A stretch of DNA of 64,000 bases, taken from positions 17,146 through 81,145 of the forward strand of contig JAUNLF010000008.1 of the NCBI GenBank assembly GCA_030532405.1, written 5' to 3'. Shown piece after piece: positions 1 to 64,000 of the stretch. The translations under genes were made by a program, and so were the position numbers. The DNA comes from Actinomycetaceae bacterium (GTDB taxonomy: Bacteria; Actinomycetota; Actinomycetes; Actinomycetales; Actinomycetaceae). The first letter of the stretch is position 1. Each line of letters starts with the position of its first letter. The notes under the pieces were generated by a model that worked only from the letters and a program-made list of their open reading frames with translations, was not told the origin of the DNA and did no database searches.

Positions 1-408
1 GCTACGCGTTTCTAGAAGGGGAGTGGGGGCGGACGGTTCAGAGACCTCTGGGGCTTCGAGGGGGCCAGGATTTGTTGGATCCGATACCGGCGTTTCGCTA
101 GCGTCATCGCCCTTAGGATCCACTGTGTTAAAGTCTGGGGCGACTTCGGGTTGCGGGTCTCCTGCGGGTACGTCTGTTTGACTTTGATCCGCGTCTTCAT
201 TCGGATCTAGTGTGCCTGTACCGAGGTTTTCTGCAGCTGGATTTTCCTGTAGCGGATCCGAATTATCGGCGCTAACAAGAGTAGCCGCACTGGGCCTCAC
301 GCCGGTGTCAACACTTAAGGTAGTTGTCGCCCCCGCAGGCACAGTGCCTATGGCAAGAGAGCTAAAAACTACAACCGTAGATAACAAACCTTTAAACTTC
401 ACGTTCAT
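1..408 (-). CDS. secreted protein, N-terminal fragment (runs off left edge)
   Basis: The minus-strand frame is open from an ATG at 408 to the window edge, giving 136 codons of a longer protein. The first ~30 residues form a classic Sec signal peptide: a short basic start (MNVKFKG), a hydrophobic core and a likely cleavage after PAGA. What follows is a low-complexity segment rich in Asp, Pro, Glu, Ser and Thr, typical of a linker between a signal peptide and a cell-wall or enzymatic domain in surface proteins. No catalytic domain is inside the window, so the function is unknown. It is divergent from the CW-binding epimerase at 552. Confidence 0.6.
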   Translation of the reverse strand, partial: MNVKFKGLLSTVVVFSSLAIGTVPAGATTTLSVDTGVRPSAATLVSADNSDPLQENPAAENLGTGTLDPNEDADQSQTDVPAGDPQPEVAPDFNTVDPKGDDASETPVSDPTNPGPLEAPEVSEPSAPTPLLETRS

Positions 409-551
409 TACGGACCTGCTGTGATGGGGGATGGGTTTACCTAAAAGTATCGATCTAAATGGGATTGAAAGTTTGGTGATCGATGCTTTTTCAGGGATGC
501 TTACATATATTGGAAGTCTACTGGCTAAAACGGACTGGGACGAGTGGATAA

Positions 552-2423
552 ATGATCGTGTTGCGTAAAGCTCTCGCCGTATCGGGAGCACTTGCCCTAC
601 TGGGTGGATTCATCTTCTCAAACGGTGCGGTGGCAAGCGAAACTTCATCGCAGCTCTCGGACAAACGCCTGTCCGGAGAGCGGCCATCCCAAACCGCTGT
701 GGCAGTAGCTGAGAGCACATTCGTTAAGCCCGAAACCGTATACCTTGCCCCCGAAAAGAGTGTAGTCAACGCTTATGCGGCTGCGAGCCAACAGGATGGA
801 CCAATTTTCGCGGTTCCGAAAAAGCGTTTGCCCGAAGCGGTGGGTACCTATATTCAACAGGTAACCCCCGAACGAGTGGTGCTGCTTGGGCAGGCTGATC
901 AGTTCTCTGAAACGCTCGTGGATGAGTTAGCCGCTAATTCAAAAGTTGTGCGTGTAGAGGGCCAGTCGCAAACGGAAATTTCCCTGGAACTTGCAAAGAC
1001 TACCTACCCGAGTCCGGACAGGGTGTACCTCGTGGACGGATACCTAACCTCCGCGGTGCCTTCTCCCGACGCGGTTGCGGCAGGCGCGCGCCAAGATGGT
1101 CCTGTCATCCTATTGCCCGCACACCAAGACATGCCCACAGACGTTGCGAAGTACATCAGCGGCGCCAAAGAGGTAATTCAAGTTGGTGCAAAGCCCTTTG
1201 GAAACCAGGAGGTTAGCGACCTCAGGGCGGGGCGCGATCGTATTACAACCGCCACCGAAGTTCAAAGTGGTGAAGTTGGGGGCAAAATCTACCTGGCTAA
1301 AGCGAATTCCGTAGCGGGCTTTAACGCCGCCCTCAATGTGAACGACGGATCGGTTCTCTTGGCTAGAGATCAGCTTCCAGCCGAGGTTTGCGCGCATATC
1401 TACTTCAGGCAACCCGAAGAGATCGTGGCAATTGGTAACACTGATGAGCTGAAAGACTCTGTTCTTGAACAGGCAAACGAGTGCCTTACAAAGGGCTGGG
1501 AAACCAGCGGCTACGAAATGCGTGAGATTAGCGAAGACTTCTACGACTCTGAACTCATGTCGTACACGACCCACGAAGATCGGGCAGTATGCGACAAAAT
1601 GATGACCCTCGATGGTGTGCACATGTGTGCTCCCGATGGGGTAAGGATTATTCGCGTTGATGGTGAAGAAGCATACAACTACACGAGTATCTCCCAACTA
1701 GCTCTGTACAACATCTCGCAGTACAAGAAGACGGGTACGGAGCGATTCTTGCAACGCGCGGTTACGCAAGCGGAGGCAATTATTGACCTGAGCGAGATGC
1801 GTGGTGAAGAAATGTGGTTGCCCTACGATTACAACTTCGCCCTCAACGGTGAGAAGGCTTTTACCATCAAGGCGCCCTGGTTCTCCGGCATGGCTCAGGG
1901 GCAGGCACTTTCGGTGTTCTCCAGACTCGCAATGTTGCAACCCGATGTCACAAAATGGGCAGAAACGAGAGACGCGCTGTTCGCAACTTTCAAGCAGATT
2001 GATCGTTACCCCGAACCGTTCTCGCTATCGTTTTCCAACGACTATTACATGTGGTTTGAAGAATTTGCGGGCTCAACCCCGCCCCTGATGGTGCCGAACG
2101 GGCACATGTTTGCAATCTTCGGACTCTACGATTACTGGGAGTCAACCAAGGATTCGCAAGCCCAAGAACTATTAGACGCGGGGCTAACTACGATTCGTGA
2201 CGCGTATGGGATCTATCGAAATCCTGGTGAGATGTCTTCATACTGCACGTACATGCCGCGTTGTCGTCCGATTCAGCACGTGAAGTATCATGCGATTCAC
2301 GCGATGCAGCTACACTTCCTGTACCTAATGACTGGCGATGAAGAGTTTGAGAGGCAGTCCGAGGAACTGTTCGCGGACTTCCACGAGATCGATGAGGAGT
2401 CTGGCTGGGGGCTCGTTTGGTAG
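552..2423 (+). CDS. cell wall-binding repeat 2 protein fused to a D-glucuronyl C5-epimerase C-terminal-like domain
   Basis: A secreted protein of 623 residues. Residues 1-29 are a signal peptide (MIVLRKALAVSG..., cleavage near AVA-SE). Residues ~38-320 hold three cell wall-binding type 2 repeats (PF04122-like), each beginning near an R/V-x-x-G/R-x segment with a QDGP or NDGS turn; three repeats is the usual set that binds anionic wall polymers. Residues ~370-620 resemble the C-terminal catalytic domain of heparan glucuronyl C5-epimerases (PF06662), with Tyr-rich helices such as YNYTSISQLALYN, NDYYMWFEEF and the HVKYHAIHAMQLHFLYL helix. It probably acts outside the cell on uronic acids of a surface glycan; substrate is inferred from the adjacent polysaccharide locus. 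It converges on the flippase with a 2-bp gap. Confidence 0.75.
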   Translation: MIVLRKALAVSGALALLGGFIFSNGAVASETSSQLSDKRLSGERPSQTAVAVAESTFVKPETVYLAPEKSVVNAYAAASQQDGPIFAVPKKRLPEAVGTYIQQVTPERVVLLGQADQFSETLVDELAANSKVVRVEGQSQTEISLELAKTTYPSPDRVYLVDGYLTSAVPSPDAVAAGARQDGPVILLPAHQDMPTDVAKYISGAKEVIQVGAKPFGNQEVSDLRAGRDRITTATEVQSGEVGGKIYLAKANSVAGFNAALNVNDGSVLLARDQLPAEVCAHIYFRQPEEIVAIGNTDELKDSVLEQANECLTKGWETSGYEMREISEDFYDSELMSYTTHEDRAVCDKMMTLDGVHMCAPDGVRIIRVDGEEAYNYTSISQLALYNISQYKKTGTERFLQRAVTQAEAIIDLSEMRGEEMWLPYDYNFALNGEKAFTIKAPWFSGMAQGQALSVFSRLAMLQPDVTKWAETRDALFATFKQIDRYPEPFSLSFSNDYYMWFEEFAGSTPPLMVPNGHMFAIFGLYDYWESTKDSQAQELLDAGLTTIRDAYGIYRNPGEMSSYCTYMPRCRPIQHVKYHAIHAMQLHFLYLMTGDEEFERQSEELFADFHEIDEESGWGLVW

Positions 2424-2425
2424 CC

Positions 2426-3718
2426 CTACTCTGTGTCCGCCTGGGAATCGTATAGGCGACATGCCCTCAAAGTTAAAAAAACAAGACCGATAAGAGCTAC
2501 AGACATGAGTGACGCAAGAAGCCAGGTGGTGCTAACTACATCCAGCCCAAAATGTGAGCCGGTAAGAACAGCACCCAACCCTGTCACCATGTAAAGAACT
2601 GCGAAAGCCAACATCTCGTGTTGCCTTTGAGTTACCACAAACACCGTGGAAATTGGGGAGGTCACGATATTCATATAAAGCCAGGGCACAAGGGCGCGTG
2701 CGATCTCGCCGGACATATCCCAGCGGCTTCCGAGGTAAATTGGGAACAGCCAGGGGGCTATCAGGAAAATAATCAGGAATGGACCAAACCCAAACGCCAG
2801 TGATACCTTGACCGATTTCTTCGCCAAAGGTAACAGCCCGCCTCTTGGGGTGTCTGCAAAACGCTGAAAGAAAACCTGGGAAATTGCACCGTTAATCAGC
2901 GTGACTGGAGCCTGCATTAGAAGCCATGCCTTGGTAAACTGACCGACCGCATTCGCGGAAAAAAGCGCTGCAATCAAAAGGTTTATTCCCTGTAAGCGGA
3001 TAGCGTCAACCAAAGCGTTGGGGCCGTTTAACAAAGGCATTCGACGAAATCGTTTAAGAAGTTCAATTGAGGTCGCTGTTGCTTCACCCTCGTTCTTGAC
3101 GCGTCTGCGCCCCTTCCACATCAGAGTTGCGGCCGCGCCGGCCTGACCTACTATCTGGCCGACTACCAATCCCACGATCCCGCCGATTGAGAATAGCGCC
3201 AGTATGATCTGAAAGATCTGCACTGAGCTACGCATTTGTACGCGGTTAATAGAGATAACTTTGAACTGCTGGGTTTTTGTAAACCAAAAGCTGAAGGAGT
3301 TTACCTGAGCTAGTGTGAACACAAGCAGACCCGTCACCGTCATCCAGGGGCCCAAGTGTGGATATCCTACGGCGCTTGCGACCGTATCTCCTAATGGAAT
3401 CATCAACAGGGTGGTCAAGACGGAAACGATCGTGATAATCCCCGTCACCGCCCCGCGGAGGCGACGGGCGTTCGCGAAAGTATCGGTAATGACGATCGCC
3501 ATATCGTACCTGAGACCCGCGATTGTAGTAATCGTGGTTGCAACCGCCAAGATTACGGCAAACTCGCCGGTTTCTTCGGGTGAGTAAAGTCTGGAAATGA
3601 TGGGCTCGAGCATCATTACAATAATCTGCGCCAGCACCGTACCCGTCAGCAATGTGGAGATATTACGAGCCGAAGGGTATTTCAGGGTAAATTTCTTCCA
3701 TCGCTCATTGAGAGACAT
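2426..3718 (-). CDS. Wzx-type polysaccharide flippase (MOP superfamily)
   Basis: A 430-residue integral membrane protein with about 12-14 hydrophobic segments, the length and layout of lipid-linked oligosaccharide flippases (O-antigen/teichuronate translocases, MATE-like MOP superfamily). The N-terminal region NISTLLTGTVLAQIIVMML and the following SRLYSPEETGEFAV segment match the typical first helix and loop of this family. It would move undecaprenyl-linked repeat units across the membrane. It lies 18 bp downstream of the GT4 gene at 4843 on the same strand, suggesting one transcript. The locus also carries a Wzm/Wzt transporter 14 kb away, so two export routes coexist. Confidence 0.8.
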   Translation of the reverse strand: MSLNERWKKFTLKYPSARNISTLLTGTVLAQIIVMMLEPIISRLYSPEETGEFAVILAVATTITTIAGLRYDMAIVITDTFANARRLRGAVTGIITIVSVLTTLLMIPLGDTVASAVGYPHLGPWMTVTGLLVFTLAQVNSFSFWFTKTQQFKVISINRVQMRSSVQIFQIILALFSIGGIVGLVVGQIVGQAGAAATLMWKGRRRVKNEGEATATSIELLKRFRRMPLLNGPNALVDAIRLQGINLLIAALFSANAVGQFTKAWLLMQAPVTLINGAISQVFFQRFADTPRGGLLPLAKKSVKVSLAFGFGPFLIIFLIAPWLFPIYLGSRWDMSGEIARALVPWLYMNIVTSPISTVFVVTQRQHEMLAFAVLYMVTGLGAVLTGSHFGLDVVSTTWLLASLMSVALIGLVFLTLRACRLYDSQADTE

Positions 3719-3736
3719 TTTAAGTTTCCCCCGGTC

Positions 3737-4843
3737 TTATCGGATCAAGTCCGTGTAAAGCTGTGCCAGTTGATCCGCGCCAACCCTGGCAGCACGGTTG
3801 TGTATAACCCACTCGCGGGAAGCCTCACTTATAGCTTGAAGATCAGCGTTAGACATGGCGATGACCTCTGCCATTGTCCGTATCAGCGCCTCTGGATCGT
3901 ACTCGCTAATCAACCATCCTAGGCCAGGCGCAACCATCTCGGGGGTGCCGCCGACCGCGTTTGCTATAACGGGCGTGCCACACGCCTGGGCCTCGAGTAG
4001 TACGAGCCCCGCCGCCTCCTGGCGGCCGTGCCAGGTCTTAGTAGGTAACACGAGCACGTCCGCCATACGCAGGTGATCGCGAACTTGCGCCCTAGACAAC
4101 GAGCCTAGAACGCGGATGTGAGGGTATCGGTCGGCCTCGCGTAATAGACGTGGTAGGTGAGGTCCGGTGCCAATCACCTTCAACGTGTGAGGGGCCTTCT
4201 CGTACAGACTCCGAGACGCTTCAGTTAAGTCCAAGATTCCTTTTTGATCGCTGAGAGCACCGACGAAAACGAAGTTACGAAGTTCTTCGTATTTGTCTAC
4301 TTTCTTGCCAGGGCTAAAGAATTCGGTGTCGACGCCCTGGTAGATAACTTCCAGCTTGGATTCGTCAACGCCGCGAGTGCGCGCCTGATTCGCAAGATAT
4401 TCAGATACGGCTACGATCCTGTCGGATCCTTGTAGAGCCGATTGTGTGTTGAATCGGTTCCACAGGGCAAGAGGCGCTACGTCCTCGGAATCGATTGTAA
4501 AAAGGTCGGTTCCGTGAACGGTTGTAATCATCGGAACGCCTAGATTCTTTGACGCATTCAGTGCGGGTAAGCTCCAGGTTGAGGCGTGCTGATGTATGAT
4601 ATCCGGTTTCGCCTGCTCGATTTGGCGTCGCATTTTTCCAAGCCGAAGGTACTTTAGTTTTTCACGATTTGAAAAGCTCAGTTTAGACGCGGTCGCTTCG
4701 TGAATGTGAAGGTTTATTTCGGGGGAGACGTCGGCGGCTAAGGTGAAAAACTCCCAGTCGATGCTTGGAAGTGCGAGGGCGTGTTCAACCGCGAAGTAGG
4801 TGGGCGGAATCCGAAGTGTTCCCTTTGTGAGTGCGACCCGCAT
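3737..4843 (-). CDS. glycosyltransferase family 4 (GT-B)
   Basis: The 368-residue protein starts at the ATG at 4843 (MRVALTKG), which has a GGAGGG Shine-Dalgarno 6-7 bases upstream; the longer open frame to 5038 lacks one and has non-protein-like composition. It has the two-Rossmann GT-B layout: an N-terminal acceptor domain with HQHASTW and VHGTDLF segments, and a C-terminal nucleotide-sugar domain with VGALSDQKGI, a VIGTGPHLPRL strand and the E-x7-E motif region in RQEAAGLVLLEAQACGTPVIA. It adds a sugar to the surface polysaccharide. Donor and acceptor cannot be read from sequence. Confidence 0.8.
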   Translation of the reverse strand: MRVALTKGTLRIPPTYFAVEHALALPSIDWEFFTLAADVSPEINLHIHEATASKLSFSNREKLKYLRLGKMRRQIEQAKPDIIHQHASTWSLPALNASKNLGVPMITTVHGTDLFTIDSEDVAPLALWNRFNTQSALQGSDRIVAVSEYLANQARTRGVDESKLEVIYQGVDTEFFSPGKKVDKYEELRNFVFVGALSDQKGILDLTEASRSLYEKAPHTLKVIGTGPHLPRLLREADRYPHIRVLGSLSRAQVRDHLRMADVLVLPTKTWHGRQEAAGLVLLEAQACGTPVIANAVGGTPEMVAPGLGWLISEYDPEALIRTMAEVIAMSNADLQAISEASREWVIHNRAARVGADQLAQLYTDLIR

Positions 4844-5105
4844 GCATCCCTCCATGTCAGTAGGCGTGGCCTTTCGTTTGTTCCAATCCTGACATTCACC
4901 CGGCTCTTGTGTACCGGGAGAACCTGATAGTCGTAAAGATTTTGACCGTGCGCGGTGCTCCATATGATATCGCGTTACCAATCTCGCTCTTGCGCACCGG
5001 TGCAACATGATCGGACCGCTGGTTTTGACATGTAGCATGTTAAGGCACAGCGAAGCAAGATGGCAGATGAATTAGCAAATGCCGGGGTGTCAGGGAGGAA
5101 TACAA

Positions 5106-7163
5106 ATGTGGTTGCAGGCGGTGCCTCAATTTATAGGGCTACTTGCACTGTTGTATATCCCGGGATATTTCGTTCTTAGGGCTTTTTGGTTCTCTAAGAG
5201 GCAGTCCCTGGCGGGTGCCCCTGTCACCTTCTCTGCGATTATAGCCCTGCAGGGAATCTTGTGGGACATGGCGGGGATCGCGTGGCGCCCGCTGACAGTT
5301 TTGCCTGTGTATGCCTTGATTGGGGCTGCTAGCATTTTCATTTTGGTGGAGCGCGGCGGCTCGTGGCAACGCCTGTTCGTCTTTACCGCGCCCTTAGATA
5401 ATTTCTTTCGCACTGGTGACGCGGGCACTGTTGGCAGCGATGATTTTTGGCGTGGCTGGGGCAATCAGCCAAGGCCGTCCGTTTCCAAATCCACGGCTGT
5501 GCTACTGGCCCTAATGATGCTGGTTGCAGTTGCTACGATATCTGGGCCGATGCTCGTTATAAACCCGCAGATTCCGCTTCAAGGATGGGACCCGGTCTTC
5601 CACGCAAATGGAATCGCAGTGGTGGAGCAGACTCAGTCGGCGTCATACTTCGGGTCTTTGACCGCTCTTTACGGCTTGGATACAACTCCAACGAACTATG
5701 CAGTTGCATGGCATGCAATAGCTAGTTTGGTTGCAACTGCACAAAATGTGATCGTCTCCATGAACGCGTTCATCGTGGTTATTAGCGTACTTTGGATAAC
5801 CGGAGTGTGGGGGCTAATAAGGTCACTGGGACTGGATAACCGCTACGTATTGGCAGGTCTTGCAACTATTGCTGCAATGCTGGTTTTTCCGACTTACCTA
5901 ACATCAACCTACCCGCCCATTCCGAATGCTTTTGCGGTAGCACTATTGCCCGGGTTTTTAGCTCTTGTTGCGATAACTGTTCGCGAAGGGGTCCGGGACC
6001 AGTCGGTTAAGGTATTTGGTATTCGAGTTTTGGCACTGTTATTGCTTGCCGTGGGGTCACTGTTTGTACATCCGTCCATGATCACATCTTTGGCACTACT
6101 GCTTGTAGTGCCATTTACCGGATTGCTTGTAAAGTTCTTTATGAGGGCACCCAGGCGTCATAAGCTTGTAGCTCTGGTGTTTTCCATAGCCCTAATACTG
6201 GCAACTGTGCTAACCCTCATTCTGGTGCCGAGTTTCCAAGAACGGTTGCGTGCGCAACTGACCTACGATACTACGCCGGGAGTGCTCGATTCGGCACTGC
6301 TTAAGACCGTCACGGCCTGGCCGATGCTCGGGGCCGAAATGGGAAGAAACAATGCCACTGCACTACTGCTGTTACAGGCGGGACTCTTCGTACTGCTGGT
6401 TTTTGGAGTGGGCACCCTAATAGTGAAGAAATCGCGACGTTGGCTCATCTTGGTGTGGCTAGTCACCGCGGTTCTCACATTCACAACAATGGCGAGGCAA
6501 GGCCCATTCGTAGCCATTGCGGGGTTGTGGTATATGAGCCCGCATCGGGCTATGTCACTGCAACAAATACCGATGGCAGTACTGATTTCAATCGGTCTAG
6601 TAACGTTTATTCAGTTGGCACGTAAACTAATCGTGAGTGCACGCGCCAGGCGCTACTTTACAGCTGGCTTCCTGATCATAGTCCAGCTCGTTGTTGCAGG
6701 ACTCTCGCTGGGCCCACGTAGCTACATGATTAAGGATGCGTGGGGCTACAGGCGCCCCGCGTTTGCAATGGTGTCCGAAGACGAAACAGCTATGCTTTAC
6801 AGACTTCGTGATCAGCTCCCGACGGACGCAATTGTGCTGGGTGACCCGAGCACAGGGGCTGGATTTGTAAAGGCAATCACAGGTAGAGATGTAGTATTTG
6901 CGCAACTATACGTTCGTGAATCAAATGAGAGGGAGTGGTATCTGGCACGCCACTTGTCAGATATTAATACAGATCCGCAGGTTTGCCAGTTCGTGAACGA
7001 GCTGGGTATCACGCACTATTATGCGGATTCGAATTATTTCAACCTGGGTGCATCTATGCGAGAGCGCATGCCGGGGCTCTATCATGTGCCGGTTTACGAT
7101 GGGTTTGAACTCGTTGATTCTGGAGGAACCGCGGACGTGTACGAGATTACTGCGTGCAGGTAA
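5106..7163 (+). CDS. polytopic membrane protein, DUF6541-like (paralogue of the protein at 12227)
   Basis: A 685-residue membrane protein; the start at 5106 (MWLQAVPQF) is chosen because a GGGAGGA ribosome binding site lies just upstream. It has about 12 hydrophobic helices followed by a soluble C-terminal domain of ~130 residues (GDPSTGAGFVKAITG, then QVCQFVNELGITHYYADS, ending VYEITAC). This architecture matches actinobacterial DUF6541 proteins found in cell-envelope glycan loci and recalls polyprenyl-phosphate-dependent GT-C enzymes, but activity is unproven. The C-terminal pattern is repeated in the gene at 12227. It is divergent from the GT4 gene and probably co-transcribed with the next two transferases. 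Confidence 0.7.
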   Translation: MWLQAVPQFIGLLALLYIPGYFVLRAFWFSKRQSLAGAPVTFSAIIALQGILWDMAGIAWRPLTVLPVYALIGAASIFILVERGGSWQRLFVFTAPLDNFFRTGDAGTVGSDDFWRGWGNQPRPSVSKSTAVLLALMMLVAVATISGPMLVINPQIPLQGWDPVFHANGIAVVEQTQSASYFGSLTALYGLDTTPTNYAVAWHAIASLVATAQNVIVSMNAFIVVISVLWITGVWGLIRSLGLDNRYVLAGLATIAAMLVFPTYLTSTYPPIPNAFAVALLPGFLALVAITVREGVRDQSVKVFGIRVLALLLLAVGSLFVHPSMITSLALLLVVPFTGLLVKFFMRAPRRHKLVALVFSIALILATVLTLILVPSFQERLRAQLTYDTTPGVLDSALLKTVTAWPMLGAEMGRNNATALLLLQAGLFVLLVFGVGTLIVKKSRRWLILVWLVTAVLTFTTMARQGPFVAIAGLWYMSPHRAMSLQQIPMAVLISIGLVTFIQLARKLIVSARARRYFTAGFLIIVQLVVAGLSLGPRSYMIKDAWGYRRPAFAMVSEDETAMLYRLRDQLPTDAIVLGDPSTGAGFVKAITGRDVVFAQLYVRESNEREWYLARHLSDINTDPQVCQFVNELGITHYYADSNYFNLGASMRERMPGLYHVPVYDGFELVDSGGTADVYEITACR

Positions 7164-7183
7164 AGGTGTCGTAGACTCGCTGT

Positions 7184-8338
7184 ATGGCGAACAGAGCAGA
7201 AATACTACTGATCTCATTCTCGAACATTCAGAAGGACGCAAGGGTCTTACGCCAGCTGTCGGTTGTTAAAGAGTTTGGCGATGTTACGACGGTTGGTTAC
7301 GGTGAAAAGCCGGAGGGCGCGACCCATCACATTTCGATTCCGGACAGTAAGCCTTCGCTTCCGCAGACTCCTTTTGGGGTCCTAGCCCTAGGTTTCAGGG
7401 CACACGAGATTGCTGAACTCCAAGCCCCGGGAGCGAAATATGCGCGCGCAAAGCTGACTGGTCGCCAGTACAACGCTGTTATCGCAAATGACGCACGCGC
7501 GTTGCCGCTGGCTTTTGCCGTTAATAACGGTGCTCCGGTTTGGGCTGACCTCCACGAGTGGGCTCCAGAAGAACGTACGCATGTCACCTCTTGGCGACTG
7601 CTGGTAGCTCCTTTGATGGAACACATTTGCAAAAAATACCTACCCAAAACAACAGCAGCAACAACTGTTGGAAGCGAAATCGCCAAACTTTACGAGAAGC
7701 ATTTTGGGGTCTTACCAGAGCTCATGCGGAACACGCCAAACTTTGTTGAGCTGGAGCCATCCGAAACTCCGGATGACCGGATCCGTATGGTTCATTCCGG
7801 AGGCGCAGTATTCGGGCGCAATCTTGAGGCAACTATAGACGTGGCGAAGAGCCTGCAAGATAGGTTTTCGCTTGACCTTTACCTAATTCCCGCCAACGAT
7901 GGGGGAAAATACTTAAAGGAGCTTAGAGAACGAGCGGAGGGCGCGCCTAACGTGACGTTCCATGATCCGGTAAGCCCAGACCAGTTGCCGGTTACTCTGA
8001 ACCAGTATGATTTGGGAGTATTTTGGATTCCTCCGTTTAATACAAATGCAAGACTGACCTTGCCCAACAAACTTTTTGACTTTATCCAAGCTCGCTTGGC
8101 ACTTGCTGTTGGCCCCACCATCGAAATGGTCAGAGTTCTAAACGAGTATGAAACCGGAATAGTTGCTGACAGTTTCGAGCATGAAGACATCGTGGAATCC
8201 CTCAAGAATCTCACTTCTGAGGACATCCGTAGGATGAAGCAAAACTCTGTGAAAGCAGCACGGGATTTGAATTTTCAAAAGGAATCGGAAGTCGCTCGCG
8301 GAATCATGCGCCGACTACTGAAGATCGAGGAGAACTAG
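7184..8338 (+). CDS. putative GT-B glycosyltransferase
   Basis: A 384-residue soluble protein 20 bases after the membrane protein. The N-terminus (ILLISFSNIQKDARVLRQL) is the usual opening of a subset of GT4-like transferases, a WADLHEWAPEE segment follows, and the C-terminal half has a donor-domain-like FWIPPFNTNARLTLPNKLFDF stretch ending in a helix that precedes a GPTIEM loop. The Shine-Dalgarno is weak; translation may be coupled to the upstream gene. Likely a transferase building the same polysaccharide; the specific linkage is unknown. Confidence 0.6.
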   Translation: MANRAEILLISFSNIQKDARVLRQLSVVKEFGDVTTVGYGEKPEGATHHISIPDSKPSLPQTPFGVLALGFRAHEIAELQAPGAKYARAKLTGRQYNAVIANDARALPLAFAVNNGAPVWADLHEWAPEERTHVTSWRLLVAPLMEHICKKYLPKTTAATTVGSEIAKLYEKHFGVLPELMRNTPNFVELEPSETPDDRIRMVHSGGAVFGRNLEATIDVAKSLQDRFSLDLYLIPANDGGKYLKELRERAEGAPNVTFHDPVSPDQLPVTLNQYDLGVFWIPPFNTNARLTLPNKLFDFIQARLALAVGPTIEMVRVLNEYETGIVADSFEHEDIVESLKNLTSEDIRRMKQNSVKAARDLNFQKESEVARGIMRRLLKIEEN

Positions 8339-8346
8339 GAGACCGC

Positions 8347-9543
8347 ATGCTTCTTACAGGGCTGATGGTCAGCCGCATATTTGCGCCGGAACCCTCCGCT
8401 GCTTCCCTCAGGCTCAATGCCGTGAAGGCCGGGCTTGAGAATGCTGGCGCGAAAATGCGAGTGGTTACCACCGCTCCGCCTCCTGGAATCATTGCAGAGC
8501 CTGACAGCTCAATAACGCGAGTGCCCGTTTTGCGTGATTCTGAAGGGTACGTAAAGGGGTACATCTCCTACGCATCTTTCGATATCCAGGCGTTTTTTAA
8601 GATCCTGACTATGCCGAAAACTGATTTCGTGCTGGTGGAGCCTCCGCCAACCACGGGGGCTGTTGCACGGGTCGCGAGTGCGCTTAGAGGTACACCGTAC
8701 TTTTGGTATGCCGCAGACGTTTGGTCGGATGCTACCGAGAGCATGGACGTGCCCCAGGTTGTTAAGACCGTTGTGCGAGGGTTGGAACAGTTCGCGGTAA
8801 GTGGTGCTCGCGGTTGTATTGCTGTTTCGGACGATGTTGCGAAGCGTGCCCGGGAGCTTGGGGCAAAGTCAGTGAAGGTTGTGCCAAATGGTGCTGATAC
8901 AGACCTGTTCAACCCGCACGTGGGTGCTCCTTCAGAGTCGCAAAAGAACGGTATGGGGATCACTAAGCCGTACTTTATTTATGCGGGAACTGCCTCCGGG
9001 TGGCAGGGCGCGGAGCTGTTCGCCCACGCATTTGAAAAGTTCTGGTCACCGGAAAGTGAGGTCCAGTTCCTCTACCTAACTAGGGGAGACGCTGTACCTC
9101 AGCTCGAGGAGATTGCTACCAGAATGAAGGTTCGAGCACAGGAGTTGGGCGTAGATTACACTCCACTGGTTGTGCATAAGACTGTACCTTCGCAGGAAGC
9201 CGCTCAGTGGCAACATGAGGCTCTTGCGAGCTGCGTTTCTATTCAGCCTGGTATCGGCTACGACCTCGCGTACCCGACCAAGGTACTAACCTCACTTGCC
9301 TGTGGTACTCCGGTTATTTACGCAGGTGCTGGCCCGGCTGCAACCGACGTAACTGCGGACGACCTCGGCCTTGCAGTGCCCTACGATGAAAAGTCGGTCC
9401 AAGAAGCCATGAAAACCCTCAAAGAGGCTGACCAAGAACGTTGGGATGAGACGCGCCTATTTAGCTGGGTAGAGAAGAATCGATCCATGAAAGCGGTAGG
9501 CGAAGCTGTGGCACTCTACATCGAAGATAGAACTGAGCTCTAA
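8347..9543 (+). CDS. glycosyltransferase family 4-like
   Basis: A 398-residue protein starting eight bases after the previous stop with a strong AGGAGA binding site. Visible GT-B features are the N-terminal MVSRIFAPEPSAASLRL loop, a linker segment VVPNGADTDLFNPH typical of the domain junction in GT4 enzymes, YFIYAGTASGWQGAELF at the start of the donor domain, and the C-terminal YPTKVLTSLACGTPVIYAG motif that contacts the nucleotide sugar. It is the last gene before a strong bidirectional terminator. Sugar specificity cannot be told. Confidence 0.8.
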   Translation: MLLTGLMVSRIFAPEPSAASLRLNAVKAGLENAGAKMRVVTTAPPPGIIAEPDSSITRVPVLRDSEGYVKGYISYASFDIQAFFKILTMPKTDFVLVEPPPTTGAVARVASALRGTPYFWYAADVWSDATESMDVPQVVKTVVRGLEQFAVSGARGCIAVSDDVAKRARELGAKSVKVVPNGADTDLFNPHVGAPSESQKNGMGITKPYFIYAGTASGWQGAELFAHAFEKFWSPESEVQFLYLTRGDAVPQLEEIATRMKVRAQELGVDYTPLVVHKTVPSQEAAQWQHEALASCVSIQPGIGYDLAYPTKVLTSLACGTPVIYAGAGPAATDVTADDLGLAVPYDEKSVQEAMKTLKEADQERWDETRLFSWVEKNRSMKAVGEAVALYIEDRTEL

Positions 9544-9574
9544 TTCTGCATAGTGCGTGACAGCAGTTACTAAC

Positions 9575-9624
9575 AATTATTGAAGGGGCAACCGGTGTGG
9601 AAACCGGCTGCCCCTTCAATAATT
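9575..9624. terminator. strong bidirectional terminator hairpin
   Basis: A 16-bp perfect inverted repeat (arms 9575-9590 and 9609-9624, AATTATTGAAGGGGCA and its complement) with a further CCGG pair inside. The outer AATTATT/AATAATT ends give an A-tract on one side and a T-tract on the other, so it can stop transcription from both the plus-strand GT gene and the minus-strand wecB gene. Confidence 0.9.
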
Positions 9625-9639
9625 CTTCTAGGAATGGGC

Positions 9640-10740
9640 CTACTGCATTTGCTTACCCGTTCGTGCCAAGGTTTGGCGTTTGTACTGCTGGAGAACCTCG
9701 ACAACACGATCGGACGCACGGCCGTCACCGTAAGGTGCGATCTTAGTATCGGCTGGGCGAGGCCTCGACGCGGCTGCAACAAGCTGATCGCCAGCATCTA
9801 CCAGTACGTTCCAGCCTGCCTCAACCGTCTCAACCCACTCAGTTTGTGGCCTCACCGTGGTGCAAGGGGTACGCAGGAGGAAGGCCTCCTTCTGCAAACC
9901 ACCGGAGTCAGTGATTACGCCGCGTGCATGTAGAGCGGAGGCAACCAGGTCAGGGTAGGCAAGGGGCGCGTGAACCCTCAGGTTGCCGCGCTCAATCGTT
10001 ATACCGTGCTCCTTTGCCTTAGCGACAAGGCGCGGGTGAGCGAGGATAACGACCGGGTGGTCGACCTTTCCGAGAGACTCGAGTACAGCGTCGAGCTGTT
10101 CCTTCGTATCCGTGTTTGCCGGACGGTGGATCGTAGCGAGCGAGTACTCGCTCTCGGCGAAACCAAACTCCTCCATAATCGGGCTCGGCTTATCAGCTAC
10201 TGCCGCGCGAGTCTGCATCAAAACATCGGTCATCACATCGCCGACAACTACGGTGCGGTTTGCAAGGCCCTCATCCTTCAAGTGGTCGGCACCAACCTGC
10301 GTGGGGGCGAGGAGGAGGTCAGCTGCGTGGTCTGTTAGCACGCGGTTAATCTCCTCGGGCATTTCGCGGTTAAACGAGCGAAGGCCCGCCTCCAAGTGCG
10401 CGATGGGGAAGTGGAGCTTTACTGCGGAGAGAGCGGCTGCGAGGGTCGAATTCGTGTCGCCGTAGACGAGAACCCAGTCGGGCTTGTGCTTCAAAATCAC
10501 TTCGTCCATTGCGGCGAGCATCGCACCCGTTTGAACGCCGTGCGAGCCCGAGCCAACACCCAGGTGCTCGTCTGGAGCGGGGATGTCCAATTCCTCAAAG
10601 AAAACGTCCGAGAGCATCGGATCGTAGTGCTGACCGGTGTGAACGATGATGTGCTCGACGCCAGCACGCTCACAAGCGTGAGCGATTGGAGCGAGCTTTA
10701 CAAACTGGGGGCGTGCGCCAACAACAGACATGATTCTCAT
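9640..10740 (-). CDS. wecB: UDP-N-acetylglucosamine 2-epimerase (non-hydrolysing)
   Basis: About 366 residues from the ATG at 10740 (MRIMSVVGARPQFVKLAPI, the family's standard N-terminus); further in-frame ATGs at 10752 and 10731 are possible starts. Family motifs are VYGDTNSTLAAAL, HLEAGLRSFNREMPEE, the active-site region DHAADLLLAPT and ITDSGGLQKEA. It interconverts UDP-GlcNAc and UDP-ManNAc in the cytosol. It is divergent from a nucleotide-sugar dehydrogenase that would oxidise UDP-ManNAc to its uronic acid, so the pair likely supplies ManNAcA for the wall polysaccharide. Confidence 0.92.
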   Translation of the reverse strand: MRIMSVVGARPQFVKLAPIAHACERAGVEHIIVHTGQHYDPMLSDVFFEELDIPAPDEHLGVGSGSHGVQTGAMLAAMDEVILKHKPDWVLVYGDTNSTLAAALSAVKLHFPIAHLEAGLRSFNREMPEEINRVLTDHAADLLLAPTQVGADHLKDEGLANRTVVVGDVMTDVLMQTRAAVADKPSPIMEEFGFAESEYSLATIHRPANTDTKEQLDAVLESLGKVDHPVVILAHPRLVAKAKEHGITIERGNLRVHAPLAYPDLVASALHARGVITDSGGLQKEAFLLRTPCTTVRPQTEWVETVEAGWNVLVDAGDQLVAAASRPRPADTKIAPYGDGRASDRVVEVLQQYKRQTLARTGKQMQ

Positions 10741-10924
10741 AACTTCAATCATAGCGAGAGCCACCGTAGATGATCCCTGCCTTCTCGTGACCTCGATCGC
10801 GTGACAACGCCAAAACGAGCCCAAAAAAGAGTGCTGGCTAATAGCGTTGTTTCTCTATGAAAACTAGGCCTAGTGTTAAACTAAGGGCGATTCTAAGCAA
10901 CAAATTGTTGAAATGGAGAAGCGC

Positions 10925-12223
10925 ATGCGTATCGCCGTAGTCGCTATGGGAAAGATCGGTTTGCCGCTGGCCGTACAGTTTGCAGACTCTGGTCACGAAG
11001 TAATCGGTGTCGACGTCAACGAGAACACCGTCAACATGATTAACGACGCGAAGGAGCCATTCCCAGGTGAAGCTCACCTGCAGGAAAAGCTCAGCAAACT
11101 AGTACCCGCCGGCGCCCTGCGGGCCACCACCGACTACTCCGAAGCAATCCCGAACGCGGATGCCGTAGTAATCGTGGTACCCCTATTCGTAAACGACGAA
11201 ACCTGGGAGCCCGACTTCGGCTGGATGGACTCCGCAACCAAGTCGCTCGCAGAAAACCTAACCCCCGGAACCCTCATCTCATACGAGACCACCCTCCCTG
11301 TCGGCACCACCCGCGACCGCTGGAAGCCGATGATCGAAGAAATCTCCGGCCTCAAAGAAGGCGAAGACTTCCACCTCGTCTTCTCACCCGAACGCGTACT
11401 AACCGGCCGTGTTTTCGAAGACCTCCGCCGCTACCCCAAACTCGTCGGCGGCCTCACCGAAGCAGGTACGAAGGCAGCTATCGAGTTCTACGAAGCCGTC
11501 CTCCAATTCGATGAACGCCCCGACCTCACGCGCGAAAACGGTGTCTGGGACATGGGTTCCGCCGAAGCCGCCGAAATGGCGAAACTCGCTGAAACCACGT
11601 ACCGCGACGTCAACATTGGCCTCGCCAACCAGTTCGCAGTATTCGCAGACCAGCGCGGAATCGACGTGCAACGCGTCATCGACGCGTCCAACTCGCAGCC
11701 ATACTCGCACATCCACCGCCCCGGCATCGCCGTCGGCGGACACTGCATCCCCGTCTACCCGCGCCTCTACCTATCCACTGACCCCGACGCCTCCATCGTC
11801 CGCACGGCCCGCACCTTCAACGCCGCAATGCCGGAATACTCCGTAAAGCGTGTCGAGGGCGTACTTGGCGACCTAAAGGACCTGAAAGTCGTAATCCTGG
11901 GTGCCTCCTACCGCGGCAAGGTCAAAGAAACCGCATTCTCCGGCGTCTTTGCGACCGTTGACGAGCTACGCAAGCGCGGCGCTAAAGTATTCGTCCACGA
12001 CCCGATGTACACCGACGAAGAACTCGCAAGTTTCGGATGGGACGCGTACCACTTCGGTGAAGAAACCGACGCAATCATCGTTCAGGCAGACCACCCCGAA
12101 TACAAGACAGTCAAACCGTCAGACTTCCCCGGCGTGAAGCTCCTGTTCGACGGTCGCCGCGTAACCGACCCAGAACTATGGAAAGGCACGCCCCGCTTCG
12201 TGATCGGCGACGCCCAAGGCTAA
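10925..12223 (+). CDS. wecC: nucleotide-sugar dehydrogenase, WecC-like (UDP-ManNAc dehydrogenase)
   Basis: 432 residues starting at the ATG at 10925 (MRIAVVAMGKIGLPLA), preceded by GGAG at good spacing. The N-terminal Rossmann NAD site (VVAMGKIGLPLAVQFADSG), the EAAEMAKLAETTYRDVNI central helix and the catalytic cysteine in GGHCIPVYP are those of the UDP-glucose/GDP-mannose dehydrogenase family. The divergent wecB next door favours UDP-N-acetylmannosamine as substrate over UDP-glucose; that assignment is by context. The stop is three bases before the next start, indicating an operon with the membrane protein at 12227. Confidence 0.82.
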   Translation: MRIAVVAMGKIGLPLAVQFADSGHEVIGVDVNENTVNMINDAKEPFPGEAHLQEKLSKLVPAGALRATTDYSEAIPNADAVVIVVPLFVNDETWEPDFGWMDSATKSLAENLTPGTLISYETTLPVGTTRDRWKPMIEEISGLKEGEDFHLVFSPERVLTGRVFEDLRRYPKLVGGLTEAGTKAAIEFYEAVLQFDERPDLTRENGVWDMGSAEAAEMAKLAETTYRDVNIGLANQFAVFADQRGIDVQRVIDASNSQPYSHIHRPGIAVGGHCIPVYPRLYLSTDPDASIVRTARTFNAAMPEYSVKRVEGVLGDLKDLKVVILGASYRGKVKETAFSGVFATVDELRKRGAKVFVHDPMYTDEELASFGWDAYHFGEETDAIIVQADHPEYKTVKPSDFPGVKLLFDGRRVTDPELWKGTPRFVIGDAQG

Positions 12224-12226
12224 ACC

Positions 12227-14257
12227 GTGAACCTATCAGACTGGACGCCAGCTCTGCTCCCGGCCCTCCTTGCGATCTTCGCACTGTGGGGGCCGGGATT
12301 GTTAGTCACATTCGCGCTCGGACTAACCAGGTGGCGCCACATAGCATTCGCGCCGTTAGCCTCCGCGGGCGTCATGGGACTAGGCGCGGTAGTCGGCCCC
12401 TTTGTTGGCATCGACTGGGGCTGGGGACTCTACCTAGCTACAACCGCGGGAACCGCTGCGCTAGCACTCGCGTTCAACTACCTCATAAAACAGGTACGCC
12501 AACTATCGGCAGACAAAAGCGAGGGCCCCAAGACCAATCAACAGATTCCCGCCGACCCGAAAATCTGGCCAGCGTTAGTTGGCACCCTAATCTCGATTCC
12601 TTTTACTGCAGGGGCTTTCATCAAAGCTATCGGCCTGCCGCAATATCCAACACAAACCTGGGATGGCGTACACCACCTGTCAGCAATCAGGTGGATCCTA
12701 GAAACAGGTAACGGCTCGACCTTGAACCTAGGGGCAGTGGCCAGCAACCTCACCGAAGCGGAAGCTACCACCGGATGGTTCTATCCCGCGGGCTTCCACG
12801 ATCTCGTATCCCTTACGGTCACGGACAACGTAATCGTCGCGACCAACGCCGTTGTAATCGTTATCGCCACAGTACTTTGGCCACTTGCGGCAGGGCTTTT
12901 CGGATCTATTTTTGCGCCTAAGAGCTACACGATCCCAATCTTTACAGCGCTACTTGCGGCAGCGTTCACATCTTTCCCGGAGCGCCCGTCCTCATACGGT
13001 GTCTTATGGCCAATAGTGTATTCGTACGCGCTGGTGCCCCTACTGGTCATCGCAATGGCCGACTGGTTTGGACGCACAAACCAAAGGGCCATGGACGCGC
13101 GCATAACCGCAATAGCGGTCCTAGGTGCGGCAGGCGTCGGCATAGCCCACCCGACGGGTATCTTCGTCACGTTGATTGCGGTGGTCATGCTGCTGATCGA
13201 CTTGATCGTACGTTTGATCTTCCGCACAATGCGCCTATCAAAAGTCCAGGTAGGCGTTCTCCTAATTGCGGTTGCTGCACTTGTCGGTGGCATATGGGTA
13301 GTACTTCAAACCAATGCCTGGTCAACTGTGTCTAGCTGGCAACGCCAACCGATTGGAAGCTTCCTTCGCGAGTCATTCGGCGTCATTTTTGAATCGCAAC
13401 TCCCGTACATGGGGTACGGCGATGCGGGAATCGACTGGCTCATCGGCGGTCTAACCTTGTTTGGCGCGATCGGAGCTCTATCAATCGCGCGAACCCGCTG
13501 GCTCCTGTTTGCCTACGGCCTGGGCAGCTACTTGTTCGTAGCCACCGCGGTTGTGGACATTCCGGGATACCAGCTGGCTGCCCCGTGGTATTTCGACCCG
13601 GTGCGCCTGGGCGCAATAGTGCCCATATTCGGAGCTCCCATCGCCGCGCTTGGCGCATGGGCGGTGCTGGAAATGGTCACCAAAATATTCGACGGCACAA
13701 GAGCAAAGAAGGTCATCCAGCCAATCGCGGCTGCTGTGGCAATTGTCGGCATAGTGGTCGGCACCAATAACCTGGGTTTCCAAACGGCGACCCATCAGCT
13801 CCACATCAACTATTTCTTTTCCGGCAAATCAGACCTAAACGGCCTCGTCAGCCCCGAAGAACTCGAGTTCATCCAAACCCTGCCGCAATACGTGGAGAAG
13901 GGCGAATACATCACCGGCGACCCTCGCACCGGCCTGCCGCTCGTGTACGCCCTCACGGGTCTTGACGTCACGCACAGGCACATCGATGGCATCTGGGACG
14001 TAGAGGAACTAAGGCTCGGCAGGGTATTCGATCAGATTCTGACCAACCCGGCGGTATGTGAATACCTAGCGGATGTGAACGCTAAATACTTCTACACGGA
14101 CGAAATCGTGTATTGGCCGGAGAACGGAATTAGTGCCGATTATGCCGGATTTGAGGCCGCTCGCGACATCGTGGGCGCGTTTAAGCCCGTAGCATCCGGC
14201 GGAGGTGCGACACTGTATGAAATAACGCCGTGTCCGCACGTGCAAGACGCTAACTAG
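12227..14257 (+). CDS. polytopic membrane protein, DUF6541-like (paralogue of the protein at 5106)
   Basis: A 676-residue membrane protein with a GTG start at 12227, three bases after the dehydrogenase stop and probably translationally coupled. About 12 hydrophobic helices are followed by a soluble C-terminal part (GDPRTGLPLVYALTG, PAVCEYLADVNAKYFYTDE, ending LYEITPC) that is the same pattern as the protein at 5106. The gene is clearly more GC-rich than its paralogue. Such proteins sit in envelope glycan loci of Actinobacteria and may be GT-C-like or glycan-processing membrane enzymes; no reaction is established here. Confidence 0.72.
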   Translation: MNLSDWTPALLPALLAIFALWGPGLLVTFALGLTRWRHIAFAPLASAGVMGLGAVVGPFVGIDWGWGLYLATTAGTAALALAFNYLIKQVRQLSADKSEGPKTNQQIPADPKIWPALVGTLISIPFTAGAFIKAIGLPQYPTQTWDGVHHLSAIRWILETGNGSTLNLGAVASNLTEAEATTGWFYPAGFHDLVSLTVTDNVIVATNAVVIVIATVLWPLAAGLFGSIFAPKSYTIPIFTALLAAAFTSFPERPSSYGVLWPIVYSYALVPLLVIAMADWFGRTNQRAMDARITAIAVLGAAGVGIAHPTGIFVTLIAVVMLLIDLIVRLIFRTMRLSKVQVGVLLIAVAALVGGIWVVLQTNAWSTVSSWQRQPIGSFLRESFGVIFESQLPYMGYGDAGIDWLIGGLTLFGAIGALSIARTRWLLFAYGLGSYLFVATAVVDIPGYQLAAPWYFDPVRLGAIVPIFGAPIAALGAWAVLEMVTKIFDGTRAKKVIQPIAAAVAIVGIVVGTNNLGFQTATHQLHINYFFSGKSDLNGLVSPEELEFIQTLPQYVEKGEYITGDPRTGLPLVYALTGLDVTHRHIDGIWDVEELRLGRVFDQILTNPAVCEYLADVNAKYFYTDEIVYWPENGISADYAGFEAARDIVGAFKPVASGGGATLYEITPCPHVQDAN

Positions 14258-14315
14258 CCGGGAAGTTACTAGACTCGCTAGTTAACGAACCGAGCACCTG
14301 TACCGAAGGAGTCCC

Positions 14316-16109
14316 GTGACTGTCACCCGTCAACGAGTTGTCGCCGTCGTTGTTGCGTGGAACCGCCAGGACCTGATGGTGCAAACCCTCGATGGACTCG
14401 CCTCCCAAAGTCGCCTCCCCGACGCGGTCATCGTCATCGACAATGCGTCCACCGATGATTCCGCGCGGATTGCAAACGACCATGAGGGCGTGACCGAAGT
14501 TTTAACCATGCCGCGCAACCTGGGCGGTGCTGGCGGCTTCGCGGCCGGCATTGCGCGCGCCGTCAACCACTGGGGTGCGGACTACGTGTGGATCATGGAC
14601 GATGACACGGTACCCACGCCCGGCGCGCTCGCGGGCCTACTTAGAGCCGCACGCGCCTACCCTGGCCAACCCGCAGTCCTGGCGTCCAAGGCAGTTTGGA
14701 CCGACGGCCGTGAACATCCGATGAACCGGCCTCGCCCTCGTCCACTTTTAGACCCTGAAATCGCACGACACGCGGAAATCATTGGAACAATCCCGATTCG
14801 TACGGCGTCTTTCGTGTCCATCATGATTGACGCGCGTGCAATCTTGGAGGATGGGCTGCCCAACGCGGACTACTTCTTGTGGAACGACGATTTTGAGTAC
14901 ACCGCGCGCCTGCTGCGAAACAGGGTAGGTTTGTATGTGCCGTACTCCGAGGTTGTACATAAGACGAAGAAGTTTGGTGACTCGTCCGCGGACCCGGGCG
15001 CTCGGTTTGTCAACGAGGTTCGCAACAAGCTGTGGATGTATACGCGCTCGTCGTCCCTGAATCCCGTGGAAAAGGTGCTTTACGGCGGAAAGTCCGTACT
15101 GCGATGGGCGCAGACGGTTAGGGGATCGCAGGACCCGCGCGCCCTGATTGGGTATGCGCAAGAGGGCTTCAAGCAAGCCCTGCTACGGCCGCGTTCCACG
15201 GTGAGCGTTTTGGCGGACACGCCGGTCGGCGCGGACGTTGAAGCAGTGGAAACCGGATCGCCGTTTAAGGAGGGCGCATTAGAGCCCTTCACGGTACTCA
15301 CATCTGTTTACGCCGGTGACGACGCGGGGCAGTTTGAGCGGGCGCTAGCCTCGATTACACGTGACCAAACGTTGAAACCGGACCAGGTGGTGTTGGTTCA
15401 AGACGGGCCGGTGTCGTGCGAGCTTCAAGACAGTATCGCGGCGGCCGACGAAATCGCTGGGCAGCCCATCGACGTGGTGGTTTTAGACCAAAACGTGGGG
15501 CTAGCCAGTGCGCTTGAAGCGGGCTTAAAGGTCGCGCGCCATGACATTATCGCTCGCGCGGATTCCGACGATGTGTCGCTTCCGGCCCGGTTTGAAAAGC
15601 AAATCCCACTGATGGTGGGCCGCGACCTGATCGGGTCCGCCGTCGCCGAGTTTGAGCACGACGAAACCGACTGGGGCATGATCCGCGTACTGCCCCAAAC
15701 CCACCGCGAAATCGTCAAGGTTGCGAAATTCCGCGACCCCTTTAACCACCCAACCGTAGTCATGCGTAAGAGCGCTCTGCGCGCCGCGGGCGGATACCAG
15801 CACCTGGAACGCATGGAGGACTACTGGCTTTTTGTCCGCATGATTGAGGCCGGAGCGCGCACGGCGAACCTACCCGAACCCCTCGTGGCATACCGCGTGG
15901 GTGCGGGCGCTTACACGCGTCGCGGCGGCATGGACCTGTTGAAGTCCGAACTCAAACTGCAGCGCGCAATGCGCGCGAGCGGATTCACTTCCGGATCCGA
16001 ATACGTGCGCAACGTCGCCGTGCGGGCCGGCTACCGACTTATACCGACCCCACTGCGCAAAGCCCTGTACACCACGGTGGGGACACTGTCCTGGTTTAAG
16101 CGCGACTAA
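14316..16109 (+). CDS. two-domain glycosyltransferase (GlfT1-like GT2 + second GT2)
   Basis: 597 residues, GTG start preceded by GAAGGAG. Residues ~8-260 are one GT2 domain resembling GlfT1/rhamnosyl-type transferases: VVVAWNRQDL, NLGGAGGFAAGI, and the catalytic WIMDDDTVP with a downstream WNDDFEYTARL. Residues ~320-560 are a second GT2 domain with TSVYAGDDAGQFERAL, DQVVLVQDGP, ARADSDDVSLPARF and ERMEDYWLFVRMI. A polypeptide with both domains could add two successive residues or make an alternating linkage. It lies between DUF6541 and glf in the same direction. Confidence 0.85.
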   Translation: MTVTRQRVVAVVVAWNRQDLMVQTLDGLASQSRLPDAVIVIDNASTDDSARIANDHEGVTEVLTMPRNLGGAGGFAAGIARAVNHWGADYVWIMDDDTVPTPGALAGLLRAARAYPGQPAVLASKAVWTDGREHPMNRPRPRPLLDPEIARHAEIIGTIPIRTASFVSIMIDARAILEDGLPNADYFLWNDDFEYTARLLRNRVGLYVPYSEVVHKTKKFGDSSADPGARFVNEVRNKLWMYTRSSSLNPVEKVLYGGKSVLRWAQTVRGSQDPRALIGYAQEGFKQALLRPRSTVSVLADTPVGADVEAVETGSPFKEGALEPFTVLTSVYAGDDAGQFERALASITRDQTLKPDQVVLVQDGPVSCELQDSIAAADEIAGQPIDVVVLDQNVGLASALEAGLKVARHDIIARADSDDVSLPARFEKQIPLMVGRDLIGSAVAEFEHDETDWGMIRVLPQTHREIVKVAKFRDPFNHPTVVMRKSALRAAGGYQHLERMEDYWLFVRMIEAGARTANLPEPLVAYRVGAGAYTRRGGMDLLKSELKLQRAMRASGFTSGSEYVRNVAVRAGYRLIPTPLRKALYTTVGTLSWFKRD

Positions 16110-16124
16110 AATGGACGTTGCTAA

Positions 16125-17327
<1,203 letters not shown>

Positions 17328-17339
17328 CCGGGGGTTAGA

Positions 17340-18203
17340 TTGGTAAAGTCCACCGACGAGTTTGTAAGACCTGGACGATCGAAGGGTCTGCTAGAAGTCT
17401 TCGACAAGCGCTTTCTAGCTTCACTGCTCGTACACAAAGAGCTTCGGGTGCGTTACCGCGGCTCGGTGCTCGGCATGCTTTGGAGCTATGCGAAGCCTGC
17501 GGTGCAGTTCCTGGTCTTCTACTTGGCAATCGGTAAGTTCATGGGTATGGATCGCGCGATTGAGAACTACGTGATCTACATGTTTGCCGGTGTCGTTGCG
17601 ATCAACTACTTCACGGAGATTTTTAACAACGACACGCGTTCGGTGGTGTGGAATACTCCGCTGGTGAAGAAGATTTACTTGCCGCGCGAGTTGTTTCCGG
17701 TGGCGTCCACGTGGGTGGCTTTCATCCACTTCTTCCCGCAGCTCGTGATTTTGGCGGTCGGCGCGCTCGTGTTTGGGTGGCGGCCGGGCCTGGTGGAACT
17801 CGGCGTGTTCCTGTACGCCTTTGTTGTGCTGACCCTTTTCGGTTTGGGTGTTGGCCTGTTCATGGGGGCGCTGAACGTGTTCTTCCGCGACGCGGAGAAC
17901 TTCGTTGAACTGCTCTTGATGGTTGCCACGTGGGTGTCGCCCGTGCTGTACAAGTGGGAAATGGTGCACTCGGTGCTGGGGGACGGCTGGCTGTGGAAGC
18001 TGTACCAACTGAACCCGCTGACTCCGGTGGTGGAAATGTTCCACATCGTCTTTTGGGAGCCGACTAACCTGGAGTCCGCTGTGTCGAGGCCACCGGACAT
18101 GTTTATGTGGGGCCTGATTGCCGGGATTACGGCGATTATCACCCTCATAATTGGTGAGATGACGTTTAGGAAACTCGACCCGCGTTTCGCCCAGGAGCTT
18201 TAA
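17340..18203 (+). CDS. wzm: polysaccharide export ABC transporter permease
   Basis: 287 residues with a TTG start at 17340 preceded by GGGGG. The cytoplasmic N-terminus with the KELRVRYRGSVLGMLWSY segment followed by six membrane helices is the hallmark of ABC-2 type polysaccharide exporters (Wzm/TagG/RfbA, and Rv3783 of mycobacterial galactan export). The VVWNTPLVKKIYLPRELFP loop is also typical. It pairs with the ATPase that begins directly at 18204 and would move a lipid-linked glycan across the membrane. Confidence 0.92.
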   Translation: MVKSTDEFVRPGRSKGLLEVFDKRFLASLLVHKELRVRYRGSVLGMLWSYAKPAVQFLVFYLAIGKFMGMDRAIENYVIYMFAGVVAINYFTEIFNNDTRSVVWNTPLVKKIYLPRELFPVASTWVAFIHFFPQLVILAVGALVFGWRPGLVELGVFLYAFVVLTLFGLGVGLFMGALNVFFRDAENFVELLLMVATWVSPVLYKWEMVHSVLGDGWLWKLYQLNPLTPVVEMFHIVFWEPTNLESAVSRPPDMFMWGLIAGITAIITLIIGEMTFRKLDPRFAQEL

Positions 18204-18947
18204 ATGAGTAACAACACTGGCCGCAGCGTTATTCGCGTCGAAAACGTAACCAAAGAGTTCACGATCCGCCGCACGCACACGCTCAAAGAGAGTATCGTGT
18301 GGTCGCTTACCGGGCGTCGTTCTGAAATTTCCGAACAGTTCCGCGCGTTGAACGACGTGTCGTTTACCGTGAACGAGGGCGATACTGTCGCCCTGCTGGG
18401 CTATAACGGTTCGGGCAAGTCTACGTGTTTGAAGCTGATCTCTGGCGTTATGCGTGAGGACTCGGGATACGTTGGGGTGCGCGGAAAAGTTGCGGGCCTA
18501 ATCGAAGTGGGTGCGGGGTTCCACCCGGACCTGACGGGGCGCGAAAACGTGTATCTTAACGGTGCGATTCTGGGCATGTCGAAGGCCGAGATTGAGGCCG
18601 CCTTTGATGACATTGTCGCGTTTTCCGAGATTGAGAAGTTTATCGACACCGAGGTGAAGTTTTACTCTTCGGGCATGTTCTTGCGCCTGGCATTTTCGGT
18701 TGCCGTGCACACGAGTCCTGACATTTTCCTAGTTGACGAGATCCTCGCGGTTGGCGATGAGCCGTTCCAACGCAAATGCATCGCGCGTATCAAAGAAATG
18801 AAGGCTGCGGGCACAACCTTGGTGATTGTCAGTCACGACCTCGATATGGTTGCGGATATTTGCGACCGCGGAATCCTGCTTGAAAAAGGCAAACTGGTGG
18901 TTGACGGTACTGCTGCCGAAGCGATTGAAAGGATGCGTCGTGACTAA
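18204..18947 (+). CDS. wzt: polysaccharide export ABC transporter ATPase
   Basis: 247 residues beginning immediately after the permease stop. Walker A is GYNGSGKST (residues 66-74), the signature is the YSSGM variant common in Wzt/TagH proteins, Walker B is FLVDEILAVGDE, and the switch histidine is in VIVSHDLDMV. It stops soon after the ATPase domain and has no C-terminal glycan-recognition domain, as in the mycobacterial galactan exporter (Rv3781). It energises export with the upstream permease. Confidence 0.94.
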   Translation: MSNNTGRSVIRVENVTKEFTIRRTHTLKESIVWSLTGRRSEISEQFRALNDVSFTVNEGDTVALLGYNGSGKSTCLKLISGVMREDSGYVGVRGKVAGLIEVGAGFHPDLTGRENVYLNGAILGMSKAEIEAAFDDIVAFSEIEKFIDTEVKFYSSGMFLRLAFSVAVHTSPDIFLVDEILAVGDEPFQRKCIARIKEMKAAGTTLVIVSHDLDMVADICDRGILLEKGKLVVDGTAAEAIERMRRD

Positions 18948-20586
18948 AAATAAGTTCGACTTAGCGGCCCGGCTCGCCAAGGTTTTCCCCGACGTTAAAT
19001 TCACAGTCATGCTAAGCGCGGCGGGGGAGCGAATCGTGGAGCGCCTTGATGACGCTTGGATTGAAAGCGCGCTCCGCCCGATTCTGCTACTGAACGACCG
19101 CGTGGAAGTTATGCTTTCGACGCGTAGCGAAGAACCCATGGTCAACGCTATGAACTTCGCAAAGCCTTTCGAACATGTTTACGAGGACGGGCTTGAGGTC
19201 GGTACGATTACGGCGCAAAGGCGCACCGACGTGCCGCTTGTGCGCGTAATGGTTGTGGTACCGACCCTCGATTTGATTGAGCATCCCTCAAACTTCAAGA
19301 TTGAGTTGCACTCCTCGAAGCTGGCATCCCTGGTTGCTAAGACCTACACGCGGGCATACCACATGGTTCCGCTCACGCTGGACGTTTACCGCCAGCACCG
19401 CAACACCAGGGGCAAGGGCCGCGCTACGCAGCGTCCCCCCGCGATGGTCAGAAGTGGGGAGCCCGGCGGGGACCTGAACTCGAAAACCATGTGGATCGCA
19501 ATGCACTGGGCCGAGTCCGGTGGCGCAGAATCCTGGGCTTGGGAGCAGGCACGAATCGCTCGCGAAGCCGGGTTCACCCTGGTCTTCACGTTTGACCGTT
19601 GCGCCCCGCAACGCCAACTGCATCTGGCTTCGCAAATGTCAGACTTCGTGTACCTAATCGATCACGGTGTCTCAGGCCAACGGTGGCCCGCCCTCGTCGC
19701 AGAAATTATGGACGCACACAGGCCGGGGTTCATCCACATTCACCACTCGAAGTTCGTCTACGCGATGCTGCCCCTCATTCGTTCGCTTTATCCCGATGTT
19801 CACGTGGAGGACTCCACGCACATCGCGGAACACCGCGGCGGTGGCTTCGTATCCGACACGATCGGGAATAAAGAGTTTTTAGACCTACACCACGTGATTT
19901 CCCCGCAATTGCAGCGCCTGCTAGATGAGGGCGGCGTGCTTCGCTCCAAGGTGGTTTTCCGCCCTCTAACATCATTCACATCCGACCAGGCGAGCCCAAA
20001 ACCGGTAGAACTTCCGGTGAATCGTCCGATACGACTCGGATTCTTAGGCCGCTTATCAGCGCAAAAACGCCCCGTATTGTTCCTTGCCCTCGCCGCGTTC
20101 TTGAACAAACGCTATCCGGGACGCTTTGAGTTCATCATGCAGGGCTCCGGCGAACTCGAAGCCGTCGTGCAACAGCAAATGAAACGCCTGCGCCTAAACG
20201 GCGTAGTGCAGCGGCGCGGTTGGGGGCCGACATCGGATTTCTTCGAAGACGTGGACGTGCTCGTCATAACGTCGGAAAACGAGGGGCTGACCCTCACCAC
20301 GATTGAGGCCGATGCGGCCGGCGTGCTTGTCGTGTCAACCAACGTCGGATCCCAAGAAACAGTGATTGCCCCCGGCGCGCTTTTGCCGCGCGAACCAATC
20401 CCGTTTTTTAAGTCCGCAAACGCATTGTTTGACAGGCTCAGTTCCGACCCTAAGTTCGTGTCGGATTTGGCGCGCGAACAACGCAAGCGTTTGGACTTCT
20501 TACACGACTTGGAATCAGCATCAGACTTTTTCAAACGCCACTACGAGCAGATCATGGCCGAAACCAGCGCAAAGGAGCGGGAATGA
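18940..20586 (+). CDS. glycosyltransferase, GT4 C-terminal domain with long N-terminal region
   Basis: 548 residues from the GTG at 18940 (MTKNKFDLAARLAKVF), which overlaps the ATPase stop by eight bases and has AGGAT at -8. Residues ~185-520 are a GT-B transferase: MWIAMHWAESGGAESWAWEQ acceptor-side opening, HIHHSKFVYAMLPLI, then IRLGFLGRLSAQKRPVLFLA and the donor motif ENEGLTLTTIEADAAGVLVV. The first ~180 residues have no recognised family. The tight spacing with wzt and the next GT2 supports a common role in building the exported glycan. Confidence 0.78.
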   Translation: MTKNKFDLAARLAKVFPDVKFTVMLSAAGERIVERLDDAWIESALRPILLLNDRVEVMLSTRSEEPMVNAMNFAKPFEHVYEDGLEVGTITAQRRTDVPLVRVMVVVPTLDLIEHPSNFKIELHSSKLASLVAKTYTRAYHMVPLTLDVYRQHRNTRGKGRATQRPPAMVRSGEPGGDLNSKTMWIAMHWAESGGAESWAWEQARIAREAGFTLVFTFDRCAPQRQLHLASQMSDFVYLIDHGVSGQRWPALVAEIMDAHRPGFIHIHHSKFVYAMLPLIRSLYPDVHVEDSTHIAEHRGGGFVSDTIGNKEFLDLHHVISPQLQRLLDEGGVLRSKVVFRPLTSFTSDQASPKPVELPVNRPIRLGFLGRLSAQKRPVLFLALAAFLNKRYPGRFEFIMQGSGELEAVVQQQMKRLRLNGVVQRRGWGPTSDFFEDVDVLVITSENEGLTLTTIEADAAGVLVVSTNVGSQETVIAPGALLPREPIPFFKSANALFDRLSSDPKFVSDLAREQRKRLDFLHDLESASDFFKRHYEQIMAETSAKERE

Positions 20587-21479
20587 AAGTCGCAGCAGTA
20601 GTAGTAACCTTCAACCGACGCGAGCTACTAGAACAGACACTTAGTGCGCTTGAAGCGCAAACTCGGCGGGTAGATCGCCTCATCGTGGTTAACAACGCGT
20701 CCACCGATGACACTCGCGAGTACTTGAAGAACCGCGAGTGGTCAGCCGCAGCAACCGTTCTCACCTCCGCTACGAACACGGGTGGAGCCGGCGGCTTTAC
20801 GCTCGGCATTGAGGAAGCGTACAAGCGCGGATACGACGCGTTCTGGCTGATGGACGACGACACCGTGCCGCACGCGGATGCACTCGCCGAACTGCTACGG
20901 GGTATGGAAGAGGCCCGCGAATACCGCGGCGGCGTCCTACCCTCATTTGCCTGCTCTTCCGTCTTGTGGACAGACGGCAATATGTGCGAAATGAACACGC
21001 CGGAAACAGTATGGGACTGGGTGCGACCCCTCGCCGCAGACAAAGACTGGGCCGACGTGAAGTCGTGCTCCTTCGTCTCTTGCCTAGTCACCCGCGAAAG
21101 CGTTGAAGAATCCGGCTTGCCTTACCGCGAATACTTCATCTGGTACGACGACGCGGAATACACCACCCGCCTGGCCAAACGCACGCCCGGAATCTACGTT
21201 CCAAGCTCCAAGGTGGATCACCTGCTAAAGGAGAACAAGGGCGTTAACTACGGCGAAGTAAACGAAAGTAACATCTGGAAGTTCGAGTACGGCGTACGCA
21301 ACCAAGTGTCCGCGGCGTGGTCACTGCGAAACCCCGCCATGGTTGCCCAAATCGGGGAGTCCATGCTTAAGCAAATGCGCGGGCGGGCAGTGCCAACCGA
21401 CCTGAAGCTTCGCCTGGTTAAAGCCGGTTTGCGCGGCCTTGTATTCCACCCGCGTAAGCGGACGGTAGAGGACATCTAA
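20583..21479 (+). CDS. GlfT1-like galactofuranosyltransferase (GT2)
   Basis: 298 residues; the ATG overlaps the previous stop (ATGA) and AAAGGAG is correctly placed. Motifs are VVVTFNRRELLEQTL, IVVNNASTDDT, TNTGGAGGFTLGI, the catalytic FWLMDDDTVPH and WYDDAEYTTRLAKR, a set shared with mycobacterial GlfT1 (Rv3782), the enzyme that primes galactan with the first Galf residues. In mycobacteria GlfT1 is also encoded between the two exporter subunit genes' neighbourhood, so order and sequence agree. The stop overlaps the convergent TIGR03089 gene by four bases. Confidence 0.85.
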   Translation: MKVAAVVVTFNRRELLEQTLSALEAQTRRVDRLIVVNNASTDDTREYLKNREWSAAATVLTSATNTGGAGGFTLGIEEAYKRGYDAFWLMDDDTVPHADALAELLRGMEEAREYRGGVLPSFACSSVLWTDGNMCEMNTPETVWDWVRPLAADKDWADVKSCSFVSCLVTRESVEESGLPYREYFIWYDDAEYTTRLAKRTPGIYVPSSKVDHLLKENKGVNYGEVNESNIWKFEYGVRNQVSAAWSLRNPAMVAQIGESMLKQMRGRAVPTDLKLRLVKAGLRGLVFHPRKRTVEDI

Positions 21480-22132
21480 GCCAGGCGCTCCTGGCGCAAA
21501 ATGTGCTGCGTATCAAGCCCGGGATCTATCCAGAGGGCGGGACGCTGCGACGCCCAGGCCGCCCACGTGCGCGCAATGTAGTCCCCGGGCGCGTCAGCCA
21601 TGACCACCACGGGACCGTCCGCGGCGACGTCCTGCGAAACCGGCATGCCGCTCGGAGCGTTCGCATCGTGGACACTGGCGAAAGTCAGTGCGTCCGGCTG
21701 ACCGTTTAGTTCCTCGATCGCATCATCCACACCGTCCGGCAAATCTCCCTGCCAGGAAGTCGCCAAGAGCCCCAGATCCTGGAGCATAACAATCAGACCC
21801 GGCTCTGAATCTGCGGTTTCGCCAGCCACGCCCTCATCGGTGGTTACAAAAATATCCGCATCCGAAAGGTCCGCGGAATCGGAAACGGTAACACGCCCAC
21901 CCGCCATACCGACACCCGTGGCCCACACCAAAGTGCGCCAAGAGTCCGGTAAATCAAGGATTACCGAGGGTTCCTCATCTTCCCCAAACGTCTCGACAAT
22001 GTAGTTCGCCACCTTCGCGATCCAACGAGACAGGACGGGACCGGTGAACTCCAGGCGCCCCTCGGGGGAATACCACGTGAGCACGGCACCCGGATTTTCT
22101 TGCATCCAATCAAAAACTGAGGTCTTAAACAT
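21476..22132 (-). CDS. TIGR03089 family protein
   Basis: About 218 residues from the ATG at 22132 (MFKTSVFDWMQENPGAVL). The protein resembles the N-terminal part of AMP-forming adenylate enzymes (a TWYSPEGRLEFTGPVLSRW segment, then DLPDSWRTLVWATGVGMAGG), which defines the actinobacterial family TIGR03089; the adenylate-forming P-loop and C-terminal domain are absent. Function unknown. Its longer open frame starts at 22177, but the extra residues lack a binding site. Confidence 0.8.
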   Translation of the reverse strand: MFKTSVFDWMQENPGAVLTWYSPEGRLEFTGPVLSRWIAKVANYIVETFGEDEEPSVILDLPDSWRTLVWATGVGMAGGRVTVSDSADLSDADIFVTTDEGVAGETADSEPGLIVMLQDLGLLATSWQGDLPDGVDDAIEELNGQPDALTFASVHDANAPSGMPVSQDVAADGPVVVMADAPGDYIARTWAAWASQRPALWIDPGLDTQHILRQERLA

Positions 22133-22272
22133 ACAGTCAGCTTCCCATGCCTTTACACCCCGCGCGAGTGCGCCCACACCTCCGGTTGCGTCACAAACTT
22201 AGCTGGCATAGCTTACGTGAGAGTGTCCGGGCGCGTGGAAAAGTTCTCAAAAACTTCCTTACCTCATCCAGC

Positions 22273-22301
22273 TTGACTATCCTGGATAACACGCGTGTAA
22301 T
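22273..22301 (+). promoter_or_regulatory. sigma-70-type promoter of whiB
   Basis: TTGACT (22273-22278), a 17-base spacer and TGTAAT (22296-22301) form a near-consensus housekeeping promoter. The predicted transcription start near 22308 leaves a leader of roughly 30 bases that contains the GAGGGG binding site of whiB. Confidence 0.7.
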
Positions 22302-22336
22302 TCTAAAAGACAAGTTACCTAGTGAGGGGAAAGACC

Positions 22337-22621
22337 GTGTGGAATATTCTCGGTAAAGGTCCGCTTTCGTTTAACGACGAGGGCGTGTTCCTTGACGACG
22401 GCCCCCTCGCGTGGCAAGAACACGCGCTTTGCGCCCAGACAGACCCGGAAGCGTTCTTTCCGGAAAAGGGCGGGTCAACTAGGGAAGCCAAGGCCGTGTG
22501 CGCATCCTGTGAAGTACGGGCCGAATGCTTAGAGTACGCGCTCGAAAATGACGAGCGCTTCGGAATTTGGGGCGGCATGTCTGAACGGGAGCGGCGTCGG
22601 TTCAAGCGGCGTGCCGTGTGA
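22337..22621 (+). CDS. whiB2: WhiB-family iron-sulfur regulator (WhiB2/WhmD-like)
   Basis: 94 residues from the GTG at 22337, which has GAGGGGA at ideal distance; an in-frame GTG at 22322 is less well placed. Four cysteines at residues 32, 55, 58 and 64 (C-x22-C-x2-C-x5-C) hold the 4Fe-4S cluster, followed by the family motif GIWGGMSERER and a basic C-terminus (RRRFKRR). The DDGPLAWQEHALCAQTDPEAFFPEKGGSTREAK region matches the WhiB2 subgroup, which controls division and septation with sigma factors. The gene is just upstream of the large membrane GT, an order common in Actinobacteria. Confidence 0.9.
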   Translation: MWNILGKGPLSFNDEGVFLDDGPLAWQEHALCAQTDPEAFFPEKGGSTREAKAVCASCEVRAECLEYALENDERFGIWGGMSERERRRFKRRAV

Positions 22622-22629
22622 GGTTCTAA

Positions 22630-25600
22630 GTGGCTGAACCAACCGTTACAGCACTTGTCGTCACCACTGGCCAAACCCCCTTTCTCTCCAGGACCCTAAG
22701 CGGCCTGCGGGCGCAGTCAAGGCTCCCGAATCGTGTCGTCATCGTAAACGTAAGCAAACGTCCCCTTGATGTTGACGACTTTGAAACCGTACTCATGCCG
22801 GCCGCAAGAAACTTTGGGGACGCAATCCGCCAGGCAATCAAGCTTGACCCCACTATTTTGGAGTCGGACTGGCTGTGGACACTGCACGACGATTCCGCGC
22901 CGTATCGCAAGTGCCTAGATGAACTTATTCAAACGGGGGAGGCCGGCGTAACGATCGGCCTGGTTGGCCCCAAACAGTTAGCGTGGTCAAACCCCGACCG
23001 GCTACTCGAAGTCGGGATCCGCGCGAGCCGTGCGGGCAGGCGCATGGACTACCTGCTACCCGGCGAGATTGACCAGGGCCAACACGACAACGTTTCCGAC
23101 GTCCTCGCGGTAGGCACCGCGGGCATGCTGATCCGCTCTGAAATATGGCGTGAAACAAAGGGACCCGACCCCGCCCTCGGCCCGTTTGGAGACGGCCTGG
23201 AGCTGTCGCGCCGCGTCCACCTGATGGGCTACCGCACCGCGGTGGCACCCCGAGCGAGGATCGCGCACGCGCGCGCAAGCTACCGTGACGTTCGCGACGA
23301 GGACGAGCCGGACATCGCCAGGTCTTTCGACCGCCGCCGCGGCGCGCAGCTCTACAACGCGATGCTCGCCCAGTCGAGCGTGCTGTTCGTCCTCATGCTG
23401 CTTACACTGCCGTTCTTAACGCTCGGACGCATCCTGGTTCGCCTGCTCACAAAACGACTTGACTTAGCGCTCGCGGAACTTTCCGGCATGGGCCGCGCAT
23501 ACCTGCACCTGCCCGATGCTATTCGAGGGCGTGCTCGCATCCGGGCGGGGCAAAAGGTTCCCGGATCGGTGCTTTTCGGCCTGGAGGAATCCAACTACCG
23601 GATCACCAAAGCTAAACGCACCATGAGCCGGCGCGAACGCGAACCCAAACCCGTCGACACTATCGAACCCGTTGCCGCACGCCTGCTGCGCGCACACCGC
23701 ATGAGGTCCGCGGTGGCGGGCGTGATTGGAATCGGCCTCACGATAGTTATGACCGTGTTCGCAACGCGATCACTATCGGTTGGAATCACGGGCGCCGCCT
23801 GGGTGAACCTGCCCGACGAGTTCTCCGCACTGTGGCACGAAGCCTGGTCCGGATGGGTAGTTGGCGGGGCGGGCGCCCCGGGACCGGCCGACCCGCTACT
23901 GATGGTGTGGGCGCTGGTTAGTGCCCCGTTCGCCCTCGTCGGCATATCTCCGCGCACAATCTTGACCGCATTTTGGGTAATTGCACCCGTGCTGGCGTGG
24001 GCATTCATGTATCGCGCGGCCGTCACGCTCACGCATCGCGTGCCGTGGCGGTTCACGCTTGCAACCGTGTGGGTCGCGCTACCGGCATTCCTCACGGCGT
24101 GGTCGCAAGGCCGCCTAGCCGGAGTCATCGTACACGTCGCCCTGCCGCTACTGTTGCTGGGCTTCATGCGCACCGTCCACCACGCGCGTCCACTTCGAAT
24201 CAGGGGAGCACAATACGCCGAGGTCAAAGTTGAAGACCGCACGCTAACCGCGAGCTACGCGGCGCTCGCGGCCGCCATGTCGGTGGTTGTCGTGGCCGCA
24301 GTGCCCTGGACAGGGCTGGCACTGATCCTGATGGGCGTGGTCCTGATCGCGAGCCGCCCGAAGGTTTGGAAGACGAGCCTAGCGGTCATCTTGCCCGCGC
24401 TGGTCATGATGCTACCCACCTGGATCGCCGCCCTACAGCTACCCGGCACGCGCAAACTGCGTTTCTTGCTGGCCGAATCGGGCTCCACAATGCAGTTCCC
24501 GGTCGCCCCCACGTGGCAAACCATGCTGGGCCTACCGCAAGACCTGACCGCCTACCCGGCGTTAGGCAACGAGTGGCTCCAACTAGCGTGGCTGATCCCC
24601 GGCGCTCTGATCGCTTTGGGCGCCACGATCGCCCTGTTTAACTTCTCTGCAACGTGGCTGCGCACGCGGTTGGTTTACATGATTGCCGTTGCCGCATTCG
24701 TAATCGCAATCGTCGCCGCGCGCACCGCCGTCGCGTTCGAGGGCGTACTGGTTGGCGCATGGCCCGGTCCCGCACTGTCGATCGCCGCAATCTGTTTGAT
24801 GGTTGCCTGGGCGGGCTTGCTGTCCCCGCTGATTCTTGAAGAAGAAGCTCGTAGCTACCGCGCCCGCAAACGCCTGGCCGCCCTGGAGCGTCGCCGTCGC
24901 AAGCGTGCTAAAGACGCCGAAGCGCAAGACGGTGACAAGCCCGAGAAACTGGTTAAGACCTCCGAGCGGATCCTGCGTCCGATTACCGCGATTGGTTTAG
25001 CGGCCAGTTTCGTGTTGCCGATCGTGACCCTCGCGATGTGGATACCCCATTCGAACTCGGTGAACTATCAGGCCACCACGGGGCAAGCGGTGCAGGATGT
25101 GATTGGCCCGGCCCCGCTGTACCAAACTCCGGCGGCCGTCCTAGAAGCGCAAGAATACCCGCGCCACGCCCGCTTCCTAGTCCTAAACGTCACCGAGGAC
25201 GGCGTGCACGCTTCACTGCTACGCGGAAATGGCCGACAACTAGCGGATTCAGCTTCCAGGCCACGGCTAGAAAGCGCGGTTGACATCCAGTACGCCCAGG
25301 TTGAAGGTCGCGTTGACGCCCTCGTCGCCACGGATAAAGCGAGCATCGCATTCGCGGAACTGGTTGGACAACTACTAACCAGCCCGGAGCAGTCAAAGGG
25401 GCTCACAAACTTCGCCGTCGACCAGGTCGCATTAACGTTCGGATCCGGCGCAGCACACGCCGCCGCCCAAACCGCGCTGGACCAAAACCCGTCGCTCGAG
25501 CGCGCGGGCGAAACCGAGATCGGCGCCCTGTGGCGCGCCCGCCCCGCCGGCGTAGAACCTGCGCGAGCCTACATCGACGACCAGGGCACCATCACGCCCA

Positions 25601-25905
25601 TCCCATCGGGGCTGATCGGCGGTAGCTTAAACCTTGACGAATACGAGTTCAGCCCCGAAGCCGTCCTCGTACTATCAGAACGCGCAGACGAAAACTGGCG
25701 CGCCACTATCGAGGCAACCGCGTTGGAACCGGCGGACTACGGGTGGCAACAAGCGTTCCACCTGGACCAGTCCACCGGCACCGTCAAGATCGCGCACCAC
25801 AACGACTGGATGCCCCTGTGGTGGGTCACGAGCGCGGTGTCGGTGATTGGAATCGCCATAGCAGCCCTGCCGATACGACGGAGGATCCGCACCCATGATG
25901 CCTAA
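22630..25905 (+). CDS. large membrane glycosyltransferase (GT2 domain + polytopic membrane region)
   Basis: 1091 residues with GTG start eight bases after whiB. Residues ~1-240 are a GT2 domain (VTALVVTTGQTPFLSRTLSGL, then the metal-binding WTLHDDSAP). About 14 membrane helices follow: two near residues 245-280 and a set from ~360 to ~800, with a basic loop (RRRRKRAKDAEAQ). The C-terminal ~270 residues are soluble and probably extracytoplasmic. This architecture recurs in Actinobacteria next to whiB2 and DUF5719, and is thought to act on envelope glycans; acceptor unknown. Confidence 0.82.
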   Translation: MAEPTVTALVVTTGQTPFLSRTLSGLRAQSRLPNRVVIVNVSKRPLDVDDFETVLMPAARNFGDAIRQAIKLDPTILESDWLWTLHDDSAPYRKCLDELIQTGEAGVTIGLVGPKQLAWSNPDRLLEVGIRASRAGRRMDYLLPGEIDQGQHDNVSDVLAVGTAGMLIRSEIWRETKGPDPALGPFGDGLELSRRVHLMGYRTAVAPRARIAHARASYRDVRDEDEPDIARSFDRRRGAQLYNAMLAQSSVLFVLMLLTLPFLTLGRILVRLLTKRLDLALAELSGMGRAYLHLPDAIRGRARIRAGQKVPGSVLFGLEESNYRITKAKRTMSRREREPKPVDTIEPVAARLLRAHRMRSAVAGVIGIGLTIVMTVFATRSLSVGITGAAWVNLPDEFSALWHEAWSGWVVGGAGAPGPADPLLMVWALVSAPFALVGISPRTILTAFWVIAPVLAWAFMYRAAVTLTHRVPWRFTLATVWVALPAFLTAWSQGRLAGVIVHVALPLLLLGFMRTVHHARPLRIRGAQYAEVKVEDRTLTASYAALAAAMSVVVVAAVPWTGLALILMGVVLIASRPKVWKTSLAVILPALVMMLPTWIAALQLPGTRKLRFLLAESGSTMQFPVAPTWQTMLGLPQDLTAYPALGNEWLQLAWLIPGALIALGATIALFNFSATWLRTRLVYMIAVAAFVIAIVAARTAVAFEGVLVGAWPGPALSIAAICLMVAWAGLLSPLILEEEARSYRARKRLAALERRRRKRAKDAEAQDGDKPEKLVKTSERILRPITAIGLAASFVLPIVTLAMWIPHSNSVNYQATTGQAVQDVIGPAPLYQTPAAVLEAQEYPRHARFLVLNVTEDGVHASLLRGNGRQLADSASRPRLESAVDIQYAQVEGRVDALVATDKASIAFAELVGQLLTSPEQSKGLTNFAVDQVALTFGSGAAHAAAQTALDQNPSLERAGETEIGALWRARPAGVEPARAYIDDQGTITPIPSGLIGGSLNLDEYEFSPEAVLVLSERADENWRATIEATALEPADYGWQQAFHLDQSTGTVKIAHHNDWMPLWWVTSAVSVIGIAIAALPIRRRIRTHDA

Positions 25906-27310
25906 ATGGTCCGTCAAAACTGCCGCCCGCATAACAGGCGCGGGCCTCACCTCACTGCTTGCAATAGCGGCCTTTGGGGTGGTTGGCATGTCGGGGGACA
26001 GCCTCGAAATCGGTCAAGACCTGAACCGGCCGATCGATCAGATCGTGAACCTTCCGAACCAAGTTTTCGAAGTCGCGTGCATGCCCGGAATCATTGCGGA
26101 ATCCGGTCCGATAAAGGCCGGCAGTACTTTCATAATTGAGGGCGAAGGCATCGAGGTTTTGCAGGCCGTCGACCTTGAGGGCGGAAGTGAAATCCAGGGA
26201 AAACAATCCGGTGAGGCTACGACGTTTGCGTCGAAGTCTGCAGTTGGACTCACGCTGCAAGCCCAGTCGGGTGCGAAACTTCAAGCGATCACGCGCGGTG
26301 AAGCCAGCGAGGACGACCTGCGCGGCCTGATAGTTGGCAAATGCCAGGCGCCGCGCGCACTCAGCTGGTTCACGGTTGGTGCTACGACGGTTGGGGAGTC
26401 GGCCATGCTTACCGTGGCCAACCCGACGCAGCAGGCAACAAAGGTGAGCGTGAAAGGCTGGTCGGCCTCCGGGCCCCTGTCGGACAATCCCACGTTTACC
26501 GTCGGCCCGCGGTCGTCCCAGACGGTGAACCTGGCGGCCTACTTCCCAGAAAATGAAAGGCTCGGAGTTTCAGTCGAGGCCTCGGGGCCGGGAGCGGTCG
26601 CCAGCATCCACACCGTGGGCATGGACGGCCTGGCACCCCAGGGCACCGACGCGGTGACGGGGTCGGAAGAACCGTCCAAAACCGTTGCGCTCGTAGGCTT
26701 GCAAGAGGGGTTGCAAGACCCGAAACTGCGCCTGATGAATCCCGGGACCGAGCCCGTCAACGCCGAAGTCACGCTACTCACCGAGAATGGACTCGTCGGC
26801 CTATCCGGCAGCGAAACCATTGAAATCGATCCCGAGGCCGTATTCCAACTGTCCCTAGACGGACTGGCCACCAAAGTGGCAACCGTAATGATCGCCGCCT
26901 CCGAACCCATCTTGGCATCCATGTCCGCAACCGCGGTGGGCGAGCCCAACCAGGACAAACAGCGCGTCGCCGACCGCGTCGTTTGGATGCCCGCGCAAAC
27001 CGCCACGCAGTTCGCCACCGTAGTGCCACCAACCGGCGGTAAGGGAGAAGCCAAGAACGCCCTCCACGTTGCAAACCCCACTGAAACACCAGTTTCGGTG
27101 ACCATCAACGGGAAGGACAAAACGGTGGAGCCCTTCTCGACGCTCACGCAACCCGTGGATGCGGGTGCGTTAACTGTCGAGGCAAAGCAACCCGTCTACG
27201 CTTCGCTAACCATCAGCGTTGACCGCGAGGACGGCAAAGTTATCTCAAACATTGCGCTCGACGACCTGACGGCCACGGTTCCGACAACAAAACTCGTCGT
27301 CGACCGCTAG
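25895..27310 (+). CDS. DUF5719 family extracytoplasmic protein
   Basis: 471 residues; the ATG overlaps the end of the GT2 gene by 11 bases, indicating coupling. An N-terminal hydrophobic segment (residues ~10-32, LTSLLAIAAFGVVGMSG) is a signal anchor. The rest is beta-rich with repeated short motifs of the type AMLTVANPTQQATKVSVKG, LMNPGTEPVNAEVTL and NALHVANPTETPVSVTI, i.e. immunoglobulin-like repeats of DUF5719. It probably works outside the membrane together with the upstream transferase. No enzymatic motif is visible. Confidence 0.85.
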   Translation: MMPKWSVKTAARITGAGLTSLLAIAAFGVVGMSGDSLEIGQDLNRPIDQIVNLPNQVFEVACMPGIIAESGPIKAGSTFIIEGEGIEVLQAVDLEGGSEIQGKQSGEATTFASKSAVGLTLQAQSGAKLQAITRGEASEDDLRGLIVGKCQAPRALSWFTVGATTVGESAMLTVANPTQQATKVSVKGWSASGPLSDNPTFTVGPRSSQTVNLAAYFPENERLGVSVEASGPGAVASIHTVGMDGLAPQGTDAVTGSEEPSKTVALVGLQEGLQDPKLRLMNPGTEPVNAEVTLLTENGLVGLSGSETIEIDPEAVFQLSLDGLATKVATVMIAASEPILASMSATAVGEPNQDKQRVADRVVWMPAQTATQFATVVPPTGGKGEAKNALHVANPTETPVSVTINGKDKTVEPFSTLTQPVDAGALTVEAKQPVYASLTISVDREDGKVISNIALDDLTATVPTTKLVVDR

Positions 27311-27438
27311 GCCCGGGTGCGGCTAGCGCGGCGCGAGTCTCGCGCTTACGGGGCTCGCACTGTACAGGGCTCGTTTGCGGGGCTCGCACTGCGCGGCTTT
27401 TGAAGCGTGAATCGTATTTTGCCCTTGTAACTGGGCGG

Positions 27439-27888
27439 TTACGGGTGTAGCGGGCCGATTGGACCGCCGTGGATTTCTTCGGGGGAGAGTCCTGAAAGTT
27501 GCGATAAGTTTTCCACTAAAAGTGTGCGAATGAGGGCGTGCATCGGCGAGCGCAGGTCACGAATAGAGGCGCGGCCGGCGCGCGCCTGAATGGGAAGCCG
27601 ATACAAAACCAGGCGAGGCGCTAGGCGGGCCAAGCGGTTCTCGGGAAACACGCGACACATGACGGCGTCGTGAGACTCCCACGACGCGGGATTAGTGTGC
27701 GGAACCTCGTCGATGCCGATCTCGATGCGGGCCAGTTCTGGCAGGCGGCCAACAATTTCTTGCACATTGGACGCAACAAGCTGCTCAAAGGACTGCCGAT
27801 ACGTCAGCCGCGCGGGCACCTCCGGGTGAAACAGGGGGCCGCGAAGGCCCCGCCCGTGACGGTCACGACGACGAGTTACTGGATACAT
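27439..27888 (-). CDS. zincin-like metallopeptidase family protein, catalytic motif absent
   Basis: 149 residues. The basic RDRHGRGLRGPL N-terminus and the IEIGIDEVP strand followed by the LVLYRLPIQARA core match the actinobacterial branch of PF06262, which is encoded beside DUF3499 in many relatives, as here. The HExxH zinc motif expected in the helix near residue 120 is missing: the corresponding helix reads HALIRTLLVENLSQLSG. It is therefore probably not a peptidase. It is divergent from DUF3499. Confidence 0.65.
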   Translation of the reverse strand: MYPVTRRRDRHGRGLRGPLFHPEVPARLTYRQSFEQLVASNVQEIVGRLPELARIEIGIDEVPHTNPASWESHDAVMCRVFPENRLARLAPRLVLYRLPIQARAGRASIRDLRSPMHALIRTLLVENLSQLSGLSPEEIHGGPIGPLHP

Positions 27889-27965
27889 AGCTCATACTCT
27901 ACTAACCGCGGCGCGGACAAGTAGTGTGAGTCTGACCGGCGGCCTATCCTAGGGGAGTGAACACC

Positions 27966-28367
27966 ATGCGCGCCTGCTCTCGACCAACCTGCAACCAGCC
28001 TGCCGTAGCCTCACTTACCTACGATTACGAAGAAGCTACCGCGGTTCTGGGCCCCCTGCCCGCGCAGCGCGAGCCGCACGCATTCGAACTTTGTGACAAG
28101 CACGCCACTAGTTTCACGGCGCCGAGAGGTTGGCAGGTGATCAGGCTCGCCACGAACTTTGAGCCAGCCCCGCCCTCCCCGGACGACCTACTGGCACTTG
28201 CGGAGGCTGTCCGCGAAGTCGGCCGAGCACCCCGCCAACCGGCTCCGCGCCCCACGACGAAACGTCCGGAGCAGGGCGCGACCCCTCCGGAGGGGTTTGA
28301 GAAGCCACAATCTCAACGCGTTTTGAATCGCCGCGCGAACTTCCGCGTGGTCGAGGGCGGAAATTAG
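27966..28367 (+). CDS. DUF3499 family protein
   Basis: 133 residues from the ATG at 27966 (MRACSRPTCNQPAVASLTY), eight bases after AGGGGAG; an in-frame GTG at 27957 lies inside that site. The CSRPTC pair and the later ELCDKHATSF pattern suggest a small zinc-binding domain of about 65 residues, followed by a disordered Pro/Arg-rich tail. Conserved through Actinobacteria next to the zincin-like protein and WhiB2 region; function unknown. Confidence 0.85.
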   Translation: MRACSRPTCNQPAVASLTYDYEEATAVLGPLPAQREPHAFELCDKHATSFTAPRGWQVIRLATNFEPAPPSPDDLLALAEAVREVGRAPRQPAPRPTTKRPEQGATPPEGFEKPQSQRVLNRRANFRVVEGGN

Positions 28368-28421
28368 GCGCTCTCGGCGAAATAACATGAAAAATTTCGC
28401 ACATCGTGACAATATCGTTAT

Positions 28422-29105
28422 ATGACTGCGCGACTATTAGTGGTAGATGACGACGTTGCCCTAGCTGAAATGATCGGGCTCGTTTTGTCGTCTGAAGGCT
28501 ACGAGGTTTCCTACGTTCACGACGGATCAGCAGCCCTCGACACTTTCCACCAGGTTGACCCTGATTTGGTACTTCTTGACGTTATGCTACCCGGCAAGGA
28601 TGGCATTCAGATTTGCAAGGAGATCCGCCAGCACTCCGACGTTCCAGTCGTCATGCTGACCGCGCGTTCAGATACCGCCGACGTGGTTGCCGGCCTTGAA
28701 GCCGGCGCTGATGACTATGTTCCGAAGCCGTTCAAGCCGAAGGAACTTGTCGCGCGCGTTAAAGCCCGTTTACGAGGGCGTGAGGATCAGGCGGAAGAAA
28801 ACATTGAGCTAGGCGACCTCGAAATCGACGTTTCTGGCCACCAGGTAACCCGGGGCGGTAAAGAAATCGCGCTCACACCGCTGGAGTTTGACCTGCTGGT
28901 AGCGCTTGGCCGCGCACCGTGGAAGGTGTTCTCTAGGGAAGAGCTCCTGGAGAAGGTGTGGGGCTACCGTCACGCGGCGGACACGCGTTTGGTGAACGTG
29001 CACGTGCAGCGTTTGCGCGCCAAGATTGAACGCGACCCCGAGCATCCCGAAATCGTAATCACCGTCCGCGGCGTCGGTTACCGCGCCGGTGGAGTTTCCG
29101 CGTAA
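28422..29105 (+). CDS. mtrA: DNA-binding response regulator MtrA
   Basis: 227 residues. The receiver domain has the acidic pocket (VVDDD), the phosphorylated aspartate D53 in LLDVMLPGKDG, and K102 in VPKPFKP; an OmpR-type winged helix follows (LTPLEFDLLVALGR, VNVHVQRLRAKIE, VRGVGYRAG). The near-complete match to MtrA and the mtrB-lpqB order identify it. MtrA regulates replication, division and wall-hydrolase genes in Actinobacteria. No clear Shine-Dalgarno precedes the ATG, so the message may be leaderless. Confidence 0.96.
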   Translation: MTARLLVVDDDVALAEMIGLVLSSEGYEVSYVHDGSAALDTFHQVDPDLVLLDVMLPGKDGIQICKEIRQHSDVPVVMLTARSDTADVVAGLEAGADDYVPKPFKPKELVARVKARLRGREDQAEENIELGDLEIDVSGHQVTRGGKEIALTPLEFDLLVALGRAPWKVFSREELLEKVWGYRHAADTRLVNVHVQRLRAKIERDPEHPEIVITVRGVGYRAGGVSA

Positions 29106-29109
29106 GGTC

Positions 29110-30693
29110 ATGTCGAATACGACCCTGGCGGGCTTTTCCGAGCGTGTTCGAAACAGCAAGCCGGTCCTTTTCATCCGCAAGTCGCTGTTCTTGCAAGTGG
29201 CGGCCGGCATGACCGCCATGATGTTCGTCGTCCTGTCCCTACTGTTCATTGCCGTCACGTTCCAGGTGCGCGAAAACATTTTCGACCAGCGGCGCGAACA
29301 AATCCTAGACGACGCGTCCGTGCGCATCGCGCAAGCCCAGTCCACGTTCGACCAGTCCACCGCAACAACGCCGGACCAGGTGCAGGACCTGGCAAATCAA
29401 CTCGTGTCCTCGCTACGCTCATCAGCCACGGGTGCCGGCGCGGTTGGAACCATGCTTATGCGCTCACCCAGCGCGTCGACAACCTTTGCGATCAACGACC
29501 TCATTGATCAAAATCTGCTGCAATCACTGTCGGCCGAAATGCGGGCGCGAACATCGTCAGGGGCGGGCCCGTACTACCAGTCAATTGCGATTCAAAATGA
29601 TGAGGGCGATCCTGACCCCGGCATTATTGTGGGCGGTCTGGTGACTTTGCCGCTCGCGGGGGAGTACGAACTTTACACGGTGTACACGTTGCGTGACGAT
29701 CAAGAGACAATCTGGATGCTTTCGCGCACGCTTGCCGTCGGGTCGATTCCGGTGATCATGATTTTGGCGCTGGGAACAGTGTGGGTCGTCTTTAGGTTGC
29801 TTCGCCCCGTCCGCACTACCGCGGAGGCGGCGATCCAGCTGGCCGACGGTGATTTGAGTGTTCGCGTGCAGGCCGATGGCATCGACGAAATGTCGCAACT
29901 TGCGCGCGCGTTCAACACGATGGCGGAGTCACTGTCGGACAAGATCACGGAGTACGACGAACTATCCAGGTTGGAGCAACGCTTCGTTTCGGACGTTTCC
30001 CACGAACTGCGAACACCGATGACGACGATCCGGATGGCCGAAGAGCTCCTGTACGACAACCGCGAGGACTTCTCGCCGGTAGCCGCCCGATCCGCGGAAC
30101 TGCTACATCAGCAGGTGGACCGGTTCGAGAAGATGCTGGCGGACCTTCTAGAGATTTCACGCTACGACTCTAAATCCGCGTCCCTAGAGATCGACGAGGT
30201 TAACTTTAACGAGCTTGTCGCCAAAGTTGTGGATGCGAATCAGCCGCTGGTGTCCAGCCTGGGCGTGGAGGTTCGCGTGATTGCCTCCGACCCGCGTTGC
30301 GTTGCCGAAGCTGATTCCAGGCGAATGGAACGCGTGCTTCGAAACTTCCTTGTGAACGCTGTCGAACACGCGGAACAGGGCCCGGTTGAGATTGAGATTG
30401 CCGCGAACGCGGACGCCACGTCGGTGCGCGTGCGCGACTACGGTATCGGCATGGATGAAGAGACCAGCGCGCACGTGTTTGAGCGCTTCTTCCGCGCCGA
30501 CCCCGCCCGCACCAGGACGACCGGCGGCACGGGGCTCGGCCTGTCCATCGCGCGTGAGGACGTCTTCTTGCACGGCGGACGGATTGAGGCCTACGGAGAA
30601 CTGGGCAAGGGCGCCGCATTCATGGTCACAATCCCGCGCAGGCAGGGAACCGAACTGGCGGAGGCTCCGCTAGAGCTTTGGGAGGAAAAGTGA
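29110..30693 (+). CDS. mtrB: sensor histidine kinase MtrB
   Basis: About 527 residues from the ATG at 29110, four bases after mtrA; a GTG at 29089 is an alternative. Two membrane helices (residues ~25-55 and ~208-230) flank a ~150-residue extracellular sensor, then come HAMP, the phosphoacceptor H298 in VSDVSHELRTP, and ATPase boxes NFLVNAVEHA, VRDYGIGMDEE and TGGTGLGLSIARE. It phosphorylates MtrA. Its stop overlaps the lpqB start (GTGA). Confidence 0.96.
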   Translation: MSNTTLAGFSERVRNSKPVLFIRKSLFLQVAAGMTAMMFVVLSLLFIAVTFQVRENIFDQRREQILDDASVRIAQAQSTFDQSTATTPDQVQDLANQLVSSLRSSATGAGAVGTMLMRSPSASTTFAINDLIDQNLLQSLSAEMRARTSSGAGPYYQSIAIQNDEGDPDPGIIVGGLVTLPLAGEYELYTVYTLRDDQETIWMLSRTLAVGSIPVIMILALGTVWVVFRLLRPVRTTAEAAIQLADGDLSVRVQADGIDEMSQLARAFNTMAESLSDKITEYDELSRLEQRFVSDVSHELRTPMTTIRMAEELLYDNREDFSPVAARSAELLHQQVDRFEKMLADLLEISRYDSKSASLEIDEVNFNELVAKVVDANQPLVSSLGVEVRVIASDPRCVAEADSRRMERVLRNFLVNAVEHAEQGPVEIEIAANADATSVRVRDYGIGMDEETSAHVFERFFRADPARTRTTGGTGLGLSIAREDVFLHGGRIEAYGELGKGAAFMVTIPRRQGTELAEAPLELWEEK

Positions 30694-32330
30694 AACAGCT
30701 TCGCTTCGCACTCGTCCTAATGCTCGCCCTGGTTTTAACGGCGTGTCAGGCGCTGCCGACCGCCGGGCCGGTTACGGGTTTTGAGCGCGATATTCCAAAC
30801 TCCGAATCGCTCGTACTAAAGGGCTTTGGGCCTGTTGAGGACGCGCCTCCGGACGTGATTGTGCGCGACTTTTTGCGCGCCTCCGCAGCCGGCTGGTCCG
30901 ACGACTTCCAAGTGGCCCGCGCGTACCTTACCGAAGACGCGAAGGCCGCGTGGCGTCCGGAAACCCAGGTTCAGATCTATTCGGATGATCAAACTCCAAA
31001 CATGATTTCCGAGGACGGGAAGGTCCAGGTCAGTGTCGCTGTTGGCGGAGTTGTAACCCCGGACGGCAAGTACGCCATGCAGGCTAAGCCGTCTAATGTG
31101 CACCTTGACTACAACCTCGTGCAAAATGCGGATGGGCAGTGGCGTATCGACCGCCTGCCCGACGGCGTGCTGATTTCGCAGTCGTCATTCCACGCCGTTT
31201 ACACCCTGGCGTCCGTATACTTCCTGTCGCCCGACATGACGGCTCTGGTGCCCGACCCGCGCTGGTATCCGGGGCGGCGCCTCGCGTCCTACCTGATGCA
31301 GGGGCTTATCGAGGGCCCGTCCCCGCAGATTGCCACCGCCGTGGTGTCGGCCGTTCCCGCGGGCGCGCGCTTGCCTTTGCAACAAGTTGAAGTGTTCGGA
31401 GGACGCGCCGAAGTGCGACTGGAGGGTGAAGACCTGAGCACCCCCGAACAGCAATCTGCATTTAAGTGGCAGGTTAACGCGACCTTAATGCAGGTTCCGT
31501 CGGTGTCCGAGGTCAGCATTCGCAACAACGAGACCAGCCTTGACGACGTGTCCGTTCCGGCGGGCCCGGCATGGGCGATGGATTCGCGGGCGGGCATCAG
31601 CAAAGACGGCCTCGTTTTGAATGATGGATCCGAACCCGTGCTTATGGCGCCGATCGACGAGATGGGCAAGTCGCCTCGCGACCCGAGTGTTGGGCCGGTG
31701 GATTCAAGCCCACTCGCGTTTATAAGCGGCGACCAGCTTTACGGCGTTCACCAAGCCATGGAGCCGCGCGCAATCTATACGGCCGACAACCTGTCGCGCC
31801 CATCTGTTGACCGCCTGGGGTGGATCTGGACCACAACCGGCAACAAGGTAGTTGTTGCGAGCTTGTACACGAACACGCCGATTGCACTGCCCAGCCCGTG
31901 GACTAGCGGCGACCCGCTGCGGGCCATTGCAATCACTCCCGATGGGGCGCGCGCACTGCTACTTCGCGGTGGCCCCGACGGTAGTGTTTGGTACGCCGGC
32001 GTGAAACGCTCCGCGGACGGTACCCCAATCGGACTTGACTCACCCAGCCGCATCGAAGTTGAAAAGGGCAAGATCCTCGACGCGTCCTGGGCGGGCAATA
32101 CTTCCGCACTCATATTGCAAGAGGGCGCCGAGCAACGTCAGGTCACCATCTCGACGCTCGCATCCCTACCCGAAACCCTGCGCGCACCGGCCGACGCGGT
32201 TCGAATCTCGGGCGGCGCAACCCCGCAGTCGATCCTGCTCGGCAACGGTGAAGGCGCCGTCTACTCGCGCTCGGGCGCGTCCTGGCGTAACGAAACCAGC
32301 GTCCTGCAAGGCGAAACCTACCCGCACTAA
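30690..32330 (+). CDS. lpqB: lipoprotein LpqB (MtrAB accessory)
   Basis: 546 residues; GTG start overlapping the mtrB stop, with GGGAGGA upstream. A lipoprotein signal ends in LVLTAC, so the mature protein is anchored at that cysteine in the outer leaflet. A GerMN-like domain (residues ~55-280) and a beta-propeller-like C-terminal half (SSPLAFISGDQLYGVH, AITPDGARALLL) follow. LpqB binds the MtrB sensor domain and tunes the system; the three-gene operon is the conserved arrangement. Confidence 0.95.
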   Translation: MKQLRFALVLMLALVLTACQALPTAGPVTGFERDIPNSESLVLKGFGPVEDAPPDVIVRDFLRASAAGWSDDFQVARAYLTEDAKAAWRPETQVQIYSDDQTPNMISEDGKVQVSVAVGGVVTPDGKYAMQAKPSNVHLDYNLVQNADGQWRIDRLPDGVLISQSSFHAVYTLASVYFLSPDMTALVPDPRWYPGRRLASYLMQGLIEGPSPQIATAVVSAVPAGARLPLQQVEVFGGRAEVRLEGEDLSTPEQQSAFKWQVNATLMQVPSVSEVSIRNNETSLDDVSVPAGPAWAMDSRAGISKDGLVLNDGSEPVLMAPIDEMGKSPRDPSVGPVDSSPLAFISGDQLYGVHQAMEPRAIYTADNLSRPSVDRLGWIWTTTGNKVVVASLYTNTPIALPSPWTSGDPLRAIAITPDGARALLLRGGPDGSVWYAGVKRSADGTPIGLDSPSRIEVEKGKILDASWAGNTSALILQEGAEQRQVTISTLASLPETLRAPADAVRISGGATPQSILLGNGEGAVYSRSGASWRNETSVLQGETYPH

Positions 32331-32526
32331 ATCGGGCCGCAAAGCATCCTGCCGTGCGAAACCCGGCTGGACGGTCCGCAGAGCCTATCGCTGCGCGAAC
32401 CCTGACTGTACTTGGGCGGGCCGCAAGGCCCAGGCGGTAGTTTTGCACAGGCTCGCCCTCCTAGACGAAATCACAGCCGTTTATTACACGAGGACGCATT
32501 CGCGGCAAACTTGGCACGCTGAACGC

Positions 32527-33225
32527 ATGAAAGCAAAGCAACTGCTGCAAGAACTAGTCAACGTCGTGGCGCCAACAGCGTGCGCGGGATGTCGAAAATG
32601 GGACACGCCGCTTTGCGCAGAATGCCGCCAACTCGCGCGAACCACCGCGGAAGCCGGAATCATCGACGACCCGAAGGCACCCATGCGGTCAGTTACACTC
32701 GGACGCTACGCGGGCAGCTTGCGAAACCTGATCCTTGCCGCCAAACACGACACTTCGCGCGACCTATCCGACTGGCTGTGGGACGCGGGATACGCGCTGG
32801 GTGCGGGGTGGTTAGAACACCGCAGCATAGTTGACGTACCCACCGGGAACAAGCCAATACACGTGGTTCCAGCACCTTCACAGTGGACGAGGGCGTGGCG
32901 CGGAATGCTCATCACCCCAACCATCGCCGACGGGGTTGCGCAGGCCCTGCGAAGCGCCGAAGTACCGGCCTGCGTTGTACCCGCACTGCACCAAAAGTGG
33001 GGATCATCCCAAGCCGGACTCAGCGGAGACCAAAGACGCCAAGGCCGCGGCGAGTCAATCAGCGCCCTCATAAACGTAGAGGGCGCAAACTGCGTCCTCG
33101 TAGACGACGTCATAACGACGGGGGCAACAATGCTAGCCGGACGCGACGCGCTAGAAGCGGCCGGCGGAAACTGTTTTGTTGCGCTTAGTTTGGCGGTTGT
33201 GCACAATGAAAACTCGCATAAGTGA
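32527..33225 (+). CDS. ComF-like phosphoribosyltransferase
   Basis: 232 residues from the ATG at 32527. The N-terminal double-CxxC zinc finger (CAGC and CAEC) and the C-terminal PRPP-binding motif VLVDDVITTGATM define the ComF/GntX family; the family's central SQAGLSGDQRRQG segment is also present. The role outside competent bacteria is unknown. It sits between lpqB and hpf, as in many Actinobacteria. The 196 bases before it contain a small GGGCC-GCAA-GGCCC hairpin (32418-32431) and nothing else recognisable. Confidence 0.88.
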   Translation: MKAKQLLQELVNVVAPTACAGCRKWDTPLCAECRQLARTTAEAGIIDDPKAPMRSVTLGRYAGSLRNLILAAKHDTSRDLSDWLWDAGYALGAGWLEHRSIVDVPTGNKPIHVVPAPSQWTRAWRGMLITPTIADGVAQALRSAEVPACVVPALHQKWGSSQAGLSGDQRRQGRGESISALINVEGANCVLVDDVITTGATMLAGRDALEAAGGNCFVALSLAVVHNENSHK

Positions 33226-33400
33226 TGCTAATCACCAAAATCGAGTAAGATTGAGGATATCAATTCACTAGAAGTTACTTCTGGTTAGTTGATGTTTACA
33301 TGGTGTTCGGGAGGTGGTAACTAAACGCACGGCCAGACGCAACGAGTGCCTGGCAATTCATCTCGGAGGGTCAAACCCCCAATATTTTCCTGGAGGAACC

Positions 33401-34069
33401 ATGGATATCACAGTTGTCGGACGCAATGCCGAAATCCACCCCAACTTCCGCGAATACGTCGAAGAAAAAGTGTCGAAGGTGACGCTCTTTTACCCACGGG
33501 CTCAACGAATCGATGTTGAACTAACCCACGAACCTAATCCGCGCCAAGCTGAAACTGCCGAGCGGATCGAACTTACAGTCTTTGGCAAGGGCCCAATCAT
33601 TCGAGCGGAAGCATCAAGTTCGGACCGCTACGCCGCGGTCGACATTGCATCTGGAAAACTGTTTGAGCGCTTACGTCGCGCTCGCGACCGCGCGAAGGAC
33701 CACCGCCGGCGCTACAACAAGCCGATTGCTGATGAACTAGGAGGTCTTCTAGACGGCGTTGACGAACCCGTTGGAGCTGCCGCTGACGTCGAAGAAGCGA
33801 AGGTAAACGACACGCTCCGCTCCGCATCCGACCTGAAGCTAGGCGAAGAACGCGAAGAACAACTCGGCGATTCGCCAGTCATTGTTCGTCAAAAACTCCA
33901 CGAAGCCGAACCCATGACCGTCGATCAGGCGCTGTACCAAATGGAACTGGTCGGACACCCGTGGTTCCTATTCATCGACGCCGAAACCGGTCAGCCGTGC
34001 GTGGTCTACCACCGCGAAGGCTGGACGTACGGTGTCATTCGACTCAACACCAAAGTTGAAGGTGTCTGA
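33401..34069 (+). CDS. hpf: long-form ribosome hibernation promoting factor
   Basis: 222 residues from the ATG at 33401 (MDITVVGRNAEIHPNFREYV), seven bases after GGAGG. Residues 1-100 are the beta-alpha-beta-beta-beta-alpha ribosome-binding domain, a charged linker follows, and residues ~165-222 form the C-terminal dimerisation domain (PMTVDQALYQMELVGHPWFLF...GVIRL) of the long form that drives 100S ribosome formation. It is followed by a good terminator and then secA, a typical actinobacterial order. Confidence 0.95.
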   Translation: MDITVVGRNAEIHPNFREYVEEKVSKVTLFYPRAQRIDVELTHEPNPRQAETAERIELTVFGKGPIIRAEASSSDRYAAVDIASGKLFERLRRARDRAKDHRRRYNKPIADELGGLLDGVDEPVGAAADVEEAKVNDTLRSASDLKLGEEREEQLGDSPVIVRQKLHEAEPMTVDQALYQMELVGHPWFLFIDAETGQPCVVYHREGWTYGVIRLNTKVEGV

Positions 34070-34116
34070 AAACAAGACCGCCAAACCATAGGCGTCAAAA
34101 CACTCTGACAATAGTT

Positions 34117-34155
34117 CGCTGGAGGGCCGGGCTAATCCCGCCCTCCAGCGTTTTG
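34117..34155 (+). terminator. rho-independent terminator after hpf
   Basis: Inverted repeat CGCTGGAGGG...CCCTCCAGCG (34117-34126 and 34141-34150), with an inner CGGG/CCCG extension, followed by TTTTGTTT. It lies 48 bases after the hpf stop. Confidence 0.9.
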
Positions 34156-34166
34156 TTTAATCAAAT

Positions 34167-34196
34167 ACGACAGCGGTTTGCCGAGCGGGTTACAAT
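34167..34196 (+). promoter_or_regulatory. possible secA promoter
   Basis: ACGACA (34167-34172), an 18-base spacer and TACAAT (34191-34196) sit about 55 bases before the secA GTG. The -10 is close to consensus; the -35 matches in its last four bases. Confidence 0.45.
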
Positions 34197-34248
34197 AACG
34201 AAGGTTAAACATTTGAATTTCCGCTGATTTCGACGATTTTGGAGCACC

Positions 34249-37158
<2,910 letters not shown>

Positions 37159-37201
37159 CCACAACCCGCACTCGGCATGGGCGTGAGCCCCGGCCGGGTT
37201 G

Positions 37202-37798
37202 CTAGATGATTTCAAGCGCCGTCGCCATCCATTGGCGGCGGCGCGCTTCTAGCCGGATAGACACGGCGTGAACACGCTCGCCCTGCGTTAGGATGTGGAC
37301 GGTTTCAGCAACCTGCTCGTTAACCCGGCAGGTGCGCGATGATAGTAACTGTGCCCGGGGGCTGCGATGTGCGGGCCCATCCAAGCGTTCCGCAAGGTTC
37401 ACCCGGCGTTCTATCGCCTCGTACAGGTCCGGTGTTATCCACCGCTCCAACTGGGTGGGGTAGCGCTGGCCGGTCAGGGTTTCAACAATCGACAGGGCGA
37501 GTGACTTGCCCCAGTTCGTCGGGTCCGGCAACTTATCCACAGTCGTAATCGGTGGAGTGCGGGTAGTGACCTCTTCGGAGTAATCCCAGGAGCCATCAAT
37601 CATCGACCAGTGCCTCTGCACCTTCGCGGGGCGCGGCATCGCCTGACTGAGCGTGACCCGAGGATGTCGTTTTAGCCGAACCTTCAAGGGCTGCGCGACT
37701 TGGCGTGTATCGACCTTGGAAATCATCTTTGGAGCCGCGGTCGGTTTGGTCGGGAACTTACTGCGCGCGGGCGCGGGAGGGGCAATGGCTATGGACAT
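37202..37798 (-). CDS. Rv3235-like / DUF6459 family protein
   Basis: 198 residues from the ATG at 37798 (MSIAIAPPAPARSKF), overlapping the stop of the LysM gene by one base (TAATG) with AGAGGA upstream. The first ~90 residues are Pro/Lys/Arg-rich and disordered; residues ~95-198 form the conserved domain (QRYPTQLERWITPDLYEAIERR, and a beta-strand end HAVSIRLEARRRQWMATAL). Encoded beside secA in many Actinobacteria, as in M. tuberculosis. Function unknown. Confidence 0.75.
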   Translation of the reverse strand: MSIAIAPPAPARSKFPTKPTAAPKMISKVDTRQVAQPLKVRLKRHPRVTLSQAMPRPAKVQRHWSMIDGSWDYSEEVTTRTPPITTVDKLPDPTNWGKSLALSIVETLTGQRYPTQLERWITPDLYEAIERRVNLAERLDGPAHRSPRAQLLSSRTCRVNEQVAETVHILTQGERVHAVSIRLEARRRQWMATALEII

Positions 37799-38712
37799 TA
37801 CATTTCCTCTTTGTCGGGTAGGTTCAAGATCGTGCCCGGATGGATCAGATTCGGAGAGTCGCCAATAGCATCGCGATTGCGCTCGTAAATCTTCACCCAC
37901 CCGTCACTAATCACGGAAGGGTCCGCAGACCCTAAATGTCGGGCAGTTATCGACCACAGCGAGTCACCGGGTTTGACCTCGTACTGGTTCCCGGACTGCT
38001 CGAAATTCTGCGAGCTGTGAGAAGCTCGCTGATCAGTCTGAGCCTTTGAACTTTCCGAGGCCCCTGACCGCTCTGGTTCTTGCGATTGTTCTGTGTCTTG
38101 TGACTGTTCTGTAGCTGGTGGCTGCTCTGTGGCTGGCGAATGCTCGAGTTCGCCATCCGAAGCGCCGGAGTTGGCATCCTCCGTGATACTCGCCCCGCTT
38201 GCCTCAACCTGTTCTACTGCCGGAATCGAACTCCAACCCAGGTCGTTTGGAATATCAGCGGGGGTGGAGGCAAATGCGGGCACGGAACCACCCGCGATTG
38301 CCGTGGTTAACGCGAGCGTTGCAAGCCTTCTTCGCACGATTGGCTTTACCAACGGACTTGCGAATTTGAGGGCGCCAGCGCGAAGCTGTGTTGAAACACC
38401 TCTTCGCTGGCCAAACTTCAAGGCGACCTCTACGAACAGCAGTGAACCAAGACTCCAAACTGAAACTAGAGCAACGATTAGGCCCAGTGTGGCCGCGCCG
38501 ACCGCGATTAGCGGGGAGTTCAAACTCATCGAGTTTTGCAACATCGCCTGCGGGGTCGCGATCAAAGCGGATACAGTGGGCCATGTTTCAGCCAGTAGAG
38601 CCAGCGACGCGACGGTCGTGGCCGAGAAGCCAGCTAGAGCCAGTAGGACCATGCGAAGGTCTGAGCTGCGAGTTGTGTCAGAACTAATTCTCTTCGTCGA
38701 GTCGTTAAGCAT
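37798..38712 (-). CDS. membrane protein with C-terminal LysM domain
   Basis: 304 residues. Two or three hydrophobic helices occupy residues ~20-130 (LALAGFSATTVASLALLAE and IALVSVWSLGSLLFVEVAL are clear), then a Ser/Gln/Glu-rich linker (~165-245) and a LysM domain at the C-terminus (YEVKPGDSLWSITARHLG ... LIHPGTILNLP), which binds peptidoglycan or chitin-like glycans. The linker is rich in short repeats such as EQSQDTEQSQEPE. Co-transcribed with the Rv3235-like gene. Confidence 0.78.
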   Translation of the reverse strand: MLNDSTKRISSDTTRSSDLRMVLLALAGFSATTVASLALLAETWPTVSALIATPQAMLQNSMSLNSPLIAVGAATLGLIVALVSVWSLGSLLFVEVALKFGQRRGVSTQLRAGALKFASPLVKPIVRRRLATLALTTAIAGGSVPAFASTPADIPNDLGWSSIPAVEQVEASGASITEDANSGASDGELEHSPATEQPPATEQSQDTEQSQEPERSGASESSKAQTDQRASHSSQNFEQSGNQYEVKPGDSLWSITARHLGSADPSVISDGWVKIYERNRDAIGDSPNLIHPGTILNLPDKEEM

Positions 38713-38844
38713 TTGACTTGATCCGTTTCAGTTCGTTTCAGTTCGTGCACGTTGATAGTTGCAGGTTGTGGATGCGGTGTCAAGAGTTTTCCAAAAAACC
38801 GTGGATATCTAGATTGAGCCCGTCGAATCTGTTTCAATCAAAGC

Positions 38845-39369
38845 GTGGAATTCGAAGAAATTATCGCCGACTTGGTGCGCGAACAGGCCGCGGCAAATGA
38901 GCGTGAAGTCAACGAAGAAGTAGCCTCGTTAGCGGAGGCCGAACTAGTCTCCGTTCAACTTTCCGACCGCCTGGCAGCACTTGAAGGCAAGCGAGTGTCA
39001 CTGAGCTCCGCCTTCAACTATTCCGTGTCCGGTGAAGTTGTTCGAGCAAACCCCGCGTGGCTGCTCATTAAAGATAGGGAGGGCGAAGAGCTGGTCTCCG
39101 TGCCGGCCATTGCGCTGGCGAAAGGGCTGCAAAGGGTAGGCCCCGCGCCCTCGTTCATGGAAACGCGAATGGGACTGACGCACATTTTGCGCAAAATAAT
39201 GCGGGAGCGCAGGCGAGTCCGCGTGATAGTGGGCTCGCACGCTCCCGTAGGTTTTATTGGCGCGGTCTACGCCGACCATATGGACATGATCGGACTGGAC
39301 ACCGGAGAGCCGTCCATTTCGGTGTCCCTAAAATCAGTATTCAGCGTGCGCATAGTCCGCGGATTCTAA
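38845..39369 (+). CDS. conserved actinobacterial hypothetical protein
   Basis: 174 residues from a GTG at 38845 with no obvious Shine-Dalgarno. An acidic coiled-coil-like N-terminus (EFEEIIADLVREQAAANERE) leads into a small beta-barrel-like domain (RVSLSSAFNYSVSGEVV, AWLLIKDREGEELVSVPAIAL) and a basic segment (RKIMRERRRVRVIVG). The shape suggests an SH3/Sm-like fold, but I do not recognise the family. It lies divergent from the LysM gene and beside the small HTH gene, an arrangement seen in relatives. Confidence 0.65.
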   Translation: MEFEEIIADLVREQAAANEREVNEEVASLAEAELVSVQLSDRLAALEGKRVSLSSAFNYSVSGEVVRANPAWLLIKDREGEELVSVPAIALAKGLQRVGPAPSFMETRMGLTHILRKIMRERRRVRVIVGSHAPVGFIGAVYADHMDMIGLDTGEPSISVSLKSVFSVRIVRGF

Positions 39370-39503
39370 CGCTGTAGCGCGAATCCGTGCTGTCGCAAAG
39401 CGCGCTCCGGGGCGGCACTAAGCCGCGTAGCCGAAAGTGCGCGATGCGCAGCGGCGCAAAAATTGCACGGTCGAAAACGCGAACCGCGCCGCTTGTTTGG
39501 GTG

Positions 39504-39713
39504 TTAGGAGTTTCCTTGGGCGATGCGCTCGCGGGTGATCTCATATTGGCGTTCAATGTAGCGTTCCAGTTCGGACTGCTCGATGCGCCAGGTGCGTTTG
39601 CCGCCGACTTGAATCGCGGGTAGTTCACCGGACGTAAGTAGTGCGCGGGTTGCTGACTGGGACAGATTCAAGATCTCCGCAACGTCAGCCATTGTTAAAA
39701 ATCGTGGAGTCAT
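39504..39713 (-). CDS. small excisionase-type helix-turn-helix protein
   Basis: 69 residues from the ATG at 39713 (MTPRFLTMADVAEILNLSQ). The MerR/excisionase-like winged helix reads TMADVAEILNLSQSATRALL, with the wing GELPAIQVGGKRTWRIEQSELERYIE. Size and layout recall BldC and helper proteins encoded beside SAF/ParA genes in Actinobacteria. The GGAGTC just upstream of the ATG is a modest binding site. Likely a DNA-binding regulator; target unknown. Confidence 0.72.
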   Translation of the reverse strand: MTPRFLTMADVAEILNLSQSATRALLTSGELPAIQVGGKRTWRIEQSELERYIERQYEITRERIAQGNS

Positions 39714-39947
39714 GGCTACATTGTGCCACTTCATATCAGTTCGCAACAGTACTATGCATAACTTGTGGAAAACATTTTTTCTTGAAAATCCACTCCAAGC
39801 ATTGCCCGGCCGCAAGATCAGGATCGAAACGGCAATTGTGTCGATCGCGTGAACGATTGGTAACCGCCAGAAAAGCAGTCGGAAAAACCTTGCCCCCAAC
39901 CTGTGGAAAACCTTCAAATTGGCCAGATTTATGGGCAATATGAGGGC

Positions 39948-40562
39948 GTGTCCAAATCTTTACCCAGAGCAAAACGCTCATCCGTGATCCGCGACCCGCG
40001 CTTCATTGCGGGTGTCTTGCTGATCATCGTGTCGATCCTACTGACCACTTGGATCATCCAGAGGGCGCGCGGTGGCGAAGATGTCTACCAGTTAACCGCG
40101 CCCGTAGCGCAAGGCCAGCCAATCGAACTGTCATCGGTTTCCGTGGTGTCCGCCCGCACCGGATCCAACGCTTACCTGCCCGTGGGTGAAATCCCCGAAG
40201 GCGCGATAGCTACCCGCTCGATGAGCGCAGGTGAACTGTTACCGCGCGACGCCGTGTCCACCGCTGCGGAGCAAGACCGGCGTCAGGTTGTAATCAACGT
40301 TGCGACGCGGATCCCGTCCTCCGTCGGTGTAGGTTCACAAGTCGAAGTGTGGTCGATCGATAAGCCGACGGTCGTGGAAGACCGGCAGGCCGAGCCCACC
40401 GTTATCGCAACCTCGGCGATCATCCTTGCGGTTTCCGAACCCGACGCAACCATGATCGAACACGCGCAGGCGGTGGAAGTCTCCGTCACCGAAGCCGACC
40501 TGGCTAAGGTCCTGGCCGCGACCGGCGGTAAGGGCTCCCTGGTCGTAGTTCCGGCGGGGTAA
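39948..40562 (+). CDS. SAF-domain (CpaB/RcpC-like) membrane protein
   Basis: About 204 residues from the GTG at 39948 (MSKSLPRAKRSS); a GTG at 39903 is the alternative, and neither has a clear Shine-Dalgarno. One membrane helix (FIAGVLLIIVSILLTTWII) is followed by an extracytoplasmic SAF domain (VYQLTAPVAQGQPIELSSV, GAIATRSMSAGELLPRDAV) and a beta-rich C-terminus. CpaB-type proteins belong to Tad/Flp pilus assembly, and the next gene is CpaE-like. No other tad genes are in view. Confidence 0.7.
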   Translation: MSKSLPRAKRSSVIRDPRFIAGVLLIIVSILLTTWIIQRARGGEDVYQLTAPVAQGQPIELSSVSVVSARTGSNAYLPVGEIPEGAIATRSMSAGELLPRDAVSTAAEQDRRQVVINVATRIPSSVGVGSQVEVWSIDKPTVVEDRQAEPTVIATSAIILAVSEPDATMIEHAQAVEVSVTEADLAKVLAATGGKGSLVVVPAG

Positions 40563-40564
40563 CG

Positions 40565-41839
40565 ATGGCCGCCGAAGGAGTAATCGTCTGGCTTTCCGAG
40601 CCCTTCGAAACCGAAGTCATCCAAGAGCTCAACGCCCAGTCCGCAAAGTTCACCGTCCAGCGACGCTGCGCCGACCTCACTGAAACGCGCGCGTGCGTGA
40701 GGGCCGGCTTAGGATCCGTCGTCATTGCCGAGGGCGGTGCTGGCGGGCTCGACGCTTCAGTGGTTGACGAATTCCACGATGCCGGTATCTTCGTCCTCCT
40801 GGTATTTGACGACCCGGTAACCGCGCCTTCGCTGGGGGAGGACGCGCGTGTCGACCACTCGAGTGCCGGATTCGTGGTGGAAACCCTGACGCTCGGCATT
40901 CGCAACCGGATGCTTGGCGATGTGCCGCCGCCCCCGCCGATGCCCGTCGAGCAGCCGGAAGTTGAAACTGATTACGCGGGCCGGATGATCGCGGTTTGGG
41001 GCACGCCGGGAGCTCCCGGACGCTCAACGATCGCGGTGAACCTGGCGCACGCACTAGCCGCGGCAGGCCGGCAGGTAACTGTCGTTGACGCGGACGCGCA
41101 CGCCCCTTCGCTGGCGCACATGCTGGGTTTTGACGCGCCAGAATCCGGGCTGTTGAGCGCTTCGGCCCTGCGGAACCAAGGCGAGTTATCCGCCTCCCAC
41201 CTTGATGATGAACGTATTTTTGTTGAGGACGGCCTTCACCTGCTGTCGGGTTTGACTCGCGCTGACCGTTGGCGGAGCCTGCGCCCCGAAGCTATCAATG
41301 AGGTTTTGCGAGAGCTTCGCAAACTTGGTGACGTCGTTGTGGACCTGTCCGATGGGCTGTCAGATGATGACCCTTCGCAGCTCACTTTTGTGCCGACCCC
41401 GCAAGACATTAATCGCGACATCCTCGAGCGTGCCGACCAGTTCATAATCGTCGCCCGCGCGGACGCTGTGGGGCTCACCCGCCTGGCGCATACTCTTTAC
41501 GACGCCGAAGAAAACGGTCTGCGCCCCAACCTGTTGGTTATTAATAAGGCGCGTCGCGCCAGTACCGGCGGGTCGATTGAGCGTCCCATCGATTCGGTCC
41601 TCGCGTCCATTGCCCCGGAGATTCCGCGCGTAATCATTGAGGACGCGGTTGAGGTTGACCGCGCGACTTTGGATGCGACGACTGTGGTGGGGCAATCTCC
41701 GTTGTCCGATTTTGCTGGGCAAATCCAGCAAGTTGCCGCCCTTTTGAACTTGATTGCGCCTGAAAATAGTCGGGGAGGGCGGGCTAAGCGGCGCCGTAAA
41801 CGAGGCGGGGCCGCGCGTAAGTGGGGGCGCAGCGCGTAA
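40565..41839 (+). CDS. CpaE/ParA-like P-loop ATPase with atypical Walker A
   Basis: 424 residues, two bases after the SAF gene. A receiver-like N-terminal half is followed by a MinD/ParA-type domain from ~residue 140. The deviant Walker A reads GTPGAPGRSTIAVNLA, in which the usual second lysine of GK[ST] is an arginine and the signature first lysine is also absent. VTVVDADAHAPSLAHMLG is the Walker A' region. The C-terminus is strongly basic (RAKRRRKRGG). Related actinobacterial proteins share this deviant loop, so it is probably not a mutation. It likely positions a membrane-associated machine with the SAF protein. Confidence 0.75.
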   Translation: MAAEGVIVWLSEPFETEVIQELNAQSAKFTVQRRCADLTETRACVRAGLGSVVIAEGGAGGLDASVVDEFHDAGIFVLLVFDDPVTAPSLGEDARVDHSSAGFVVETLTLGIRNRMLGDVPPPPPMPVEQPEVETDYAGRMIAVWGTPGAPGRSTIAVNLAHALAAAGRQVTVVDADAHAPSLAHMLGFDAPESGLLSASALRNQGELSASHLDDERIFVEDGLHLLSGLTRADRWRSLRPEAINEVLRELRKLGDVVVDLSDGLSDDDPSQLTFVPTPQDINRDILERADQFIIVARADAVGLTRLAHTLYDAEENGLRPNLLVINKARRASTGGSIERPIDSVLASIAPEIPRVIIEDAVEVDRATLDATTVVGQSPLSDFAGQIQQVAALLNLIAPENSRGGRAKRRRKRGGAARKWGRSA

Positions 41840-41878
41840 AGGGTACGGGTTTTGGTTTGGGCGTGGCACACTTGGGAT

Positions 41879-42292
41879 ATGCGTTCTTTTCTGCCGGTAA
41901 CTGCCACAGAGTTGTGTGGGGATCTGCCAAACCGTGAGCTCGTAGTTCCAAAACCTGCGGGTGGCTCTGGCGACGCCCTGGAGTGGGCTGAGTATGAGGC
42001 GACGGTTGATGCTTCACTTGCGTCGCTCGAGCTGGTTCGTGACACGGGGGAGCCGGTGCAGCGGCGCATCGTGCTTGCCCTGGACGGTGACACTATTGAC
42101 TGGGAGCACGTTGTTGCCATTTTGATTGATGGCTCTGATGCGGAAGACTCTGTGCGCCGCGCGTGCGAGGCGACCACGCAGGACGAAGCCGATGAGGCCC
42201 TAGAAGAGCTGTTGGACTTCGCCCTGCAGTGGTATGACGCCTCGGAGCGTGCTGGATTAGCCCGCGTCTTGAATGGATGCGTTGACTTGTAG
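41879..42292 (+). CDS. DUF6912-like protein
   Basis: 137 residues from the ATG at 41879 (MRSFLPVTATELCGDLPNRE). The opening beta strand and the mid-protein RIVLALDGDTIDWEHVVAILID segment match a small actinobacterial family of unknown function (DUF6912). The last 36 bases overlap the 3' end of the convergent sbcC. Confidence 0.62.
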   Translation: MRSFLPVTATELCGDLPNRELVVPKPAGGSGDALEWAEYEATVDASLASLELVRDTGEPVQRRIVLALDGDTIDWEHVVAILIDGSDAEDSVRRACEATTQDEADEALEELLDFALQWYDASERAGLARVLNGCVDL

Positions 42293-45200
42293 AGTCGAGC
42301 CTCCGTCCGCTTGTTTGGTAACGGAGATGCCGTCGCTGATCCGCCGTTGCATTTCTGAAACGTGAGAGACAACGCCGACAGTGCGCCCGGAATCGCGTAG
42401 ACGTTCCAGGCCGATCATCACTTGGTCCAGGGTGTCGGAGTCAAGGGAGCCGAACCCCTCGTCGATCAACATCGACTTTAGGTCGAGTCCGCCCGCTTCA
42501 GAAGAGATCACTTCCACGAGTCCAAGAGCCAGGGCCAGGGAGCTGTAGAAGGTCTCGCCACCCGATAGGGACGTGGGTGCTCGCTCATCATCGGTTTCGG
42601 CGTCGAATACGGCAAGCCCAAGTCCGCCTGCCTGCGTGCGAAGGCTCGGGTCCAGGGCAACGCGGTGGAGCTCGTAGCGTCCTGAAGAAAAGCGTGACAG
42701 GAACGGTTTTGATGCTTCCAGTACTCGTTGGAACTGGCGAATGATTACCCACGTGTCAAACGAGATGGGCGCACCCTGTTCGATGTTTGCTTTCTTGGCA
42801 AGCACTGACAGGTCAATCAGGGGGCCGGATTCTCTCTTTAGCTCTTCGAGCTGTTCGATGAAGTCTCGCAAAACGTTGAGCTTAGTGTTGTAGGCTTCGA
42901 CCTTTTGCTGGGCGAGGGCGAAGTCTTGGTTGGCTTCGCTTTGCTGCCTGTCGAGCCGCGATATTGTGGCTTTTAATGACTGCGGGATGGTGGCGCGGAT
43001 TAGTCCGGTTTGTTCAGCTTCATCCCGGTCGCGTTCAGCCATCTTGCGGTCAAAGTCGTAGCGTTTCACTTGGGCTTCAAGGTTTTCCATTGCGGCGGTG
43101 TCCATGACCGCATCTTGCGCGGCTTGAACCGTTTCGAATGGGCTCTTTTGAAGTGCGTTTTCGAGGGCGAGCTTAGCTTGCTGCGCCGCGCGGTACGCGC
43201 CCAGCCATTCGGTTAGGGCGTCCCGCAGGGCGCGAACACGCCCTTGACGCTTCGACAAAAACTCGCTGCGCTGCTCAACTGTGTCGAAGTTACCGCGCGC
43301 GGCTTCGATGGACTCGTGAAGTTCTTGGATCTGTTCGCGCGCGTGGTTTTGGTCGCTGTTGATAACGGTGAGCCTGGTTTTACGATCCACCAGGTTTTTG
43401 TCCAGCGTGTCCGCTTCAGCGAGGGCCGCTTCGAGGTCCTTGCGAAGCTTCACCGCTTCGGCGTTGGCATTCTGCGCGTTTTGGGTGGCCTGCTTGGCTT
43501 CTTGCAGGGCGATCTCTAGGGACGCGGAATCTGCGCCCGCCTCTTTGTTGAGCTCCGTGATTTGCCCCGTGAGCTTGCGGTGATTTTCCTGTACCGATTT
43601 GAGTGCAACATCCGCGGCATTTTCTTTGTCTTGCGCCGCGCGCACTGCGTCGTGGTCGATGTCGGTGCGGTCCCCGGTGGCCGGCCGCGGGTGTTCGGTC
43701 GACCCGCACACGAGGCACGGCGCGCCCTCAACTAGCTCTGACGATAACGCTAACGCCGAATCGTTTAACCACCCGGCTAGGGCTTCAAGGGAAGCGGCTT
43801 TCGCGGAGGCAAGTTCGCGCACTTTCACACCGATCTGTTCGGCAGCTTCCACGAGCTGCGCGCGCAGTTCGTCACCTTTTCGAGCGGCTTTAAGCCGTGC
43901 TTCCAACGCGTTTTGCTCATTTTGGAGGTCGAAGCGCTTCTCACCGGCCTGCTCCAGGTTTGCAATCCGCTGCCTGAACTGGGCTTCCACGGGAGCAAAA
44001 ACCTTGAGCTTCTTCTCATCTGCCAAAATCGAAGCCTGCAGTTGCTCGCGTTCAGCGTCCAGTGTCGACACCTTATTTTGCAGGTCCGTCAGCTGCTGGG
44101 CGCTTTTTTGCGCGGATTCGATAATGGTTTGCTCGCGGGTTAGCTCGTCCAGGCGCGCCTCAATCTGCGCCCGATCAGTGTCGGGGTCTTGCAGGACATC
44201 GCCCGCCAAAGTGGCCAGGTCTGCATCGGGATTTTCATAAGCGAGGGCGTCCTCACTCGCGGCCGCATCAACGCCGGTTGAAACTGCACGGCTTAGTTCC
44301 TCGCGAGTGCTGTCTACATTTGCCTTGGCTTCGGCCAGGTCTTGCTGAGCGCGTTTTTGCCGGGTGACATCGGAAGCTACCTGCTGCGCGTGCCTGGCAA
44401 GCTCGAGCTGTTTAACGTCGCTTTCGTGTTGGTCGGCTTGCCGGTCTAGTTCTTCCAGTTTTGAAGTAGCCTCGCGCCACATTGTGGTCGTTTTTTCGAT
44501 CTGCGCGCGTTCGGCCTCGGTGGCTTGCATTTCACGCACCATTGCTACGCGTTCGGCTAGTTCCGCCTGTTGCGTGTCGCGCGCGTGCTCAAGATCGGCA
44601 AGTGCGACAAGGCCGAGGCCGATAGCCTTTTCGTATTGCTGGCCCTGCACGCCCTCTTGAATTTCGGCAGACATTTCGGCGGCATGAATGGTGACGCGGT
44701 CTTGCAACTGCGACTGCGCTTCGCGAGCCTCTTTGGCTTGCGCTTCGAGAGATACTCTGAAGTCTCGGAAGTGCTCCGTGGCAAAGATTTCTTCGAGGAC
44801 CTCTTTGCGATCCTTCGGTTGGGAGTGAATAAAGCTTGCAAACTTCCCTTGGGGTAGGACCACGGTTTGCAGGAACTGTTGGGGGCCGAGACCTACAATT
44901 TCAACCACGTCATCGTTGACGTTTTTAATGCCTCTTGAGACGTTGTCTAACTCTAGTTTCCCGGGCTCGTTCAGGCTTGCAATCAGCTCTTCAGTGGATG
45001 TGGACGCGTCTGCAGATAACACCCGGTCTAAGGTCGCGGTCCCGGGCGTTTCAGTCTTGTTGCCTTCCTTTGTGTACTTCGGGCGACGCATTACCTGGAA
45101 GACACCGCGCGAGGTCGCGAAGGTGAGGCTCACGAAGGTGTCCGTGTCGCGCGCGGCGAAGTTGGAGCGCAGCCGCTCCTCGCTAGAAGTGGAGCCACCG

Positions 45201-45370
45201 GCAACTTGGCCGTACAACGCGAAGGTTATTGCGTCGATGAGCGTTGATTTGCCGGCGCCCGTCTGGCCTTTCAGAAGGTATAAGCCGGACGGTTCAAAAG
45301 CGGTGAAGTCGATCTTGTGGTGGCCGGGGAAGGGGCCGAGGGCTTGAAATTCTAGGGTAAGTAGTCGCAT
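42257..45370 (-). CDS. sbcC: SMC-like exonuclease subunit SbcC
   Basis: 1037 residues from the ATG at 45370 (MRLLTLEFQALGPFPGHHK). Walker A is GQTGAGKST; two long coiled coils flank the zinc hook CLVC (in GAPCLVCGSTEHPRP); the C-terminal ATPase half has the signature LSGGETFYSSLALALG and Walker B MLIDEGFGSLD. With SbcD it forms the nuclease that opens DNA ends and hairpins. The start overlaps the sbcD stop by one base (TAATG), with GGAGG just before. Confidence 0.96.
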   Translation of the reverse strand: MRLLTLEFQALGPFPGHHKIDFTAFEPSGLYLLKGQTGAGKSTLIDAITFALYGQVAGGSTSSEERLRSNFAARDTDTFVSLTFATSRGVFQVMRRPKYTKEGNKTETPGTATLDRVLSADASTSTEELIASLNEPGKLELDNVSRGIKNVNDDVVEIVGLGPQQFLQTVVLPQGKFASFIHSQPKDRKEVLEEIFATEHFRDFRVSLEAQAKEAREAQSQLQDRVTIHAAEMSAEIQEGVQGQQYEKAIGLGLVALADLEHARDTQQAELAERVAMVREMQATEAERAQIEKTTTMWREATSKLEELDRQADQHESDVKQLELARHAQQVASDVTRQKRAQQDLAEAKANVDSTREELSRAVSTGVDAAASEDALAYENPDADLATLAGDVLQDPDTDRAQIEARLDELTREQTIIESAQKSAQQLTDLQNKVSTLDAEREQLQASILADEKKLKVFAPVEAQFRQRIANLEQAGEKRFDLQNEQNALEARLKAARKGDELRAQLVEAAEQIGVKVRELASAKAASLEALAGWLNDSALALSSELVEGAPCLVCGSTEHPRPATGDRTDIDHDAVRAAQDKENAADVALKSVQENHRKLTGQITELNKEAGADSASLEIALQEAKQATQNAQNANAEAVKLRKDLEAALAEADTLDKNLVDRKTRLTVINSDQNHAREQIQELHESIEAARGNFDTVEQRSEFLSKRQGRVRALRDALTEWLGAYRAAQQAKLALENALQKSPFETVQAAQDAVMDTAAMENLEAQVKRYDFDRKMAERDRDEAEQTGLIRATIPQSLKATISRLDRQQSEANQDFALAQQKVEAYNTKLNVLRDFIEQLEELKRESGPLIDLSVLAKKANIEQGAPISFDTWVIIRQFQRVLEASKPFLSRFSSGRYELHRVALDPSLRTQAGGLGLAVFDAETDDERAPTSLSGGETFYSSLALALGLVEVISSEAGGLDLKSMLIDEGFGSLDSDTLDQVMIGLERLRDSGRTVGVVSHVSEMQRRISDGISVTKQADGGSTLQVNASIQDAG

Positions 45371-46560
45371 TAGTGGACCTCCTCGTCCAGGACTTGACTC
45401 CACGTTTTGTCGATAATGTCCGCTTCGATGTTGCTCACTTCGCGGCCCAGTGCCAGTTCAAAAAACTCGCGCGCCAGATCTTGGGGAGACTTGCGGTCAA
45501 CCTGCGCGTACGTTGCCTGCTGGGTAGACGCCGGGGGCGTGTGCCTGATCAACAGCGCGTTTGGATACACGGCTTTGATGCGTTCATACATGTGCTCGGG
45601 TCGAACCGTGTCGGTGATTTCCAGGTGCGCGTACCCTGTTTTCGCCCAGTCGGGAACGTCGGTTATCAGCTCGTCGATAGTGCCCGTGCGCTGATGCAGG
45701 GAGTACGGCTGAGGCACGTCCACAGTTTCAACAGACACGACCTCATTTTCGATAGTGAGGACGGTTGTGGACTTGTGGTCGGTGGCCTCTGAGAACGAGA
45801 ACGGTTGCGGTGAGCCCGAATAGCGGATGATGGGGCCGTCTGTTTCGAACTGTTGCGGGCGGTGCAGGTGGCCGGCCGCGACGTAGGAGAGCCCGCGCGA
45901 GCGACGCTGCTCGGAGCCCATGGTGACGAATGTTTCGGTGGTGACGGACTGGGCGCCGCCAACTGAAATGTCGCGCTCTGAATCCGAAGTTGCCGACCCG
46001 GCGATAAACGCGTGGATCATTGCGATGGCGGGGCCTTTTCGATTCTGAAGGTCGGAGTCGATGCGCCTCAGTGCACCCTCCATCACGGCCTGGTGGGATC
46101 GCGTAAGCTTGGTCAACACGCCGTCGTCATCGACGGTATCTGCAAGCGTAAGACGCGCCGTGTCGGGCTCCAGGAAAGGAACCGGGTAAACGTTTAGCAA
46201 CTCGGAATCCGTTTGCACGACGATCGGCTCACCAACGCGGCTGGTCTGCGAAAAAAACTGCAGATTGTCCCTAAACAACGCCGACCCGAATCCCAGGCGC
46301 GTTGCCGAATCATGGTTGCCGGGAATCACGATCACGCGGGTGAGTTCCGTGAGGCGCTGCAACACGTCCTCGAACATGCGAATCGACGTTGTTGGCGCGA
46401 TCGCGCGGTCATAAACGTCCCCCGCAAGCAGTAGCGCGTCGGGCTCCTCAAAGCGCGTTAACTCGACAATATGGTCGAGGAAATCTTCTTGAAAGCGCTC
46501 CAAAGAAAGCTTGTGGAGCGTGCGTCCCAGGTGCCAATCGGCCGTGTGAATCAACTTCAT
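45370..46560 (-). CDS. sbcD: DNA exonuclease subunit SbcD
   Basis: 396 residues beginning MKLIHTADWHLGRTLHKLS. The Mre11-type phosphoesterase motifs are HTADWHLG (I), AGDVYDRA (II), VIPGNHDSA (III) and YVAAGHLHRPQ (V). It supplies the Mn-dependent nuclease of the SbcCD complex. Immediately followed by sbcC in one operon. Confidence 0.96.
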   Translation of the reverse strand: MKLIHTADWHLGRTLHKLSLERFQEDFLDHIVELTRFEEPDALLLAGDVYDRAIAPTTSIRMFEDVLQRLTELTRVIVIPGNHDSATRLGFGSALFRDNLQFFSQTSRVGEPIVVQTDSELLNVYPVPFLEPDTARLTLADTVDDDGVLTKLTRSHQAVMEGALRRIDSDLQNRKGPAIAMIHAFIAGSATSDSERDISVGGAQSVTTETFVTMGSEQRRSRGLSYVAAGHLHRPQQFETDGPIIRYSGSPQPFSFSEATDHKSTTVLTIENEVVSVETVDVPQPYSLHQRTGTIDELITDVPDWAKTGYAHLEITDTVRPEHMYERIKAVYPNALLIRHTPPASTQQATYAQVDRKSPQDLAREFFELALGREVSNIEADIIDKTWSQVLDEEVH

Positions 46561-46668
46561 GTAACCAGGGTAACTAATGGGGCGGACAAAAAGTTTTTGG
46601 GCCCCTTACGTGCCCGTTCGCGGGCGTGGGAGGGCGAGCTTAGCGCGGCTCAGGTCATACCGTCACTC

Positions 46669-46698
46669 CGGGTGAAACCGCGGCAGCGGCTTCACCCG
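46669..46698 (-). terminator. possible terminator after hisN
   Basis: Hairpin CGGGTGAA...TTCACCCG (46669-46676 and 46691-46698) with an inner CCGC/GCGG pair and a GGCA loop. It begins nine bases beyond the hisN stop on the minus strand. There is no T-tract, so termination strength is doubtful. Confidence 0.4.
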
Positions 46699-46706
46699 CG
46701 CCCTCG

Positions 46707-47513
46707 TTACTCTTCTTCTTCGGGCCAGTCCAGGCGGTCCAGGACTTCTTCGTGAAGCAGGCCGTTGGTGGCTACAGCGTTGCCCGCCCACGGGCCGGGG
46801 TCGCCAAGTAGAGAGGAGAAGCGCCCTCCGGCTTCTTCCACAATGGGCACGAGGGCGGCCATGTCGTAGGCTTCCAGTTCGGGTTCAGCGGCGATGTCTA
46901 CCACGCCCTCTGCGACCATCATGTACGACCAAAAATCGCCGTAAGCGCGGGTGCGCCACACGTCATCCATGAGGCTCATGAAGTGGGGGAGGCGTTCGCG
47001 CTCCTTCCAGCCGGTCAGCGAGGAATACGACAGGGACGCGTCCTCCAACTTGGAAATGTTGGACACGTGGATCTGGCGATTGCGTTGCAGCGAAGTTCCG
47101 GTGAACGCGCCGCCGCCCTTCGCAGCCCACCAACGCTGGCCCAATGCGGGGGCGGAGACGACACCCACGACCACCTCGCCCTCTTCAACAAGCGCGATGA
47201 GTGTTGCCCAAACGGGGACGCCGCGCAAGAAGTTCTTAGTGCCATCGATCGGGTCGATTACCCACACGCGCGATGAACGGCCGGTTGTCCCCATCTCTTC
47301 GCCGTAAACGGAGTCGCGCGACCGGGCTGTGGAAAGCTGGCGGCGGATCGTCTCTTCGGTGGTGCGGTCGGCATCGGTGACGGGAGTCATGTCCTCTTTG
47401 GTGGCGACCTTCAAATCATCGGAACGGAAACGCGACATCGTCACGGCGTCCGCCTGATCGGCCAGAACGTGGGCAAGTCGCAAATCATCCAAATACTTCA
47501 TGCGCGGTTTCAT
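46707..47513 (-). CDS. hisN: histidinol-phosphatase (inositol monophosphatase family)
   Basis: 268 residues. The metal-binding motifs of the IMPase family are GEEMG, WVIDPIDGTKNFLRGVP and AYDMAALVPIVEEAGG. The close match to actinobacterial HisN in the ATKEDMTPVTDADRTTEE region supports histidinol-phosphate as substrate (last phosphatase step of histidine synthesis), though inositol phosphate cannot be excluded from sequence alone. Two in-frame ATGs (47513, 47501) are possible starts. Divergent from the amidotransferase. Confidence 0.8.
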   Translation of the reverse strand: MKPRMKYLDDLRLAHVLADQADAVTMSRFRSDDLKVATKEDMTPVTDADRTTEETIRRQLSTARSRDSVYGEEMGTTGRSSRVWVIDPIDGTKNFLRGVPVWATLIALVEEGEVVVGVVSAPALGQRWWAAKGGGAFTGTSLQRNRQIHVSNISKLEDASLSYSSLTGWKERERLPHFMSLMDDVWRTRAYGDFWSYMMVAEGVVDIAAEPELEAYDMAALVPIVEEAGGRFSSLLGDPGPWAGNAVATNGLLHEEVLDRLDWPEEEE

Positions 47514-47571
47514 ACCCTTTACGGTACCCGAGCGTGGCCGGTATATCAGCGATTACCGTAAGCTAGGATTC

Positions 47572-48309
47572 GTGGGATCAAACAGTAAATTTCTGATGCT
47601 GGCAACGAGGCCGCAAGAAAACATTGCCGAATCCGAATACGAGATGTTCTTGAAACTGTCCGGATTAACCCCCGAGCGCCTCGTCCGCCACCGCCTGGAA
47701 CGCGAATCCATGCCCGATATCAACCTGAACGAGTGGGCGGGAATCATCCTGTGCGGGTCGCCGTTCGACACGTTGACGCCGCAGCATTTGAAGTCGGACG
47801 TTCAAAAGCGTGTTGAGGGCGAGCTGTCAGACTTACTTGACGTTCTTGTTCCCGCTGATTTCCCGTTCCTGGGCGTGTGCTACGGGGTGGGGACTCTGCT
47901 GGGGCATCAGGGGGCGAAACTGTCGGAGAAGTACTCTGAAGAAATCACCGCACCCACTATTTATCTGACCGAAGAGGGCTTGGACGACCCGATTACGCGG
48001 GGGATTCCCGAGCAGTTCCGCGCCTACGTTGGCCACAAAGAAGCCTGCGAAATCATGCCTGAAAACGCGGTTTTGCTAGGGACGGGAGAAAAGTGTCCGG
48101 TCCAGCTTTTCAAAGTTGGAACCAACCTTTACGGCACCCAGTTCCACCCCGAGCTCGACTGGCCCGCCCTGCACATTCGCATCATCGAATACGCGGAAAA
48201 CGGGTACTACGCGCCCGCGGAGCAACAGCGCGTCATCGACGAAACCAGCGCGGCCGACGTGTCCCACTCCCACAAGATAATCCCGAACTTCGTGCGGATG
48301 TTTGCCTAG
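47572..48309 (+). CDS. class I glutamine amidotransferase-like protein
   Basis: 245 residues from the GTG at 47572, which has AGGA five bases upstream and keeps the gene clear of hisN. The triad is visible as the nucleophile in LGVCYGVGTL and the His-Glu of GTQFHPELD; VGHKEACEIMP is the usual middle motif. This matches stand-alone GATases related to the GuaA amidotransferase domain that are common in Actinobacteria. Its acceptor substrate is unknown. Confidence 0.8.
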   Translation: MGSNSKFLMLATRPQENIAESEYEMFLKLSGLTPERLVRHRLERESMPDINLNEWAGIILCGSPFDTLTPQHLKSDVQKRVEGELSDLLDVLVPADFPFLGVCYGVGTLLGHQGAKLSEKYSEEITAPTIYLTEEGLDDPITRGIPEQFRAYVGHKEACEIMPENAVLLGTGEKCPVQLFKVGTNLYGTQFHPELDWPALHIRIIEYAENGYYAPAEQQRVIDETSAADVSHSHKIIPNFVRMFA

Positions 48310-49352
48310 TTCTCCCAGGGTTTTTCTTGCGCGGATTTCAGGCTTATCAGTAGCCGGCGGATGGATTGCACGCGCACCTGTCGGTACTGTTTTTGATCCG
48401 CGGGGGATTGTCGAATCCAATCATCGAGGGCGCACTCCGGCGAGGTCGCTAAGTGTTCGCACCCGCGCGGGCACGCTTCGGTGACTTCCCACAGTTCCTC
48501 AAACGCGGCAATCACCGTGTTCGGATCCACGTGTGCGAGGCCGAACCCGCGCACACCGGGCGTATCGATAACCCAGCCGCCGCTCGGCAAGGGGAGTGCC
48601 TCCACCGAAGTAGAGGTGTGGCGCCCTCGTCCCGTTACTTGATTAACGTGGCCAATCGAGCGGTCCGCATCCGGGATCAGCGCGTTGATGAGCGTGGATT
48701 TGCCCACCCCGGAGTGGCCGATCAGCACGGACGTGTGACCCGTCAGGCGGCGTGCGACGTCCTCGTAACCATCATTCGCGGGATGATCCCCAAGCATCGA
48801 CACCGTAACTGTTTCCACACCCAGCGACTTCGTGAATTCCTGAATGTTGTCGGGGTCGCCAAGATCAGCTTTTGTGAGGCAAACAAGAGGCTCCATGCCA
48901 GCATCAAACGCGGCCACCAGGCAACGGTCAATAAAACCGGGCCGCACGGGCGGATTCGTCATCGCCGCAACAATCACCATGATGTCAGCGTTCGCGACGA
49001 TAGTTTTTTCGCGCCCCTTAGCGTCGGAATCTTCCGCTGAGCGCGTCAGCTCCGTCGTCCGGTCCAAAACCTCAACGATCCTGGCCAGAGTGTCTTTTCG
49101 CCCCGACAAGTCGCCGGTTAACCGAACCTTGTCGCCAACCACGATGCCGCCGCGCCCGATCTCGCGGGCCTTCACCGCTGTGAGGCGCGGCCCGCCCTCG
49201 GAAATCACGTGATAACGCCCGCGATCCACAGCGATTACGCTGCCCGTGGGAGCGTCGGAATAATCCGGCCTGCGTTTTGTGCGCGGGCGTGAACCCTTGC
49301 CCGGCCGCACGCGTACGCGCGGGTCGTCGGTGCCGATATCACGCCTGGGCAT
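48306..49352 (-). CDS. rsgA: ribosome small-subunit-dependent GTPase A
   Basis: About 348 residues from the ATG at 49352 (MPRRDIGTDDPRV), overlapping the aroA stop by 14 bases. An N-terminal OB domain, then a circularly permuted GTPase with TKAD (G4) before GHSGVGKST (G1) and DTPGVRGF (G3), and a C-terminal zinc-binding region (CPRGCEH ... C). It checks 30S subunit maturation. Co-transcribed with aroA, as in many Actinobacteria. Confidence 0.95.
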   Translation of the reverse strand: MPRRDIGTDDPRVRVRPGKGSRPRTKRRPDYSDAPTGSVIAVDRGRYHVISEGGPRLTAVKAREIGRGGIVVGDKVRLTGDLSGRKDTLARIVEVLDRTTELTRSAEDSDAKGREKTIVANADIMVIVAAMTNPPVRPGFIDRCLVAAFDAGMEPLVCLTKADLGDPDNIQEFTKSLGVETVTVSMLGDHPANDGYEDVARRLTGHTSVLIGHSGVGKSTLINALIPDADRSIGHVNQVTGRGRHTSTSVEALPLPSGGWVIDTPGVRGFGLAHVDPNTVIAAFEELWEVTEACPRGCEHLATSPECALDDWIRQSPADQKQYRQVRVQSIRRLLISLKSAQEKPWEN

Positions 49353-50670
49353 TCGCACCACCGTTCAGCATCTTGTTCCACCGGTCGACAAAGTCAGGCA
49401 TCGTTTTCGACACGGTCTCAATGTCGTCCACGTAAACCTCCGGCACGACCAGTCCAATGATCGCCGCGAACGTAGCCATCCGGTGGTCACTGTAGGAGTG
49501 CAGCTCTACGGGGCCCTGCAATTTTTCGCGCCAGCCGTTGGTCGGGTCTATCGCCAGGTAGTCCTCGCCCTCGTCGACATCAACGCCGAGTTTGCGAAGC
49601 TCCGTTGCGATTGCCGCTAGGCGGTCCGTTTCGTGTCCGCGCAGGTGTCCGATATTCGTAATCCGCGAGGGCGTGCTTGCAAGCGCGCATACCGCTGCAA
49701 GCGTGGGTACGAGTTCGCCAACTTGCGACATGTCGCCCTCGAAGCCCTTAATCTCGTGCCCACGCACGCACAGCGTGCCGTACTGGGTGCCGAGGGGGAA
49801 TATGTCAACCTCTTGACCCATTTGGCGAAGGATTGACTGCCATGCGTCACCCGCCTGGGTTGTGGTGAGCGGCCAATACGGCACGCGCACGTGCCCGGCG
49901 GTAACCACTGCCGCGGCCAGGAACGGGCCGGCGTTGGACAGGTCCGGTTCAATAACGACATCGCGCGGTTGAATGTCGCCGCGCTTAACCCGAAGGGAGG
50001 TGTCCGAAGTCCACTCCACCCGGATGCCGCGCCTGCGCAACGAGTCGATCGTCATCTCAATGTGCGGCTTTGATGGCAACGCACCCGTCAGTTCGATCTC
50101 GAGCCAGTCTGCGTCGGCCTCCAACAGGGGAGCGACCAACAGCAGTGCCGACAAAAACTGTGACGAGCCCGAGGAATCCAAGCGCACCGGGCCATCCGCC
50201 TTCGCGGGGCCACGCATGGTCACGGGATACTGCGCTTCGCCCTCGTAATCAAAATCAACGCCCATCGAACGCAACGCTTGGTATAGCGGCTTCACGGGGC
50301 GCTCGTTAGCCTGCTCGTCAGCAATGAAACGCACGTCGCGCTCGTACAGGGAGGCAACGGCGGGGATGAACCGCATGACGGTTCCGGCAAGACCGCAGTC
50401 AATCGTCACGGGGCCGGAGTGGGGGACGCACGGAATCTTCGAAACCTGCCAGTTATCCGCGCCCATATCAATCTCAGCGCCCAACTTTCGCAGAGCCGCA
50501 ACCATCAGGTCTGTATCACGCGCTCGCAGGGCACCCGACAGGGTCGACGGGCCGGAAGCGAGCGCAGACAGCACGAGTTCCCGGTTCGTCAAAGACTTCG
50601 AACCGGGAATCGTTACGTCAGCGTCTACGGGTTTTAGTGCGCGCGGGGCAGGCCAGGCTTTAGGCGTCAA
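49339..50670 (-). CDS. aroA: 3-phosphoshikimate 1-carboxyvinyltransferase (EPSP synthase)
   Basis: 443 residues with a TTG start at 50670 and AAGGAAG four bases upstream. Key motifs are PGSKSLTNRELVLSAL, GLAGTVMRFIPAVASL, LDSSGSSQFLSALLL and GHETDRLAAIATELRKLG. It joins shikimate-3-phosphate and PEP in the shikimate pathway. The start overlaps the end of the DoxX-like gene by 11 bases, so translation may be coupled. Confidence 0.96.
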   Translation of the reverse strand: MTPKAWPAPRALKPVDADVTIPGSKSLTNRELVLSALASGPSTLSGALRARDTDLMVAALRKLGAEIDMGADNWQVSKIPCVPHSGPVTIDCGLAGTVMRFIPAVASLYERDVRFIADEQANERPVKPLYQALRSMGVDFDYEGEAQYPVTMRGPAKADGPVRLDSSGSSQFLSALLLVAPLLEADADWLEIELTGALPSKPHIEMTIDSLRRRGIRVEWTSDTSLRVKRGDIQPRDVVIEPDLSNAGPFLAAAVVTAGHVRVPYWPLTTTQAGDAWQSILRQMGQEVDIFPLGTQYGTLCVRGHEIKGFEGDMSQVGELVPTLAAVCALASTPSRITNIGHLRGHETDRLAAIATELRKLGVDVDEGEDYLAIDPTNGWREKLQGPVELHSYSDHRMATFAAIIGLVVPEVYVDDIETVSKTMPDFVDRWNKMLNGGANAQA

Positions 50671-51169
50671 AGGCTTCCTTGGCGGACTGCCAAGCCTCGT
50701 TGCGAGCTTCCGCTAGTTCAACCTTGTGTTCGCGCCAGTTCGCCAGCGCCCACGCCTTCGACGGCTCACCGCGACGGTCAACGCTAGCCAAAATCAGGCC
50801 GCCCAGCGTGGCGCCGTAGCGCTCCAGTCCGCGACGGTACTTGTTGCGCTCCGCCTTATCTTGCGCGGTCCACACCGGGTTTTGAATCAAAGCGATCGGA
50901 ACCGCGACAGTCGCCAGAGCAACCGCGCATGAACGCGGAGCCTTACCAAGCGCAAACCCGGTACCAGCCATCGCGGTGAACCCACCCAACACGCGTGACG
51001 CCATCTTCGCGTCAGACGTCAAAACAGGTGGAACACCCAGACGCTCCAAGTACGGCGACACCTTCTTAAACTGGCGTGCATGTTCGTCGGGGTCCTTCAC
51101 AGCGGAGATCCCGTCGACAATAAACGGTAAAGCAATCAGGGGACGAGCAACCATGCGTAGTAAGTTCAT
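50660..51169 (-). CDS. DoxX-family membrane protein
   Basis: 169 residues with about four hydrophobic helices (LIALPFIVDGISAV, VLGGFTAMAGTGFALG, CAVALATVAVPIALI, LGGLILASV) and a charged C-terminal tail, the usual shape of DoxX proteins, some of which act with thiol oxidoreductases in oxidative stress. It is divergent from the SigR-like sigma gene; no SigR-type promoter was found facing it. Confidence 0.75.
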   Translation of the reverse strand: MNLLRMVARPLIALPFIVDGISAVKDPDEHARQFKKVSPYLERLGVPPVLTSDAKMASRVLGGFTAMAGTGFALGKAPRSCAVALATVAVPIALIQNPVWTAQDKAERNKYRRGLERYGATLGGLILASVDRRGEPSKAWALANWREHKVELAEARNEAWQSAKEAFDA

Positions 51170-51317
51170 GTTTCCATGTTACCCACATCTCAGCTAAGCG
51201 CGCGGGAAAGACCGCGAAATTCTGCCCCTACCTGCGCGACCCCCGCGTGCAGTCCGCCCCGGATACGCGCGTGGAACACCCCGAAGCCGGCTCGCCCTCA
51301 CAAATAAAAACAATCTT

Positions 51318-51343
51318 GGAACAAAACGGCACCGGTCGTTGTT
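51318..51343 (+). promoter_or_regulatory. SigR/SigH-type autoregulatory promoter
   Basis: GGAAC (51318-51322), exactly 18 bases, then GTT (51341-51343). This is the established SigR (Streptomyces) and SigH (Mycobacterium) consensus GGAAY-N18-GTT. Transcription would begin near 51350, giving the sigR-rsrA message a short leader with AGGAGG. Confidence 0.8.
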
Positions 51344-51377
51344 ATGAACGGTGAAGGAGGTGGCACTATGCTCGATA

Positions 51378-51977
51378 ATGATGGACACCAAGAAGATCGA
51401 CGAGGACGAACTGCGCGCACGGTTCGAAGAAGAGGCCCTGCCACTTCTGGACCAGCTGTACGGGGCGGCGGTACGCATGACGCATAACACTGCCGACGCT
51501 GAAGACCTGGTTCAAGATACTTATGCTCGCGCGTTTAGTTCGTTCCACACTTTTAAGCCCGGAACGAACCTCAAGGCGTGGATGTACCGCATCTTGAAGA
51601 ACACGTTCATTAACACTTACCGCAAAAAGCAGCGCCGCCCGCAAGAATCCGGCGACGAAAACGTTGAGGACTGGCAGCTATACCAGGCGGCCGAACACCA
51701 CCCGGTAGGACTGCGATCCGCGGAAGCCGAGGCCCTGGACGCCCTGCCTGACGACACGGTACGTGACGCCCTGGAGGCCCTGCCCGACAACTATCGCGAA
51801 GCCGTACTTCTCGCCGACGTTGAAGGGTTTTCTTACAAAGAGATTGCGGACATTATGGACACCCCGGTTGGGACCGTCATGTCGCGAATTCATCGAGGGC
51901 GCGCGCAACTTCGCACTGCGCTTGCGGATTACGCCGCGCAAATGGGTATCGGAGTGAGGGGAGGCAAGCATGCGTGA
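51378..51977 (+). CDS. sigR: thiol-stress ECF sigma factor SigR/SigH
   Basis: About 199 residues from the ATG at 51378 ([19 protein letters not shown]). Region 2 reads [40 protein letters not shown], region 4 reads [28 protein letters not shown] and [17 protein letters not shown]. It directs RNA polymerase to thiol-oxidative-stress genes and its own promoter just upstream. The Shine-Dalgarno (51355-51360) is 17 bases from this ATG, and in-frame GTGs at 51351 and 51360 are alternatives, so the start is uncertain. The stop overlaps rsrA. Confidence 0.93.
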
Positions 51978-52239
51978 GTTTGACGATAGCTGCACAGCCT
52001 GCGAACAGTTGAACAAGTTCCTCTTCGAATACGCCGATGGTGAACTCGATCAGGAACACGCGAAGCGTTTGGAAAAGCACGTCTCCGAGTGTCCGTACTG
52101 TAAGGACCGTGTGGACGCGGAAATGCACGTTCGCGAATTGGTAAGGCGTTGCTACAACGAGCATGCCCCCTCCAACTTGCGCACCCGCGTGATCTCCAGG
52201 ATTCGCACAACACACCTGCGTATCGAAACCTACGAGTAG
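51970..52239 (+). CDS. rsrA: zinc-binding redox anti-sigma factor RsrA
   Basis: 89 residues; ATG overlaps the sigR stop, GGGGAGG upstream. The ZAS motif is H37-x3-C41-x2-C44 with C8 and C11 in front, the same residue numbers as the zinc ligands of Streptomyces RsrA. Oxidation forms a disulfide, releases zinc and frees SigR. With the promoter at 51318 this is a complete feedback loop. Confidence 0.95.
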
Positions 52240-52432
52240 GCAAACTGTGCCGGGCGCCCGTTTAACTGGTGTGGGCTCGGGTTTCGATTACGCGCGGGGT
52301 TGAATTAGTCACTTTTCGCTATCTGCCGCCTGCCAGGTGTGCTCGAGACTGTTAAATCAGCCCGATTTGTGCGAAAATGGCAAAGTTGTCCGAAGTCAAC
52401 TGTCCGGGAGGACAGGCAGTAAGGAGTGGATT

Positions 52433-52507
52433 ATGAGCAAGCGAGGCCGCAAGCGCAAGGCACGTCGCAAGAGCGCCGCAAACCACGGCAAGCGTCCCTT
52501 GTCCTAA
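52433..52507 (+). CDS. 50S ribosomal protein bL37
   Basis: A 24-residue, extremely basic protein (MSKRGRKRKARRKS... ending NHGKRPLS) with AAGGAG six bases upstream. It matches actinobacterial bL37, a tiny ribosomal protein first seen in mycobacterial ribosome structures (older annotations: AURKAIP1/COX24-domain protein). Too short for most ORF callers. The following hairpin ends its transcript. Its last 35 bases are duplicated at 56257, on the far side of the inserted cassette. Confidence 0.92.
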   Translation: MSKRGRKRKARRKSAANHGKRPLS

Positions 52508-52520
52508 GCTAAAAGTTTAG

Positions 52521-52548
52521 AAGGCTCCAGGAAAAATCCTGGAGCCTT
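52521..52548. terminator. terminator hairpin after bL37 (left copy)
   Basis: Perfect 12-bp stem AAGGCTCCAGGA / TCCTGGAGCCTT with an AAAA loop, 13 bases after the bL37 stop. It can serve bL37 and the convergent gene. An identical hairpin is at 56305-56332 in the right repeat. Confidence 0.8.
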
Positions 52549-52617
52549 CACTCATTTCCGGGGCCGCACGCCGTCAGTGCGTTGCAGGTGCCACGTCCGG
52601 TCCCGTGCGGTACACCG

Positions 52618-52681
52618 TCAGCGTGCGGTGGGTACCACTTCCGGGGCGCGCAGTTTGATCCGCCCGCCTGTCGCGACTAGG
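52618..52681 (-). pseudogene. 3' remnant of the modBC fusion gene
   Basis: Twenty in-frame codons and a TGA encode LVATGGRIKLRAPEVV-PTAR, the end of the ModC TOBE domain. Compared with the intact gene (ending PTVR) there are four base changes, three of them synonymous. There is no upstream coding sequence in this copy. Confidence 0.85.
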
Positions 52682-52712
52682 GGACTTCGCAGAGCGGGTT
52701 CTTATAGGCGGG

Positions 52713-55646
52713 CTAATCAAGACTGATTACTTTTTCAAAACAATCTAGGTTTGTGCGCGAATGCAGCACTATTACCGCCTGCTTTTTACTGCTCCCGAGG
52801 GCTTGCCTCAAACTCGTTAACTCTTCCCTTTCTTCACTCGGACTGAGATTCCTAAAGGTCTCATCAAGTAGAAGTATCCTTGCAGACCCATCGATGAGCT
52901 GAGAGCGTAGCAACTGTATTCCACTGCTACTGCACTCCTCTGATGCCAGGGGGTCCGTCGACGGAATTATCGTTACATCTCCACTCCTGCTTGCGTCATA
53001 GATGGCGTCGAGCAGGACTGATTTTCCTGCGCCAGTGCTTCCTATCAAAGCGGTGAGCACATTCCCACTATCGATCGAATTAAGGATTTTCCTAAGGGAA
53101 TCTTGAGGAGCTATGTGCGGTGTTCTTGCCAACTCGAATTCTTCGAGCATACGAACCCGTTCCGCGGTCAAACTTACTACGCCGGCATGTTGAAGTGTTT
53201 CAATAGTGGTTTGGAGGCCTGCAGACAGGGTAAGAATAAAGAAAAGAATAGACGCATAGGTTATTTCTGCGGAATAGTTCCAAGGGATTGATATCAATAA
53301 GACTGCGAGACTGTTTAACGTTACGACCAATAACTGTGTTAATCCGCTCTGTAAAGCGTAGGCATTCGTCAACCGAATAGAGTTTCTGATGTAGTTATCT
53401 TCAGAAACTAAGTAAGCTTTCTCGCCAGCAACCCTGAGTTGCGGACTGTTTGGCGCAGACGCTGAGCCTGCTTGCACATTTATTGCACCGATAAACTCGC
53501 CTCGAGCATTGGCTACGTCCGTGGTCGCAGGGATTACAGTCTTTAGACCTCTACGCCAGACGAAGATAGCGAGCGGGAGCGCCGCAACAAAAACTATGAG
53601 AAACGCGGGCGCCCCGATCAGAGTACTCCCAATAAGTAGAACAGAGTGGACCGTCACAAGAGTTACTGAACCTAGTGCGCCAGGGATTTCCATTTGCAGA
53701 CTGGAAAAATCTTCTCCAACACGCCCAACGACAGCGCCGGCTGTTTTGCTATTCGCGAAACGTTCAAGTCGTCCGATAAGTTGATCGTGTAACACACTCA
53801 ATCTGCGAATAGGAACCCTATAAACCGTTATGGATAGCATCAACGAGCCAACGACGACACCCACTAAGGAAGTAGTTGATAATCCAATCATCTCCAACGC
53901 TGTTAGATCATTTTGGGAAATAGATATTGCAAATGCGATTTCTGATGCGCTCAGGAGAAAGGCGCCAAGACCGACCAATAAGAAACGCATGCCAAAAACG
54001 AGTTGAATGGCCCTTAGAAATGTTGCCTTCTTTTTGTCTGGGTCAGGAAGGTAGGTCGAGGGGTCGTGCAATTCCTCGCTGGAGTTTTCGGTGTTTACCA
54101 CCTCGCTACTACTACTTGGTGGCTCAGTGATATTTTCGGTAGCAGTGTCTGGCCGAGCGAAACTAGATGGAACATACTCCAAAGAAGACGCTAAGAGGGA
54201 GCAGGAGTGTACATTTTCCAATACGACTTCGGCTACTACCTCCCGCGTTACAGGATCTAGCGAAGCAAATGAGTTGTCTAAGATAAGCCAGTCTGGGGAC
54301 TCAGAAAGTACCATGGCGAGCGTTAGCCGTTGCAATTCACCCGATGACAGTGTTTCGATTTCCTTCTCTGAACGAGCTAAGACTTCGGGCTGTAAACCCA
54401 TACTTGTAGCCAGTCGTCTAAATTCGGATTTCTGATATGGGTCTGTACCGGCATGCCAAGCTGACAGAATAGACTGCGATATCGCCGGTTCACGTGGCAC
54501 AAATGCAACACCATCTTGACCGGGAGTCGTTCTGAGCAAATCCGCTCTTGCACTATTGCCATCTAGGACCTCAACACTACGGGTATCGGGAGCTATCGGC
54601 GCAGTCTGGGACGGAATAGTTGAAGTGTCTCGTTCAATCTCATACAGGTCGCGCATCATCGGTACAGCAAGTCGTATAACTCGATAGTTCACTACATTGT
54701 TCTGTACTGCTGAATGCAGATAGCGAGCAGCAAGAATAATGCTAATTCCGATGTTGCTTGTGGGCCAAAATAGTGTTCCGACGATGGCAATCAATGTAAG
54801 AACAGCAGTAAGCGCGCCTCTGTCTAAGAAACTGTTCAATACCTGCAATCGCACCCGTGCTCTAAGCAGTGATTCTTCGGTGTTGCGTACACGCGATAAG
54901 TGACTTTTCGCCGCCTCCCAACTAGGAATTCTCTTCCCTCTCGGTAACGACTTAGCTAACCGTTTTATCCAAACTCTGCGCTCCCCCTCTAGCTCAATGT
55001 AACGCTCCCAAAGAGAGCCAATTTTGGCTACGAGTTTGATGCTCACACTTACCAGCGCCGCGATAAGGAATACAGCAAGCACGCCATTTATTCCATAAAG
55101 ATAGAATGATATTACAATGAATAAAACCACCTGCACAGTTGAAATAGCAAAATCAACAACGTAGGCAAATTGACTAATTTGAGCAGGATAAGTCAACACA
55201 ATCTCGTCGATTTTAGATTTTCGAACTTGCACTCGAAAAAGCTTACGAAATCGTCTATAAGTGATCTGCCTGATTGCTACGACGAGTAGCATTTCTTGTC
55301 TTTCCTTTATCAGGAATCCAGCGCTTTCAAGGAGAAATGCGAGCAGTAACAGCGCAATCAGCGACTTACTATAGCTAGTATCGGACGCCAGACTTTCTAA
55401 GCCAATTGTAATGAGTGCAGAACCGAGTATAGACACCGTGCCGGCAAGGAATGTGATCAAGCTGAGGTTTGCGGGCGCTGCCAACAATGCCATCCATCGA
55501 ATCTTCGTTGGGCACTTAGAGTCAAGCAGCTCAAAACGTGTGTATAAATGTTCAATTGACGGCATACGGAACCAAAAAAGTACTTTGTGTTCCCTTAATC
55601 GTGTGAGCATGTTTTTCATTATCGGGGTCTGCCTAGGGATAGCCAC
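52713..55646 (-). CDS. single-chain ABC exporter (TMD-NBD-TMD-NBD) with reciprocally reduced NBDs
   Basis: 977 residues counted from a GTG at 55646; in-frame ATGs at 55619 and 55610 are alternatives. Helices at ~50-120, ~155-210 and ~275-310 form TMD1; ~545-615, ~655-700 and ~770-815 form TMD2. NBD1 (~355-495) has no Walker A but keeps an LSSGE signature (433-437) and Walker B WLILDN with Asn instead of the catalytic Glu (458). NBD2 (~845-977) has Walker A GSTGAGKS (869-876), Walker B ILLLDE (924-929) and the switch His962, but no signature helix. One complete ATP site could form between the halves. AT-rich codons (AGA, ATA, TTA) differ from neighbours. Probably exports a peptide encoded upstream; related exporters serve bacteriocins or CydDC-type thiol export. 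Confidence 0.85.
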   Translation of the reverse strand: MAIPRQTPIMKNMLTRLREHKVLFWFRMPSIEHLYTRFELLDSKCPTKIRWMALLAAPANLSLITFLAGTVSILGSALITIGLESLASDTSYSKSLIALLLLAFLLESAGFLIKERQEMLLVVAIRQITYRRFRKLFRVQVRKSKIDEIVLTYPAQISQFAYVVDFAISTVQVVLFIVISFYLYGINGVLAVFLIAALVSVSIKLVAKIGSLWERYIELEGERRVWIKRLAKSLPRGKRIPSWEAAKSHLSRVRNTEESLLRARVRLQVLNSFLDRGALTAVLTLIAIVGTLFWPTSNIGISIILAARYLHSAVQNNVVNYRVIRLAVPMMRDLYEIERDTSTIPSQTAPIAPDTRSVEVLDGNSARADLLRTTPGQDGVAFVPREPAISQSILSAWHAGTDPYQKSEFRRLATSMGLQPEVLARSEKEIETLSSGELQRLTLAMVLSESPDWLILDNSFASLDPVTREVVAEVVLENVHSCSLLASSLEYVPSSFARPDTATENITEPPSSSSEVVNTENSSEELHDPSTYLPDPDKKKATFLRAIQLVFGMRFLLVGLGAFLLSASEIAFAISISQNDLTALEMIGLSTTSLVGVVVGSLMLSITVYRVPIRRLSVLHDQLIGRLERFANSKTAGAVVGRVGEDFSSLQMEIPGALGSVTLVTVHSVLLIGSTLIGAPAFLIVFVAALPLAIFVWRRGLKTVIPATTDVANARGEFIGAINVQAGSASAPNSPQLRVAGEKAYLVSEDNYIRNSIRLTNAYALQSGLTQLLVVTLNSLAVLLISIPWNYSAEITYASILFFILTLSAGLQTTIETLQHAGVVSLTAERVRMLEEFELARTPHIAPQDSLRKILNSIDSGNVLTALIGSTGAGKSVLLDAIYDASRSGDVTIIPSTDPLASEECSSSGIQLLRSQLIDGSARILLLDETFRNLSPSEEREELTSLRQALGSSKKQAVIVLHSRTNLDCFEKVISLD

Positions 55647-55692
55647 TCCTATTCATATGTAGCTCTTCTTTGACGAGGTCATCGTTTGGGAA

Positions 55693-56073
55693 TCAGTAAG
55701 ACAGTTCTTGAAGCGCTCCTTCGGAGTCGAATTCTGGGGTTGTCTGTGAATGGGCGTGTGCATATATGAGTTCGGCTCCCGCTTGCATTTCAATCGGTAG
55801 TAATACGTGGTTAGCGTGCTTTCTATACTGAAGGGTCCACTCTGGGGTATTTGCCTTGAAAATGAATGTAGGGCAATAAGCGGTCTCTGGGCGGGCCAGT
55901 ATTCTGGCCTTCTCAGATTTAACTTGTGTCCTACTCTTCTTCTCTGAGTACTTCCCATTGTGTGTGTGGTGTTCCTTAGTTAAAGATTGGACTTGCCTTT
56001 GTAGCAGTACATGACCGACATGTTGGTCTTCGGCTTGCTCACTTTCCTCGTCTTCATCTTCATGGATTTCCTT
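55693..56073 (-). other. 126-codon open frame without a start codon
   Basis: Between in-frame stops at 56074-56076 and 55693-55695 this frame is open but has no ATG, GTG or TTG until an ATG near its end (IEMQAGAEL). Composition is protein-like: an acidic start (HEDEDEESEQAED), then FIFKANTPEW, YRKHANHVLLPIE and AELIYAHAHS. After the TGA the same frame stays open for 19 more codons (FPNDDLVKEELHMNRSGYP) up to a TAG. It is in the -1 frame relative to the 27-codon ORF. It may be a decayed gene, a frameshift product or chance; another frame (55653-55958) has an ATG but no binding site. Confidence 0.3.
55980..56063 (-). CDS. 27-residue peptide, candidate exported precursor
   Basis: ATG at 56063 with AAAGGA at six to seven bases, the best ribosome binding site in the cassette. 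The product begins MKMKTRKVSKPKT and ends YCYKGKSNL: nine Lys/Arg, no acidic residue, a single cysteine at position 20. It lacks a Sec signal and a double-glycine site. Position upstream of a peptide-type ABC exporter on the same strand suggests a bacteriocin or signalling peptide. No modification enzyme is encoded. I do not recognise a family; expression is unproven. Confidence 0.45.
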   Translation of the reverse strand: MKMKTRKVSKPKTNMSVMYCYKGKSNL

Positions 56074-56133
56074 TCAAGTAGTACTTCAACTCTGAACGTA
56101 CACACAGAACGGTTCCGTGGGGACGTTCGTCCG

Positions 56134-56162
56134 ACAGTAACCGGAGCGCAGAAATCAGACAA
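56134..56162 (-). promoter_or_regulatory. possible cassette promoter
   Basis: Reading the minus strand: TTGTCT (56162-56157), 17 bases, TACTGT (56139-56134), predicted start near 56127, about 65 bases before the peptide ATG. Two small inverted repeats with TT centres overlap the predicted start: GGACG-TT-CGTCC (56121-56132) and ACGG-TT-CCGT (56110-56119), which could be an operator. Confidence 0.4.
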
Positions 56163-56256
56163 GGCTAATTTGTGAACTGTTTAATATGTGAGAAAAGCCC
56201 GTCGCGTCACTTTGAGATTTGGAATCGGGTCACATGAAAGCTTTTGGGCATAGATT

Positions 56257-56291
56257 GCGCCGCAAACCACGGCAAGCGTCCCTTGTCCTAA
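56257..56291 (+). pseudogene. 3' remnant of bL37
   Basis: The last 11 codons of bL37 including the TAA are present, identical to 52473-52507, without the start or Shine-Dalgarno. The identical hairpin terminator follows at 56305-56332. Confidence 0.9.
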
Positions 56292-56304
56292 GCTAAAAGT
56301 TTAG

Positions 56305-56332
56305 AAGGCTCCAGGAAAAATCCTGGAGCCTT
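56305..56332. terminator. terminator hairpin after modBC (right copy)
   Basis: Perfect 12-bp stem with an AAAA loop, identical to the one at 52521. In this position it lies 70 bases beyond the modBC stop on the minus strand. Confidence 0.75.
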
Positions 56333-56401
56333 CACTCATTTCCGGAGCCGCACGCCGTCAGTGCGTTCTAGCTACCACGTCCGGTCCCGTGCGGTACGCC
56401 G

Positions 56402-58297
56402 TCAGCGTACGGTGGGTACCACTTCCGGGGCGCGTAGTTTGATCCGCCCGCCCGTTGCGACTAGGTCGCGGTTGTAAGCATTCACCGCTACCGTGATCAT
56501 TTCTCCGGTGTCGAGTTTTACGATGGCCTGTTCGCCGTACGGCATGAAAACCATTTGGACGACAGTGCCCTCGGCAACCAGCTCATCGGCGCTGGATGCT
56601 TCGTAGTCTTGCACCGCGACGATCAAGTTCTCCGGACGCACAACTCCTGCCCGAGTGCCCGCTGCGATCCGGTTGGCGCCGGTTAGGTTGATCAGGAAGT
56701 TCGACGTCGGCTTTTGCAACACCTTCGAAGTTGGTCCCTGTTCTACAGTTCGTCCTTCTTCAAGCACGATAATGCGGTCGGCCATCATGGTGGTATCGAC
56801 CATGTCGTGCGTTACGAGGACGGCCGTTGCTTTCGCTTCTCGCACTCGCTGGCGCAATACCAGGCGCAGTGACCAGGCGATCTTGGAATCAACGGCCGCG
56901 AACGGCTCGTCTAACAGCACCAGGTCGGGATCCACAGCGAGTGCGCGCGCAATAGCAACGCGTTGGGCTTGACCGCCCGACAGCTGGGTAGGGCCGCGAT
57001 CCTTCAGGTGCATACACCCAACGGCTTCAAGTTCGGCCAGTGCCCGCTTGTGCGCCTCGGCTTTACCAACCCCGCGTGCGCGAGGGCCGAAAGCCACGTT
57101 ATCGATCACCTTCATGTGCGGGAACAAGTGAGCGCGCTGCTCGAGCCACACGATCGTGGCCGCCCCACTAAAGCTGGTCGAAACCTTGCCCTCATCGGGC
57201 GTCAGCGTTCCGGCGATCATCTCTAAAACGGTTGTCTTGCCGGCACCGTTTGGGCCAACCAGAGCGGTAATGCAGTCCTTCTTAATATCCGCATCCACCT
57301 GAACGTCACGGTCACTAAGCCCACCGCGCACCTCGACCGCATTCGGATTAGATGCGCACACCTCGTCGTCAACATCCAGCTTCTTAAGCTTGGTGATGGT
57401 CTGAAGCGGAGATTCGCCGAGGGCGTCCTCATGCTCGTTAGCTTCCTGGGATTCCAGGCGCTGCTTTGAAAACGCGGATGCAAACGACGTCAGCGCAATG
57501 ACGATCGCTGCAACAACCAGCAAAACCACTGAAAGTGCGAGCGCGGTATCCGTGTCGATCTCGCGTTGCACATAGATTTCCAGCGGCAGTGTTCGAGTAA
57601 CGCCCTGTAGCGATCCGGCAAACGTGATCGTCGCACCGAACTCGCCCAGCGCACGCGCAAACGTGAGCGCCGTACCCGACACGACCGCGGGCAAAGTCAA
57701 AGGAAGAGTGATCTCAAAAAACACTCGCGAACGAGACGCGCCAAGGTTCAGCGCGGTCTTCTCCAGGTCATTTCCACGAGTTCGCAGTGCGCCCTCAAGG
57801 GATACAACCAAAAACGGCATCGCCACAAAAACTTGCGCCATCACAACAGCCACGGTTGTGAACCCGATGTCGATTCCGGCAACGTGCAAGTATTTGCCGA
57901 CCAGGCCGCGTCGCCCAAACGTGATTAGCAGCGCAAGGCCCGCAACCACGGGAGGCAACACCATTGGAAGAGTCACGAGGACCTTCAACGTGCGCCCAAT
58001 CCAAGACTCCTTGGAGCTACCCGTGCCCTGGTGGGCGATAATGTGAGCCAACGGGACGCCCATAACCAGCGACAGCACAGTGGAAATAACCGTGGTACGA
58101 ATAGACAACCACAGTGCGTCTTGGGCGGCTTCACCCGCAAGTAGTGTTCCGAGGTCGGACCAACGCACCTGCACAAACATGCCTATAAACGGCACGATCA
58201 CAAAGATCAATGCCACGGCCGCCGGCACCACTAACCATGGTGCCGGCGTTAGACCATCCGCACGTGCGCGCCCTTTGACAGAGGCGGGACGACTCAC
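56402..58297 (-). CDS. modBC: molybdate ABC transporter permease-ATPase fusion (ModB-ModC)
   Basis: 631 residues; a GTG start overlaps the modA stop (GTGA). Residues ~20-285 are the ModB permease with the inner-membrane coupling motif ARALGEFGATITF. Residues ~305-530 are the ModC ATPase: GPNGAGKTT, LSGGQAQRVAIARAL, LVLLDEPFAAVD, VLVTHD. Residues ~555-631 are a TOBE/MOP-like domain. With ModA it imports molybdate. Fusion of the two subunits is known in some Actinobacteria. Its 3' end is part of the repeat that flanks the cassette. Confidence 0.93.
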   Translation of the reverse strand: MSRPASVKGRARADGLTPAPWLVVPAAVALIFVIVPFIGMFVQVRWSDLGTLLAGEAAQDALWLSIRTTVISTVLSLVMGVPLAHIIAHQGTGSSKESWIGRTLKVLVTLPMVLPPVVAGLALLITFGRRGLVGKYLHVAGIDIGFTTVAVVMAQVFVAMPFLVVSLEGALRTRGNDLEKTALNLGASRSRVFFEITLPLTLPAVVSGTALTFARALGEFGATITFAGSLQGVTRTLPLEIYVQREIDTDTALALSVVLLVVAAIVIALTSFASAFSKQRLESQEANEHEDALGESPLQTITKLKKLDVDDEVCASNPNAVEVRGGLSDRDVQVDADIKKDCITALVGPNGAGKTTVLEMIAGTLTPDEGKVSTSFSGAATIVWLEQRAHLFPHMKVIDNVAFGPRARGVGKAEAHKRALAELEAVGCMHLKDRGPTQLSGGQAQRVAIARALAVDPDLVLLDEPFAAVDSKIAWSLRLVLRQRVREAKATAVLVTHDMVDTTMMADRIIVLEEGRTVEQGPTSKVLQKPTSNFLINLTGANRIAAGTRAGVVRPENLIVAVQDYEASSADELVAEGTVVQMVFMPYGEQAIVKLDTGEMITVAVNAYNRDLVATGGRIKLRAPEVVPTVR

Positions 58298-59082
58298 TTA
58301 GAGAATCCGTAGCTTTCTAGTAGTGCTTGACCTTCATCCGACATGACCGCGTCAACGAACTTCTGCGCCAGTTCAGCGTTCTTCGACTCGTTGACTACAC
58401 CCATCATGTATTTGTTGGTGCCCTGAACGCTCATCGGAATCACTTCCACCTTGTCGCCAGCTGCGATCGCGTCAGTGTGGTAGACGAACCCAGCATCGCC
58501 CTCACCGGATTCGATCTTGCCGCGAACGTCCGTTACCTTCTGCTCTTCAGAAACAGGGTTCAGCGCAACGCCGGCCTCTTCGAAGACCTGCGTGGTGAGG
58601 TTACCGCAGGGGACCTCCGGGTGGCAGACAACCAGCTTGATTCCATCGAGTGAATCATCCAGGCCGGTCACGCCAGCGGGGTTACCCGCGGGGACGATCA
58701 AAGTGAGGTCATTCTGCGTGAACTTAACAGCCTCGTCGACCAATTCGGCGTCCAGAACCTTTTGCATGTTGCGCTCATCGGCGGAGGCAAACACGTCGGC
58801 CGGGGCGCCTTGCTGAATCTGATCAGCCAGCGTGGAGGATCCCTCAAACGAGAAGGACACGTTCACGCCCGGATTTTCCGGTTCAAAAACTTGCGTGGAG
58901 ATGTCTTCAAAAACCTTGTTCAAAGAAGCGGCCGCAAAAACAATGATTTCTTGCGAAGCGGCTTCGGTGGGGGTCTCCTCCGCGGCGTCCGTGCCCTCGG
59001 TGCTGTTTGAACAGCCCGCGAGTGCAAGTGCTGCTAGTGCGACGGTGCCGGCTGCGGCGATGGACTTGGTGAACCTCGACAT
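58294..59082 (-). CDS. modA: molybdate-binding lipoprotein ModA
   Basis: 262 residues from the ATG at 59082 (MSRFTKSIAAAGTVAL), with AAAGGGAG upstream. The signal ends in a lipobox ALAGC, so the protein is membrane-anchored. EIIVFAAASLNKVFEDI, FEGSSTLADQIQQGAPADVFASAD and the C-terminal NAELAQKFVDAVMSDEGQALLESYGF are standard ModA motifs. Delivers molybdate (or tungstate) to the fused ModBC. Confidence 0.94.
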   Translation of the reverse strand: MSRFTKSIAAAGTVALAALALAGCSNSTEGTDAAEETPTEAASQEIIVFAAASLNKVFEDISTQVFEPENPGVNVSFSFEGSSTLADQIQQGAPADVFASADERNMQKVLDAELVDEAVKFTQNDLTLIVPAGNPAGVTGLDDSLDGIKLVVCHPEVPCGNLTTQVFEEAGVALNPVSEEQKVTDVRGKIESGEGDAGFVYHTDAIAAGDKVEVIPMSVQGTNKYMMGVVNESKNAELAQKFVDAVMSDEGQALLESYGFSK

Positions 59083-59084
59083 GG

Positions 59085-59486
59085 TTACTCCCTTTCTAGC
59101 GAAAGCGAAACGTTGGTCGCCTTCATGTTTGCAATGGCAATCGAACCGACCTTGAGGTCCATGTCCTTCACGGCCTCCGTCGAAATCAGGGAAACAATGC
59201 GGTACGTGCCGCACAGCATCTCGACTTGAGACATAACCTTGTCGGACGTGATCTTGGTGACCAGACCCTTCATCTGGTTGCGGATCGACTGGTTGGATGA
59301 ATCGATACCGGAACGCTCGTCTGATTCGGCCACCTTTTGCATGTGCTGAACCAGGGACTCGCCGTCAATCAAGATTCGGGTGCCTTCTTTTTCGCTCTTC
59401 AGGGAGCCATCCTCGACCAGTCGGCGGACCGTGTCGTCAGAAACTCCCAGGATTATCGCTGCTTCGCGTACTTTTAATTGTGCCAT
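59085..59486 (-). CDS. ModE-like regulator with excisionase-type HTH and MOP/TOBE domain
   Basis: 133 residues; AAGGTGA before the ATG. Residues ~1-60 are a MerR/excisionase-type helix-turn-helix (LKVREAAIILGVSDDTVRRLV, EKEGTRILIDGESL) and residues ~70-133 a molbindin (MOP) domain (KGLVTKITSDKVMSQVEMLCG, KVGSIAIANMKATNVSLS). It probably binds molybdate and controls the modABC genes that start three bases downstream. It is not the LysR-type ModE of E. coli. Confidence 0.85.
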   Translation of the reverse strand: MAQLKVREAAIILGVSDDTVRRLVEDGSLKSEKEGTRILIDGESLVQHMQKVAESDERSGIDSSNQSIRNQMKGLVTKITSDKVMSQVEMLCGTYRIVSLISTEAVKDMDLKVGSIAIANMKATNVSLSLERE

Positions 59487-59532
59487 GGCGTCACCTTATC
59501 AAAGCATCTGCGGCGACAGCATTTAAAAAGGC

Positions 59533-59544
59533 CCGCATATGCGG
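59533..59544. promoter_or_regulatory. palindrome upstream of the mod operon, candidate operator
   Basis: A perfect 12-base palindrome, CCGCATATGCGG, 46 bases upstream of the regulator's ATG, in the region where a promoter for the modE-like gene must lie. A binding site for the regulator encoded next to it is an inference. Confidence 0.4.
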
Positions 59545-59585
59545 CAATATGATGACAGTTTGTCTGAAAATGTTTGAATTTAAAC

Positions 59586-59652
59586 AAAGGCGGATTGTCT
59601 TGCAAAGACCGCGAAATATTTTCGCAAAATCTTTACCTGACAATCCGCCTTT
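59586..59652 (-). terminator. nested hairpin, terminator of the moe genes
   Basis: Outer 14-bp arms AAAGGCGGATTGTC / GACAATCCGCCTTT (59586-59599, 59639-59652) enclose a second hairpin GCGAAA-TAT-TTTCGC (59611-59625). Read on the minus strand the stem ends in CCTTTGTTTAAATT, giving a T-rich tail 30 bases after moeA. Confidence 0.75.
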
Positions 59653-59684
59653 ACGATTTATGAGGGCGAAAGCCCACGCGGCGA

Positions 59685-60920
59685 CTACATCGGGTAGTAG
59701 ACCACTGCGTCGCCCGCCTTCACCTCATCCACCTCGGACGCGACCCGCACCAGGCCGGTCGCGCGGTGCAACGTAGCAATCAGGTGCGAGCCGGAGGAAC
59801 TGGAGTGAGTCGGATACACCTTCACGCCCTCATCGGTGAATTTCGCGATCATGGGGGCGTATTGGCGGCGCCCCTTTGTGGACTTCCAGTCGGTTCCGGC
59901 AACGGCGGGAATGCCCTGCAGATCGCCGCGGCCAAACCCGGCCAGCAAAGACAGGACGGGGCGGACATACAAGATGAACGATACGTACACGGACACGGGG
60001 TTGCCCGGTAGCGAGACGACCTTAACCTTGCGGCCATCGACGTCAATCTCGCCGTGCCCCTGCGGCTTACCCGGCTGCATGCGGACGGTCTCAAACTTGA
60101 AGCCCGCCGTCATTCCCAGTTCCTTAACCACGTCAAACGCGCCCGCGGACACGCCGCCAGAAGTGATGATCAGGTCAGCCTCGCGCGCCGCATCGCGGTA
60201 CATTTCCGCAAGGCAGTCCGGGGTGTCGCCCGAGCGGCCCTGGTATACGACCTCCGCGCCAAACGAGCGAACCAAGCCGGCAATCAGAATCGAATTCGAG
60301 TCCGGAATCTTCCCCGGCTCCAAGGGCTGGCCCGGATCAACCAGCTCGGTACCCGTTGCGATAACGCCCACGCGCGGCCGGCGAATCACCGGAAGCGTGT
60401 TGTAACCAATCGACGCGGCCGCAGACATCACCTGCGGCGTGACGATCGCGCCGGCCTCAACCACAACTTCGCCAGCCTGCACATTGCCACCCGCTTTGCG
60501 AATATTCTTTCCCGGCTTCAGGCCCGCAAATATGGTGACCTCGTCGGGAAGCTCTTGCGGGCCGGGCAAAATATTCGTGTCCTCCACCTTGACGACAGCG
60601 TCAGCTCCCGGAGGAATCGGCGCGCCCGTCATAATACGAGTCGCATAACCCGGCTGGAGTTCATTATCCGAAGACGCGCCCGCAGCCACGTCCTCAAAAA
60701 TCTTCAACGTCACGGGAGAATCAGCGCTCGCGCCCTCAACATCGGCGGCCTTCACAGCAAACCCATCCATAGCGGAGTTCGTGAACGGCGGCACGGCAAG
60801 CTTTGCCACCAGGTCTTCGGCAAGTATGCAACCGGCCGCCTGCTCCAAGGGAAGTTCTACGGCGGGCAACTTTGTGACGCCGGCGGTTACTTGGTCGAGG
60901 TACTCTTCGACGCTGATCAC
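59685..60920 (-). CDS. moeA: molybdopterin molybdenumtransferase MoeA
   Basis: 411 residues with GTG start and AGGAGG upstream. Typical segments are PPFTNSAMDGFAVKA, GYATRIMTGAPIPPGADAVV, VGVIATGTELV, ITSGGVSAGAFDVVKE and SLPGNPVSVYVSF. Inserts molybdate into adenylated molybdopterin to complete the cofactor. It follows the moeB-like gene by eight bases. Confidence 0.96.
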   Translation of the reverse strand: MISVEEYLDQVTAGVTKLPAVELPLEQAAGCILAEDLVAKLAVPPFTNSAMDGFAVKAADVEGASADSPVTLKIFEDVAAGASSDNELQPGYATRIMTGAPIPPGADAVVKVEDTNILPGPQELPDEVTIFAGLKPGKNIRKAGGNVQAGEVVVEAGAIVTPQVMSAAASIGYNTLPVIRRPRVGVIATGTELVDPGQPLEPGKIPDSNSILIAGLVRSFGAEVVYQGRSGDTPDCLAEMYRDAAREADLIITSGGVSAGAFDVVKELGMTAGFKFETVRMQPGKPQGHGEIDVDGRKVKVVSLPGNPVSVYVSFILYVRPVLSLLAGFGRGDLQGIPAVAGTDWKSTKGRRQYAPMIAKFTDEGVKVYPTHSSSSGSHLIATLHRATGLVRVASEVDEVKAGDAVVYYPM

Positions 60921-60928
60921 GGGTCCTC

Positions 60929-61645
60929 CTAAAAAGTAGTTACGCGCATTCCTGGCTCGCGCATGTCAATAAGAGCTAAGCGGCGAACCAGCGCGTTTGG
61001 CATTCCAGTGACGATTCTAATCACTTCCATCGCCATTAAAGAGCCCGCGACCCCAACCGTCGCCCCCAAGATGCCCGCGGTCGCCGCGGTCGGCGTGACA
61101 TCCACCGGTGGTATCTGAGGGTAAAGCTCCCGAAGCGTCGCCGTCGGCCCGCTTGGCGTGAGCGGGCGCGACGCAAACGTCGTCACCATCGCGTTCAACC
61201 CAACCGCGGTACCCCACACCAGGGGCTGGCCGGAATCCGCGCAATAATCACCGAGCAGGAACTTCGCCTCAAAGTTATCCGACGCCTCCACCACGACATC
61301 CACATCGGCAAAGATGCGTGCCACGTTTTCGCCCGTCACGACCTCTTTAATCGGATCAATTTCAATTTCGGGATTGAGGGCGCGTAGCGTTTTGGCGGCT
61401 GACTCAGCCTTGTTTTCGCCAAGCCTGGCCGTCGAGTGCAGGACTTGTCGCTGCAGGTTTGACTCCATCACAACATCAAAGTCGGCAACGCGGATAAAAC
61501 CGAAACCGGCCGCCGCCAGGTAATACAGGACGGGGGAGCCGAGCCCTCCGGCGCCAAGCACTCCCACGCGCGCACCTTTCAGCGCCGCCTGGCCGGTTTC
61601 ACCAATGTCACGGATCGCAATATTGCGCTCATAACGGGTCGTCAT
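60929..61645 (-). CDS. moeB: HesA/MoeB/ThiF family adenylyltransferase
   Basis: 238 residues. The nucleotide-binding GVLGAGGLGSPVLYYLA, the DFDVVMESNLQRQVLH segment with the catalytic Arg, and VVEASDNFEAKFLLGDYC are E1-like motifs. It would adenylate the C-terminal glycine of the molybdopterin synthase small subunit MoaD. The two zinc CxxC pairs of classical MoeB are not visible, so a ThiF/HesA-like role is possible. Context with moeA favours cofactor synthesis. Confidence 0.82.
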   Translation of the reverse strand: MTTRYERNIAIRDIGETGQAALKGARVGVLGAGGLGSPVLYYLAAAGFGFIRVADFDVVMESNLQRQVLHSTARLGENKAESAAKTLRALNPEIEIDPIKEVVTGENVARIFADVDVVVEASDNFEAKFLLGDYCADSGQPLVWGTAVGLNAMVTTFASRPLTPSGPTATLRELYPQIPPVDVTPTAATAGILGATVGVAGSLMAMEVIRIVTGMPNALVRRLALIDMREPGMRVTTF

Positions 61646-61807
61646 GGCTCAAACCTAAACCAGAACCGGCGCGGGAGCTACCCTTGCCCGCGCCCGCGTG
61701 TTTTGAAAAACGCGCACGGTATCGCGGGCTTTCGACCGGCGAGATCGCGACGCAACGTACATACTGGAAGAGATCCAACATTTTTCACGTTTTACAAAGG
61801 GGTAAAT

Positions 61808-62302
61808 ATGTCCGTTAAAGCCGTCGTCATCACCGTTTCCGACCGTGTCTTCAAAAACGAATACGAGGACGAGTCCGGCCCGCTCGCGGCCAGCCGCCTG
61901 CAAGAAGCTGGCTACGAAGTTGGCGAAGTACAGGTAGTGCCCGACTCGATCGACATGATTCGTTCCATGATTAACGAGGTCGTATCCGACGGCGCCCGAC
62001 TGGTGGTTACTAGCGGAGGAACCGGCGTTGCTCCGCGCGATGTTACGCCCGAAGCTACGGAACCGAAGCTAAAGGTGCAGCTTCCGCACCTGATCGGTGC
62101 CATCGTGGCTAAAGGGTTGGAAAAGAGCCCGCACGCCGCAATCACGCGCGGCCTGGCTGGCGTCACTAACGCGGGTCCGGGCGGAGTCCTGATTGTGAAC
62201 GCACCCGGCTCGCCCTCCGGCGTGTCGGATGCGATAGACGTCATTGCGCCGGTCGCAAAGCACATTATCGACCAGCTCGACGGTGGCGACCACGTCCGCT
62301 AA
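61808..62302 (+). CDS. mog: molybdopterin adenylyltransferase (MogA/MoaB family)
   Basis: 164 residues from the ATG at 61808 (MSVKAVVITVSDRVF), with AAAGGGG upstream. The family's VVTSGGTGVAPRDVTPEAT and GSPSGVSDAIDVIAP motifs are present. Activates molybdopterin by adenylation before MoeA. It is divergent from moeB and convergent with moaC. Confidence 0.93.
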   Translation: MSVKAVVITVSDRVFKNEYEDESGPLAASRLQEAGYEVGEVQVVPDSIDMIRSMINEVVSDGARLVVTSGGTGVAPRDVTPEATEPKLKVQLPHLIGAIVAKGLEKSPHAAITRGLAGVTNAGPGGVLIVNAPGSPSGVSDAIDVIAPVAKHIIDQLDGGDHVR

Positions 62303-62378
62303 ATTCCAACGAGCTACAGAGCGGCCACTGTGATCGGTGGCCTGCGCTTACGGCCGGGCGTGTCCTTGGCGTTTGCCG

Positions 62379-62864
62379 TTAGGCTTCGGGGCGCGTCCAG
62401 TTGCCCGAGCGCCCACCGGACTTGGCGATGATCTTGCAGTCTTCAATGGCGGCGGAGCGGTCAACGCCCTTCACCATGTCCACGATTGCAAGCGCGGCGA
62501 CGGTCACGGCGGTGAGCGCCTCCATTTCAACACCCGTGCGATCCGCCGTGCGAACAGTTGCTTGGATGGCGACGTGGTCTGCCTCAATGGTGAGGTCGAC
62601 ACTTGCCCCGTGAACTCCGATGGTGTGGGCCAGGGGGAGCAGGTAGGGGACGCGTTTTGCGGCGGAAATGCCGGCAATGCGGGCAACGGCTAGCACGTCA
62701 CCCTTGGGGACAGTGCCGTCGCGTAGCGCTTGCAGGACTCGCGGGGAGGCGGTCACTTTTCCAACTGCGGTTGCCTCGCGAACGGTCGGCGTTTTCGCCG
62801 TAACGTCCACCATGTACGCTTCGCCAGCGTTGTTCAGGTGGGTGAACTTCATGTCTTCAGCCAT
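62379..62864 (-). CDS. moaC: cyclic pyranopterin monophosphate synthase MoaC
   Basis: 161 residues from the ATG at 62864 (MAEDMKFTHLNNAGEAYMVD), with GAAAGGA upstream. KTPTVREATAVGKV, LPLAHTIGVHGASVDL, GVEMEALTAVTVAALAIVDMVK and the catalytic-lysine end KSGGRSGNW are diagnostic. Converts the MoaA product into cPMP. The start overlaps the upstream Fe-S gene by eight bases. Confidence 0.96.
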   Translation of the reverse strand: MAEDMKFTHLNNAGEAYMVDVTAKTPTVREATAVGKVTASPRVLQALRDGTVPKGDVLAVARIAGISAAKRVPYLLPLAHTIGVHGASVDLTIEADHVAIQATVRTADRTGVEMEALTAVTVAALAIVDMVKGVDRSAAIEDCKIIAKSGGRSGNWTRPEA

Positions 62865-63903
62865 TGCTGTTCCTTTCAAATCCCGGTGGCAACCAGTAGC
62901 CGAATGGGTCTTGCATTTTGCGCCGACAGGTGGGGCATAGCTCTTCGCCGTCGTCGGGGTAGGTGGCATTGCATCGCTTGCATTTTGCCGTGTGCAAACT
63001 GGTGAGTGCCACTTCGCCCTGTGCAACTTCTGTCCACGATAGCGGGTTAGACAGGGATAGTGCCGATTCGGGGCACAAGCGGATGCATTCGCCCGCGCCC
63101 ACGCACGTCGTGCGGTTGTGTTCGAGCACTGTCACGTCGTGGCCACTTGCCGTGGTCGTGGTTAGTGTGAGTGACCCCGTCGGGCACGCCGCCACGCACA
63201 CTCCGCATGCTGTGCACCCGTTCGCCTGCAGTGCGGCGGCCTCGGGTGCGGGTGCGAACTTATCGGCCCGCTCGGGCGCGACCCCTAGCACTTCCAGTGC
63301 GTTCAAAAGTCGCTCATCGGCAGATAGTGACGGATCCACCGGCAAGTTCGATTCCGACCCCAAACCGAACAGCGCCCTACGCGACAGGGGAGCTGCCGCC
63401 GCGAGGATCACCTCCGCTTTTCGAAAGCGCGGCTCTTCGCCCTCAAAAATCAAAACTTTATCGCCCAGCAGTCCGCGCCAAGACTGCGTCCGCTGCGCCG
63501 CCAAATCCTTTAACGACCCGGCCTGTCTGTTCTCGTGAGCCATCCCGGTCGCGTCATTCGGCTGCCCCTCATCTGCCGGCCGACCGCCATTGGCCTGTTC
63601 AGCGTCACTGCCGGAGGCTTCAACCTGGTTCACGGGGCTTTGTTGCGGCTTTTCGGATGGATCCGATTCGACCGGAGCCTCAGTTGCCCTGCAGTTACAA
63701 GATTCCAAGTCGATAAGTACTTTTGGTGCACCACACGCAAGCATTTCGGGCACGAGGGCGTAGTCGGCCTCACTAATGCAACCGGGTAGGCGTACGGGTG
63801 TGGAACTGCGCGGATACGTTCTGTTTGAGGAGGCGCACAGCAGCGTGACTTCCGGTTCCTCATCGCTTATCCAGCGCAACAAGCGAGCTGTTTCGATGCT
63901 CAT
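62857..63903 (-). CDS. 4Fe-4S dicluster protein with C-terminal zinc-ribbon-like motif
   Basis: 348 residues from the ATG at 63903 (MSIETARLLRW), with GAGGG upstream. Residues 1-75 have scattered cysteines including an ESCNC pair; residues ~80-135 form an acidic low-complexity linker. Two bacterial-ferredoxin cluster motifs follow, CTACGVCVAACP and CVGAGECIRLCP, then CKRCN...CPTCR, a rubredoxin/zinc-ribbon type knuckle. Likely an electron-transfer partner of a molybdoenzyme encoded outside the window, judged only from its place in the molybdenum cluster. Confidence 0.75.
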   Translation of the reverse strand: MSIETARLLRWISDEEPEVTLLCASSNRTYPRSSTPVRLPGCISEADYALVPEMLACGAPKVLIDLESCNCRATEAPVESDPSEKPQQSPVNQVEASGSDAEQANGGRPADEGQPNDATGMAHENRQAGSLKDLAAQRTQSWRGLLGDKVLIFEGEEPRFRKAEVILAAAAPLSRRALFGLGSESNLPVDPSLSADERLLNALEVLGVAPERADKFAPAPEAAALQANGCTACGVCVAACPTGSLTLTTTTASGHDVTVLEHNRTTCVGAGECIRLCPESALSLSNPLSWTEVAQGEVALTSLHTAKCKRCNATYPDDGEELCPTCRRKMQDPFGYWLPPGFERNSNG

Positions 63904-64000
63904 AGCGCCCTCGACGACTGCTGCGCAGTGCACAAGCGCTTCGAATCGCTGGGTTTGTGGTTCATGGTTTTATTTTTGTTGGTTGGGTGTGGGGTTGCAA
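63900..64000 (-). CDS. possible C-terminus of an upstream gene (runs off right edge)
   Basis: The minus-strand frame is open from the window edge to a TGA at 63902-63900 that overlaps the ATG of the Fe-S gene (ATGA), the usual sign of a coupled operon. The 32 codons end with DSKRLCTAQQSSRAL. Nothing in it identifies the protein, and a short ORF starting at 63965 would fit equally well. Confidence 0.35.
   Translation of the reverse strand, partial: ATPHPTNKNKTMNHKPSDSKRLCTAQQSSRAL

Follow-up and report, generated by a model that had tools for sequence, protein, structure and literature searches.

A trimmed, putative peptide-export operon between 209-bp direct repeats of two convergent gene ends at the bL37-modBC junction of a Gleimia genome

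We identified a trimmed, patchily distributed and putative peptide-export operon that lies between two direct repeats, each made of the same two convergent gene ends, in a bL37-modBC junction that is empty in four other Gleimia species. The window, i.e., the whole stretch of DNA that we analyzed (64,000 nucleotides), is on contig C5 of a Gleimia genome of 2.23 Mb in 33 contigs, which is 99.7% complete with contamination given as 1.07%. Our preferred account, which we judge to have an even chance of being correct, is that a foreign, trimmed piece of peptide-export DNA, joined to a relative's copy of the bL37-modBC junction, entered by a net single crossover within the junction, and that it works as a peptide gene together with an exporter that uses one ATP site.

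Table 1. Features of the cassette and its flanks (positions in the window)
Feature	Position	Strand	Evidence
bL37, complete copy	52433..52507	+	NCBIfam NF047428 ribo_Myco_bL37, 46.8 bits against a cutoff of 30
Repeat R1: bL37 3′ end, hairpin, modBC 3′ end	52473..52681	+	209-nt direct repeat
R1 hairpin, likely common end of convergent transcription units	52520..52549	.	RNA fold z -5.08 (+), -3.71 (-)
modBC 3′ fragment within R1, last 20 codons and stop	52618..52681	-	differs from the intact gene at 4 sites
977-aa fused double ABC exporter, intact frame, start codon uncertain	52713..55646	-	Pfam ABC_tran, two stretches
Only Walker A match, GSTGAGKS, aa 869-876, second half (no signature match there)	53019..53042	-	motif scan, conservation
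Signature LSSGE, aa 433-437, first nucleotide-binding half (no Walker A match there)	54336..54350	-	motif scan, conservation
TPR gene remnant, matching residues 427-498 of 499	55645..55860	-	tblastn 39% identity, E 1.9e-11; genome search E 2e-10
Conserved 27-aa peptide gene	55980..56063	-	64-83% identity over 23-25 residues in three other loci
Repeat R2: bL37 3′ fragment, hairpin, modBC 3′ end	56257..56465	+	209-nt direct repeat
R2 hairpin	56304..56333	.	sequence identical to R1 hairpin
modBC, complete molybdate permease-ATPase fusion	56402..58297	-	TIGR02141 and TIGR01581 above cutoff

The two repeats, R1 and R2 (Table 1), are identical at 199 of 209 positions (95%), with a spacing of 3784. 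Each contains, from left to right, the final 35 bp of bL37 (stop codon included), a hairpin of 30 nt and 64 bp from the modBC 3′ end, with bL37 complete only in the left copy and modBC complete only in the right copy. This confirmed the preliminary description of this DNA, which had placed a 209-bp direct repeat of exactly this extent around the cargo, with this content (borne out by the bL37 family match, the strong fold and the alignment of the modBC end) and with one complete copy of each gene; its statement that no recombinase is present also holds for the six cassette and flank ORFs that we scanned with Pfam. Hallmarks of a composite transposon were not found either, in that the same six ORFs contain no transposase and the repeats are gene ends present nowhere else in the genome, where a search with R1 returned the R1 and R2 positions only. 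R1 and R2 are the sole direct repeat of at least 60 bp listed by the repeat finder in the 64-kb window, and in a survey of 464 kb (the window and a 400-kb sample of the 2.23-Mb genome) for pairs of at least 80 bp and at least 80% identity within 40 kb they are the only non-tandem pair, the two further pairs being tandem, 132 and 276 bp apart. The hairpin within the repeat folds far better than shuffled sequence on both strands, and hairpins of different sequence occupy the same position between bL37 and modBC in two other Gleimia genomes (G002 and G003). It was not among the listings of a scan for consensus (T-run) terminators; its fold and position would fit a shared terminator of two convergent genes.

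As the preliminary description had proposed, we compared the bL37-modBC junction in related genomes, using 11 Gleimia genomes with the source genome included, so that different species are compared here and not strains of one species. In 6 of the 11, bL37 faces a full-length modBC: four of these junctions are empty (G002, G003, G008 and G010, with gaps of 68, 213, 101 and 69 bp and no long frame inside), one holds the window cassette, and one, in a fifth species (G005), holds other cargo, with a 2,103-bp gap containing a 562-aa frame (L059 2741-4429) that to the eye looks like a wall-anchored surface protein, and around which we found no flanking repeats of at least 25 bp. The bL37 gene of this species was missed in our first bL37 search and matched by a pattern made for the bL37 end. 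G010 gave a further bL37-like match, within a different open frame, which we attribute to chance. For the remaining genomes, bL37 and the best modBC match sit on separate contigs (G007 and G009), or the modBC matches are to the ATPase part only (G001, G004 and G006). The segment is therefore present in one genome and absent from others between the same conserved genes, with direct repeats at its borders, and this comparison supports the insertion of the cassette into a formerly empty bL37-modBC junction.

Between R1 and R2 there are 3,575 bp with 47.0% GC, against 58.0% in the remaining window, which matches the lowest stretch of the same size in the window (scanned in 100-bp steps); GC also falls below 53% in places within the first 10 kb. 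The claim that this is a low-GC segment thus stands relative to its surroundings, and the range of 32-38% given for it earlier does not, since 4 of its 60 lines of 60 bp are at or below 38%. A scan for sigma-70 promoters was uninformative (2 sites, against a mean of 4.4 in shuffled sequences). At the other end of the window, positions 552-2423 encode a protein that has a D-glucuronyl C5-epimerase domain and a repeat of the cell-wall-binding type; its neighbors, up to 27310, include genes for polysaccharide synthesis and export, and the first kilobases are lower in GC.

The complete order of the cargo operon is seen in Canibacter and in an Actinomycetaceae MAG, where the genes encode a peptide, a TPR protein (~500 aa), an exporter and an S9-like hydrolase (~560 aa), the last with weak matches to Pfam PF00326 (E 5e-5, just over the cutoff, and 1e-3, under the cutoff). 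The window retains the 27-aa peptide gene, ~71 TPR codons and an intact exporter, and no match to the S9 hydrolase was found in the window genome; by this gene content, the cargo is a trimmed form of what appears to be a peptide-export operon. A candidate gene at 55653-55958 was rejected, as it has no family match and the TPR gene end aligns with a different frame there. The near-complete loss of the TPR gene and the lack of an S9 match in the genome raise the possibility that the cargo is the remnant of an operon in decay. Of 254 columns that are invariant in the other five, the window exporter deviates at 35, the second highest count of the six (others 4 to 67).

A decayed form of the operon is present in G004 (Gleimia sp. 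6138-11-ORH1, placed in the same genus as the source genome), with the TPR gene spread across three short ORFs and pieces of the S9 gene at three places. No flanking repeats of at least 25 bp were found around the G004 fragments L098 and L099, and the main locus (L054) gave only a 30-nt pair at 70% identity, likely by chance. G004 also contains a 379-bp block, 98.9% identical, on two contigs (L054 8195-8573 and L098 6084-6462), which spans the exporter 3′ end and the S9 5′ end, such that the copies are overlapping halves of the broken operon. Beside the G004 exporter, L054 4499-7451 holds genes that resemble a cluster of the lactococcin-972 type: an ATPase, a membrane protein of 631 aa and a small frame that looks secreted.

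Scanning genome contigs with the single exporter sequence returned no relative, and scanning with an alignment of two returned five. Relatives of the exporter occur in Rothia, Canibacter, Nanchangia, the Actinomycetaceae MAG and G004, and further in G039 and the distant G089. At E 1e-30, the exporter is present in 6 of 213 genomes of the family, including the source genome and G004 and with one of the six distant; at E 1e-60, it is present in 2 of 394 genomes of the class, i.e., the window itself and the Rothia record, with no new one. Identity to the window exporter is 50% in Rothia, 49% in Canibacter and 45% in the other Gleimia exporter (G004). In the exporter tree, which came with long-branch and composition warnings and has one of five inner branches supported, Rothia and Canibacter group together despite belonging to different families (support 96/95), and both Gleimia exporters are without a supported place. 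The low GC, the patchy distribution and the higher identity to Rothia than to the other Gleimia exporter support a foreign origin of the cargo, and the patchiness together with the Rothia-Canibacter pair argues for horizontal movement. We found no donor and no genome of the same species. The Nanchangia exporter (L070 4166-7547) is split in two frames and lies near two SagB-like peptide dehydrogenase genes (below model cutoff) and a transporter that is presumably MATE-like.

The peptide gene encodes MKMKTRKVSKPKTNMSVMYCYKGKSNL, and its relatives are in Canibacter, the Actinomycetaceae MAG and G004. Against these three, 40 of the 54 pooled nucleotide differences are at codon position 3. The core of the peptide is KTNMxVMYCYK, and a pattern allowing one mismatch to it was matched in 1 of 396 genomes of the order, the window's own; the NCBIfam models searched with the peptide gave no family match. 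A conserved, small, precursor-like gene of this type is present beside the exporter, by motif, at 4 of 8 exporter loci, and was not found at those of Rothia (which begins at a contig end), Nanchangia, G039 and G089, so exporters of this kind do not always come with it. As far as searched, the loci with the peptide are those with a TPR match.

The exporter, which is 42-49% identical to five homologues, has a signature match in its first nucleotide-binding half and its only Walker A match in the second (Table 1). All eight homologues scanned have one Walker A match per protein, in the second half only. Seven of these eight, one of which is split in two frames, have LSSGE or LSAGE in the first half only, with an extra VTSGE match near residue 80 in two of the seven; the eighth, the distant G089 homologue (25% identity), has no signature match, although absence by this pattern is weak evidence because the pattern missed one of three control ATPases. 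The homologue alignments show conservation of both Walker motifs of the second half and of the first-half signature; in the window exporter, 55 residues separate the second-half Walker A from Walker B, versus 111 in modBC. Compared with PDB, none of the 60 first-half matches listed (of 149) starts ahead of query residue 55, i.e., before the stretch that precedes the signature, and the second half gave weak matches (E 0.005 or worse). These motif positions suggest that the exporter has a single composite ATP site, on which it would run, formed by the second-half Walker motifs together with the first-half signature, and that a second site is lacking. A broader proposal is that these loci represent an undescribed mobile peptide-export system (a ~25-residue peptide with the core given above, a TPR protein, an exporter and an S9-like hydrolase), in which one half of the exporter has lost its P-loop and the other its signature region, in complementary fashion, leaving exactly one ATP site, and which moves between actinobacteria through homology-based capture where genes share their ends, with no recombinase of its own; we regard this as rather unlikely. 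Open-licence papers were searched for the parts of the operon, one-site or degenerate exporters, small bacteriocins, repeat-flanked insertions at gene ends and Gleimia, and nothing among the matches listed resembled this operon.

The differences between R1 and R2 bear on how the cargo arrived. All ten are in the last 120 of the 209 bp, with the first 89 bp identical, a placement with P = 0.003 if differences were uniform (0.016 with the hairpin excluded). Four of them fall in modBC coding sequence, three at codon position 3 and one at position 2, an excess with P ~0.11 given so few. At 6 of the 10 sites R1 has G/C where R2 has A/T, with the reverse at 2 of 10, a composition that would not be expected from AT-biased decay of R1. 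On the clustering, the third-position excess and the G/C pattern together, the modBC end in R1 resembles an allele of some other lineage more than the host's own copy after decay, and the restriction of all ten differences to the last 120 bp suggests homologous recombination of cargo that came linked to a junction from a different lineage. In this indirect way, the clustered differences and the third-position excess support the earlier proposal of homologous recombination; a free circle, the other form of that proposal, was not seen, as the cargo had no match to plasmids (tblastn and blastn), phages (blastn) or viral contigs, and we rejected the idea that it is itself a mobile replicon. Members of the competence family PF03772 occur in both G000 and G004 (and in 10 of 14 control genomes), so that uptake of free DNA is possible.

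Under our preferred account, the starting state would be cargo already linked to a related lineage's version of the bL37-modBC junction. It would then enter the chromosome by a net single crossover within that junction, presumably in the identical part containing bL37 and the hairpin, with the donor being one circle or tandem, or one strand bridging two sister chromosomes. The outcome would be a full 209-bp junction on each side, with both host genes whole. The R1 hairpin reads as serving bL37 and the leftward-read exporter, and the R2 hairpin would serve the leftward-read modBC and probably protects the peptide gene against read-through; since both repeat copies include the shared hairpin, no transcription unit would be left without one at its end. 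The cargo would act as a peptide gene with its exporter, and this peptide would be the likely substrate.

The repeat could also have been made from host DNA alone. Its ends are sharp and it is one contiguous host block, as would result from a staggered double break in which the two strands are nicked at sites 209 bp apart (or each of two sister chromosomes breaks once), followed by fill-in and capture of a foreign fragment, giving a very long target-site duplication whose copies later diverged. The doubled G004 block across the joint of exporter and S9 gene hints that overlapping halves recur in the genus and therefore keeps this explanation alive. Copies that diverged after duplication should not differ so unevenly (0 differences in 89 bp versus 10 in 120 bp), and R1 lacks the AT drift of plain decay in a dead copy, and we consider this route unlikely.

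Integrative elements typically replace the 3′ end of a gene and leave a long identical core, and bL37 is complete in R1, such that an integrase could have used the bL37 3′ end as its attachment site, brought a replacement gene end and later been lost. No recombinase or integrase was found in the six ORFs scanned, however, and the repeat extends into modBC, which is needless for an attachment site in bL37. In addition, the bL37-end pattern, which misses most genomes of the family, was matched in 28 of the 213 searched, and 27 of these 28 have no second bL37 end (the two matches in G007 proved to be one place), leaving the window genome as the only one with two separate copies, so that the bL37 end is not a visible hot spot. 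We consider this explanation improbable. Least probable of all, and in our view very much so, is an assembly artefact that wrongly built into the chromosome either DNA of a second strain or an independent circle of 3,784 bp holding the cargo and a single junction: a short-k graph would permit either an integrated copy or a free circle over the identical first 89 bp, but the contig passes through both copies, which differ at 10 sites, the six ORFs contain no replication gene, no plasmid or phage match was found, and the contamination given for the genome is 1.07%.

Our preferred account, of entry by crossover within a junction carried by the donor, has parallels in known systems. Clusters for export of bacteriocins and RiPPs have a tiny conserved peptide gene adjoining an exporter gene; in gene content, the cargo is similar, with a small conserved peptide gene beside an exporter and an S9-like hydrolase added in complete operons, but there is no modification enzyme between the peptide and hydrolase genes, and the peptide has no NCBIfam match. 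Classical degenerate ATP sites typically keep both Walker A motifs, whereas here the first half has no Walker A match and the second has a Walker A-B distance of 55 residues (111 in modBC) and no signature match. The likeness to heterodimeric ABC exporters with one degenerate site, such as MsRv1273c/72c (PMC12038006) and TM287/288 (PMC5216877), is in the two membrane halves, the two nucleotide-binding halves and the unequal ATP sites, here read from motifs. If our account is true, the cargo is a natural test of whether an exporter can run on a single ATP site when the second is physically gone rather than degenerate.

For the repeats, one study (PMC2884548) describes small variable segments of which 10-18% are flanked by direct repeats, and islands said to spread by recombination in their flanks. 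Like these, the cassette is a short segment between conserved genes, with direct repeats at its base, that varies among relatives; unlike these, its repeat is 209 bp, holds two convergent gene ends and a hairpin, and is compared across species and not strains. Formation of merodiploids by transformation (PMC3784515) involves unequal pairing on sister chromatids, where a donor fragment with a repeated part bridges the chromatids and leaves direct repeats, as may have happened here; that system uses pre-existing IS-remnant repeats and duplicates ~100-900 kb of native DNA, whereas here foreign cargo lies between the copies. If true, our account means that cargo with no recombinase can enter a chromosome neutrally via the duplicated end region of two genes. 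Since repeat-flanked segments are an accepted class, and bridging of sister chromosomes leaves repeats, the arrangement is a variant of the known class of repeat-flanked variable segments, set apart by the duplication of the end region, hairpin included, that two genes share and by the design of the exporter.
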